DNA of 44,765 bases from an uncultured Pelagibacteraceae bacterium. Its GTDB lineage: Bacteria; Pseudomonadota; Alphaproteobacteria; Pelagibacterales; Pelagibacteraceae. The position numbers were made by a program, and so were the translations under genes. Numbering within the stretch: the stretch's first letter is position 1; each line of letters opens with the position of its first letter. Shown here piece after piece: positions 1 through 44,765 of this stretch. The notes beneath the pieces are model-generated. The model ran no database searches, was not told where the DNA came from, and worked only from the letters and a program-made list of their open reading frames with translations. The stretch lies in the NCBI GenBank assembly GCA_902578525.1, contig CACHDJ010000008.1, positions 1 through 44,765 of the forward strand, read 5' to 3'.

Positions 1-467
1 GCTATATGGTAAGCTTTTTCTAAAACAAATCTAATTTCAGAAGCTTTTTTAATCTTATATGAATATTTTGTTACTGGTTTTGATATATTTACTATATTAG
101 TTTCCTGAAAACCAACTTGTCTGACCTTTTTCGTAGATTTATGACCGTCTTGCTGCTCATATGTATTTACTTGACCACAAATATGAAGAGAGGGAATAGA
201 GTCGAAAAATGAACAAGCAATACCCGTAATAAGGTTTGTTGCGCCTGGACCTGAAGTTGCCATTGTACAAGAAAAATTAGGACCCTGTCTCGAATAAGCA
301 TCTGCCATCATTGCAGCAGCTTGCTCATGAGCTACTGATGTGTATCTAATTTTTTTATTTCTTGAAAAGGCATCAACTAAAAATGAAATTGCTCCTCCTG
401 TAATTAAAAAAACATCTTTTACTTTTTTTTTTTGTAAAAATTTAAGAGTATAATCTGATAAGTTCAT
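1..467 (-). CDS. Thiamine-diphosphate-dependent enzyme, acetolactate synthase-like (C-terminal part missing)
   Basis: The first 155 residues are present; the gene runs off the left edge. The visible part is a ThDP-enzyme pyrimidine-binding domain: the catalytic Glu that activates the cofactor is Glu48 in AHEQAAAMMADAYSR, followed by the family signature TSGPGATNLITG at about residues 71-82. Its start codon shares one base with the stop of the RfbH/ColD-type gene upstream (TAATG), so it belongs to the sugar cassette rather than to branched-chain amino-acid synthesis. In known CDP-sugar clusters such an enzyme (YerE) adds a two-carbon unit from pyruvate to C4 of CDP-4-keto-3,6-dideoxyglucose, so I infer a YerE-like role. 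A plain acetolactate synthase (ilvB) is possible but less likely here. An 11-A run lies at codons 12-15. Confidence 0.8.
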   Translation of the reverse strand, partial: MNLSDYTLKFLQKKKVKDVFLITGGAISFLVDAFSRNKKIRYTSVAHEQAAAMMADAYSRQGPNFSCTMATSGPGATNLITGIACSFFDSIPSLHICGQVNTYEQQDGHKSTKKVRQVGFQETNIVNISKPVTKYSYKIKKASEIRFVLEKAYHI

Positions 468-1654
468 TATCCAATAAAGTTTAGAATTTTTTTATGTATA
501 TAGTTAATATCACTTTTTTTTAATCCTTGATGACATCCTATAAGAATTCCATACTTCATTATATAATCAGAGTTTTTAAAATTTTCTAATTTATTACGTT
601 TATTAATTAAACTAGAAAATGCAGGATGTCTCAGTATATTACCACTGAAAATAGGCCTTGTTTGTATGTTGTGTTTTTCTAAATATATTTGAAGATCTTT
701 TCTATTAAATTTTAAGTTTTTCTTCATTATTACTGGATAGGCTAAAAAATTAGTTTTTACATCCTTTTCAATTTTAGGAACTATAAAGTAATTATCTAAT
801 TTTTTAAAAAAATTATAATGCATCTTAAAGTTTATATTTCTAAGTTTTTTAAATTTATTGAATTTATTTAATTGAACAATTCCAAATGATGCTCCAACTT
901 CAGATGGTTCAAAATTATAACCAGCTTCAGAGAAAACAAATTTTCTATCATAATCAATACCTCTAAGCTTAATACCTAATCTTTTATGAATATTTTCAGA
1001 GTCTTTTATTAATGATGACATTCTTCCCCAGCTTCTAAGAATTTTTGCTTTGGTAAAATAATCTTTATTGTTTGTTAAAAGCATACCACCATTTCCAGCA
1101 CAACTTATAACGTGAGAACCATAAAAGCTTGTAATAGAAATATCACTATATATTCCACTAGACTTTCCTTTAATAGTAGCACCTAGTGTATCAGCGGAAT
1201 CCTCTAGGATTAACAAATTATACTTATTAGCTATTTTTCTTATTTTTTTCCAATTAGGTATATTTCCAATCAAGTTGGGGATTAATAAAGCTTTAGTTTT
1301 TTTTGTAATTCTATTTTCTATTGCACTAACATTTATTTGAAGAGTTTCTACCTCACAATCAATAAAAATAGGTGTTAAACCACTTAACATAATAGATGAG
1401 ATAGCAGTCCCAAAATTTAAACAAGGAACAATTATTTCATCATTTTTTTTTAAATTCATTACTTTTAAAGCCAAAAGTAGTGCTGAAGAACCAGAATTAA
1501 CCATTAAACCAAATTTTTTAGAAAAAAATTTTGCAATTTTATTTTCAAAAGCGTTAACTGATCTACCCATTTGAGTTGACACTTTTAAAGTTTTTAAAAC
1601 TGCACTAATCTCTTTCCTATCATAAACATTTTTACCGTAAGAAATCTTATTCAT
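467..1654 (-). CDS. rfbH: RfbH/ColD-type nucleotide-sugar 3-dehydratase (DegT/DnrJ/EryC1/StrS fold)
   Basis: 395 residues with the fold-type I PLP/PMP sugar-enzyme pattern: SGSSALLLAL (54-63), the cofactor-binding Asp152 in EDSADTLGAT, and the active-site strand TSFYGSHVISCAGNGG, where His181 occupies the place of the Schiff-base Lys of aminotransferases. A His there is the hallmark of 3-dehydratases (RfbH/DdhC and ColD), not aminotransferases. RfbH carries a [2Fe-2S] cluster on a CxC-x7-C stretch after the SWGR motif; here the stretch after SWGR (208-211) has no cysteine, and the C-terminal IGCHQGL resembles ColD. I infer removal of the C3 hydroxyl of CDP-4-keto-6-deoxyglucose without a partner reductase. 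It follows rfbG after 31 bases and overlaps the next gene by one base. Confidence 0.85.
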   Translation of the reverse strand: MNKISYGKNVYDRKEISAVLKTLKVSTQMGRSVNAFENKIAKFFSKKFGLMVNSGSSALLLALKVMNLKKNDEIIVPCLNFGTAISSIMLSGLTPIFIDCEVETLQINVSAIENRITKKTKALLIPNLIGNIPNWKKIRKIANKYNLLILEDSADTLGATIKGKSSGIYSDISITSFYGSHVISCAGNGGMLLTNNKDYFTKAKILRSWGRMSSLIKDSENIHKRLGIKLRGIDYDRKFVFSEAGYNFEPSEVGASFGIVQLNKFNKFKKLRNINFKMHYNFFKKLDNYFIVPKIEKDVKTNFLAYPVIMKKNLKFNRKDLQIYLEKHNIQTRPIFSGNILRHPAFSSLINKRNKLENFKNSDYIMKYGILIGCHQGLKKSDINYIHKKILNFIG

Positions 1655-1685
1655 AATTTATTTGGTTTTTTGTTTTATCTAGATT

Positions 1686-2759
1686 CTAATTATTATTTAT
1701 ATACATTAAAAATTGCTGTTCACATATATATTTTGCTGGAACTCCCTTTTTTATTTGGCTATTCCATTTTATTGTTTCATCTAACGCTTTATAGAGACTC
1801 CATTTGTTAGACCATTTAAGCTTTTTTTTAGCATTACTACTATTTAGCCTTAAAATTTTTGTTTCCTTAAATTTTTGATTTTGAATTATTCGAAAACTAA
1901 ATTTTTCCTTTTTTTGAATATATTTAACAATATTAATTACTCTCTTAAAATTGTTCTTACTTGGTCCTAAGTTCCAAGAATGAAAGTTTTTAGTTATATT
2001 ATTGTTAAATTGTTTTTTTGCTATTATTAAATATCCTATTAAAGGATCCAGCACATGTTGCCAAGGTCTTATATTTTTTGGGTTTCTTAAAGAAAGTTTT
2101 TTTTTATTGTTAATTGCTCTCATAATATCCGGAACAAGTCTATCTTTTGAAAAGTCACCTCCACCAATTACATTTCCTGCTCTTACTGTTGAAATCTTAT
2201 TTTTAAGAATTGAAGTTTTAAAAAATGATTTAATGTAGCTATCTGTGATTGTTTCAACTGCAACTTTTGAGGCACTATAAGGATCATACCCACCTAATTG
2301 ATCTAACTCACTATAAATTTTATTTTTTTTATCAATTTTATAAACTTTATCTGTTGTAATTATAAGTACTGATTTTACAGAGCGAATTGATCTTATACAT
2401 TCTAATAAGTTTGCAGTTCCTATTACATTAGTTTTTATTGTTTCTAAAGGGTGTTTATAAGAATCAATTACAAGAGGTTGAGCAGCTAGATGGAAAATTA
2501 TCTCTGGTTTTATTCTTTTAATATTAGTTTTTAATTTTTTAATATCCTTAATGTTTCCATAAATATTTGATGATAGTTCATTCTTAATTTTAGATTTAAT
2601 AAATAAATTATTTTTTTCAGGAGGTAAAGAATAACCAAAAACTTTTGAGCCAAGTAGATTAAGAATAATACTTAACCAAGTACCTTTAAATCCAGTATGA
2701 CCAGTAATAAATATCTTCTTTTTTTTCCAAAATTTTTTTAAATCATTTAAATTTTCCAT
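1686..2759 (-). CDS. rfbG: CDP-glucose 4,6-dehydratase
   Basis: 357-residue short-chain dehydrogenase/reductase of the extended type. The NAD-binding loop is GHTGFKGTWL (20-29), a wording typical of RfbG/DdhB rather than of the dTDP enzyme RmlB. The catalytic set is visible as TTDKVY (135-140) and the Y161-x3-K165 pair in YDPYSASK. It converts CDP-glucose to CDP-4-keto-6-deoxyglucose in the cytoplasm, the shared precursor of 3,6-dideoxyhexoses. Its start overlaps the end of rfbF by 13 bases, so the two are probably translated together; they encode consecutive steps. The protein is unusually Lys/Ile/Asn rich but full length. Confidence 0.93.
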   Translation of the reverse strand: MENLNDLKKFWKKKKIFITGHTGFKGTWLSIILNLLGSKVFGYSLPPEKNNLFIKSKIKNELSSNIYGNIKDIKKLKTNIKRIKPEIIFHLAAQPLVIDSYKHPLETIKTNVIGTANLLECIRSIRSVKSVLIITTDKVYKIDKKNKIYSELDQLGGYDPYSASKVAVETITDSYIKSFFKTSILKNKISTVRAGNVIGGGDFSKDRLVPDIMRAINNKKKLSLRNPKNIRPWQHVLDPLIGYLIIAKKQFNNNITKNFHSWNLGPSKNNFKRVINIVKYIQKKEKFSFRIIQNQKFKETKILRLNSSNAKKKLKWSNKWSLYKALDETIKWNSQIKKGVPAKYICEQQFLMYINNN

Positions 2760-3517
2760 GGCAATTTTTTTTTCGTATTAATTAATTTTTTAAAATCATT
2801 TTTATCTTTTAAAGTATCTAAACTTTTCCAAAATCCATTGTGTTTGAAAGCAAATAACTTTTTAGCTTTAAGAAAGTATGTTAGGGGTTCTCTTTCCCAG
2901 TAAGTTTTTAAATTTTTAATTTTTTTAATAGCTTTTTTTGATATAACAAAAAATCCTCCATTAATAAAAACATCAATTTTTTGATTGTTATTATCAAAAT
3001 ATTTGACCCTGTCTTTCTGTATTTTTAAAACACCATATTTTTGTTTTGGTTTGACAGCAGTCAAAGTTATTTCAGATTTTTTAAGGTAATGAAACTTTAT
3101 TAATTTATTTATTGGAACATTTGATAAGCCGTCGCCATATGTCATCATAATATCTTCATCTAAATTAAGTTTTTTGTATGCTTGTTTTATTCTTCCACCT
3201 GTTCCAGTATTCAGACCAGTATAAACTAAATTTCCTATAAAATTAATTTTTGAATCTTTATATTTAAATTTTATATAATCATTTTTTTTTTTTATAATTA
3301 TAATTTTTTTTTTATTTTCTTTTAAAAAATATTCAATAATTGTTTTTGCCTTATGGCCTAAACAAAAAACAAAATCTTTATGACCTTGTTCTACATAATT
3401 AGTTATCAAGTGCATCAATAAAGGTTTAGAACCAATTCTAATCATTGGTTTTGCCATTAATGTACCTTCATAATCTAATCTTGTACCTAATCCACCACAA
3501 AGAATAAAAGTTTTCAT
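2747..3517 (-). CDS. rfbF: Glucose-1-phosphate cytidylyltransferase
   Basis: 256 residues, the normal family length. The N-terminal nucleotide-binding loop CGGLGTRL is followed by the substrate Lys in AKPMIRIGSKPLLMHL; the metal-binding Asp is in MTYGDGLSNVPI; WKSLDTLKDK near the C-terminus matches the WxxMDTLRDK motif of RfbF/DdhA. It makes CDP-glucose from CTP and glucose-1-phosphate, committing sugar to the CDP-dideoxyhexose route. The start overlaps the rlmB stop in the form ATGA, so rfbF is probably coupled to rRNA-methylase translation. A 12-A run on the coding strand (3282-3293) encodes a Lys stretch in the middle of the gene. Confidence 0.94.
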   Translation of the reverse strand: MKTFILCGGLGTRLDYEGTLMAKPMIRIGSKPLLMHLITNYVEQGHKDFVFCLGHKAKTIIEYFLKENKKKIIIIKKKNDYIKFKYKDSKINFIGNLVYTGLNTGTGGRIKQAYKKLNLDEDIMMTYGDGLSNVPINKLIKFHYLKKSEITLTAVKPKQKYGVLKIQKDRVKYFDNNNQKIDVFINGGFFVISKKAIKKIKNLKTYWEREPLTYFLKAKKLFAFKHNGFWKSLDTLKDKNDFKKLINTKKKLPWKI

Positions 3518-4257
3518 TTTTGTTTTTTTAAAAAATTTAGATGGTGAAATACAATAGCTGCACTATTGGATATATTTAAACTTTCAATCTTATTATTGAT
3601 ATCAATCTTAACTAAAAAATCAGCATATTTTGATGTATGTTCATGCATACCTGAGCCTTCAGAACCAAATAAAAGTATATTATTTCCTTCCCATTTTATA
3701 TCTGTAAATGTTTTATCACCATTTCCATCAAACCCATAAACCCAAAAATTTTTATCTTTTAAATTTTTTAAAGTTGAATTTATATTTGAAACTTGAAATA
3801 TATTCACATATTCGATTGCTCCACTAGCAGCTTTATACATTAGTTTACTTTGATTAGGAAAATGTCTTTCTTTAATTATTATCCCATCAATATTAAATGC
3901 TGCTGCACTCCTAATCAAAGATCCAATATTTCTTGGATCTGACACGCTATCTAAACAAACAAATGTAATATCATTTTTTTCTTTGATAAACTCTTTTAGT
4001 GCTGGGCTTTCTAAGTGCTCAATTTCAGCTACATAACCCTGATGTAATAAATCCTCTTTTGTTGAATATTTATCTAATTCTTTTTTTGTTTTAAAATAAA
4101 CTTTTACATCTTCTAAAAGATTTCTTTTTTGACTTTTTCTATGAATATTTTTTTTACTTTCTTCGGTTAAAAACAATCTTAAAACTTTTCTTCTAGGATT
4201 TTTAAGTGCTTCAATTACTGCGTGTTGACCTACAATAAAAAATGATGATTTATTCAT
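3514..4257 (-). CDS. rlmB: 23S rRNA (guanosine-2'-O-)-methyltransferase, TrmH/SpoU family
   Basis: 247 residues. The N-terminal substrate-binding domain begins FFIVGQHAVIEALKNP, typical of RlmB; the C-terminal SPOUT (knotted) methyltransferase domain shows motif 1 as DSVSDPRNIGSLIRSAAAF, motif 2 as LLFGSEGSGM and motif 3 as IESLNISNSAAI. RlmB methylates G2251 in the P loop of 23S rRNA (E. coli numbering) using S-adenosylmethionine; TrmH and other RNA 2'-O-methylases share these motifs, so the exact target is inferred from the N-terminal domain. It is transcribed away from the tRNA-Tyr/tuf unit and leads into the CDP-sugar genes, overlapping rfbF by four bases. Confidence 0.88.
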   Translation of the reverse strand: MNKSSFFIVGQHAVIEALKNPRRKVLRLFLTEESKKNIHRKSQKRNLLEDVKVYFKTKKELDKYSTKEDLLHQGYVAEIEHLESPALKEFIKEKNDITFVCLDSVSDPRNIGSLIRSAAAFNIDGIIIKERHFPNQSKLMYKAASGAIEYVNIFQVSNINSTLKNLKDKNFWVYGFDGNGDKTFTDIKWEGNNILLFGSEGSGMHEHTSKYADFLVKIDINNKIESLNISNSAAIVFHHLNFLKKQK

Positions 4258-4311
4258 AAATTTTACCTAGTTTTACACGTTTTTTACTATATTTTCTTAA
4301 TAATTCTCGTA

Positions 4312-4339
4312 TTGCAATTACACAAATAAAATATATAAA
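4312..4339 (+). promoter_or_regulatory. Probable sigma-70-type promoter of the tRNA-Tyr/tRNA-Gly/tuf unit
   Basis: A TTGCAA hexamer at 4312-4317 and TATAAA at 4334-4339 are 16 bases apart in the 130-base divergent spacer between rlmB and tRNA-Tyr. The bases just after the -10 are CGCGTG, a GC-rich patch in very AT-rich DNA. GC-rich discriminators are typical of stable-RNA promoters under stringent control; that role is inferred. The -35 lies inside ATTGCAAT, a palindrome that could also serve the divergent rlmB promoter. Confidence 0.5.
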
Positions 4340-4369
4340 ACGCGTGTTGTTTGAAGCTTTATTGAACAA

Positions 4370-4383
4370 GGGGACACTTCCCC
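4370..4383 (+). other. GC-rich hairpin in the tRNA-Tyr 5' leader
   Basis: GGGGA (4370-4374) and TCCCC (4379-4383) form a five-base-pair stem around the loop CACT, ending four bases before the mature tRNA 5' end. It would sit next to the RNase P cleavage site. The complementarity is visible; a function in processing is inferred. Confidence 0.4.
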
Positions 4384-4387
4384 AAAA

Positions 4388-4473
4388 GGAGGGGTTCCAG
4401 AGCGGTCAAATGGGGCGGGCTGTAAACCCGTTGACTTCGGTCTTCGAAAGTTCGAATCTTTCCCCCTCCACCA
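4388..4473 (+). tRNA. tRNA-Tyr (anticodon GTA)
   Basis: A class II tRNA of 86 bases with encoded CCA. Acceptor strands GGAGGGG (4388-4394) and CCCCTCC (4463-4469) pair fully; the T arm is GAAAG-TTCGAAT-CTTTC (4446-4462); the anticodon GTA is at 4422-4424; a long variable arm follows the anticodon arm, as expected for bacterial tRNA-Tyr. Order Tyr-Gly-tuf resembles the E. coli tyrU-glyT-tufB group without the two flanking threonine tRNAs. Confidence 0.97.
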
Positions 4474-4518
4474 CTCAATAAAATTTGAAACAATATGGAG
4501 TGATACTCTTGGGGTTGT

Positions 4519-4592
4519 GCGGGTGTAGTTCAATGGTAGAACGCTAGCCTTCCAAGCTGGATGTAAGGGTTCGATTCCCTTTACCCGCTCCA
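4519..4592 (+). tRNA. tRNA-Gly (anticodon TCC)
   Basis: 74 bases including an encoded CCA (4590-4592). Acceptor strands GCGGGTG (4519-4525) and TACCCGC (4582-4588) pair with one G-T wobble; the anticodon TCC is at 4551-4553 in the loop CTTCCAA; the T loop is TTCGATT. It lies 45 bases after tRNA-Tyr and 38 before tuf, so all three are probably in one transcript. Confidence 0.97.
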
Positions 4593-4630
4593 AGAAAAAA
4601 AAATTATAAAAAAAGTGAGGAATAAAAGTA

Positions 4631-5821
4631 ATGTCAAAAGAAAAATTTGTAAGAAATAAACCGCATTGTAACATTGGTACAATTGGTCATGTCGACCACG
4701 GTAAAACAACTTTAACTGCAGCTATCACTAAAGTTTTAGCTGAAACAGGTGGTGCAAAAGCTGTAGCCTATGATCAAATTGATAAAGCTCCTGAAGAAAA
4801 AGAAAGAGGCATAACAATTTCTACTGCACACGTTGAGTATGAAACTGAAAAAAGACATTACGCTCATGTTGATTGTCCAGGTCATGCTGACTATGTAAAA
4901 AATATGATTACAGGAGCTGCACAAATGGATGGTGCGATTTTAGTAGTAAATGCTGCTGACGGTCCTATGCCACAAACAAGAGAACATATTCTTTTAGCAA
5001 GACAAGTAGGTGTTCCTGCAATTTGTGTTTACTTAAATAAAGTAGATCAAGTAGATGATAAAGAAATGATAGATTTAGTTGAGGAGGAAATTAAAGAATT
5101 ATTAACTTCATATAAATTTCCAGGAGATAAAACTCCGATAGCCAAAGGTTCTGCACTAGCTGCTGTAGAGGGAAGAGATGATGAAATTGGAAAAAACTCG
5201 ATTTTAGAACTAATGAAAAATGTGGATGAGTTTATTCCTCAACCTGACAGACCAAAAGATAAAGATTTTTTGATGCCTGTAGAAGATGTTTTTTCAATTT
5301 CAGGAAGAGGTACAGTTGCTACAGGTAGAGTTGAGTCAGGTATGCTTAAAACAGGAGACGAACTTGAAATAGTTGGAATAAGAGAGACTAAAAAATCAGT
5401 TTGTACTGGTGTTGAAATGTTTAGAAAACTTTTAGACTCTGGTGAAGCTGGTGATAATGTTGGTGTACTTTTAAGAGGTGTTGAGAGAACTGATATTGAG
5501 AGGGGTCAAGTTCTTTGTAAACCAGGATCTGTTACGCCACATACTAAATTCGAAGCTCAAGCATACGTACTTAAAAAAGAAGAAGGTGGAAGACATACAC
5601 CTTTCTTTACTAAGTATAGACCGCAGTTTTATTTTAGAACAACAGATGTTACTGGAGAAGTCGAATTACCAGCAGGAACAGAAATGGTTATGCCAGGTGA
5701 TGATGCTAAATTTACAGTTAAGTTGATTACTCCAATCGCTATGTCGGAGAAATTAAATTTTGCAATTCGAGAAGGTGGAAGAACTGTTGGAGCTGGAGTA
5801 GTAACTAAAATTATAGAGTAA
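4631..5821 (+). CDS. tuf: Elongation factor Tu
   Basis: 396 residues, full length. Three-domain EF-Tu with G motifs GHVDHGKT (19-26), DCPGHADY (about 81-88) and NKVDQ (about 136-140), followed by the two beta-barrel domains. As a GTPase it brings aminoacyl-tRNA to the ribosomal A site. A Shine-Dalgarno-like GAGG at 4617-4620 sits ten bases before the ATG, one of few clear examples in this window and fitting very high expression. It is bracketed by tRNA-Gly and tRNA-Trp. There is no second tuf between fusA and rpsJ, where many proteobacteria have one, so this may be the only copy; the window alone cannot prove that. Confidence 0.99.
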
Positions 5822-5830
5822 GCTCTATAT

Positions 5831-5906
5831 AGGAGTGTAGCTCAATTGGTAGAGCGCCGGTCTCCAAAACCGGAGGCTGAGGGTTCGAGTCCCTCCGCTC
5901 CTGCCA
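5831..5906 (+). tRNA. tRNA-Trp (anticodon CCA)
   Basis: 76 bases with encoded 3' CCA (5904-5906). Acceptor strands AGGAGTG (5831-5837) and CGCTCCT (5896-5902) pair with one wobble; the anticodon stem CCGGT/ACCGG encloses the loop CTCCAAA with anticodon CCA at 5864-5866; the T arm is GAGGG-TTCGAGT-CCCTC. It starts nine bases after the tuf stop and ends 18 before secE, so it must be cut out of a tuf-secE transcript. Confidence 0.97.
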
Positions 5907-5924
5907 ATAAAAGATTATTAAATT

Positions 5925-6116
5925 ATGAGAAACCCAATTAAATTTATTCAAGAAGTTAAGCAAGAAGCTTTTAAAGTTACTTGGCCAACCGGAAAAGAGA
6001 CTTTACAAGGAGCATTGATGGTTTTTGCGATGGCAGTAGTAATGTCTTTATTTTTTCTTCTTTTAGATCAAGTGCTGAAGTACTTCTTAGATATATTGCT
6101 TAAAGTGAGTATTTGA
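5925..6116 (+). CDS. secE: Preprotein translocase subunit SecE
   Basis: 63 residues, the short single-span form of SecE. An amphipathic N-terminal helix with the conserved EVKQEAFKVTWPTGKE (about 10-25) precedes one membrane segment rich in Met, Val, Phe and Leu (about 31-55). SecE clamps SecY in the SecYEG channel; secY is about 23 kb downstream in the same supercluster. Its TGA stop overlaps the nusG ATG by one base (TGATG), the classical secE-nusG pairing. Confidence 0.95.
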   Translation: MRNPIKFIQEVKQEAFKVTWPTGKETLQGALMVFAMAVVMSLFFLLLDQVLKYFLDILLKVSI

Positions 6117-6646
6117 TGAAAAATTGGTATATAGTTCAGTCACATTCAAGCTTTGAGAATAAAGTTGCAGGACTTATCAAAGAAGAGGCTGAAAAAGCCA
6201 AAATTTCTGAGAAATTTGAAGAGATAGTCGTTCCAACTCATGATGTAACTGAAGTAAAAAGAGGAAAAAGAATACAAAGAAAAAAAAAATATTTTCCAGG
6301 TTATGTATTAATAAAGAGTGAGATGGACAACAATATTTATCATATGATTAAAAATATAAAGAGGGTAAGTGGTTTTCTAGGTACTAAAGGAATGCCAGTT
6401 CCTGTTTCAGATAAAGAGATTGAGAAAATTTTGGGTCAAATAAAAGATGGTGTGGCTCAGCCAAAATCTGGTATAGAATATAGTGTTGGTGAAAAAGTTC
6501 AAGTAGTGGATGGACCTTTTGCATCGTTTAGTGGAATGGTAGAGGGAATTGATGAAGAAAAGTCTAGACTTAAGGTTTCAGTTTCTATATTTGGTCGTCC
6601 AACACCAGTTGAATTAGAATATAATCAAGTGGAGAAAGCAAGTTAA
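6116..6646 (+). CDS. nusG: Transcription termination/antitermination factor NusG
   Basis: 176 residues from the ATG at 6116; an in-frame TTG at 6113 lies inside the secE end and is a less likely start. The N-terminal NGN domain opens with [13 protein letters not shown] and contains [10 protein letters not shown], the surface that contacts RNA polymerase; the C-terminal KOW domain carries [19 protein letters not shown] (about 125-143), the part that contacts Rho or ribosomal protein S10. It couples transcription and translation. The stop overlaps the rplK start (TAATG). Confidence 0.97.
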
Positions 6647-7077
6647 TGGCTGCAAAAAAAGAAATTAGTGGATTTATAAAATTACAAATCAAAGGTGGCC
6701 AAGCAAATCCCGCACCACCAGTAGGACCTGCATTAGGACAACGTGGTGTTAACATAATGGAATTCTGTAAAGCATTTAATGATAAAACTAAATCAATGGC
6801 GGGTAAACCTGTTCCAGTCGAAATTACAGTTTACAAAGATAAAAAATTTGATTTCAAAATTAAATCACCACCAGCATCTTTTTTTATTAGAGAAGCTGCA
6901 AAATTAAAAAGTGGATCAAATGAACCTGGACGAACTATAGTAGCATCAATTACAAAAAAACAAGCTGAAGAAATTGCAAAACAAAAAATGAATGATCTAA
7001 ATGCTCTTGATTTGGATCAAGCAGTAAAAATAATTTCAGGATCAGCAAGATCAATGGGTATTGAAGTAAAAGAATAA
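6646..7077 (+). CDS. rplK: 50S ribosomal protein L11
   Basis: 143 residues. N-terminal domain with the diagnostic [20 protein letters not shown] (about 26-45), where prolines contact the thiostrepton-binding GTPase-associated rRNA; the C-terminal rRNA-binding domain includes [21 protein letters not shown]11 helps elongation and release factors activate GTP hydrolysis. Both ends use the one-base overlap TAATG, with nusG before and rplA after. Confidence 0.98.
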
Positions 7078-7766
7078 TGAAATCAAAAAGATTTAAAAAA
7101 CTTCCTAAAAAAACAAGAGATTTGAATCCGGAATCTTTTGAAAAATTATTACCTGAACTTAAAAAGAATTGCACTACTAAGTTTGATGAGTCATTAGATT
7201 TAAGTTTTCAAATTAACAATAAACAGAAGAAGGGTGAAGTCAACATCAGAACTGTAGTTAACTTACCAGGAGGAACTGGAAAAAAAGTAAAAGTGGCAGT
7301 AGTTTGTGAAGATAATAAGTCACAAGAAGCAAAAAATGCCGGAGCAGATATTGTAGGTAGTGATGAGTTTATTGAAAAGATTAAATCTGGAGAATTAAAC
7401 TTTGAAAAATTAATTTGTACTCCAGGTATGATGGTTAAACTTTCAAAACTTGGAAAAGTTTTAGGACCAAAAGGTCTTATGCCAAATCCAAAACTTGGTT
7501 CTGTTTCAGAAAATATTAAAGAAGCTGTAATAAATGCTAAATCTGGTCAAGTTGAAATTAGAAATGATAAAGATGGAAATATAGGTGTAAGTATTGGAAA
7601 AAAATCTTTTAATGATGATAAATTACTAAAAAATTATCATGCAATTTTAGATGCTTTAGAAAAAGAAAAGTCTAACAATACTCTAAAAGGTGATTTAATT
7701 AAGAATACTTTTGCTACATCTACAATGGGTGTATCTTATAAAGTTAAATTAAGTAAGGCAATATAG
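7077..7766 (+). CDS. rplA: 50S ribosomal protein L1
   Basis: 229 residues, normal length. Recognised by GKVLGPKGLMPNPKLGSV (about 137-154), by KSGQVEIRNDKDGNIGVSIGK, and by the C-terminal FATSTMGVSYKVKL. L1 forms the mobile stalk next to the E site that moves deacylated tRNA; in E. coli it also represses its own operon by binding a leader mRNA. No leader spacer exists here upstream of rplK, so such control, if retained, would have to act within nusG or rplK coding RNA. The TAG stop is two bases before rplJ. Confidence 0.97.
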   Translation: MKSKRFKKLPKKTRDLNPESFEKLLPELKKNCTTKFDESLDLSFQINNKQKKGEVNIRTVVNLPGGTGKKVKVAVVCEDNKSQEAKNAGADIVGSDEFIEKIKSGELNFEKLICTPGMMVKLSKLGKVLGPKGLMPNPKLGSVSENIKEAVINAKSGQVEIRNDKDGNIGVSIGKKSFNDDKLLKNYHAILDALEKEKSNNTLKGDLIKNTFATSTMGVSYKVKLSKAI

Positions 7767-7768
7767 TT

Positions 7769-8290
7769 ATGATGAATAAAGAGCAAAAAAAAAATTATAT
7801 TTCTGAAATGACTACTCAATTTGAAAATAGCAAGGCAATCATGGTTACTCATTACCAAGGTTTGACTATGCCCCAACTTGATGAATTAAGAGCAAAAATG
7901 AGAGAGAAGGGTATTGTTTTTAAAATTACTAAAAATAGAATAACAAAATTAGCTTTGGAAAAAACTAAGTGTAAAGATTTATCAAATTTATTTACCGGAC
8001 CTACAGCAGTAGCTTTTGGAGAAGATGCAATAATGTCGGCTAGAATTTTATCTAAATTTGCCAAGGATAACGAAAATTTAAAACTTATTGGTGGATTAAT
8101 GGACAATGAAGTTTTAGATCAAGCAGGAGTAGAAAAAGTTGCTAATTTACCGACATTAGATGAAGCTAGAGCCAATATTATAGGAATTTTAAATGCTCCA
8201 GCGTCAAAAATAGTAAGTATTTTACTTGCACACTCGGAAAAAATGAGTAGTTTGGCCCCAGCAAATTCTGAAACACAACCTAAAGAGTAG
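7769..8290 (+). CDS. rplJ: 50S ribosomal protein L10
   Basis: 173 residues if the first of two adjacent ATG codons is used, 172 otherwise. The rRNA-binding N-terminal domain has [20 protein letters not shown] and [12 protein letters not shown]; the C-terminal helix that holds L7/L12 dimers begins near [17 protein letters not shown]10 anchors the flexible stalk that recruits translation factors. The spacer before it is only two bases, so the long L10 leader known from E. coli is not present as a separate sequence. Confidence 0.96.
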
Positions 8291-8295
8291 ACAAT

Positions 8296-8661
8296 ATGCC
8301 TGACCTAAATAAAATTATAGAAGATTTATCAAGTTTGACTGTTGCTGAAGCAGCAGATCTGTCAAAACAATTAGAAGAAAAATGGGGAGTTACCCCAATG
8401 ACTGCAGCAGCTCCAGCAGCAGCTGCAGGTAGTGAAGCAGCAGCAGATAAAGATGATTTTTCAATCATGTTGGTATCAGCTGGTGACAAAAAAATTAACG
8501 TTATTAAAGAAGTAAGAGCAGCAACTTCATTAGGATTAAAAGAAGCTAAAGATTTAGTTGAAGGTGCACCTAAAGAGGTTAAATCAGGTGTTCCTAAAAA
8601 AGAAGCTGAAGAAATTAAAGCTAAGCTAGAAGCTGCTGGTGCAAAAGTAGAACTTAAATAA
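8296..8661 (+). CDS. rplL: 50S ribosomal protein L7/L12
   Basis: 121 residues. N-terminal dimerisation segment (about 1-33, [20 protein letters not shown]), an Ala-rich hinge (about 37-55), and the globular factor-binding domain with [20 protein letters not shown] and the closing [12 protein letters not shown]. It is present in several copies per ribosome, bound to L10, and its gene follows rplJ by five bases. A 57-base spacer with a perfect inverted repeat follows, the first sizeable gap after tuf, consistent with reduced or processed read-through into rpoBC. Confidence 0.98.
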
Positions 8662-8682
8662 ATTAATTAAGAAAGATTTCAA

Positions 8683-8707
8683 AACTGATTAATTTATTTA
8701 ATCAGTT
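8683..8707 (+). promoter_or_regulatory. Perfect hairpin in the rplL-rpoB spacer (attenuator or RNase III site candidate)
   Basis: AACTGATTAA (8683-8692) and TTAATCAGTT (8698-8707) are exact reverse complements around the loop TTTAT. No run of T follows (the next bases are GCAAAA), so it is not a classical terminator. In E. coli the same spacer carries a partial attenuator and an RNase III processing site that lower rpoBC expression relative to rplJL; I infer an analogous role from position and symmetry. Confidence 0.55.
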
Positions 8708-8718
8708 GCAAAACATAG

Positions 8719-11700
8719 ATGCAAATATCTTTTACTGAAAAAAAGAATATTAGAAAAAGTTTTGGTAAACTTAAAGAAAGTTTATCGATACCTAACCTTA
8801 TTGAAGTTCAAAAAAATTCTTATAATGAACTAACTGATTTTGTTGCTGATGCAGAAATAATAAAAGGTTTTGATAGAGTTTTTAAGAGTATTTTTCCAAT
8901 AGAAGATTTAAATGATAAAGCTACACTTGAGTATGTTTCATATAGATTAGAAAAACCAAAATTTGATGTAGAGGAGTGTATTGCAAGAGGTTTAACTTAT
9001 TCTTCTGCGTTGAAATGTACTTTAAGACTAGTTGTTTATGAAATAAATCAAGAGAACAATACTAAGGATATTTTATCAGCTAAAGAACAAGAGGTTTATA
9101 TGGGAGAGGTTCCAATGATGACAAATAGTGGAACTTTTATCACTAATGGAGTTCAAAGAGTTGTTGTAAATCAAATGCATAGAAGTCCAGGTGTATTTTT
9201 TGATCATGATAAAGGAAAAACCCATGCAAGCGGTAAATTATTATTTAACTGTAGAGTTATTCCAAATAGAGGTTCATGGTTAGACTTTGAATATGATGTC
9301 AAAGATCTTTTATATTTTAAAATCGATAGAAAGAAAAAAATCTTAGCTACAACTTTATTACTAGCTTTAGGGTATACAAAATCTGAAATTGTAAATGAGT
9401 TTTACGATAAAGAACAATATATATTTGATCCTAAAACAAAAAAATGGAAAACAAAATTTAATCCAGAAAATTATAAAGCAAAAAATTTTTCTGAAGAAGT
9501 TATAGATGCTAAAACTGAAAAAGTAGTAATTAAATTAGGTGAAAAAATTAACTTCCTCAATGCAAAAAAACTTTCAAATGATGGATTAAAAGATATTTTA
9601 GTCTCTCGAGAATCTTTGTATGGTAAATTTTTACATAAGGATGTTAAAGTTAACGAAGAAGAAACAGGTACTTTCAAGATAGGTACAGAATTAAATGATA
9701 CTATTATACAACAAATTTTAGATGCAAATATCCATTCTTTAGAAATATCGGTAACTAATTCGATTAACAAAGGCCCTTATTTATTAACCACAATACTAAA
9801 TGATAAAAATATTTCAAAAGATGATGCAATAACCGAAATTTATAAAATGTTAAGACCTGGTGAGCCACCGACAATTGAAATTGCTAATCAAATATTTAAT
9901 AATTTATTTTTTAGTTCTGATAGGTACGACCTCTCTGATGTTGGAAGAGTTAAGATGAATTCAAGGTTAAATCTTGAGTGTTCTGATAAAATTACAATCC
10001 TAAGAAATGATGATATTATTTCTATTATTCATAAAATGTTGGATTTGAGAGATGGCAAGGATGAAGTTGATGATATAGATCACTTAGGAAATAGAAGAGT
10101 AAGATCAGTGGGTGAATTAGTTGAAAATCAAGCAAGAATTGGTGTTTATCGAATGGAGAGAGCAATTAAAGAAAAAATGACTACTCTTGATGTTGAGTCT
10201 GCAATGCCACAAGATTTAATTAACGCAAAACCTTTAACAGTTTCTCTAAAAGATTTTTTTGCTAGTTCACAATTATCTCAATTTATGGATCAAACAAATC
10301 CATTGTCAGAAATTACTCACAAAAGAAGAGTGTCGGCATTAGGACCTGGAGGTTTAACTAGAGAAAGAGCAGGTTTTGAAGTTCGTGATGTTCATCCAAC
10401 ACATTATGGAAGAATTTGTCCAATAGAAACTCCCGAAGGACCTAATATTGGATTAATAAATAGTTTATCAACTTATGCAAAAATTAATAAATATGGTTTT
10501 ATTGAAAGTCCATATAAAAGGGTAAAAGATGGTGTTGTACAGGATAAAGTTGAATATTTATCAGCAATGGAAGAAACAAAGTTTACAATTGCTCAAGCCA
10601 ACACAAAAATAGATAACAACGGTAAGATTATTGAGGAGTTAGTTTCTTGCAGACAGAATTTAAACTTTTTATTATCTAAACCAGAAACAATAGATTATAT
10701 TGACGTTTCTCCTAAACAACTTGTTTCAGTAGCCGCTTCGTTAATACCTTTCTTAGAAAATGATGATGCTAACAGAGCGCTTATGGGGTCAAATATGATG
10801 AGACAAGCTGTTCCACTTTTAAAACCGGAGTCTCCTTTAGTTGGAACTGGAATAGAAAGTGATGTGGCATTAGATTCAGGAGTAACAATCGTTGCAAAAA
10901 GAGATGGAGTTGTTGATAAAATTGATGGTAAAAGAGTAGTAGTTAAAGTTACTGAAGAAACTGATTTTACAAAATCAAGTGTAGATATTTATAATTTACA
11001 AAAATTTAAAAGATCAAATCAAAATACATGTATTAACCAAAGACCTTTGGTAAGAGTTGGTGATAAAGTTAAAACTGGTGATATAATTGCAGATGGTCCA
11101 TCAACTAGATTGGGAGAATTAGCTTTAGGTAAAAACGTTGCTGTAGCATTTATGCCATGGCAAGGGTATAATTTTGAAGACTCAATTCTCATTTCAGAAA
11201 GATGTGTTACAGATGACGTATTCACATCTGTCCATATTGTAGAGCATGAAATCATGGCTAGAGACACAAAATTAGGTGAAGAAGAAATAACTAGAGATAT
11301 TCCAAATGTGAATGAAGATGCATTAAAAAATCTAGATGAGTCAGGAATAGTTTACATAGGCGCAGAAGTTAATGCAGGAGATATATTAGTAGGCAAAGTT
11401 ACTCCAAAGGGCGATTCTGCTTCAGGACCTGAGGAGAAACTATTAAGATCTATTTTTGGCGAAAAAGCAATTGATGTAACAGATACTTCTTTAAGAATGT
11501 CTAGAGGTAGCAGTGGTACTGTAGTAGATGTGAAGGTATTTAATAGACATGGAATTGAAAAAGATGAAAGATCAATAACAATAGAACGTGCTGAAATAGA
11601 TCAGGTTCAACAAGATAAAATAGTTGAAGAAGAAATTTTAGAGAGAAGTATAAAACAAAGAGCAGCTCAAATTTTGTCAGGAGCATTACTAACTAAAAAA

Positions 11701-12804
11701 ATTAAGGATTTAGATACAAAAACAAAACTTGATTTTGAAAATATTAATAAATTAACAATAAATGATGTTTTTAAAATTACTATTGGGAAAGTTAAAGAGG
11801 ATACAACTTTGGCCCAGTTAAAAGATCAATATAACAAAGCTAAGCAAGATATTGTTGAGAGATTCGAGGACAAAGTTTTAAAAATTAGAAGTGGTGATGA
11901 TTTATTACCAAGTGTGATGAAAATGGTTAAAGTTTTTGTTGCTATCAAAAGAAGATTAAGACCTGGAGATAAAATGTCAGGAAGACATGGCAATAAAGGA
12001 GTTGTTAGTAAAATTGTCCCTGTAGAAGATATGCCTTACAGAGAAGATGGCAGACCTGTCGATATAGTTTTAAATCCTCTTGGAGTGCCAAGCCGTATGA
12101 ATGTAGGGCAAATTTTAGAAACCCATTTAGGTTGGGCTTGTAAAGAATTTGGTGAAGAGGTTAAAAGATTAGTTAACGAAAATAATAAAAAAATTGAAAA
12201 AACAGAGAAAATTTCGAAATTTTTAAAATCTGTTTATGGAGATGAAATATTCAATGAAAAAGTTGAAAAACTTAGCAAAACTGAATTTACCGATTTATGT
12301 GAAAATTTACAAAATGGTATAGCAATTTCTACTCCTGTATTTGATGGAGCTAAAGAAAAAGATGTAACTGAAATGTTAAAATTAGCTAAACTACCAGGTT
12401 CAGGACAAACATATTTGTGGGATGGAAGAACTGGAGAGAAATTTGATAGACCTGTGACTGTTGGCATAATTTATATGTTAAAACTTCATCATCTTGTGGA
12501 AGATAAAATTCATGCCAGATCAACTGGTCCTTACAGCTTAGTAACCCAACAACCACTTGGTGGAAAAGCTCAATTAGGCGGTCAAAGATTTGGTGAAATG
12601 GAAGTGTGGGCGCTTGAGGCATATGGTGCGTCTTATTCATTACAAGAAATTTTAACTGTCAAATCTGATGATGTTGCAGGACGTGTGAAAGTTTATGAGA
12701 CAATTGTTAAAGGTGAGGAAAACTTCGAATCAGGTATACCAGAGTCATTTAACGTCTTGGTAAAAGAAATAAAATCATTAGCACTTAATGTGGAGCTTAA
12801 TTAA
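8719..12804 (+). CDS. rpoB: DNA-directed RNA polymerase subunit beta
   Basis: 1361 residues, full length. The rifampicin-binding region is clear at about residues 514-545 ([16 protein letters not shown], then [13 protein letters not shown]), with the Asp, His and Ser positions linked to resistance in their usual sensitive state. Further landmarks are [30 protein letters not shown] (catalytic-centre region), [12 protein letters not shown] (substrate-binding Lys/His) and the C-terminal [24 protein letters not shown] clamp region. Beta forms half of the polymerase active cleft with beta'. rpoC starts two bases after its stop (TAATTATG), and the hairpin in the upstream spacer probably tunes its expression. 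Confidence 0.99.
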
Positions 12805-12806
12805 TT

Positions 12807-15800
12807 ATGAAGAAAGAATTAACAGATCTTTTTAAAAATAGCGAAATTTCAGAAGCTCAAAATTTTAGTAGTATTAAAATTTCTCTTGCGAGTCCTGAAA
12901 AAATAAAATCATGGACTTACGGAGAAATAAAGAAACCTGAAACAATTAATTATAGAACATTTAGACCAGAAAAAGATGGTCTGTTCTGTGCTCGGATATT
13001 TGGACCAATAAAAGATTATGAATGTTTATGTGGAAAATATAAGCGTATGAAATTTAGAGGTATAATATGTGAAAAATGTGGAGTTGAAGTTACAAAATCT
13101 AATGTACGAAGAGAGAGAATGGGGCATATTAATTTAGCAACTCCTGTAGCTCATATTTGGTTTTTAAAATCATTGCCAAGCAGAATTGCTCTAGCAGTTG
13201 ATATGAAATTAAAAGAAATTGAGAGAGTTTTATATTTTGAGAGCTTTATTGTAATAGAGCCTGGCTTGACAGGTTTGAAAAAAAATCAACTCTTAAACGA
13301 AGAGGAATTAGCAAAATATCAAGATGAATTTGGTGATGAGGCTTTTACAACTGGAATTGGTGCAGAAGCAGTTCTAGAAATGCTAAAAAATTTAGATTTA
13401 GATTTAGAAAGAAAAAATTTAACTAATTATATCAAAGAAACGAAGTCTAAAGTTAATGAGGAAAGAGCTATAAAAAGATTAAAACTTATCGAGTCATTTA
13501 TAGAAACAGGCCAAAAACCTGAATGGATGATTTTGACTGTGGTACCAGTAATCCCACCTGAGTTAAGACCTTTAGTTCCTCTAGATGGAGGTAGATTTGC
13601 TACATCTGATCTTAATGATTTGTATAGAAGAGTAATAAATAGAAATAATCGTTTAAAAAGATTAATGGACTTAAAAGCTCCAGACATAATTGTAAGAAAT
13701 GAGAAACGAATGCTTCAAGAGTCGGTTGATGCACTTTTTGATAATGGAAGACGTGGAAGAGTTATAACTGGCACAGGTAAACGACCACTAAAATCTTTAG
13801 CTGAAATGCTCAAAGGTAAGCAAGGTAGATTTAGACAAAATTTACTTGGTAAACGTGTTGACTATTCAGGTAGATCGGTAATTGTTGTAGGTCCAGATTT
13901 AAAACTTCATGAGTGTGGCCTTCCAAAAAAAATGGCTTTAGAACTATTTAAGCCTTTTTTATATGCAAGACTAAATAAATTAGGCTTAGCTTCCACAATT
14001 AAACAAGCCAAAAAGCTTGTTGAAAAAGAAACAAATGCTGTTTGGGATGCGCTTGAGCTGATAGTTAGAGAGCATCCAGTTTTATTAAATAGAGCACCTA
14101 CATTACATAGATTAGGAGTCCAAGCTTTTGAACCTAAATTAATTGAGGGAGATGCTATAGAATTACACCCATTAACTTGCGCAGCTTTTAATGCTGATTT
14201 TGATGGAGATCAAATGGCAGTTCATGTGCCTTTAAGTTTGGAAGCTCAATTAGAAGCAAGAATTTTGATGCTTTCAACAAATAATATTTTATCGCCTTCA
14301 AACGGAAAACCTATAATTGTACCAAGTCAGGATATGATTTTAGGAATTTACTATTTATCACAAGAACCACTAACAGATAAGTCCGCAGGTTATTTTACAG
14401 ATGCAGATCAAATTGAATTCGCTTTATCATCAGGACAAATTAAAGTTCATAGTACAATTATTTCAAGGTTTGAAACTGTCGATGAAAAAGGTAGTAAAAA
14501 ATATGAAAAATATACATCAACAGCTGGAAGATTTTTGTTGGCAAACCTTTTACCCAAAAATAAAGATATAAAATTTTCATTAGTTGATAGATTGTTGCCT
14601 AAAAAAGTTGTTTCAGAGGTAATTGATATAGTATTTAGATTTTGTGGTCAAAAAACTACAGTTATTTTCTGCGATAGGTTGAAAGATTTAGGGTTTAAAC
14701 ACGCATTTAAAGCAGGCATTTCATTTGGTAAAGATGATTTGGTAATCCCTGAAAGTAAAACAAAACTAATTGATGATACAAAAAAATTAATCGCAGATTA
14801 TGAAACTCAATATACAGAAGGTTTAATTACTAGAGGGGAAAAGTATAATAAAGTTGTAGATGCTTGGTCTAAATGTACTGACAAAGTAGCTGGTGAGATG
14901 ATGAAGGGTATCTCAGCTACTGAAAAAACACCTGAAGGATTGAAAATAAATTCGGTATTCATGATGGCAGATAGTGGAGCTAGAGGATCAGCTGCACAGA
15001 TGAAACAATTGGCTGGTATGAGAGGATTAATCGCAAAACCTTCTGGAGAAATTATTGAAAGTCCTATTACATCAAACTTTAAAGAAGGTTTAACTGCTTT
15101 AGAATACTTTAATTCTACTCATGGAGCTAGAAAAGGCTTGGCTGATACAGCTTTAAAAACTGCAAGTTCAGGTTACTTAACTAGAAGACTTTGTGATGTA
15201 GCTCAAGATTTAACAGTTACTAAGAAAGAATGTGATTGTAAGAAGCCAGGTTTCATAGAACTTTCTGAAATTTTGGAGGGAGGAAATGTCGTCGTAAGTT
15301 TATCAGAGAGAGCTTTAGGTAGAGTTGCTTTTGATGACGTCAAACACCCTATAACTGGAGAAGTTATAATAAAAAAATTAACTACGATAGATGAAACAGC
15401 TTGTGATCAAATTGATTCAGCAGGAATAAAAGCTGTAAAAGTTTACTCTGTGATGACTTGTGGTTCAAAAGAAGGGGTTTGTGCTACGTCATATGGAAGA
15501 GACTTGTCGAGAGGTAAAATGGTTCATGTTGGTGAGGCAATTGGAATGATTTCTGCCCAATCGATAGGTGAACCCGGCACTCAGTTAACGATGAGAACTT
15601 TTCACGTTGGAGGTACAGCATCTGTTAAACAAGACTCTCAAATAGTGACTAAAAATGATGGAAACTTAAAAATTATTAATTCTAATATTTTAGAAGACTC
15701 TAAGAAAAATTTAATTGTGATGGGGAGAAATACCCAATTATCAATTGAAGACGATAATGGGGTTCAGGTTGCAGTTTATAAAGTTGCTTATGGATCAAAA

Positions 15801-16976
15801 TTATTTTTCAAAAACGGTGATAAAGTAAAAGCAAATACTAAAATATGCGAATGGGATCCATATACAACACCAGTTATTGCTGAAAAAAGTGGTATTGCTA
15901 GTTACGTTGATCTGATAGATGGAGTTTCAATTCAAGAGACTACAGACGATGCAACAGGTATCTCATCAAAATCAGTTATTGATTGGAGGGCTCAGTCTAA
16001 AAGTACAGATTTAAAACCTAGAATTACTCTAAGAGATGAAAAGGGAAATGTAATTAAAAAAGCAGACGATAACGAGGCAAGATATTATTTGGTCCCTGAT
16101 TCAATTTTATCTGTAAAAGATGGACAAAAAGTTTCAGCAGGAGATGTAATTGCTCGATTACCTAAAGAAACTACAAAAACAAAAGATATTACTGGAGGTT
16201 TACCACGTGTAGCTGAATTATTTGAAGCAAGAAAGGCAAAAGATAGTGCCATCATTGCAGAAAATGATGGACAAGTTGTTTTTGGAAAAGAGGTTAGAGG
16301 AAAACAAAAAGTTTCTATTGTGCCAGAAGATGGTTCAGAACCTTCAAATTATTTAATACCAAAAGGAAAACACATAAATTTTAATCAAGGTGAGAGAATT
16401 AAAAAAGGTGAATATTTATTAGATGGTCAACCATTGCCCCATGATATTTTAAGAATTATGGGTATTAAAGATTTGACTGAATATTTTGTAAATCAAGTTC
16501 AGGAAGTTTATAGATTACAGGGTGTAATTATTAACGATAAACATATCGAAACAATATTAAGACAGATGTTGAAAAAAGTTGAAGTTAAGATTTCGGGAGA
16601 TTCTACATATTTACCTGGTGAAATTGTTGATAGAATAAAGTTTGATATTGTTAATGAAAAACTTAAAACTGAAGGAAAAACTCCTGCAACTGGTGAAAGA
16701 GTACTTATGGGAATTACTAAGGCCTCTCTACAAACAGAGTCTTTCATTTCAGCAGCTTCATTTCAAGAAACTACTAGAGTACTTACTGATGCAGCTATTA
16801 AAGGTAAAGTTGACCCATTAAATGGTCTAAAAGAAAATGTTATTGTTGGTAGACTTGTTCCAGCTGGAACAGGTAATATTAAGAATAAATGGAATAAAAA
16901 AGCTATTGAAGATGATAAAGAATTTTTATCAGAACAAGAAAAAATTGAACCATCTGAAACGCCTGTAAATCAATAA
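12807..16976 (+). CDS. rpoC: DNA-directed RNA polymerase subunit beta'
   Basis: 1389 residues. The N-terminal zinc ribbon has Cys73, Cys75, Cys88 and Cys91 (CLCGKYKR, then ICEKCGVEV). The catalytic loop [12 protein letters not shown] places the Mg2+-binding Asps at 464, 466 and 468. Trigger-loop and bridge-helix regions are present ([20 protein letters not shown]). The second zinc site is altered: Cys885 and Cys892 are kept in [17 protein letters not shown], but the usual fourth ligand is Ser895, while an extra Cys appears upstream (Cys809 and Cys811 in ECDCKKPGF). Together with beta, alpha and sigma it makes the holoenzyme. The gene ends in the longest spacer of the window, before rpsL. Confidence 0.98.
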
Positions 16977-17004
16977 AAAATCAATTATTCTTAGATAGTT
17001 TTAG

Positions 17005-17033
17005 TTTGACAAAGTCAAATTAATAAGTATTTT
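17005..17033 (+). promoter_or_regulatory. Possible promoter or small hairpin before rpsL
   Basis: TTGACA at 17006-17011 matches the sigma-70 -35 consensus and TATTTT at 17028-17033 could be a -10 after 16 bases. The -35 is also one arm of a perfect inverted repeat, TTTGAC (17005-17010) and GTCAAA (17014-17019), so the resemblance may be secondary. The predicted start near 17040 would clip the first arm of the rpsL leader, which argues against this exact promoter. Confidence 0.3.
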
Positions 17034-17107
17034 GGCGGTGTTTTTGGTTGGAATGTAGTGTTAATCATAGACACTAAACGCTGCCATAAATAACCTGTCA
17101 GTTATTT
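17033..17107 (+). ncRNA. Structured rpsL (S12) mRNA leader, putative cis-regulatory RNA
   Basis: Three stems can be drawn. The outer stem pairs TGGCGGTGTT (17033-17042) with AACGCTGCCA (17077-17086), ten pairs including two wobbles. Directly stacked inside it is TAGTGT (17056-17061) with ACACTA (17071-17076), closing the loop TAATCATAG. A downstream hairpin pairs AAATAAC (17088-17094) with GTTATTT (17101-17107). The block is GC-richer than its surroundings and ends 36 bases before the rpsL ATG. From memory, a published survey of 'Ca. Pelagibacter ubique' intergenic regions reported a candidate regulatory RNA before the S12 gene; this is probably that element, though I could not compare the sequences. 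Confidence 0.65.
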
Positions 17108-17143
17108 TCACTCAAAAACATATTAATTAAAATTTAAAAAATT

Positions 17144-17515
17144 ATGCCAACTATTAATCAGTTGTTAAAGAAAAAAAGAGTAAAGCAAGTTAAAAGAAAC
17201 AAAGTTCCAGCTTTGCAAAAACAACCTTTAAAAAGGGGTGTATGCGTTAAGGTTTACACAACTACTCCTAAAAAACCAAATTCAGCTTTGAGAAAAGTAG
17301 CAAGAGTTAGATTGTCAAATGGATTTGAAGTAACAGCTTATATTCCTGGAGAAGGTCATAATTTACAGGAACATTCAGTTGTATTAATCCGTGGTGGAAG
17401 AGTGAAAGATTTACCTGGAGTTCGTTATCATATTTTAAGAGGCAACCTGGACACACAAGGTGTTGCAAATAGAAAAAAAAGAAGATCTTTATACGGAACT
17501 AAAAAAGGTAAATAA
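17144..17515 (+). CDS. rpsL: 30S ribosomal protein S12
   Basis: 123 residues. The decoding-site loop [17 protein letters not shown] keeps the Lys residues (43-44) tied to streptomycin sensitivity, and [13 protein letters not shown] keeps Lys88 and Asp89, the latter being the RimO methylthiolation site in other bacteria. S12 monitors codon-anticodon pairing at the A site. It is the first gene after the structured leader and overlaps rpsG by one base (TAATG). Confidence 0.98.
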
Positions 17516-17985
17516 TGTCCAGAAAAAAAACTCAACCAAAAAAAAACGTTGTTCCAGATCCGAAATTCAAATCAACAATAATTCCTAAATTAATCAATAA
17601 TATTATGTACGATGGTAAAAGAGGAGTTGCTGCTAAAATAGTTTATGATGCCATAGAAAAAATTAAAACTAAATCAAAAGACGAACCAATAAACATTTTC
17701 AATGAGGCTATTAATAACATTAAACCTACTGTAGAAGTTAGATCAAGAAGAGTGGGTGGAGCCACTTATCAAGTACCAGTTGAAGTTAAAAGTAAAAGAG
17801 CTCAAGCGCTTGCGATTAGATGGTTGGTAGACTCTGCGCGAAAAAGAAAAGACAAACATATGTCTGACAAAATTTTTAATGAACTTTATGATGCATACGA
17901 AAAAAAGGGCGCAGCAGTAAAAAAAAGAGAGGACGTACATAAGATGGCAGAGTCTAATAAGGCCTTTGCTCATTTTAGATGGTAA
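17515..17985 (+). CDS. rpsG: 30S ribosomal protein S7
   Basis: 156 residues. Helical S7 fold with RSRRVGGATYQVPVEV (about 76-91) and the closing EDVHKMAESNKAFAHFRW. S7 nucleates assembly of the 30S head on the 3' major domain of 16S rRNA and lies near the E site. In E. coli it is the translational repressor of the str operon. The fusA start is six bases downstream. Confidence 0.97.
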   Translation: MSRKKTQPKKNVVPDPKFKSTIIPKLINNIMYDGKRGVAAKIVYDAIEKIKTKSKDEPINIFNEAINNIKPTVEVRSRRVGGATYQVPVEVKSKRAQALAIRWLVDSARKRKDKHMSDKIFNELYDAYEKKGAAVKKREDVHKMAESNKAFAHFRW

Positions 17986-17991
17986 GAAATT

Positions 17992-20070
17992 ATGGCCAGA
18001 ACTCATACATTAGATAAATATAGAAACATTGGGATCATGGCACATATAGATGCTGGTAAAACTACTACCACTGAAAGAGTTTTATATTATACAGGAAAAA
18101 GTCATAAAATTGGTGAAGTTCATGATGGCGCAGCAACAATGGATTGGATGGAACAAGAACAAGAAAGAGGTATTACTATTACATCCGCTGCCACCACTTG
18201 TTTTTGGCAGGATCACAGAATTAATATTATTGATACACCAGGACATGTTGACTTTACAATTGAAGTTGAAAGATCATTAAAAGTTTTAGACGGTGCAGTA
18301 GCTGTTTTTGATGGAGTAGCAGGAGTAGAGCCTCAATCAGAGACTGTTTGGAGACAAGCTGATAAATATAAAGTTCCAAGAATTTGTTTTGTCAATAAAT
18401 TAGATCGAACTGGTGCTGATTTTTTTAGATGTGTTGACATGATTAAAGATAGATTAGGTGCGAAACCAATGGTAATTCAAGTTCCTATAGGAATTGAAGC
18501 TTCATTAACAGGTGTTGTAGATTTGGTCAAAATGAAAGCTCAAGTTTGGAAAAACGAAGCCTTAGGAGCTGAGTGGGAGTACAAGGATATTCCTGATGAT
18601 TTAAAAGAAATATCTCAAAAATATAGAACAGAATTAGTAGAAATGGCTGTTGAACAAGATGAAAAATTAATGGAATCTTATTTAAATGGTGATGAAATTA
18701 AAGAGGAAGACTTAATAAAATGTATTAGAAAAGGAACATTGAATTTCAGTTTTGTGCCAGTTCTAACTGGTTCTGCTTTTAAAAACAAAGGTGTTCAGCC
18801 ATTACTTGATGCTGTTATAAACTATTTACCTAGTCCTATAGATATTAGTTCAATAAAAGGCACAAAACCTGGATCAGAAGAAGAGATTGAAATGAAATTT
18901 GAAGATGGGGCAGGTTTTTCTGCTCTAGCTTTTAAAGTAGCCAACGACCCATTTGTTGGATCTCTTACTTTTATAAGAGTTTATTCTGGTACAATCAAAA
19001 CTGGCACTGGTATTTATAATTCATCTAAAGAAAAAGAGGAAAGAGTGGGAAGAATGCTTTTAATGCATGCAAACTCTAGAGAAGATATTAAAGAAGCTAA
19101 TGCAGGAGACATTGTAGCTTTAGCAGGATTAAAGTACACGATTACTGGTCACACACTCTGTGATGAAGACAAACCAGTTTTATTAGAACCTATGGAATTC
19201 CCTGATCCAGTAATTGAAATTGCTGTCGAACCAAAAACAAAGGCTGACCAGGAAAAAATGGGAGAAGCACTAGGTCGATTAGCTAAAGAAGATCCTTCAT
19301 TTAGAGTAACTTCAGACGAAGAGTCAGGTCAAACGATTATCAAAGGTATGGGTGAACTGCACTTAGATATCATTGTTGATAGAATGAAAAGAGAATTTAA
19401 AGTTGAGGCTAATGTAGGTGCCCCTCAAGTTGCTTACAGAGAAACTTTAGAAAATCCGTCAGAAGTAGAATACACTCATAAAAAACAAAGTGGTGGTGCA
19501 GGTCAATTTGCAAAAGTCAAATTACTAGTTGAACCACAAGAGCCTGGTAAAGGTAGAGAAGTAGAAAGTAAAATTAAAGGTGGAGCTATACCAAAAGAAT
19601 TTATTCCTGGTGTTGAAAAAGGTATTGAAACTGTTTCTGACAGTGGAATTTTAGCTGGATTTCCAATGATTGATTATAAAGTTACTATTTTAGATGGTTT
19701 ACATCATGATGTTGACTCAAGTGTATTAGCCTTCGAATTAGCGAGTAGAGCTTGTTTTAAAGAAGCATGTACTAAAGGTGGTTTAAAATTACTAGAACCT
19801 GTAATGAGGGTCGAAGTGGTAACTCCAGAAGATTATATGGGGGATGTAATTGGAGATTTAAATAGTAGAAGAGGTCAAATAAGCACTCAAGAACAAAGAG
19901 GCAATGCCACAGTTATAACTGCTATGGTTCCTTTAGCTAATATGTTTGGATACATTAACAATTTAAGATCGATGTCTCAGGGCAGGGCTCAATATTCAAT
20001 GTTTTTTGATCATTATTCTAAAGTTCCACAAAATGTTCAAGATGAAGTAACTAAAAAAATTGCAGGGTAA
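17992..20070 (+). CDS. fusA: Elongation factor G
   Basis: 692 residues in the usual five-domain order. The GTPase motifs are [12 protein letters not shown] (17-28), DTPGHVDF and [10 protein letters not shown]; domain IV carries the tip that enters the A site ([16 protein letters not shown] and [17 protein letters not shown]). EF-G drives tRNA-mRNA translocation and, with RRF, ribosome recycling. No tuf gene follows; rpsJ begins two bases later (TAATTATG), joining the str and S10 operons directly. Confidence 0.99.
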
Positions 20071-20072
20071 TT

Positions 20073-20381
20073 ATGGAAAAGCAAAATATTAGAATAAAAC
20101 TTAGAGCTTATGATAATAAAATTTTAGATGCTTCTACAGAGGAAATTGTTAATACTGTAAAAAGAACTGGTGCTACTATAAAAGGCCCAATTCCTTTACC
20201 AACTAAAATCGAAAGATTTACAGTACTGCGTTCCCCTCATATTGATAAAAAAAGTAGAGAACAATTTGAGTCGAGAACCCATAAAAGATTAATAGATATT
20301 GTTGAACCAACACCACAAACAGTAGAGGCTCTAATGAAATTAGATTTAGCATCTGGTGTTGATGTGGAGATTAAAATTTAA
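20073..20381 (+). CDS. rpsJ: 30S ribosomal protein S10 (NusE)
   Basis: 102 residues: opening [18 protein letters not shown], the extended loop with [29 protein letters not shown], and a C-terminal strand ending [11 protein letters not shown]. It is part of the 30S head and also binds NusB and NusG in antitermination and in transcription-translation coupling. First gene of the S10 block. The long S10 leader of E. coli has no counterpart because the spacer from fusA is two bases. Confidence 0.98.
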
Positions 20382-20383
20382 TT

Positions 20384-21097
20384 ATGAATGATATAGCTTT
20401 AATAGGAAAAAAAATAGGAATGACTCGAGAGTTCTATAAGACTGGTCTTCTTGTGCCAGTGACTGTCATTAAAATGGAAAAAGCAAGAGTAATACAAGTA
20501 ATTCACGGAGATAAAAGAGGTTATAAAGCAGTTCAATTAGGTTATGGAAAAATTAAAAATTCTAAACTTACTAAAGCTATGAAAGGTTTATTTGCAAAAA
20601 AAAATACAGAAGCAAAAAAAAAATTAAAAGAATTTAGGGTAGAAAATACTGAGAATTTTAAAGAGGGAAATGAATTTGGTCTTGAGATTTTTAAAGATGT
20701 TAAGTTTGTTGATACAAAATCTAAAACTATTGGTAAAGGATTTGCAGGAGCGATGAAAAGACATAACTTTGGTGGCTTAAGAGCTACCCACGGTGTATCA
20801 GTATCGCATAGATCACATGGTTCTACAGGTCAAAGACAAGATCCTGGTAAAGTATTTAAAGGAAAAAAAATGGCTGGTCATATGGGAGATAAACTAAGAA
20901 CTATGCAAAATATAGAGATAATTAAAACTGATTTAGAAAATGAATTGCTTTATCTTAAAGGTTCAATACCAGGCTCAAAAAACTCTGAAGTACTAGTTAA
21001 AAGATCGGTTAAAAACATTAATAAACTGACAATAGATGAAAAAATTAAAGTTGCTGAGGCAGCTAAAAAAACACCAGATAAAAAGAAAAAGAAATGA
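20384..21097 (+). CDS. rplC: 50S ribosomal protein L3
   Basis: 237 residues, about 25 longer than the common bacterial form, mainly through a Lys-rich tail (ending AAKKTPDKKKKK). IGKKIGMTREF marks the N-terminus and HGVSVSHRSHGSTGQRQDPGKVFKGKKMAGHMG the loop that reaches the peptidyl-transferase centre, including the Gln that PrmB methylates in other bacteria. The stop overlaps the rplD start by four bases (ATGA). Confidence 0.97.
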   Translation: MNDIALIGKKIGMTREFYKTGLLVPVTVIKMEKARVIQVIHGDKRGYKAVQLGYGKIKNSKLTKAMKGLFAKKNTEAKKKLKEFRVENTENFKEGNEFGLEIFKDVKFVDTKSKTIGKGFAGAMKRHNFGGLRATHGVSVSHRSHGSTGQRQDPGKVFKGKKMAGHMGDKLRTMQNIEIIKTDLENELLYLKGSIPGSKNSEVLVKRSVKNINKLTIDEKIKVAEAAKKTPDKKKKK

Positions 21098-21717
21098 AAC
21101 TAGATAAATTAAATTTAAATGGAAAAAAGGACTCTATTGAAGTTTTAGATAAAATTTTTTCAGCAAAGATTAACCCTAAATTAGTGAATAGTGTATTGTA
21201 TAAAACTAATGCTAATTACAAGGGAAGACATGCTAAAACAAAACAACAAAATGAGGTTTCTGGTCCAACATCAAAAATTTATGCACAAAAAGGTACTGGT
21301 GGTGCTAGACATGCAAGTAAAAAAGCACCAATATTTGTTGGCGGAGGTATAGCTCACGGTCCTAAAGGAGAATTAGCTTATAAAAAAAGAAAATTAAATA
21401 AAAGTGAGAAAAAATTAAGTATTGCATCATTAATTACTGAAAAAAATAACAAAAAAGACTTATTAGTTTTTAGTGACTTTACCAATGAAATTAAGAAAAC
21501 CAAAGAAATGAATATAATAATTAAAAAATTCGAAATCACAAACTCATTAATTATTTTAGATAAAAAATCAAAAGAAAAAATCGAAAAATCAGCGAGAAAT
21601 ATACGAAATGTTAAAGTAACTGATATTAATCATTTTAGTGCCTTTGATATTGTTAAATTCAAAAAAGTTGTTTTTACAGAAAGTTCGATTAAAGAATTAG
21701 AAAAGAGATATTCATAA
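21094..21717 (+). CDS. rplD: 50S ribosomal protein L4
   Basis: 207 residues. The long tunnel-lining loop contains NEVSGPTSKIYAQKGTGGARH and KKAPIFVGGGIAHGPK; the globular domain follows. L4 lines the exit tunnel with L22 and, in E. coli, represses the S10 operon. The globular part is divergent and rich in Lys, Asn and Ile, which fits the AT pressure. Overlaps with rplC (4 bases) and rplW (1 base) suggest coupled translation. Confidence 0.95.
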   Translation: MKLDKLNLNGKKDSIEVLDKIFSAKINPKLVNSVLYKTNANYKGRHAKTKQQNEVSGPTSKIYAQKGTGGARHASKKAPIFVGGGIAHGPKGELAYKKRKLNKSEKKLSIASLITEKNNKKDLLVFSDFTNEIKKTKEMNIIIKKFEITNSLIILDKKSKEKIEKSARNIRNVKVTDINHFSAFDIVKFKKVVFTESSIKELEKRYS

Positions 21718-22010
21718 TGGCTAAATTTAACTTATACGATAAAATACTATCACCACTTGTTACCGAAAAAACAACAAATTTATCAGAACAAAATAAAATT
21801 GTTTTTAAAGTACCATCTAGTGCGAATAAAAAAAATTTAAAAACTAATATTGAAAAAATTTTTAAAGTTAACGTTACTAAAATTAATATTATTAATAAAC
21901 AAAATAGAACTAAATTAACTAGAGGAAAAAAAGTTAAGGTTTCTGGATTTAAAAAAGCAATAATAACTTTAAAAAAAGGTCAGAGTATAGATCTGACTAC
22001 AGGAGTATAA
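21717..22010 (+). CDS. rplW: 50S ribosomal protein L23
   Basis: 97 residues. YDKILSPLVTEKTTNLSEQNKIVF is the usual N-terminus and the basic extended loop (RTKLTRGKKVKVSGFKKAI) follows. L23 sits at the tunnel exit, where trigger factor and the signal recognition particle dock. The start overlaps the rplD stop by one base; rplB follows after four bases. Confidence 0.95.
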   Translation: MAKFNLYDKILSPLVTEKTTNLSEQNKIVFKVPSSANKKNLKTNIEKIFKVNVTKINIINKQNRTKLTRGKKVKVSGFKKAIITLKKGQSIDLTTGV

Positions 22011-22014
22011 TTAG

Positions 22015-22854
22015 ATGGCGTTAAAAACTTTTAAACCTTATACAAAATCTACACGAGGCACTATTTTAGTTGATAGAACGGGCTTGTGGAAGGGAAAACC
22101 ATTTAAATCTCTTGTCTCTCCAAAAAATTCAATGAAGGGGAGAAACAATAATGGTCATATCACTTCTATAAATCGTTCTGGTGGTCACAAAAAAATGTAT
22201 AGACATGTCGATTTTCATAGAAAAAAATTTGATATGCCAGCCTCAGTCGAAAGAATTGAATATGATCCAAATAGATCATGCTACATAATGTTAGTAAAGT
22301 TTGAAGACAATACACACTCTTACTATTTAGCTCCACAAAAAATTAAAGTTGGAGATGTAATAGAAAATGGATCAAAGAAGGAAATCAAAGTAGGTAATTG
22401 TATGCCATTACAAGATATTCCTGCAGGTATTAATATTCATAATGTTGAAATACAACCTGGTGCTGGAGGCAAGATAGCGAGGTCGGCAGGAGCATCAGTT
22501 ACAATTAGTGGTCTTGATGGAAATTATAGCTTAATAAAACTTGCCTCTGGTGAGGTAAGAAAAATTGATTCAAGATCATTAGCTACTATCGGAATTTTAA
22601 GCAATCCAGACCAAAAAAATATTAAAATTGGTAAAGCAGGTAGATCTAGATGGTTAGGTAGAAAACCACACACTAGAGGAGTTGTTAAAAACCCAGTTGA
22701 TCACCCGCATGGAGGTGGTGAAGGTAAATCAGCTGGAGGTAGACATCCAGTATCACCTACTGGTCAGTCAGCTAAAGGTTTAAAAACAAGAGATAATAAA
22801 AGAACTGATAAATTTATAGTCAAAAGAAGAAATAAAAGAAAGGACACTAAGTAA
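22015..22854 (+). CDS. rplB: 50S ribosomal protein L2
   Basis: 279 residues. The OB-fold and SH3-like domains are preserved, with [19 protein letters not shown] near the N-terminus and the conserved C-terminal [20 protein letters not shown], whose His lies close to the peptidyl-transferase centre. L2 is needed for subunit joining. One-base overlap (TAATG) with rpsS. Confidence 0.98.
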
Positions 22855-23153
22855 TGGCTAGAGCCGTGTGGAAAGGTCCTTTTGTTGAGGAAAGTTTGAT
22901 GAAGAAAGTAGATAATTATAAATCTGATCCTAAAAAAATTCCAATCAAAACGTGGTCAAGAAAATCTACGATAATTCCAGATTTTGTTGGAGTAAGTTTT
23001 TTAATCTATAACGGTAAAAAATTTATACCAATTACAGTTTCTGAAGATATGGTAGGACATAAATTAGGTGAATTTGCGCCAACAAGAACATTCTTTGGAC
23101 ACACACCAGCAGATAAAAAAGCAAAACCTGCAGAAGCGGAAACTAAAAAATAA
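22854..23153 (+). CDS. rpsS: 30S ribosomal protein S19
   Basis: 99 residues. [32 protein letters not shown] and [15 protein letters not shown] are the family signatures. S19 binds the 30S head with S13 and contacts the A-site tRNA. The tail after [10 protein letters not shown] is slightly longer than usual and charged. rplV starts two bases on (TAATTATG). Confidence 0.97.
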
Positions 23154-23155
23154 TT

Positions 23156-23554
23156 ATGAGCAAAAAAAATAAAATTGAAAAGAATAAAGATAAAACGGTA
23201 AGATCTATAAACAATAATATAAGATCAAGCGTAAGAAAGTTAAATCCAATTCTTAAAAGTATAGTGGGTAAAAAAGTTGATGTAGCTATTAGAGACCTAG
23301 AATTTTCAGAGAAAAGAATTACAAAAGATATTAGAAAAACTATTAGTTCAGCAGTAGCTAATGCAGAAAACAATTTTCAATACGATATTGATAATTTAAT
23401 AGTTAAAGAGGCATATTGTGGAAAAAAAATAATAATGAAAAGATTTAGACCTAGAGCAAAAGGAAGAGCTGCTCCAATTCTGAAACCTTATTCAAGTGTA
23501 ACAATAATTTTATCTGAGACAAAAAAAATGGAGAGTCATGGGACAAAAGGTTAA
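23156..23554 (+). CDS. rplV: 50S ribosomal protein L22
   Basis: 132 residues. A Lys/Asn-rich N-terminal extension of about 15-20 residues precedes the conserved fold ([22 protein letters not shown]), and the beta-hairpin that lines the exit tunnel is [19 protein letters not shown]. The 3' end overlaps rpsC by 17 bases, the longest ribosomal-gene overlap in the window; the final residues (METSHGTKG-like tail) are therefore constrained by the rpsC start. Confidence 0.94.
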
Positions 23555-24218
23555 TCCAGTAGGTTTTAGATTAGGTGTGAATAGAGGTTGGGACTCTGTT
23601 TGGTATGCTAAGAAAAAAGATTTTGGTAATTATCTAATTGAGGATTTTAAAATTAGAGAATACATCAAAAAAAATGTTATTAACTCAGGTGTTTCTAAAG
23701 TTATGATAGAAAGGACCTCAAATAAATGTTACGTCACAATTTATACTTCCAGACCTGGTTTTGTAATTGGTAAAAAAGGAAGTGATATTGATAAGATTAA
23801 AAACAACCTTTCAAAATTTACAAAAAATGATGTAACTCTAAATATAAAAGAGGTTAAAAAACCTGAAACAAATGCATATCTCGTTGCAGAAAATATTGCA
23901 CAACAACTAGTAAAAAGAATATCTTACAGAAGAGCAATGAAAAGAGCTATGCAGTCATGTATTAGACTTGGAGCCAAAGGTATTAAAGTTTCATGTAGTG
24001 GTAGATTGGGTGGAAATGAAATAGCTAGAACTGAATGGTTAAGAGATGGCAGTATACCTTCTCACACATTACGAGCAGATATTGATTATGCTGAAGCAGA
24101 AGCTTTAACTACATATGGAATAATTGGCATAAAAGTATGGATTTACAAGGGTGAAGTATTTGCAAAAGAATTTAGTCAAGAAACAAACAAGATAAATCCA
24201 AAAGAGGTTAAAGAATAA
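23538..24218 (+). CDS. rpsC: 30S ribosomal protein S3
   Basis: 226 residues. [13 protein letters not shown] is the invariant N-terminus, the KH RNA-binding motif is [20 protein letters not shown], and the C-terminal domain has [13 protein letters not shown] and [17 protein letters not shown]3 forms part of the mRNA entry tunnel and its helicase activity. The start lies inside rplV, so the ATG was chosen by the invariant N-terminus. Confidence 0.97.
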
Positions 24219-24219
24219 T

Positions 24220-24630
24220 ATGTTGCAGCCAGTAAGAACTAAATGGAGAAAAGCTCACAAAGGTAGAATTCATGGAAATGCTTCAAGAGCAAATTTCATA
24301 AATTACGGAGCATTCGCCCTAAAAGCCATGTCACCTGATAGAGTAACCGGAAAACAAATAGAAGCTGCTAGAGTTGCATTAACTAGACACATGAAACGTC
24401 AAGGTCGAGTTTGGACAAGAATTTTTCCAAATATACCAGTATCAAAAAAACCTATAGAGGTTCGAATGGGTAAAGGTAAAGGTTCTCCAGAATTTTATGC
24501 ATGTAGAGTTAAACCTGGAAGAATTTTATTTGAGGTAGACGGTGTTTCAGAACAAATTGCTAAAGAAGCTTTATATAAAGCTTCAGCAAAATTACCAATT
24601 AAAACGAAAACAATTAAAAGATTTGCATAA
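24220..24630 (+). CDS. rplP: 50S ribosomal protein L16
   Basis: 136 residues. [19 protein letters not shown] opens the protein; [19 protein letters not shown]-like and [20 protein letters not shown] follow. It sits near the A-site tRNA elbow and the base of the factor stalk. One base separates it from rpsC and one base overlaps rpmC. Confidence 0.97.
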
Positions 24631-24821
24631 TGAAAAAACAAGAAATTAAAAAACTTTCTAAAGATGAAATTATGAAAAATATTAACAAGTTTAAAAAAGA
24701 TTTATTTAATTTTAGATTTCAGAAAATTAACTCACAAATAACAAATCCTTCAAAAATTGGAGAGACTAAAAAAATAATTGCTAGGCTGAAAACTATTTTA
24801 AGGGATAAAACTAATGTCTAA
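24630..24821 (+). CDS. rpmC: 50S ribosomal protein L29
   Basis: 63 residues, a two-helix protein with [24 protein letters not shown] and the C-terminal [15 protein letters not shown]. It lies near the tunnel exit next to L23. The sequence is diverged but the length, helix pattern and position between L16 and S17 settle the identity. It overlaps rpsQ by eight bases. Confidence 0.93.
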
Positions 24822-25050
24822 GAAAATTTTAACAGGAGTGGTAGTAAGTGATAAACCAAATAAGACAATTACTGTAATGGTTGAAAGAAAGTTTTCTCAT
24901 CCTGTATTAAAAAAAGTTATTAAAGTTCGAAAAAAATATAACGCACATGATGAGAATAATAAATTTAAAACTGGTGATAAAGTTTCAATTATAGAAAGTA
25001 AACCATTTTCAAAGAATAAGAAGTTTCAAGTAATGGAGAGAAATAATTAA
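24814..25050 (+). CDS. rpsQ: 30S ribosomal protein S17
   Basis: 78 residues. OB fold with [20 protein letters not shown], the loop [22 protein letters not shown] and the [11 protein letters not shown] motif. A primary binder of the 16S rRNA 5' domain. Its start lies within the last codons of rpmC, and its stop overlaps rplN as TAATG. Confidence 0.96.
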
Positions 25051-25418
25051 TGATTCAAGTACAAACAGAATTACAAGTTGCTGATAATACAGGTGCAAAA
25101 AAAATAGAATGTATAAAAGTTTTAGGTGGATCTAAAAGAAGATATGCGAGTATTGGTGACACAATTGTTATTGCTGTAAAAGAAGCTATACCAAAAGGAA
25201 AAGTTAAAAAAGGAACTGTTCACAAAGCAGTAGTAGTAAGAGTAAAAAAAGGAATTCATAGAGACGATGGATCCAAAGTAAAGTTTGATAATAATGCCGC
25301 AGTATTAGTTGATGACAAAGGTGAACCAGTTGGAACTAGGATATTTGGACCTGTAACAAGGGAACTTAGAAATAGAGGTCAGATGAAGATAATTTCGCTC
25401 GCTCCGGAGGTGCTTTAA
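25050..25418 (+). CDS. rplN: 50S ribosomal protein L14
   Basis: 122 residues, one of the most conserved proteins here: [36 protein letters not shown] and [14 protein letters not shown]14 forms part of an intersubunit bridge and is the docking site of the silencing factor RsfS. One-base overlaps on both sides. Confidence 0.98.
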
Positions 25419-25666
25419 TGATTAAAAAAGGATTAAAAGTTAAAGTACTAGCTGGCAAGGATAAAAAAAAAGAGGGTGAAGTAATTGAAATTGACAGAGC
25501 CAATAATAGAGCAAAAGTTAAAGAAATAAATATGGTTAAAAAGCATGTAAAAACTACCAAAGAAAAAAAAGGTGGAATTGTTTCTAAAGAGAGCTTTATT
25601 CACATATCAAATTTAAAATTATTAGACGCAAAAAAAAATGTAAAAAAAGCTGAGGCTAAAAAATAA
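25418..25666 (+). CDS. rplX: 50S ribosomal protein L24
   Basis: 82 residues, a KOW-domain protein ([22 protein letters not shown]) with a shorter C-terminal part than the 104-residue E. coli form. Assembly initiator on the 5' end of 23S rRNA. The tail is Lys/Ala rich. It sits between rplN and rplE with TAATG junctions at both ends. Confidence 0.93.
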
Positions 25667-26220
25667 TGATACCTAGATTAAAAGAACTTTTTTATAAAGA
25701 AATTCAACCATCATTAAAAGATCAATTTGGTTTTAAGAACTTATATATGAGTCCTAAAATTGAAAAAATTGTTTTAAATATGGGTCTTGGCCTAGATGGT
25801 TCAGATACTAAAATTTTAAAATCTTGTATAGAAGATATGTCTAAAATTACTGGTCAAAAACCAGTTGTGACAAAGTTTAAAAAGTCTGTGGCTAACTTTA
25901 AAACTAGAAAAGGTACAAATGCAGGTTTGAAAGTGACATTAAGAAAAAATAAAATGTATGAATTTTTAGATAGATTAGTAAACATTGCTTTACCTAGAAT
26001 TAAAGACTTTCGAGGTTTATCATCTAATGGTTTTGATAAATTTGGAAATTACTCCTTTGGAATAAAAGAACATATCATTTTTCCAGAAGTAAGTTTCGAA
26101 AGAGCCGATAAAGTTAGAGGCTTGGATATAATAATAGTTATTTCATCAAAAAACAAAGAGCATAGCTATGAATTATTAAAAAAATTAAATTTTCCATTTA
26201 TTAAAAAAGGAGATAATTAG
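25666..26220 (+). CDS. rplE: 50S ribosomal protein L5
   Basis: 184 residues. Landmarks are KIEKIVLNMGLG, ITGQKPVVTKFKKSVANFK, and LPRIKDFRGLSSNGFDKFGNYSFG. L5 binds 5S rRNA in the central protuberance and contacts the P-site tRNA. Its TAG stop is two bases from rpsN, one of the few junctions here without TAA. Confidence 0.97.
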   Translation: MIPRLKELFYKEIQPSLKDQFGFKNLYMSPKIEKIVLNMGLGLDGSDTKILKSCIEDMSKITGQKPVVTKFKKSVANFKTRKGTNAGLKVTLRKNKMYEFLDRLVNIALPRIKDFRGLSSNGFDKFGNYSFGIKEHIIFPEVSFERADKVRGLDIIIVISSKNKEHSYELLKKLNFPFIKKGDN

Positions 26221-26222
26221 AA

Positions 26223-26528
26223 ATGGCCAAATTAAGTTCGATAAATAAAAATAATAGAAGAATAAAACTCTCAGATAAGTTTTATAAAAAAAGACAAAAA
26301 TTAAAAAAAATTATAATGGATAAAAAAATTCCATTAGAAGAAAGATTTAAGGCTCAACAAAAATTATCTAAATTACCCAGAAATTCTGCAAAAAGTAGAA
26401 TTATGAACAGATGTCAGATAACTGGCAGACCGCACGGGGTATATAGAAAGTTAAAGATATCAAGAATTGCACTCAGACAATTAGGTTTGCAAGGAAAGAT
26501 ACCTGGTTTAGTAAAATCAAGTTGGTAG
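26223..26528 (+). CDS. rpsN: 30S ribosomal protein S14 (long, zinc-free form)
   Basis: 101 residues. The C-terminal core RNRCQITGRPHGVYRKLKISRI-type segment lacks the CxxC pairs of the short zinc-binding S14, so this is the long C-minus form used by most proteobacteria. It binds the 30S head with S3 and S10. The junction downstream (10 bases) contains AAAGGAAA, a modest ribosome-binding site for rpsH. Confidence 0.96.
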   Translation: MAKLSSINKNNRRIKLSDKFYKKRQKLKKIIMDKKIPLEERFKAQQKLSKLPRNSAKSRIMNRCQITGRPHGVYRKLKISRIALRQLGLQGKIPGLVKSSW

Positions 26529-26538
26529 AAAGGAAAAT

Positions 26539-26934
26539 ATGAGTTTAAGTGATCCAATCGGAGATATGATAGCAAGAGTTAAAAATGCTCAAGCTAGAAA
26601 CCATAAAAAAGTAGAACTGCCGTCTTCAAATTTCAAATTAAAGATTGCAGATATTTTAAAAAATGAGGGTTTTATTAAAAATTTTAAAGTGACCGAAGAA
26701 GAGAAAAAACCAATTTTGTCATTAGAACTTAAATATAATTCTGGTAATCCAGTTATTAGTAATTTTGAAAGAGTATCAAAACCTGGAAGAAGAATATTTT
26801 CTAGAGCTGATAGTCTACCAAAAATAAATAATGGACTAGGTATTGCAATAATTTCTACCCCAAAAGGAGTTATGACAGATATGGATGCTAGAAAACAAAA
26901 AATTGGTGGGGAAATAATTTGTAAGGTATTTTAA
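26539..26934 (+). CDS. rpsH: 30S ribosomal protein S8
   Basis: 131 residues. DPIGDMIARVKNAQARNHKKVELPSS opens the protein and GLGIAIISTPKGVMTDMDAR closes it. S8 is a primary binder of the central domain of 16S rRNA and in E. coli represses the spc operon through the rplE mRNA. rplF follows after two bases (TAATTATG). Confidence 0.97.
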   Translation: MSLSDPIGDMIARVKNAQARNHKKVELPSSNFKLKIADILKNEGFIKNFKVTEEEKKPILSLELKYNSGNPVISNFERVSKPGRRIFSRADSLPKINNGLGIAIISTPKGVMTDMDARKQKIGGEIICKVF

Positions 26935-26936
26935 TT

Positions 26937-27476
26937 ATGTCAAAAATTGGTAAGATAAATATTTCAATCCCAGAAAAAGTTAAGGTTGCGCTTGCGGGCA
27001 ATATTTTAAATATTGAAGGACCTCAAGGTAAAAAATCAATAAGTGTGGATTTAGATATGTTTAATTTAAACATTAATGATGGAAAAGAAATTTCAATAAA
27101 ACCTAAAAAGATTGATCCAAATTCTAAACGTTTGTGGGGGATGAATAGAAGCTTGATAAATAATGCAGTTATAGGCACAAGCACTGGTTATGAAAAAATT
27201 CTAGAGCTAGTTGGAGTAGGATATAGAGCTGCACTAAAAGGAAATCAACTAAATCTTCAGTTGGGTTATAGTCATGATATTAATTTTGATATTCCAGAAG
27301 GTATAAAAATAGCTGTTGAAAAACAAACTACTTTAAAGATATCAGGTTCTGATAAACAATTAGTAGGAGTAGTTGTGTCTAAGATTAAAACTTTGAGAAA
27401 AATTGAACCTTATAAGGGCAAAGGTATTAGAGAAAAAGGACAACATGTTCTTAAAAAAGAGGGAAAAAAGAAATAA
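26937..27476 (+). CDS. rplF: 50S ribosomal protein L6
   Basis: 179 residues with the two-fold repeated L6 domain. [19 protein letters not shown]-like and [17 protein letters not shown] mark the second copy, and [22 protein letters not shown] is the usual basic end. It lies by the sarcin-ricin loop at the factor-binding site. The N-terminal half is diverged. One-base overlap with rplR. Confidence 0.96.
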
Positions 27477-27832
27477 TGAAATTGACTACAAGCATTAGAA
27501 AACGTTTTAGGGTTAGTAATAAAGTTAAAAAAGTTGCATCTATTGATAGATTTAGATTGTGTATTTCTAGAACAGCAAAAAATATTTCTGCTCAAATAAT
27601 AGATGATAGTAAAAATATAACTTTATTATCAGCTTCATCTGTTGAAAAAGATATAAAATCAGGTTCTAAAGTTAATAAAACTGAATTATCAAAAATTGTT
27701 GCAGAAAAACTGGCAAAAAAGGCTCAAGAAAATAAAATAACTAAAGTATTTTTTGATCGTGGAGTTTACAAATATCATGGTCGAATAAAAGTATTTGCAG
27801 AAACTTTAAGAAAAAATGGAATGGATTTTTAA
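27476..27832 (+). CDS. rplR: 50S ribosomal protein L18
   Basis: 118 residues. [18 protein letters not shown] and the 3' half with [28 protein letters not shown] match the 5S-rRNA-binding L18 family (usual DRGGYxYHGRVKALAxxARExGLxF). It joins L5 in docking 5S rRNA. Two bases separate it from rpsE. Confidence 0.96.
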
Positions 27833-27834
27833 AT

Positions 27835-28350
27835 ATGGAAAATCATAAAGAAAAAAAAACGGACGATATTCTAGAAAAGTTAGTTCACATAAATAGAATT
27901 ACAAAAGTTGTAAAAGGTGGAAGAAGATTTGGTTTTTCTGCTCTTGTTGTAGTAGGAAATCAAGCCGGAAGAATAGGTATCGCTCATGCTAAAGCAAAAC
28001 AAGTTCCTGATGCTATTAAAAAAGCTAACGAAATGGCTAGAAGAAAGCTAATTCACATACCACTCAGGGAAGGTAGAACTTTACATCATGATGTTAAAGC
28101 AAAAGATGGATCTGGTAGAATTATCTTAAGATCAGCTTCTAAGGGTACCGGTATTATTGCAGGCGGCCCTGTTAGAGCAGTTTGTGAAGTTTTAGGTGTT
28201 AAAGACATTGTGGCTAAATCCATGGGGACTTCTAACGCTCATAATGTAATTAGAGCTACCATTAAAGCTTTAATGAAACAAAATTCACCTAAACAAATAT
28301 CAGCAATAAGAAATAAAAAAATTTCGGAAGTAATTGAAAAAAGAGGATAA
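27835..28350 (+). CDS. rpsE: 30S ribosomal protein S5
   Basis: 171 residues. The double-stranded-RNA-binding N-terminal domain has INRITKVVKGGRRFGFSALVVVG and the C-terminal domain ASKGTGIIAGGPVRAVCEVLGV. S5 takes part in decoding accuracy and the mRNA entry helicase. Its stop overlaps rplO directly; the rpmD (L30) gene that usually lies between these two is not present. Confidence 0.97.
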   Translation: MENHKEKKTDDILEKLVHINRITKVVKGGRRFGFSALVVVGNQAGRIGIAHAKAKQVPDAIKKANEMARRKLIHIPLREGRTLHHDVKAKDGSGRIILRSASKGTGIIAGGPVRAVCEVLGVKDIVAKSMGTSNAHNVIRATIKALMKQNSPKQISAIRNKKISEVIEKRG

Positions 28351-28802
28351 TGACTTTACTTAATAACAGAGATAAAATTAATAAATTAAAAATAAGAGTT
28401 GGTAGAGGTATTGGTTCTGGCAAAGGAAAGACTTCGGGAAGAGGTGTAAAAGGACAAAAATCTAGATCTGGTGTTGCAATAAAAAGTTTTGAGGGTGGTC
28501 AAATGCCTTTATACAGACGTCTTCCTAAAAGAGGATTTAATCCAATATCAAGCGATAAGATTGCAATTTTAAACTTAGATAAGATACAATCTTATATTGA
28601 TAAAAAAACTATTAAAGTTAACGATATTCTGAATTCAGAAATATTAAAAAAACTCAAAATAATAAATAAAAACTCAACTAAATTAAAAATTTTAGGTACC
28701 GGTGAAATTAAAGATAAAATTAATATTGAAGCTAATTTAGCGTCAAAATCCGCTGTAGAAAAATTAGAAAAAATTGGTGGATCAATTCAATTAAAAAAGT
28801 AA
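28350..28802 (+). CDS. rplO: 50S ribosomal protein L15
   Basis: 150 residues. The Gly/Arg-rich N-terminal extension GRGIGSGKGKTSGRGVKGQKSRSG that threads into 23S rRNA is well preserved, followed by FEGGQMPLYRRLPKRGF; the globular domain is diverged and Lys/Ile rich. It is a late assembly protein. Start shares a base with the rpsE stop; secY begins 12 bases downstream. Confidence 0.96.
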   Translation: MTLLNNRDKINKLKIRVGRGIGSGKGKTSGRGVKGQKSRSGVAIKSFEGGQMPLYRRLPKRGFNPISSDKIAILNLDKIQSYIDKKTIKVNDILNSEILKKLKIINKNSTKLKILGTGEIKDKINIEANLASKSAVEKLEKIGGSIQLKK

Positions 28803-28814
28803 TATTTTCAAATA

Positions 28815-30095
28815 ATGAGCGCTTCATCTTCTGTAAATGACTTAAGAAATAGAATATTATTTACTATCGGAATATTAGCTGTTTATAGATTTGGGACTTT
28901 TGTTCCTCTACCCGGTATTGATCCAGAACAACTTAAAATTTTAATGGAAGGCAATCAAAAAGGGTTGCTTGGAATGTTTAATGTTTTTGCGGGAGGCGCA
29001 ATAAGCAGAATGGCAATTTTTGCTTTAGGTATAATGCCATATATTTCTTCATCTATTATAGTTCAGTTATTAACTGGAGTTTCAGATTATTTTAAAAATT
29101 TAAAATCTCAAGGAGAAACTGGAAGAGCAAAAATTACTCAAATAACAAGGTATGGAACGGTTTTGTTAGCAACTGTTCAGGGTTATGGTTTATCAATCGG
29201 CTTAGAATCTTCTGCTAATTTAGTTATTAATCCAGGCTTATTTTTTAAAATTTCAACAGTAACAACAATTGTTGCTGGAACGATATTTTTAATGTGGCTT
29301 GGTGAACAAATAACTCAAAGAGGAATTGGAAATGGAATTTCTTTAATTATTTTTGCTGGTATTGTAGCAGAAATTCCACGAGCTTTAGTCACAACTTTTG
29401 AACTTGGAAGAACAGGTGCAGTTTCTACAGTAATGATTTTAGCAATATTTGTATTGTTGATTTTAACAATTTTATTTATTGTTTTTATGGAAAGAGCCTT
29501 AAGAAAAATCTTAATTAATTATCCTAAAAGACAGATGGGTAATAAGATGTATGGAGGCGAGTCATCACACCTACCTTTAAAAATTAACCAAGCAGGAGTA
29601 ATACCTGCAATCTTTGCCTCAGCATTGTTATTGTTGCCTGTAACATTTTCAAACTTTAATTTTTCAGATAGTGAAACTTTTTTAAATTTAAGCTCTTATT
29701 TTACACAGGGTCAACCTCTTTATATGCTGCTTTATGCTTCAGGAATCATTTTTTTCACTTTTTTTTATACTTCAATAACTTTTAATCCAACTGAAACAGC
29801 TGATAATTTAAGAAAGTATGGAGGATTTGTCCCAGGAATAAGACCTGGTGAAAGTACAGCTCTATATATAGAAAATATATTAACAAAGCTAACTACTATA
29901 GGTGCTTTATATTTAACTTTAGTTTGTTTGATGCCAGAATTTTTGATAGCAAAATATCCGATTCCTTTTTATTTAGGAGGGACATCAATTCTAATTGTTG
30001 TTGTTGTTGCGATTGATACGGTAACTCAAATTCAAACAAGGTTAATGAGTGCTCAATATGAGCAATTAATCAAAAAAACAAAATTTGGTAGATAG
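28815..30095 (+). CDS. secY: Protein translocase channel subunit SecY
   Basis: 426 residues with ten hydrophobic segments expected for SecY. FGTFVPLPGID lies after the first span; the plug/second-span region includes LGIMPYISSSIIVQLL; the cytoplasmic loop has YPKRQMGNKMYGG and SHLPLKINQAGVIPAIFASALLLLP; the Arg-containing SecA/ribosome-binding loop is RKYGGFVPGIRPGEST. It forms the membrane channel with SecE (encoded at the start of the supercluster) and SecG. adk follows after six bases. Confidence 0.98.
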   Translation: MSASSSVNDLRNRILFTIGILAVYRFGTFVPLPGIDPEQLKILMEGNQKGLLGMFNVFAGGAISRMAIFALGIMPYISSSIIVQLLTGVSDYFKNLKSQGETGRAKITQITRYGTVLLATVQGYGLSIGLESSANLVINPGLFFKISTVTTIVAGTIFLMWLGEQITQRGIGNGISLIIFAGIVAEIPRALVTTFELGRTGAVSTVMILAIFVLLILTILFIVFMERALRKILINYPKRQMGNKMYGGESSHLPLKINQAGVIPAIFASALLLLPVTFSNFNFSDSETFLNLSSYFTQGQPLYMLLYASGIIFFTFFYTSITFNPTETADNLRKYGGFVPGIRPGESTALYIENILTKLTTIGALYLTLVCLMPEFLIAKYPIPFYLGGTSILIVVVVAIDTVTQIQTRLMSAQYEQLIKKTKFGR

Positions 30096-30101
30096 TAATA
30101 A

Positions 30102-30665
30102 GTGAATATTATTTTATTTGGTCCCCCCGGAGCTGGAAAAGGTACTCAAGCTAAATATTTAGTCAGAAAATTAGACGGTTTTCAAGTATCAACTGGTGAG
30201 ATGCTAAGGGATGAAATTAAAAGAGATACAAAAATTGGAAAAAAAATAATTAATGATATGAATGAAGGAAAATTTGTAAATGATGATATAGTAAATAATC
30301 TAATAAAAAATGTCATATCTGATCCACAAAAAAAAAGTAAATTAATATTTGATGGATATCCTAGATCTTTAAGCCAGGCTAAAAATTTAGATTTATTGTT
30401 AGATTCTTCTAACCAAAAATTAGATTTTATTTTTTTTCTCAATGTTGATAAGGATTTAATAATTAAAAGAATTGAAAAAAGAAAAATCTTAGAAAAAAGA
30501 TCAGACGATGATTTAGATACTATCCTAAAAAGGTATGATACCTATATGAAAACTACTAGGCCTGTCCTAGATTTCTATTCTAAAAATCCAAATTTTCACG
30601 TCATAGATGGAACTCTAGAAATTGACGAAATAACTAAGAAAATCGATAGTTTTATCAAAGTATAA
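30102..30665 (+). CDS. adk: Adenylate kinase, short form
   Basis: 187 residues starting at GTG (30102). The P-loop is GPPGAGKGTQ (7-16), the AMP-binding helix is STGEMLRDEI, and DGYPRSLSQA matches the DGFPRT motif. Between KRIEKRKILEKR and DTILKRY the LID domain is reduced to a few residues, so this is the short, zinc-less form found in several alphaproteobacteria. It equilibrates ATP, ADP and AMP in the cytoplasm. It stands where other bacteria have adk-map-infA-rpmJ; map and rpmJ are not here. A 55-base spacer with a promoter follows. Confidence 0.97.
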   Translation: MNIILFGPPGAGKGTQAKYLVRKLDGFQVSTGEMLRDEIKRDTKIGKKIINDMNEGKFVNDDIVNNLIKNVISDPQKKSKLIFDGYPRSLSQAKNLDLLLDSSNQKLDFIFFLNVDKDLIIKRIEKRKILEKRSDDDLDTILKRYDTYMKTTRPVLDFYSKNPNFHVIDGTLEIDEITKKIDSFIKV

Positions 30666-30669
30666 GACG

Positions 30670-30697
30670 TTGACTTTAAAATAACTTATTATATAAA
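30670..30697 (+). promoter_or_regulatory. Probable sigma-70-type promoter of rpsM-rpsK-rpoA-rplQ
   Basis: TTGACT (30670-30675) and TATAAA (30692-30697) are separated by 16 bases in the 55-base adk-rpsM spacer, giving a predicted start near 30704 and a leader of about 16 bases. This is the best promoter-like pair seen inside the supercluster. It would let the alpha operon be transcribed separately from the S10-spc block. Confidence 0.6.
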
Positions 30698-30720
30698 AGG
30701 CTCAAAATTATCACAAATTT

Positions 30721-31104
30721 ATGGCTCGTATCGCAGGTATCAACATTCCCCAAAACAAGCTAGTACATGTTGGTTTGACATATATCTATGGAATTGGAGA
30801 TAAATTTTCAGAAAAAATTTGTAAATCCCTAGAAATCCCTAAAAAAAAAAGAGTAAATGAACTCACAGATGATGAGATTTTAAAAATAAGAGAATTTATT
30901 GATCAAAACTTTAAAGTAGAAGGTGATCTAAGAAGAGATTATTCATTAAGTATAAAAAGATTAATTGATCTTGCATGTTACAGAGGGTCAAGACATAGAA
31001 AAAAATTACCTGTAAGAGGTCAAAGAACTAGATGTAATGCTAGAACAAGAAAAGGTAAAGCTATTGCAATAGCTGGAAAAAAATTAACACCACTTAAAAA
31101 ATAA
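30721..31104 (+). CDS. rpsM: 30S ribosomal protein S13
   Basis: 127 residues. [45 protein letters not shown] and [21 protein letters not shown] are the family blocks, ending with a Lys-rich tail. S13 sits in the 30S head and contacts the P-site tRNA and L5. First gene after the inferred promoter. Confidence 0.98.
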
Positions 31105-31106
31105 TA

Positions 31107-31556
31107 ATGGCTAAAACTGATAAAATTGAAAATAAAGATCAAAAGTTAGAAAAATCTTTAAAAAAAGTTAATAAAAGCTCATATTCAAAAAAAAAAAAGA
31201 TTAAAAAAAATATTTTAAATGGGATTGCGTATGTTCAATCTACATTTAATAATACAATAATATCAATTGCGGATACTAATGGTAATGTTATTTCATGGGC
31301 ATCAGCAGGTCAAAAAGGATTTAAGGGATCTAGAAAATCAACACCTTATGCAGCTCAAATAGCAGCTGATGCTGCTGCTTCAAAAGCTTTGGATTATGGA
31401 ATGAAAACATTGTCTGTTGAGGTTAAAGGTCCAGGTTCTGGAAGAGAAACGGCTTTAAGAGCTTTACAGGCTAGAGGATTCAAAATTTTATCTATTAAAG
31501 ATACAACGCCAATGCCTCATAATGGTACGCGTCCACCAAAAAAAAGGAGAGTTTAA
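31107..31556 (+). CDS. rpsK: 30S ribosomal protein S11 with a Lys-rich N-terminal extension
   Basis: 149 residues against the usual 127-130. The conserved body starts at [21 protein letters not shown] and includes [24 protein letters not shown] and [18 protein letters not shown], ending [11 protein letters not shown]. The extra 20 or so residues at the start are almost all Lys, Asn, Glu and Ser. A run of 12 A (31187-31198) lies where the extension meets the body. S11 forms the mRNA exit region of the platform. Start two bases after rpsM; stop overlaps rpoA. Confidence 0.96.
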
Positions 31557-32584
31557 TGGAAACTGAAAACATAAATGTAAAGAATTGGAAATCATTAATT
31601 AAACCAGCTAAACTAGATGTTAAAATTAGTGATGATCTTACTCATGCAAAGATTGTAGCCGAACCTTTGGAAAAAGGGTATGGTTTAACACTTGGTAACT
31701 CATTAAGAAGAATTTTATTATCATCTATTAGAGGTGCAGCAGTGACTTCTATACAAATTGATGGAGTTTTACATGAATTTACATCTATTAAAGGTGTTCG
31801 AGAAGATGTAACAGATATAGTTTTGAATGTAAAATCTCTAGCATTAAAAAGCTCCTCAGAAACAACTAAAAAATTAATTCTTGATGCAAAAGGACCAGGT
31901 GAGATCAAAGCCTCTGATATTACTCCTGTTGCTGATGTAGAAATTTTAAATCCTGATCTTGTTATTTGTAATCTTGACGAAAATACAAATTTTCATATGG
32001 AAATGAATGTAAACGCTGGAAAAGGATATGTTCCAGCAGATCTAAATAAACCTGAAGAACCACCTTTAGGATTAATTGCAATAGACTCTTTATACAGCCC
32101 GGTAAAAAAAGTTTCATATTCTGTAAGTACTGCAAGGGAAGGCAAGGCCCTCGACTATGATAAACTTACAATGGAAGTAGAAACAAACGGTTCGATCTCA
32201 GCTGAAGACGCTGTTGCCTACTCAGCAAGAATTTTCCAAGATCAATTGAAAATGTTTATTAATTTTGATGAACCAGTTGAAGTACCAGTAAAAGAAGTTT
32301 CAACTGAACCAGAATTTAACAAAAATTTATTAAGAAAAGTTGATGAATTGGAACTATCTGTAAGGTCAATGAATTGTCTTAAAAATGACAATATAATTTA
32401 TATTGGTGACCTTGTTCAAAAATCAGAAGGTGAAATGTTAAGAACACCTAATTTTGGAAGAAAATCTTTAAATGAAATTAAAGAAGTTCTTACAGGAATG
32501 TCGTTGTATTTAGGAATGGAAATACCTAATTGGCCACCAGATAATATCGCTGAAATGTCTAAAAAATTAGAGGAAGCAATTTAA
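31556..32584 (+). CDS. rpoA: DNA-directed RNA polymerase subunit alpha
   Basis: 342 residues. The N-terminal dimerisation and beta/beta' binding domain has [22 protein letters not shown] and [19 protein letters not shown]; a linker leads to the C-terminal domain with [19 protein letters not shown] and [16 protein letters not shown], which binds UP elements and activators. As in most bacteria it is flanked by rpsK and rplQ, with one-base TAATG overlaps on both sides, so alpha synthesis is tied to ribosomal-protein synthesis. Confidence 0.99.
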
Positions 32585-33027
32585 TGAGACACGGAATGTC
32601 AAATAAGAAGTTAAATAGAACTTCTGAACATCGGAAAGCATTACTAAAAAATATGCTAAATTCACTCATAAAATATGAACAAATTAAAACAACTTTGCCA
32701 AAAGCTAAATTTTTAAAACCTCAGGCAGATAAGATTATAACACTCGGTAAAAAGGGAAATTTGCAAACATCAAAAATGTTAGTTTCCAAACTACAAGATA
32801 TTAACTCAGCAAATAAAGTAAAAAAAACTCTTTCTAAAAGATATGAAAAAAGAAGCGGTGGTTATACAAGAATAATTAAAGCAGGATTTAGATATGGAGA
32901 TAATGCTCCAATGGCAATTATTGAATTTGTAGACAGAGATTTAGAGGCAAGACGAGTTGATAAAAAGAAAAAAGACAAAAAAAAAGATACATCAAAAGCT
33001 GAAGAAAAAAAAGAAGTCACAGCTTAA
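32584..33027 (+). CDS. rplQ: 50S ribosomal protein L17
   Basis: 147 residues. [20 protein letters not shown] is the standard N-terminus, followed by TTLPKAKFLKPQADKIITLGK; the core ends at GDNAPMAIIEFVDRD. After it comes a charged tail of about 25 residues (Lys, Asp, Glu), longer than the E. coli protein. L17 lies by the tunnel exit. Last ribosomal gene of the supercluster; the next gene on the same strand begins ten bases later. Confidence 0.97.
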   Translation: MRHGMSNKKLNRTSEHRKALLKNMLNSLIKYEQIKTTLPKAKFLKPQADKIITLGKKGNLQTSKMLVSKLQDINSANKVKKTLSKRYEKRSGGYTRIIKAGFRYGDNAPMAIIEFVDRDLEARRVDKKKKDKKKDTSKAEEKKEVTA

Positions 33028-33037
33028 TCTTTAAATC

Positions 33038-33955
33038 ATGAAAAAGTCCTATATCGTTGACGCAACGTTTAATCATATGCGTATAGATCGATGGGTTAGA
33101 AATTTTTTAGGTAAAATGCCACAAAGTTTAATTGAAAAAAATTTAAGAACTGGCAAGATTAAATTAAATAAAAAAAAAATCAAAAGTTCACATAAAGTAA
33201 AAACTAACGATAAAATTGATTTATTTAATATAGATTTTAAAGAACGAATAATTCAAAAAAATATTAAATTTAAACCCTCTCAAGAAATTGTAAAATCGAA
33301 TGAGGATCAAATTATTCATCATAATGATGATTTTGTTGTTTTAAATAAAAGTTCAGGTATTTCAGTTCAAGGTGGAACTAAATCAAAAAAAAATTTAATT
33401 GATATATTTACAAATAGTGAAATTTTTAAAAACACTAAACCTTACTCTGTTCATAGATTAGACAAAGATACCTCTGGAGTCTTTATCATGGCTAAAACTA
33501 GAGAAAGTGCTCAATTATTAACATCATTATTTAGATTAAGAAAGGTTCACAAAACATATTTAGCTATTTGTCATGGAGAACTTGATAAAGATTCTGGGGA
33601 ATGGAATAATGATTTAATTAGGTATGATGGAAAAAAAAAAATTACTGAAAAGGCTAAAACATTATTTAAAGTAATTAAAAAAAATACCGAAGCTACTTTA
33701 GTAGAACTAAAACCAATCACTGGACGGAAACATCAACTTAGAAAACAATTATATGCTATAGGGCATCCAATTTTTGGAGATATTAAGTATACATTATCAA
33801 ACGCAAATAAAAGATTTAACAAAAATCTAATGCTTCATTCCTATCAAATTAGATTTATGATTAATAATATCAAGCATACTTATACTGCTTTACTACCTGA
33901 TTATTTTAAAAAATTACTAAAAGTTAAACGTTTAAATTTTTCAAATTTAAAATAA
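33038..33955 (+). CDS. rluC: Ribosomal large-subunit pseudouridine synthase, RluA family (RluC-like)
   Basis: 305 residues. An N-terminal S4 RNA-binding domain (about 14-60, [20 protein letters not shown]) precedes the RluA catalytic domain with [13 protein letters not shown], the active-site [15 protein letters not shown] (catalytic Asp142) and [15 protein letters not shown]. The S4 domain and the opening sequence favour RluC (23S positions 955, 2504 and 2580 in E. coli), but RluD cannot be excluded. It rides on the rplQ transcript, so rRNA modification is tied to ribosome synthesis. Its 3' end overlaps the convergent lipB by 32 bases. Confidence 0.85.
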
Positions 33956-34553
33956 ATTTTTCAACTAAAATTTCCTCAATTTTGTCGAATTTGAGACTTG
34001 AAATTTTTTTTAAGTTGGTTACTCCTTTATCTTCTATTCCACAAGGAATAATTTTTTTATAAGGGTCAAGATCATTATAAATATTTATTGAAAAACCATG
34101 ATAAGCAATCCATTTACTTACCCTAACACCTATAGCAGCGACTTTTTTTAATTCACCATTATCTTTAAGCCAAATTCCTATATTGTCTTTGTCTGTAAAA
34201 CTTTTTATTTTATATAGATTGAGAGTATCAATAATTGTGTTTTCAATTACAGATATGAACTTTCTAATATCTTTTTTCCTTTTTTTTAAATTTATGACAA
34301 AATAAAATATTAATTGGCCAGGACCATGGTATGTAATTTTTCCACCACGGTTAGTTTTAAACAATTTTATAGAATTATCTAAAATCTCTTTATCTAAAAA
34401 ACTTGTTCCTGCTGTATAAATTGGTTCGTGTTCTAAAGTCCATATTAATTCGTCACTCTTATTTTCATGTACTAAATTTAATCTTGTCTCTAATAATTTC
34501 AGAGCATCTTCATATTTTACAGGTTTTATTGACTTTTTGATCTCAATATTCAT
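33924..34553 (-). CDS. lipB: Lipoyl(octanoyl) transferase
   Basis: 209 residues. The cofactor/ligase-like fold shows [21 protein letters not shown] (69-89), the catalytic Lys137 in [13 protein letters not shown] and the acyl-accepting Cys171 in [14 protein letters not shown]. It moves octanoyl from acyl-carrier protein to lipoyl domains of 2-oxoacid dehydrogenases and the glycine-cleavage H protein; LipA then adds sulphur. It is a single-gene unit convergent with rluC and divergent from mgtE; the spacer to the likely mgtE start is 61 bases and must hold both promoters. Confidence 0.95.
33931..33951. terminator. Possible bidirectional terminator inside the rluC/lipB overlap
   Basis: TTTAAATTT (33931-33939) and AAATTTAAA (33943-33951) form a perfect nine-pair stem round a three-base loop, lying entirely within the overlapping coding ends of the two convergent genes. 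On the plus strand it is followed by TTTTT at 33957-33961. The stem is all A-T, so it would be weak, and such symmetry is easier to find by chance in AT-rich DNA. Confidence 0.35.
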
Positions 34554-34614
34554 TATAAAATTGTATTCTTTTTATTTTGTATTAAAAGTTCCACACAAAT
34601 TAACAGGTAAATTT

Positions 34615-35988
34615 ATGACTTTAATAAAGAAAATTAAAGATAAAAAAGTCAATTTTGAATTTAATAAAGAATATATAAAAGTTCTTACAGACAAAATTTC
34701 AAATAATGATGCAGTATTTATTACTAATTCATTTAAAGAAATGCACCCAGCTGATGCAGCTGATATAATCGAACATTTAAGTCAAGATAATAGAGAAAGT
34801 TTAATTAAACTTAATGAATTTAAAATAGATCCTGAAGTTTTCATTGAACTTAATGAGTCTATACAGTCAGAAATTATTAAATATCTTTCTCCATCATCTA
34901 TAACCAGAATTCTTACAAATTTAGAATCTGATGATGCTATCAAAATTTTAGAAAATGTTGAAGAGAAAGAAAAAAATTCTATTTTAAGTGAACTACCACC
35001 CAAAGACAGATTTGCTTTATTAGAAGGCTTAAGTTATCCCGAAGATAGCGCTGCCAGAATTATGCAAAGAGAGTTCACAGCAATACCAAGTAATTGGAGT
35101 GTAGGTCAAACAATAGATTATCTTAGAGAAAATAAGGAATTACCAGAGGAATTTCTAGAGATATTTATTGTTAATGAAAACTTTAAACCTATTGGAACAG
35201 TTCCATCCTCAAGGGTTTTAACAACACCTAGAGAGTCAAAAATGCTTTCTATTATGACTGACTCCCCAATCTTGGTCCCGGTGAATATGGATAAAGAAGA
35301 AGTAGGTAATTTATTTGAAAACTATAATTTAAATTCTGCATGTGTAGTTGATAAAAATGATAAATTAGTTGGAATGATTACTTATGATGATGTATTAACT
35401 GTTTTAAAAGAAGAGGCTGAAGAAGATGCTTTAAGACTAGCAGGTGTAGGTGATGAAGAAATTACTGATGGAGTTTTAGTAAAAACAAAAAGAAGATTTA
35501 ATTGGTTATTATTAAATTTATTTACAGCTTTTTTAGCCACTTGGTGTATTAGTTTATTTGGTGCAACCATCGAACAAATGGTTGTTTTAGCTTTTTTAAT
35601 GCCAATTGTAGCATCTATGGGTGGTAACGCAGGTATGCAAACACTTGCTGTTACTGTAAGAACTTTAGCAACAAATGATTTAACCAAAAACAATTTTAAT
35701 CAAAATATTTTAAAAGAATTTAATATAGGAATTTTAAATGGAATTATTTTTGCGATAATAAGCTCATTTATTGTTCAGTTATGGTTTCAAGATATTCAAC
35801 TATCATTAATTATTTCAATATCAATGATATTAACTATGGTAGTAGCTGGATTATTTGGAATTTTAGTGCCAGTTACTTTAAAAAAAATGAGTATTGATCC
35901 AGCTATAGCATCAAGTGTCTTTGTAACTACTATTACTGATGTAATAGGGTTTGTTTCTTTTTTAGGTGTAGGGGCTTATTTTTTATAA
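34615..35988 (+). CDS. mgtE: Magnesium transporter MgtE
   Basis: 457 residues from the ATG at 34615, the family's usual length. An N-terminal superhelical domain (MHPADAADIIEHLSQDNR, about 40-60) and two CBS domains (about 130-250) precede five membrane spans; GGNAGMQTLAVTVRTLA is the signature of the Mg2+-selective pore and the conserved Asp lies in the final segment TTITDVIGFVSF. CBS domains close the channel when Mg2+ is plentiful. A longer reading from TTG at 34537 would run into the lipB start and lacks family similarity, so it was not used. The gene ends three bases before the convergent panC. Confidence 0.93.
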   Translation: MTLIKKIKDKKVNFEFNKEYIKVLTDKISNNDAVFITNSFKEMHPADAADIIEHLSQDNRESLIKLNEFKIDPEVFIELNESIQSEIIKYLSPSSITRILTNLESDDAIKILENVEEKEKNSILSELPPKDRFALLEGLSYPEDSAARIMQREFTAIPSNWSVGQTIDYLRENKELPEEFLEIFIVNENFKPIGTVPSSRVLTTPRESKMLSIMTDSPILVPVNMDKEEVGNLFENYNLNSACVVDKNDKLVGMITYDDVLTVLKEEAEEDALRLAGVGDEEITDGVLVKTKRRFNWLLLNLFTAFLATWCISLFGATIEQMVVLAFLMPIVASMGGNAGMQTLAVTVRTLATNDLTKNNFNQNILKEFNIGILNGIIFAIISSFIVQLWFQDIQLSLIISISMILTMVVAGLFGILVPVTLKKMSIDPAIASSVFVTTITDVIGFVSFLGVGAYFL

Positions 35989-35991
35989 ATA

Positions 35992-36801
35992 TTAAAAGTT
36001 ATCTATTAATCTTACATTATTTAAGTAATAAGCAATAAATATTTTAGAATTTTTAATATTGTTTGTTTTTTTTAGGTTTGTAATATTTCTTAGCTCTAAA
36101 TATTCAATATCAATATTATAAATATTAGCTAATTTATCTTTTTTTTTGTTCAATAAATATTTTAAATTTTTATTTTTTAATTTTTTTTTAAAAGAAATTA
36201 AACTATTAGCAATTTTTCCAGCTTTAATTAGCTCTTTTTTTTTTAAAAGTAGATTTCTAGAGGATAATGCAACTTTATTTTTATCTCTTATTGTTTTGCA
36301 AGAAATAATTCTAAACTTTAATTTTTGATTAACATATTTTCTTATTAAATATAATTGCTGAAAATCTTTCTCACCCATAAATATTTTATTTGGTTTAATT
36401 AGTCTTATTAAACGGTTCATAACATCTATAACTCCCTCAAAATGGCCCATTCTATATTTGGCACATAATACTTTATCTTTTTTATTAATATTAATTTTAG
36501 ATTTTTTTTTGGAATTATAGATTTGCCTTTTGTTGGGTAAATACACAAAATCTACACCTAATCTTCTCAAAATTAATAGATCTTTTTTATTATTTTTTGG
36601 ATAATTTTTATAATCTTTTTTATTATTAAATTGTGTTGGATTTATAAATATACTTACAATGGTTTTTTCACATTCTTTTAAAGATTTTTTAATTAAAGAT
36701 ATGTGTCCTCTGTGTAGTGAGCCCATTGTTGGTATAAAGCCCAAGTTTGAAATATCATTTAATGCCTCATTTAAATCATTATTATTTAATAAAGTTTTCA
36801 T
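35992..36801 (-). CDS. panC: Pantothenate synthetase
   Basis: 269 residues from the ATG at 36801; an in-frame ATG ten codons upstream (36831) would leave four bases to the divergent galU and adds no conserved residues. Motifs: PTMGSLHRGHISLI (24-37, the HIGH-type ATP site), IFINPTQFNNKKDYKNYP, GHFEGVIDVMNRL (119-131), MGEKDFQQLYLI and ALSSRNLLL (179-186). It joins pantoate and beta-alanine with ATP to make pantothenate for coenzyme A. A very Lys/Asn/Ile-rich protein, with the C-terminal half the more diverged. No panB lies beside it. Confidence 0.93.
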   Translation of the reverse strand: MKTLLNNNDLNEALNDISNLGFIPTMGSLHRGHISLIKKSLKECEKTIVSIFINPTQFNNKKDYKNYPKNNKKDLLILRRLGVDFVYLPNKRQIYNSKKKSKININKKDKVLCAKYRMGHFEGVIDVMNRLIRLIKPNKIFMGEKDFQQLYLIRKYVNQKLKFRIISCKTIRDKNKVALSSRNLLLKKKELIKAGKIANSLISFKKKLKNKNLKYLLNKKKDKLANIYNIDIEYLELRNITNLKKTNNIKNSKIFIAYYLNNVRLIDNF

Positions 36802-36835
36802 TTGTATAAAATATTTTAATAAGTAAAACATTTAA

Positions 36836-37651
36836 ATGATTAAACAAGCAATTATTCCATTAGCAGGTTTAGGTACACGATTATTGCCCTTAACAAGTGT
36901 TTTTGCAAAAGAACTATTACCTATTAATGGTAAACCTGGTATTGAATATATTTTAGATGAATGTATTGAGGCAGGTATTAAAGAAATTATTTTTATAATC
37001 TCAAAGAAAAAAAAATTGATTAAAGATTATTTTTATAAAGATATGTTTTATAAAAAAATAATAAAAAAAAAAAGAGATGCTAGAATTATCAAAGAATATA
37101 AAAAAATTTTGCGATATAAAAAGATGATTAAATTTGTTTATCAAAATAAACCATTAGGGACAGGAGATGCTGTATTAAAAACAAAAAAATATATTAAAGA
37201 TAAGTTTTTTTTAATGTTACTGCCTGATGATTTGATAATAAAAAAAAATTGTTCAAAATCAATGATTAAAATCCATAAAAGATATAACTCATCTGTAATG
37301 GCAAGCATGAATGTTAAAAAAAAGACTGTTTCAAGATGGGGTATTTATAAACTAGCTAAAAAAATAGATAAAAATAATTTTTTAATCAAAGATGTTATTG
37401 AAAAACCTGCGATAAACAATGCACCTTCTAATAAAGCAGTTATAGGTAGATACATTTTACCTAAAAATATTTTTTTAAAACTGTCAAAACAAAAACCTGG
37501 CAAAGGAGGTGAGGTACACATTACAGATGCTATCCAATCATTAATAAATGATAATCATAAATTTATAGCACATAATTTTTCTGGAAAATATTTAGATTGT
37601 GGAAGTATGCAAGGGTATATAAAATCTTCTCTGGAGATTGCTAAAATATGA
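36836..37651 (+). CDS. galU: UTP-glucose-1-phosphate uridylyltransferase
   Basis: 271 residues. IPLAGLGTRLLPLTSVFAKELLPI (7-30) is the nucleotide-binding loop with the catalytic Lys, LLPDDLII holds the metal-binding Asp, and VIEKPA and GRYILP are further GalU motifs; KGGEVHITDAIQSL follows. It makes UDP-glucose. The ATGA overlap with ugd on the next gene shows the pair is one unit, leading to UDP-glucuronate. Confidence 0.94.
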   Translation: MIKQAIIPLAGLGTRLLPLTSVFAKELLPINGKPGIEYILDECIEAGIKEIIFIISKKKKLIKDYFYKDMFYKKIIKKKRDARIIKEYKKILRYKKMIKFVYQNKPLGTGDAVLKTKKYIKDKFFLMLLPDDLIIKKNCSKSMIKIHKRYNSSVMASMNVKKKTVSRWGIYKLAKKIDKNNFLIKDVIEKPAINNAPSNKAVIGRYILPKNIFLKLSKQKPGKGGEVHITDAIQSLINDNHKFIAHNFSGKYLDCGSMQGYIKSSLEIAKI

Positions 37652-38946
37652 AATTATGCATGATAGGAACTGGTTATGTAGGTTTAGTGAGTGGAACTTG
37701 TTTTGCAGATTTAGGTAATAATGTAATTTGTGTAGATAAAGACAAAAAAAAGATAAAGCATTTATCTAACGCTAATATACCAATTTATGAACCAGGATTG
37801 TCAGAGCTTGTATTAAAAAACTACAAAAACAAAAAATTAACTTTTTCTACTAATTTAAAAAAATCTGTAAAAGACTCTGATATTATTTTTATTTGTGTAG
37901 GTACTCCAACAAAGAAAAAAGGATCTTCAGCAGATCTAAGTCAAATCTATAATGTCTCTAAAGAAATAAGCTCCTCAATAAATAAATTTAAAATAATAAT
38001 CACCAAATCTACGGTTCCAGTAACCACAGGTGATCAAATTGAAAAAATTTTATCAAAAAAAAATAGTAAAAAAAAGTTTTCCGTTGTTTCAAATCCTGAA
38101 TTTTTAAGAGAAGGTGAAGCTATAAGAGATTTTACTTATCCTGATCGAATTGTAATAGGTTCAAATGATAAAAAATCAAATAATATTTTAAAAAATTTAT
38201 ATGGACCGTTAATATCAAAAGGAGCTCAATATGTTCATACTACTAGGCGCGCTGCTGAATTAATAAAGTATGCTTCAAATTCTTTTTTAGCTACAAAAAT
38301 CACATTTATAAATGAAATCGCCAATTTATGTGAAAAAACAGGAATAAATGTTGAGGACATTTCTATAGGGATGGGGTTAGACAAAAGAATAGGAGGCCGT
38401 TTTCTCAGAGCAGGCCCTGCTTATGGAGGTTCATGTTTTCCAAAAGATACAAAGGCAATAATATCAACAGCTGACAAATTCAAGGTTAATTTATCAGTAA
38501 TTAAATCAGTAATTAAATCTAATAAAAATAGATCAAATCTTTTATTAGATAGAGTTTATGAAATTTTAAATAAAAAAATCAAAAACAAAAAAATTGCATT
38601 TTTAGGAGTAACTTTTAAAGCAAATACTGATGACATGAGAGACTCTTCAAGTCTTTCAATGATACCCACTTTGTCAAAGAAAGGAGCAAAAATTAAATAT
38701 TTTGATCCTACCGGTTTGAAAGATGAGTTTAAAAAAATTAAAAATGTTTCTTATGAAAACTCAATTAGAAAATCTGTTGAAGGTTCAGACCTTGTAATTA
38801 TTCATACTGAATGGAATGATTTCAAATCGATTAATTTTAAAAATTTAATTAAAAATAAAAAATGCATTATATATGATATGAGAAATATATATTCTGCAAA
38901 TAAAATAAAAACACAAGGTTTTAAGTATTATAGTGTAGGTAGATAA
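37648..38946 (+). CDS. ugd: UDP-glucose 6-dehydrogenase
   Basis: 432 residues. The N-terminal NAD-binding fold starts MIGTGYVGLVSGTCFADLG (5-23), the middle domain has SNPEFLREGEAIRDF and AAELIKYASNSFLATK (Lys207), and the catalytic Cys263 is in GPAYGGSCFPKDTKA; the C-terminal UDP-binding domain contains GVTFKANTDDMRDSSS. It oxidises UDP-glucose twice to UDP-glucuronate, using two NAD+. Products feed acidic surface glycans or, as reported for phosphate-starved SAR11, glucuronosyl lipids; that link is inference. It ends three bases from the convergent RidA-family gene. Confidence 0.95.
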   Translation: MKLCMIGTGYVGLVSGTCFADLGNNVICVDKDKKKIKHLSNANIPIYEPGLSELVLKNYKNKKLTFSTNLKKSVKDSDIIFICVGTPTKKKGSSADLSQIYNVSKEISSSINKFKIIITKSTVPVTTGDQIEKILSKKNSKKKFSVVSNPEFLREGEAIRDFTYPDRIVIGSNDKKSNNILKNLYGPLISKGAQYVHTTRRAAELIKYASNSFLATKITFINEIANLCEKTGINVEDISIGMGLDKRIGGRFLRAGPAYGGSCFPKDTKAIISTADKFKVNLSVIKSVIKSNKNRSNLLLDRVYEILNKKIKNKKIAFLGVTFKANTDDMRDSSSLSMIPTLSKKGAKIKYFDPTGLKDEFKKIKNVSYENSIRKSVEGSDLVIIHTEWNDFKSINFKNLIKNKKCIIYDMRNIYSANKIKTQGFKYYSVGR

Positions 38947-38949
38947 AAA

Positions 38950-39411
38950 TTAATTTAATTCAAAAATCGCATCTACTTCGACTGAAACACCTAATGGAAG
39001 ACTATTAGTGCTTACAGCAGCTCTAGTATGCATACCAGAGTCACCAAATATAGAAGCTATTAAATCAGAGGCCCCATTAATAACTTTAGGCTGTTCTATA
39101 AAATTATCTGTTGAATTAACAAATCCTGTAAGTTTAATACAAGATTTAACTTTTGATAAATCATTATTACAAGCTTTTTTAACTTGAGCTACAATACTTA
39201 ATCCACATCTTTCTGCAGCTTTATAACCTTCTTCTGTTGAAAGATCTTTACCAACTTTACCTTTTATTAAATCTCCTTTTTCATTTATTGAAATTTGACC
39301 TGATATGTAAAGTAAATTTCCAGATATTTTTGCTGCAACGTAAGAACCTACCGGGGCTTTTGCCTCAGGTAGTTTAATATTTAACTCTTTAATCTTATCC
39401 TCAAAATTCAT
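38950..39411 (-). CDS. RidA/YjgF-family protein
   Basis: 153 residues, slightly longer than classical RidA (about 128) and more like the second YjgF subgroup. LLYISGQISINEKGDLIKGK and GSGM-type GDSGMHTRAAVSTNSLPLG with VSVEVDAIFEL are the family blocks; Arg130 and Glu145 sit where the substrate-binding Arg and catalytic-site Glu of imine deaminases are found. RidA hydrolyses reactive 2-aminoacrylate and related imines, protecting PLP enzymes; subgroup members can have other substrates, so the exact reaction is open. It is the last gene of the pyrB-to-ridA strand, nine bases after the small lipoprotein. Confidence 0.85.
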   Translation of the reverse strand: MNFEDKIKELNIKLPEAKAPVGSYVAAKISGNLLYISGQISINEKGDLIKGKVGKDLSTEEGYKAAERCGLSIVAQVKKACNNDLSKVKSCIKLTGFVNSTDNFIEQPKVINGASDLIASIFGDSGMHTRAAVSTNSLPLGVSVEVDAIFELN

Positions 39412-39420
39412 AGTAAAAAT

Positions 39421-39552
39421 CTATTTTTTACAAATTAAGTCAGCTAAAGTATTATTTTCACCTGTACAAGCTTTTCTTTTTGGAATTTTATCTTCAATTG
39501 CCGTACACGCAACAAGGACTGATAATAACAAATAGGGAATAATTTTTTTCAT
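39421..39552 (-). CDS. Small lipoprotein, 43 residues, function unknown
   Basis: I do not recognise this protein. It has a lipoprotein signal peptide: MKK, a hydrophobic stretch IIPYLLLSVLVA, then Cys16 as the expected lipidation site in the lipobox LVAC. The mature part would be only 28 residues, with Cys29 and Cys41 able to form a disulphide, and ends with a KK pair. Its ATG overlaps the topA TGA in the form ATGA, so it is translationally linked to topoisomerase I, and the RidA-family gene starts nine bases after its stop. Small lipoproteins of this size often attach to outer-membrane machines, but nothing in the sequence shows which. Confidence 0.7.
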   Translation of the reverse strand: MKKIIPYLLLSVLVACTAIEDKIPKRKACTGENNTLADLICKK

Positions 39553-42125
39553 TTTTTTTTCTTTTTTTTCACTTTATCGTATTCTTTTCTTTTCTCAATT
39601 AAAATCAAAGCATCTTCCATTGTAAGATCTGTAGGATCTTTTTCCTCTGGTATTGTTGCATTTATCGATTTATATTTTATGTATGGTCCATATTGACCTT
39701 TCATAACTCTAACAGGTTTTTTATCTTCAGGATGTTCCCCCAAATCTTTTATCATCGATGAAGACATTCTTCCTGGTTTAGCTTCTGCTATAAGAGTTAT
39801 AGCTCTATTTAAACCTATAGTAAAAATTTCCTCTACATTTTCTAATCTTGCAGATTTATTTTCACATTTTAAGTAGGGACCAAATCTTCCTATATTTAAA
39901 GTAATCTCTTTTTGATTGTCTGGATTTATTCCCAGAGGTCTCGGTAACGAACATAAAAATTTAGCTTTTTCTAAATTAATACTCTTTAATTCCAAGCCTT
40001 TCGGTATTGAAACATTCTTCAAAAGTTCATTAACATCTGATTTTGATTTTTTAGTTTTTTTCTTTTTTTTAGCTATTGTTTCAATTTCTATATCAGTAGG
40101 AATTTTTTCGTACTGAAGGTAGGGACCAAATCTTCCATTTTTTAAATATATATCATTTCCATTTTCATGTTTTCCAATAAATTTGGGTTCTGCTAATTGT
40201 GCCTGAGCAGCTGCTTTCGCCTTAGACAAAGGTCTTGTAAACTTGCATTCAGGGTAATTAGAACATCCTATAAAAGCACCACCTCTGAAACTATTTTTTA
40301 AACTAAGTGTTCCGGAACTACATAATTGACATTTTCTAACTATGTTTCCCTCATTATCTTTCTCAAAAATTAGTTCACCTAAGCTATCATTAAGTAAATC
40401 TAAGACTTCCCTAGTTCTTTTTTCTTTTACCTCTGAAACATTATTATTAAAGTCTTTCCAAAAAAGCTCTAAAACTTTAATCCAACTTTCTTTTCCAGTG
40501 GTGATTTCATCAAGTTGATCCTCTAATCCTGCTGTGAAATTATAATCTACATATTTTGAAAATAATTTTTCTAAAAAAGCTGAAATTAATTTACCTCTGT
40601 CAGTAGGAAAAAATCTTTTATTCAATATTTCAGCATAGCCTCTATTGGCAATAGTAGAAATAATACTTGCATAAGTAGAAGGTCTTCCAATACCAAGTTC
40701 TTCAAGTTTTTTAACTAAACTCGCCTCAGAATATCTTGGTGGTGGTTGTGTGTAATGTTGCTCATCTATCAACGCCTCAATATTAATAGGTCCTTTAGAT
40801 ACAACTGGTAAAATACTTTCATCATCATCTTTACTTTGATTATTATATATCTTTAAAAAACCATTAAATTTTAGGACTGACCCACTAGCTTTACAAATAG
40901 TATCATTCTTATCTGAAGTTATTGTAATTGTGTTTCTATCAAATTTAGCAGACTCCATTTGAGAAGATAAAGCTCTACTCCAAATAAGATCATAAAGTTT
41001 ATTTTGATCTGCACTTAAGTATTTCTTAATACTTTGGGGTGTTCTGGTTATATCTGTAGGTCTAATTGCTTCATGAGCTTCCTGAGCGTTCTTAGCTTTT
41101 TTACCAGAATAATTTAAAGCATCTTTAGGTAAATATTCATTACCGATTTGTTTTTGGATATAATCTCTGAAAGCTGACACTGCATCTTTGGATAAATTAG
41201 TTCCATCAGTTCTCATATAAGTGATTAAACCAACCGTTTCACCTTCTATCTCTATACCTTGATAAAGTTTTTGTGCAATTTGCATTGTTCTAGAAGCACC
41301 AAAACTTAATCTACTTGATGCAGTTTGCTGAAGAGTAGACGTAGTGAATGGTCCTGATGGATTTCGATTAACAATTTTACTTGAAATATCTGTAATACTA
41401 AATTTTTTTTTATTCATTCTTGCTATAGCTTCGTTTATTTCATCTTTATTTTTGAATGAGAATTTTTCAATTTTATTGTTATCTAATTGACTGATATTTG
41501 CACTAATTTTTTGATTATTTTGATCTATAAAGTTAACACTTAAAGTCCAAAACTCCTCTGGGTTAAATGACTCAATTTCATGTTCTCTCTCAGTAATTAA
41601 TTTTAAAGCAACAGACTGAACTCGTCCTGCAGATTTTGAACCTGGTAATTTTGTCCAGAGTATTGGAGAAATATTAAAACCAACTAAATAATCTAGAGCT
41701 CTTCTGGCCATGTAAGCATCTACTAATAGGGGTTCGATTTGTCTTGGATTTTCAATACCATGTGTGACAGCTTTTTTAGTTATTTCATTAAACACAACTC
41801 GTTCAATTTCTTTATCTTTTAAAAGTTTTTTTTCATTCAAATATTCTTTTACATGCCATGCTATAGCTTCTCCTTCACGATCTGGGTCTGTTGCTAAAAT
41901 AATTTTAGAAGATTCTTTAGCTGCATCAATAATTTCTTTTAAATATTTTTTTGAAAAACTATCAACTTCCCATTCCATTTTAAAATTTTGTTCTGGGTCA
42001 ACTGATCCATTTTTTGATGGCAAGTCTCTTATATGACCATAACTTGCTAAAACAGTGTAATTACTACCTAAATATTTATTTATTGTTTTAGCTTTAGCAG
42101 GACTTTCAACTATGACCAGATTCAT
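39549..42125 (-). CDS. topA: DNA topoisomerase I (type IA)
   Basis: 858 residues. The Toprim domain has VESPAKAKTINKYLG (6-20) and the metal-binding DPDREGEAIAWH (80-91); the active-site Tyr303 is in GLITYMRTDGTNLS; one four-Cys zinc ribbon follows near residue 590 (CQLCSSGTL and GCSNYPECKF). The C-terminus has three topoisomerase repeats with GRFGPYL or GQYGPYI, then a Lys tail. It relaxes negative supercoils made by gyrase and by transcription. It lies 37 bases after plsY and overlaps the small lipoprotein gene. Confidence 0.97.
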   Translation of the reverse strand: MNLVIVESPAKAKTINKYLGSNYTVLASYGHIRDLPSKNGSVDPEQNFKMEWEVDSFSKKYLKEIIDAAKESSKIILATDPDREGEAIAWHVKEYLNEKKLLKDKEIERVVFNEITKKAVTHGIENPRQIEPLLVDAYMARRALDYLVGFNISPILWTKLPGSKSAGRVQSVALKLITEREHEIESFNPEEFWTLSVNFIDQNNQKISANISQLDNNKIEKFSFKNKDEINEAIARMNKKKFSITDISSKIVNRNPSGPFTTSTLQQTASSRLSFGASRTMQIAQKLYQGIEIEGETVGLITYMRTDGTNLSKDAVSAFRDYIQKQIGNEYLPKDALNYSGKKAKNAQEAHEAIRPTDITRTPQSIKKYLSADQNKLYDLIWSRALSSQMESAKFDRNTITITSDKNDTICKASGSVLKFNGFLKIYNNQSKDDDESILPVVSKGPINIEALIDEQHYTQPPPRYSEASLVKKLEELGIGRPSTYASIISTIANRGYAEILNKRFFPTDRGKLISAFLEKLFSKYVDYNFTAGLEDQLDEITTGKESWIKVLELFWKDFNNNVSEVKEKRTREVLDLLNDSLGELIFEKDNEGNIVRKCQLCSSGTLSLKNSFRGGAFIGCSNYPECKFTRPLSKAKAAAQAQLAEPKFIGKHENGNDIYLKNGRFGPYLQYEKIPTDIEIETIAKKKKKTKKSKSDVNELLKNVSIPKGLELKSINLEKAKFLCSLPRPLGINPDNQKEITLNIGRFGPYLKCENKSARLENVEEIFTIGLNRAITLIAEAKPGRMSSSMIKDLGEHPEDKKPVRVMKGQYGPYIKYKSINATIPEEKDPTDLTMEDALILIEKRKEYDKVKKKKKK

Positions 42126-42162
42126 AGATTAACAAACTACCCAAATGACCTTGATAGTCAAT

Positions 42163-42744
42163 TTAATAAATTTTAGTCTTACTTTCCTCTTTATTTTTCA
42201 GTCGTTTAATATTTTCTCTGTGTGTAAAGAAGATCAAAATAAACATTATTCCAAAAAAAATAGCATTATTTGTTTGATTAGTAATTAGAACATAAACTGG
42301 AATTGATAGGGACCCAATTATAGATGATAAAGAGGAGTATCTGAATAATGAAAATACTAATACCCAGCTTATTACAAAAACTAGTCCAAACAATATGTTT
42401 ATAGAAAATAAAATTCCAACATAAGTGGCAACTCCTTTACCACCTTTAAATTTAAGCCATATTGGAAATACATGTCCTAAAAAAGCACATAATGAAACAA
42501 TATAGATTAATTCAGGAAAATTAATCTTAACATAAATCACCGGAATTACTGCTTTTGCTATATCTAATATTAAGGTTGAATACCCAATTAATTTATTTCC
42601 TGTTCGTAAGACGTTTGTAGCTCCAATATTACCAGAACCTATTTCTCTAATATCTTTTTTTAAAAAAAATTTTGTTAAGACTAAACCAAACGGAATTGAT
42701 CCCATTAGGTATGAAGCTATACCTATAATTAAGTATTCCATCAT
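42163..42744 (-). CDS. plsY: Glycerol-3-phosphate acyltransferase PlsY
   Basis: 193 residues, five predicted membrane segments. The cytoplasmic motifs are GSIPFGLVLTKFF with DIREIGSGNIGATNVLRTG (motif 1) and FPIWLKFKGGKGVATYVG (motif 2, glycine-rich acyl-phosphate site), followed by THRENIKRLK (motif 3). It adds an acyl chain from acyl-phosphate to glycerol-3-phosphate, the first step of phospholipid synthesis. Two adjacent ATGs occur; the first overlaps the upstream stop by one base (TAATG). A PlsX partner is not in the window. Confidence 0.95.
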   Translation of the reverse strand: MMEYLIIGIASYLMGSIPFGLVLTKFFLKKDIREIGSGNIGATNVLRTGNKLIGYSTLILDIAKAVIPVIYVKINFPELIYIVSLCAFLGHVFPIWLKFKGGKGVATYVGILFSINILFGLVFVISWVLVFSLFRYSSLSSIIGSLSIPVYVLITNQTNNAIFFGIMFILIFFTHRENIKRLKNKEESKTKIY

Positions 42745-44030
42745 TATATCTTAAATAATTCTTTACCTTTTACAAAGGTATTAGTTACTTTACCTTGAAG
42801 TTTTTTATCTTCAATAGAGGTGTTTTTAGATTTTGAAACTAATTTTTCTTTTTTTACAATCCATGGTTTATCTATATCAACAATACACAAGTCGGCGTCA
42901 TTTCCAATTGAAAGATTACCTTTATTTATCTTAAGTATTTTGGCTGGATTAGATGTAAGTGCTCTTACTATTGTTTCTAATTTAAGAGATTCATTATGGT
43001 AAAGCTCCAAACTTAAAGAAAGAAGAGTTTCTATACCCGACGCTCCTGTTGCAGCTTGTGAAAAAGTTAATCTTTTAGACTCCTCATCTTCTGGTTTATG
43101 ATCTGAGACAATAACTTCGATTAATTCATCTTTTAAACCTTGAACTAAAGCCTTTCGATCTTCTTCTCTTCTTAAAGGAGGAGATAATTTCAAAAAAGTT
43201 CTAAAATCTCCGATATCATTTTCATTTAATGAAAGATTATTTATAGAAACACCTGATGTAAATTTAACTATTTCTTTTCTTTGTTTAATTACTTCAATAG
43301 ATTTTTGAGAAGACAATTGAGATATATGATATCTACATTTAACTTTTTCAAGTAAAGTCAAATCTCTTTCAATCAATATTCTTTCAGCTATTTCTGGTAT
43401 TCCAGATAAACCTAATTTAGAGGCAATAATTCCTGAATTAATCATCCCATTTTTTGCAAGCTCATAGTCCTCAGCATGCTGCATTACTAAACAACCAAGG
43501 TCTTTTGCAGAATTCATTATTCTAGACATCAACCTTGGATTTTGTATTGTTTTAATACCATCTGTAAAAGCAATTATTCCTTTTTTTTGTAATAAACCGA
43601 ACTCTGTCATATTTGTGCCTTCAATATTTTTTGTAAGAGAAGCACAAGGAAAAATATTTATTTTAGATTTATCTCTTCCTCTTCTTTTTAAAAAATCAAC
43701 TATAGATACATTGTCTATAATTGGGTCCGTATTTGGCATTGTGACAACTGAGGTGACACCACCTGATAAAGCGGCATTACTTAAAGTCCTAAAATTTTCT
43801 TTATATTCATAACCTGGCTCACCAACAAAAACTCGCATATCGACTAGTCCTGGGAATATATATTTACCTTTTAAATCAATTGGTTTTTCTCTCGAAGGAA
43901 GATTATTCGTATTGACTTTTTTCCCAACAGCTTCAATTTTACCATCTTCTCCAATAATTAATCCTCCAATTTCATTTATAGAGTTATGTGGGTCGATTAT
44001 ATTAGCGTTTATAAAATATTGTTTTTTCAT
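42744..44030 (-). CDS. pyrC: Dihydroorotase-like protein, probably catalytically inactive (PyrC' type)
   Basis: 428 residues with the amidohydrolase barrel of type I dihydroorotases: IFPGLVDM, GGVTSVVTMPNTDPIIDN, MQHAEDYEL (His185), RYHISQLSSQ (His235) and VIVSDHKPEDEE (Asp310). The metal-binding HxH and the substrate Arg of the usual DMHVHLREPG motif are replaced: the sequence here is DMRVFVGEPG, giving Arg66, Phe68 and Gly70. Such a protein is unlikely to bind the zinc pair. In pseudomonads an inactive PyrC' encoded next to pyrB is needed to assemble aspartate transcarbamoylase; I infer the same here, from the direct pyrB-pyrC adjacency (stop and start touching). A working dihydroorotase should then exist elsewhere in the genome. 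Confidence 0.9.
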   Translation of the reverse strand: MKKQYFINANIIDPHNSINEIGGLIIGEDGKIEAVGKKVNTNNLPSREKPIDLKGKYIFPGLVDMRVFVGEPGYEYKENFRTLSNAALSGGVTSVVTMPNTDPIIDNVSIVDFLKRRGRDKSKINIFPCASLTKNIEGTNMTEFGLLQKKGIIAFTDGIKTIQNPRLMSRIMNSAKDLGCLVMQHAEDYELAKNGMINSGIIASKLGLSGIPEIAERILIERDLTLLEKVKCRYHISQLSSQKSIEVIKQRKEIVKFTSGVSINNLSLNENDIGDFRTFLKLSPPLRREEDRKALVQGLKDELIEVIVSDHKPEDEESKRLTFSQAATGASGIETLLSLSLELYHNESLKLETIVRALTSNPAKILKINKGNLSIGNDADLCIVDIDKPWIVKKEKLVSKSKNTSIEDKKLQGKVTNTFVKGKELFKI

Positions 44031-44765
44031 TTATATACAAAATATTTTGAGACAAGCCATTCTTACTGCTACTCCAAGTTCGACTTGTTCTTTAATTACA
44101 CTTTTATTAATGTCATCTGCTAACATCGTATCAATTTCAATACCTCTATTCATTGGGCCTGGATGCATTATTAAAGCGTCAGATTTAGCATGCTCTAATT
44201 TATCAGGGGTTAATCCGTAGTATTCATAATACTCTCTATTAGATGAAAGATAAGAACTTGTCATTCTTTCGTTTTGCAACCTTAACATCATGACGATGTC
44301 ACAATCGTTTAAACCTTTTTTCATATCGGTAAAAGTATTTACACCAAATTTTTCTATTTCTTTTGGCATTAGATTTGTTGGCGCAACAATATTTACTTCT
44401 GCGCCAAGCATATTGAGTAAGTAAATATTTGATCTTGCAACTCTAGAATGTAGTATGTCACCACAAATTGCTATTTTAAGCCCTTCGATTTTTTTCTTTC
44501 TATTTATAATAGTTAAAGCATCTAATAGTGCTTGGGTAGGATGTTCTCTTCTCCCATCACCCGCATTTAGAACAGCACAATTAACTTTTTGTGATAATAA
44601 GTTACAAGCACCAGAGTCCTGATGTCTTATAACAATTATATCTGGATGCATTGCATTTAAAGTCATTGCTGTATCAATTAATGTTTCACCTTTTTTAATT
44701 GCAGAATTAGCCATATTCATTGACATCACATCTGCTCCTAATCTTTTTCCAGCTAATTCAAAAGA
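44031..44765 (-). CDS. pyrB: Aspartate carbamoyltransferase catalytic chain (N-terminus missing)
   Basis: The reading frame stays open to the right edge: residues [16 protein letters not shown] precede the internal Met codons, matching the TSFELAAKRLGAD segment just after the carbamoyl-phosphate loop of ATCase, so roughly the first 50 residues lie outside. Visible motifs are [29 protein letters not shown] (aspartate/carbamoyl-phosphate site), [14 protein letters not shown] and [13 protein letters not shown]. It makes carbamoyl-aspartate in pyrimidine synthesis. No pyrI is nearby; the following PyrC'-like protein is the likely partner. Confidence 0.95.

Follow-up and report, generated by a model that had tools for sequence, protein, structure and literature searches.

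A putative sugar 3-dehydratase lineage without iron-sulfur cluster cysteines in CDP-sugar cassettes of SAR11 bacteria

Sugar 3-dehydratases share the first half of their reaction, in which a PMP Schiff base is formed, a histidine removes a proton and the 3-hydroxyl group is lost, as outlined in the available sections of a review of these enzymes (PMC8987622). The same sections describe two ways of finishing the reaction, either with electrons delivered via a [2Fe-2S] cluster, as for E1 (with E3) and SpnQ, or by hydrolysis and renewal of PMP from glutamate, as for ColD. In these sections, the enzymes with a cluster are those for CDP-sugars (E1) and TDP-sugars (SpnQ), and the enzyme without one is that for GDP-sugars (ColD). 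CDP-4-keto-3,6-dideoxyglucose is the acceptor of the ThDP enzymes YerE and ErwE, the latter of which prefers a hydroxylated 2-oxo-acid donor, and according to the accessible part of the same review of ThDP enzymes, the 13 split-gene transketolases for which ketone use is predicted are all from Streptomycetes (PMC12247030). JanthE (PDB 8rph) is a YerE-like enzyme according to the available excerpt of its report (PMC12188165).

The window analysed here is a stretch of 44,765 nucleotides, corresponding to bases 1-44765 of contig 8 of an uncultured Pelagibacteraceae genome (1.0 Mb, 34 contigs, 81.6% complete). Near its start, rfbF, rfbG, a predicted 3-dehydratase gene and then, downstream, a TPP/ThDP gene are arranged in this order and in one direction, with the following coordinates:

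467..1654, minus strand: predicted 3-dehydratase gene (DegT fold, 395 aa), from the ORF list and alignment; His181 at the lysine position, without cluster cysteines
1112..1114, minus strand: His181 codon, computed from the ORF coordinates (1654-3x180)
1686..2759, minus strand: rfbG, CDP-glucose 4,6-dehydratase, 357 aa (TIGR02622, 412.3 bits against a cut-off of 278.45)
2747..3517, minus strand: rfbF, glucose-1-phosphate cytidylyltransferase, 256 aa (best family TIGR02623, 224.7 bits, below the cut-off of 300.25)
3..467, minus strand: ThDP enzyme (acetolactate-synthase/YerE-like), N-terminal 155 aa only, the gene being truncated by the contig start

We propose, with a probability of roughly 0.6, that the protein encoded at 467-1654 is a PMP-dependent 3-dehydratase that acts on CDP-4-keto-6-deoxyglucose without an iron-sulfur cluster, finishes its reaction by hydrolysis, has its cofactor renewed by glutamate and serves the formation of a 4-C-branched sugar. 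The plus strand across this interval holds many stop codons and the coding ORF is that of the minus strand; its protein matches Pfam PF01041 at 249 bits. The initial annotation had placed the gene in a CDP-sugar cluster, which agrees with an rfbG above its family cut-off and an rfbF whose best family is the expected one, at a score below the cut-off. The closest relatives of the dehydratase, at 69-79% identity, come from uncultured Pelagibacteraceae records, and therefore the host is taken to be SAR11. The GC content is 22.7-25.0% in the cassette genes (467-3517) and 29.0-32.1% in 4631-44765. A 118-aa minus-strand ORF at 4318-4674 overlaps plus-strand tRNA-Tyr (4388-4473) and tRNA-Gly (4519-4592) genes and is probably not a gene. 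The same genome also codes for a ColD-like His protein (L002, contig 4) and a family member of the Lys aminotransferase type (L003, contig 13).

The ATG of the ThDP gene overlaps the dehydratase stop codon by one base. The ThDP fragment is 81% identical to the N-terminus of its counterpart in another cassette (L048:9188-10972), and the remainder of the gene was not found among the contigs of its own genome. Because a second homologue is present in this genome (contig 9, 34% identical to the L048 partner), the cassette enzyme is, as judged from sequence, distinct from the housekeeping acetolactate synthase.

Alignment to E1 places His181, which lies within the motif SFYGSH, at E1 His220, as expected from the earlier claim that a histidine replaces the Schiff-base lysine. 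In the structure of the E1 H220K mutant (3bb8), the mutant lysine aligns onto the same residue. The earlier statement that cysteines are missing after SWGR likewise agrees with the alignments: E1 Cys193, Cys251, Cys253 and Cys261 correspond to Ala154, Ser213, Leu215 and Ile222 in the better one, and another, in which the loop is shifted by two residues, is also free of cysteine at the ligand positions. The cysteines of the window protein are residues 78, 100, 185 and 374, none of which is in the SWGR loop. The pattern goes beyond chance: across the clade to which this protein belongs, the histidine is present in 38/38 proteins and the CxC-x7-C motif in 0/38 (a count that omits the window copy, L001), and the motif is found in 30/30 RfbH-type rows versus 0/35 ColD-like rows. 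Groups were initially labelled by signature residues before any tree was built, and these counts alone are thus partly circular; a tree constructed without the signature columns gives the same groups. We also considered a substitute cluster site hidden elsewhere in the protein, and rejected it. C374 is the only near-universal cysteine of the clade (37/38), and a four-Cys site within one chain is impossible in 14/38 members because these have three cysteines or fewer.

Four E1 positions (194, 217, 220 and 345), which we take from E1 mutagenesis work to separate E1 from Lys aminotransferases, provide a further comparison. The window protein carries E1-type residues at three of them (Asp155, Tyr178 and His181). 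The fourth is Leu304, a residue specific to the clade at this pocket position, unlike the Phe of E1 and ColD and unlike the aminotransferases. The loop retains the RfbH-like landmarks WGR...RF/RL...YDxKF, which are absent from ColD. A ColD-like C-terminus, as described in the initial annotation, is only half right: in IGCHQGL, HQ is common to ColD VGNHQ, but IG..GL is shared with E1 IGIYPGL. An AlphaFold model (16 sequences; mean pLDDT 80.6, pTM 0.85) is uninformative on the active site because its loops fall below pLDDT 50 (residues 178-180, 182-188 and 211-220). A Foldseek search with this model ranks E1 first (6.6e-31), with ColD (seventh, 5.9e-29) and perosamine synthase close behind it, and this closeness prevents the search from deciding between E1 and ColD.

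For phylogenetic analysis, ORFs of at least 330 aa were taken from 153 BLAST-positive ORFs, giving an alignment of 111 rows including E1, ColD and the window protein, and trees were built on hand-picked subsets of 84 rows and of 74 rows, the latter with more Lys aminotransferases and with plasmid and phage rows. In the 84-row tree, the window clade (33 rows) has support of 100/100, RfbH is separate (13 rows, 100/100), as are most ColD-like rows (29 rows, 99/91), and the window clade pairs weakly with ColD (81/64). In the 74-row tree it pairs with RfbH and phage proteins (99/89). When the signature and loop columns are removed from the 74-row alignment, the window clade and RfbH both retain 100/100 and ColD 94/90, all His proteins group together (100/100), and the window clade joins RfbH and the phages (98/81). 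By an AU test, a grouping of the window clade with ColD is not rejected (p 0.247). The sister of the clade thus appears to vary with sampling, sparse sampling placing it weakly with ColD and broad sampling with RfbH. The window protein lies outside both the RfbH clade and the ColD-like clade in all three trees and, on this phylogenetic evidence, belongs to a third His-type lineage beside Fe-S RfbH and ColD.

These trees bear on two of the earlier claims. ColD chemistry had been thought to be adopted onto a CDP-sugar; however, the protein is outside the ColD-like clade, and the broader trees place it with RfbH. A need for iron was said to have been removed, whereas these two trees of the three suggest the opposite direction: on them, the simplest history starts from an enzyme without iron, and RfbH probably gained its Fe-S route later. 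The trees also speak against a decaying or non-functional RfbH from which the cluster has been lost. The RfbH model, with its cut-off of 423 bits, scores the protein at 291, as such decay might give, but the separate 100/100 clades and the intact SAR11 orthologues (69-79% identical, active-site motif invariant in 16/16) led us to reject this explanation, which we regard as very improbable.

Members of the clade are also carried on plasmids of Sinorhizobium meliloti, Ensifer adhaerens, Roseibium, Leisingera, Palleronia and Rhodococcus. Among 297 relatives searched, four have a protein above the RfbH cut-off; one of these belongs to the genus of the window (G955), and its protein has the Fe-S motif. 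In another genome of the same order (G137), an RfbH-like gene is present as two ORFs that are 58% and 56% identical to E1 (L192). All four cluster cysteines are found in proteins of Synechococcus phage S-H68, of a seawater virus contig and of an uncultured huge phage (L171:6899-8203, L172:4854-6149 and L173:4905-6206), in which the loop has a longer spacing. These 3-dehydratase-like phage proteins are sister to RfbH in the 74-row tree (98/95) and when signature columns are removed (98/90). Searches of viral contigs matched 4 loci over 38-65 residues only. Iron-poor ocean water had been offered as the driver of an iron-free enzyme. This explanation is weak and we do not retain it, given that the clade is also present in the soil bacteria Sinorhizobium and Ensifer and that the Fe-S type occurs in one SAR11 genome as well as in two phages that come from the sea or infect a marine host.

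The gene neighbourhoods were counted for distinct proteins, using the longest locus of each and CDP genes within 6.5 kb, with near-identical proteins merged and with failures of the motif pattern left out (e.g. L209 and the Embleya protein of L168). CDP-glucose genes are nearby for 23/55 clade proteins versus 26/34 Fe-S proteins. Of the 23 clade CDP loci, 12 have a ThDP enzyme as well (5 acetolactate-synthase-like, 7 split transketolase), as do 13 of the 26 Fe-S CDP loci (10 acetolactate-synthase-like, 3 split transketolase). For the window and loci L040-L055, this enzyme is downstream in 12/17 (the window and 11/16). The clade therefore occupies the slot of RfbH in CDP-glucose cassettes and has the same types of ThDP partner, which argues for CDP-4-keto-3,6-dideoxyglucose as a product that feeds 4-C-branched sugars. 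The partner in L041 has 8rph as its sole PDB match at E<=1e-60, and 8rph is the second-best PDB match of the partner in L048.

An aminotransferase that functions despite its histidine, yielding CDP-4-amino-4,6-dideoxyglucose, would agree with the label 'DegT/DnrJ/EryC1/StrS family aminotransferase' given to clade members in public records, and SpnQ does transaminate when its reductase is left out (PMC8987622, available sections). However, E1 and ColD show no transamination under the SpnQ conditions (same sections), and the Schiff-base lysine is missing from 38/38 clade proteins. Furthermore, the ThDP step requires a C4 ketone, which transamination would consume, and so a 3-dehydratase fits these cassettes and an aminotransferase does not. 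We consequently rejected the latter as improbable.

Several additional arrangements were observed in the cassettes. Split transketolase genes follow the 3-dehydratase gene in L042 (9197-10829), L040, L043, L044, L045, L051, L053 and L055, all of them CDP cassettes, and are beside Fe-S RfbH in L100, L114 and L214. It is possible that they provide a glycolaldehyde-transferring route to 4-C-branched sugars. In L041, an HpcH/HpaI aldolase gene (9188-9874) lies between the dehydratase gene and the YerE/JanthE-like ThDP gene, and its product could make a hydroxylated 2-oxo-acid donor of the kind preferred by ErwE. L045, on a contig titled Verrucomicrobia bacterium TMED56, encodes a dehydratase with 72% identity together with a split transketolase, a case of transfer or of misbinning. 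A putative class I SAM methyltransferase replaces the ThDP enzyme after the dehydratase in Roseibium (L038:9395-10639), Palleronia (L169:8216-9472) and Ensifer (L170:8245-9474), with 58-60% identity to the Roseibium protein. A sister subclade with the motif SFYASHxxxGAGxGG is found beside rmlA and rmlB, often with rmlC (L134, L135, L136, L138, L139, L140, L197, L198, L200 and L203).

By the neighbourhood count, rml genes adjoin 10/55 clade proteins. Among the rml loci scanned, rmlB is above its family cut-off in L134, L138 and L139 and rmlC in L134, and rmlA is slightly under the cut-off in the two loci scanned for it. This association suggests that the subclade consists of Cys-free dTDP-sugar 3-dehydratases. 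Neither CDP nor dTDP genes were found near 22/55 clade proteins, a number that includes L166 and L169, where record annotation has rfbF/rfbG that our ORF calling missed. Along with Leu304, these 22 proteins count against our preferred reading.

The enzyme might instead act on a 4-keto sugar by some other PLP/PMP chemistry, such as epimerisation or a dehydration that brings no net 3-deoxygenation, with the ThDP enzyme using a different ketone. The clade-specific Leu304, the rmlA/B/C neighbours in dTDP cassettes and the putative methyltransferase beside the gene in Roseibium, Leisingera and Palleronia are all compatible with such a reaction. It is nevertheless unlikely, as the CDP cassette and the ThDP partners equal those of Fe-S RfbH.

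For the 3-dehydratase that we propose, the following steps are envisaged. RfbF would make CDP-glucose and RfbG would convert it to CDP-4-keto-6-deoxyglucose, as their families predict. PMP would condense with the 4-keto group of this sugar, His181 would remove the C4' proton of PMP and the 3-hydroxyl group would depart, as in E1 and ColD. The resulting 3,4-ene intermediate would be hydrolysed in the manner of ColD to give CDP-4-keto-3,6-dideoxyglucose, ammonia and PLP, and transamination from glutamate would regenerate PMP. A ColD-type finish is the simplest choice because the cluster ligands are missing. The downstream ThDP enzyme would then add an acyl unit at C4, yielding a yersiniose-type 4-C-branched sugar for the cell surface. 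The sequence, the missing cysteines, the clade and the cassette are observed; the hydrolytic finish and the use of glutamate, as well as the substrate, the product and the branched end product, are inferred.

The need for a reductase provides another point of comparison. In the genome of the window, whose completeness of 81.6% could let a reductase escape detection, no rfbI-like gene was matched at E<=1e-15 by a profile of five rfbI-like proteins, and no match to the NAD_binding_1 domain was found; two Fer2 proteins are present. Full rfbI-like matches above 300 bits occur in 8/22 RfbH genomes and 0/20 clade genomes, and any match at E<=1e-15 in 18/22 and 3/20, leaving 4/22 RfbH genomes with none. 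Because the SAR11 genomes are small and incomplete, this comparison and its Fisher values (0.007, 0.004 and 3e-5) are confounded, and we place no reliance on the latter. We had entertained the missing rfbI as strong evidence and dropped it, because most of the sampled RfbH loci also have no rfbI nearby (it is near just 5/34 Fe-S proteins, several of their loci being 3-4 kb and too short to show it). Its absence therefore gives weak support to a reductase-free reading. Of the iron- and reductase-free 3-deoxy route put forward in the initial annotation, the histidine, the missing ligands, the CDP-glucose cassette and the lack of a detected rfbI in this genome stand, and the route itself is a probable reading of them.

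A reductive finish might still be retained if a flavin enzyme or a ferredoxin passed electrons directly to the PMP intermediate of a protein that has no cluster of its own. The RfbH-like loop landmarks, the grouping of the clade with RfbH in two of three trees (the third differs) and the two Fer2 proteins are in keeping with this alternative, as is the ability of SpnQ to work with ferredoxin or flavodoxin systems (PMC8987622, available sections). However, SpnQ and E1 route electrons via their own cluster, whose ligands are missing here, and the genome search returned neither an NAD_binding_1 domain nor an rfbI-like reductase. We thus consider this alternative to have a low probability, and favour the hydrolytic 3-dehydratase.

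If the hydrolytic reading is correct, a cluster-free enzyme acting on CDP- and dTDP-sugars would uncouple the nucleotide from the mechanism and would open a way to CDP-4-keto-3,6-dideoxyglucose through one protein whose only requirements are PLP and glutamate. The 'aminotransferase' label in public records would be corrected, and the split transketolases in CDP cassettes would be a sign of branched-chain sugars on the surface of SAR11 cells. There is a real chance that the clade is a third mechanistic lineage of 3-dehydratases. The odds appear about even for the wider proposal, in which this third lineage works without cluster and reductase on CDP-sugars, and on dTDP-sugars in its sister subclade, supplies YerE-like enzymes and split transketolases for the assembly of 4-C-branched surface sugars in SAR11, and has an iron-free state that is older on two of three trees. 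No description of a Cys-free CDP-sugar 3-dehydratase was found in the open-licence PMC literature, a scope that leaves subscription journals mostly outside.

Among the known systems, those of YerE, ErwE and JanthE resemble the window in having a ThDP carboligase partner beside CDP-3,6-dideoxysugar genes. They differ in that 7 of the 12 ThDP-bearing clade CDP loci have a split transketolase instead, and in that the ThDP gene of the window covers just the N-terminal 155 aa and encodes an enzyme whose substrate we can only predict. SpnQ, from the spinosyn pathway, is a 3-dehydratase of the same fold, and its TDP-sugar has the nucleotide of the dTDP-cassette sister subclade; unlike the window protein, whose ligand loss is judged against E1, it has a [2Fe-2S] cluster (PMC8987622, available sections), and the window cassette is of the CDP type. 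ColD (PDB 2gms) shares the active-site histidine and the absence of a cluster, and its hydrolytic finish is the one expected here. However, the ColD cassette is for GDP-mannose (gmd) and that of the window for a CDP-sugar (rfbG directly upstream), Asp155 and Leu304 stand against Glu and Phe in ColD, the loop after the WGR region is unlike and the window protein falls outside the clade of ColD-like proteins. By sequence, E1 and ColD are the nearest solved proteins that are not aminotransferases, and E1 is the best PDB match (208 bits versus 168 bits for ColD). E1/DdhC/RfbH (NF011936; PDB 3bcx) differs in its cluster cysteines and its separate clade, and perhaps also in rfbI, which was not found in the genome of the window, and the window protein scores 291.4 bits against NF011936, under the curated cut-off of 423. 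E1 nonetheless has in common with the window protein the DegT fold, the active-site histidine, the CDP-glucose cassette and the ThDP partners.
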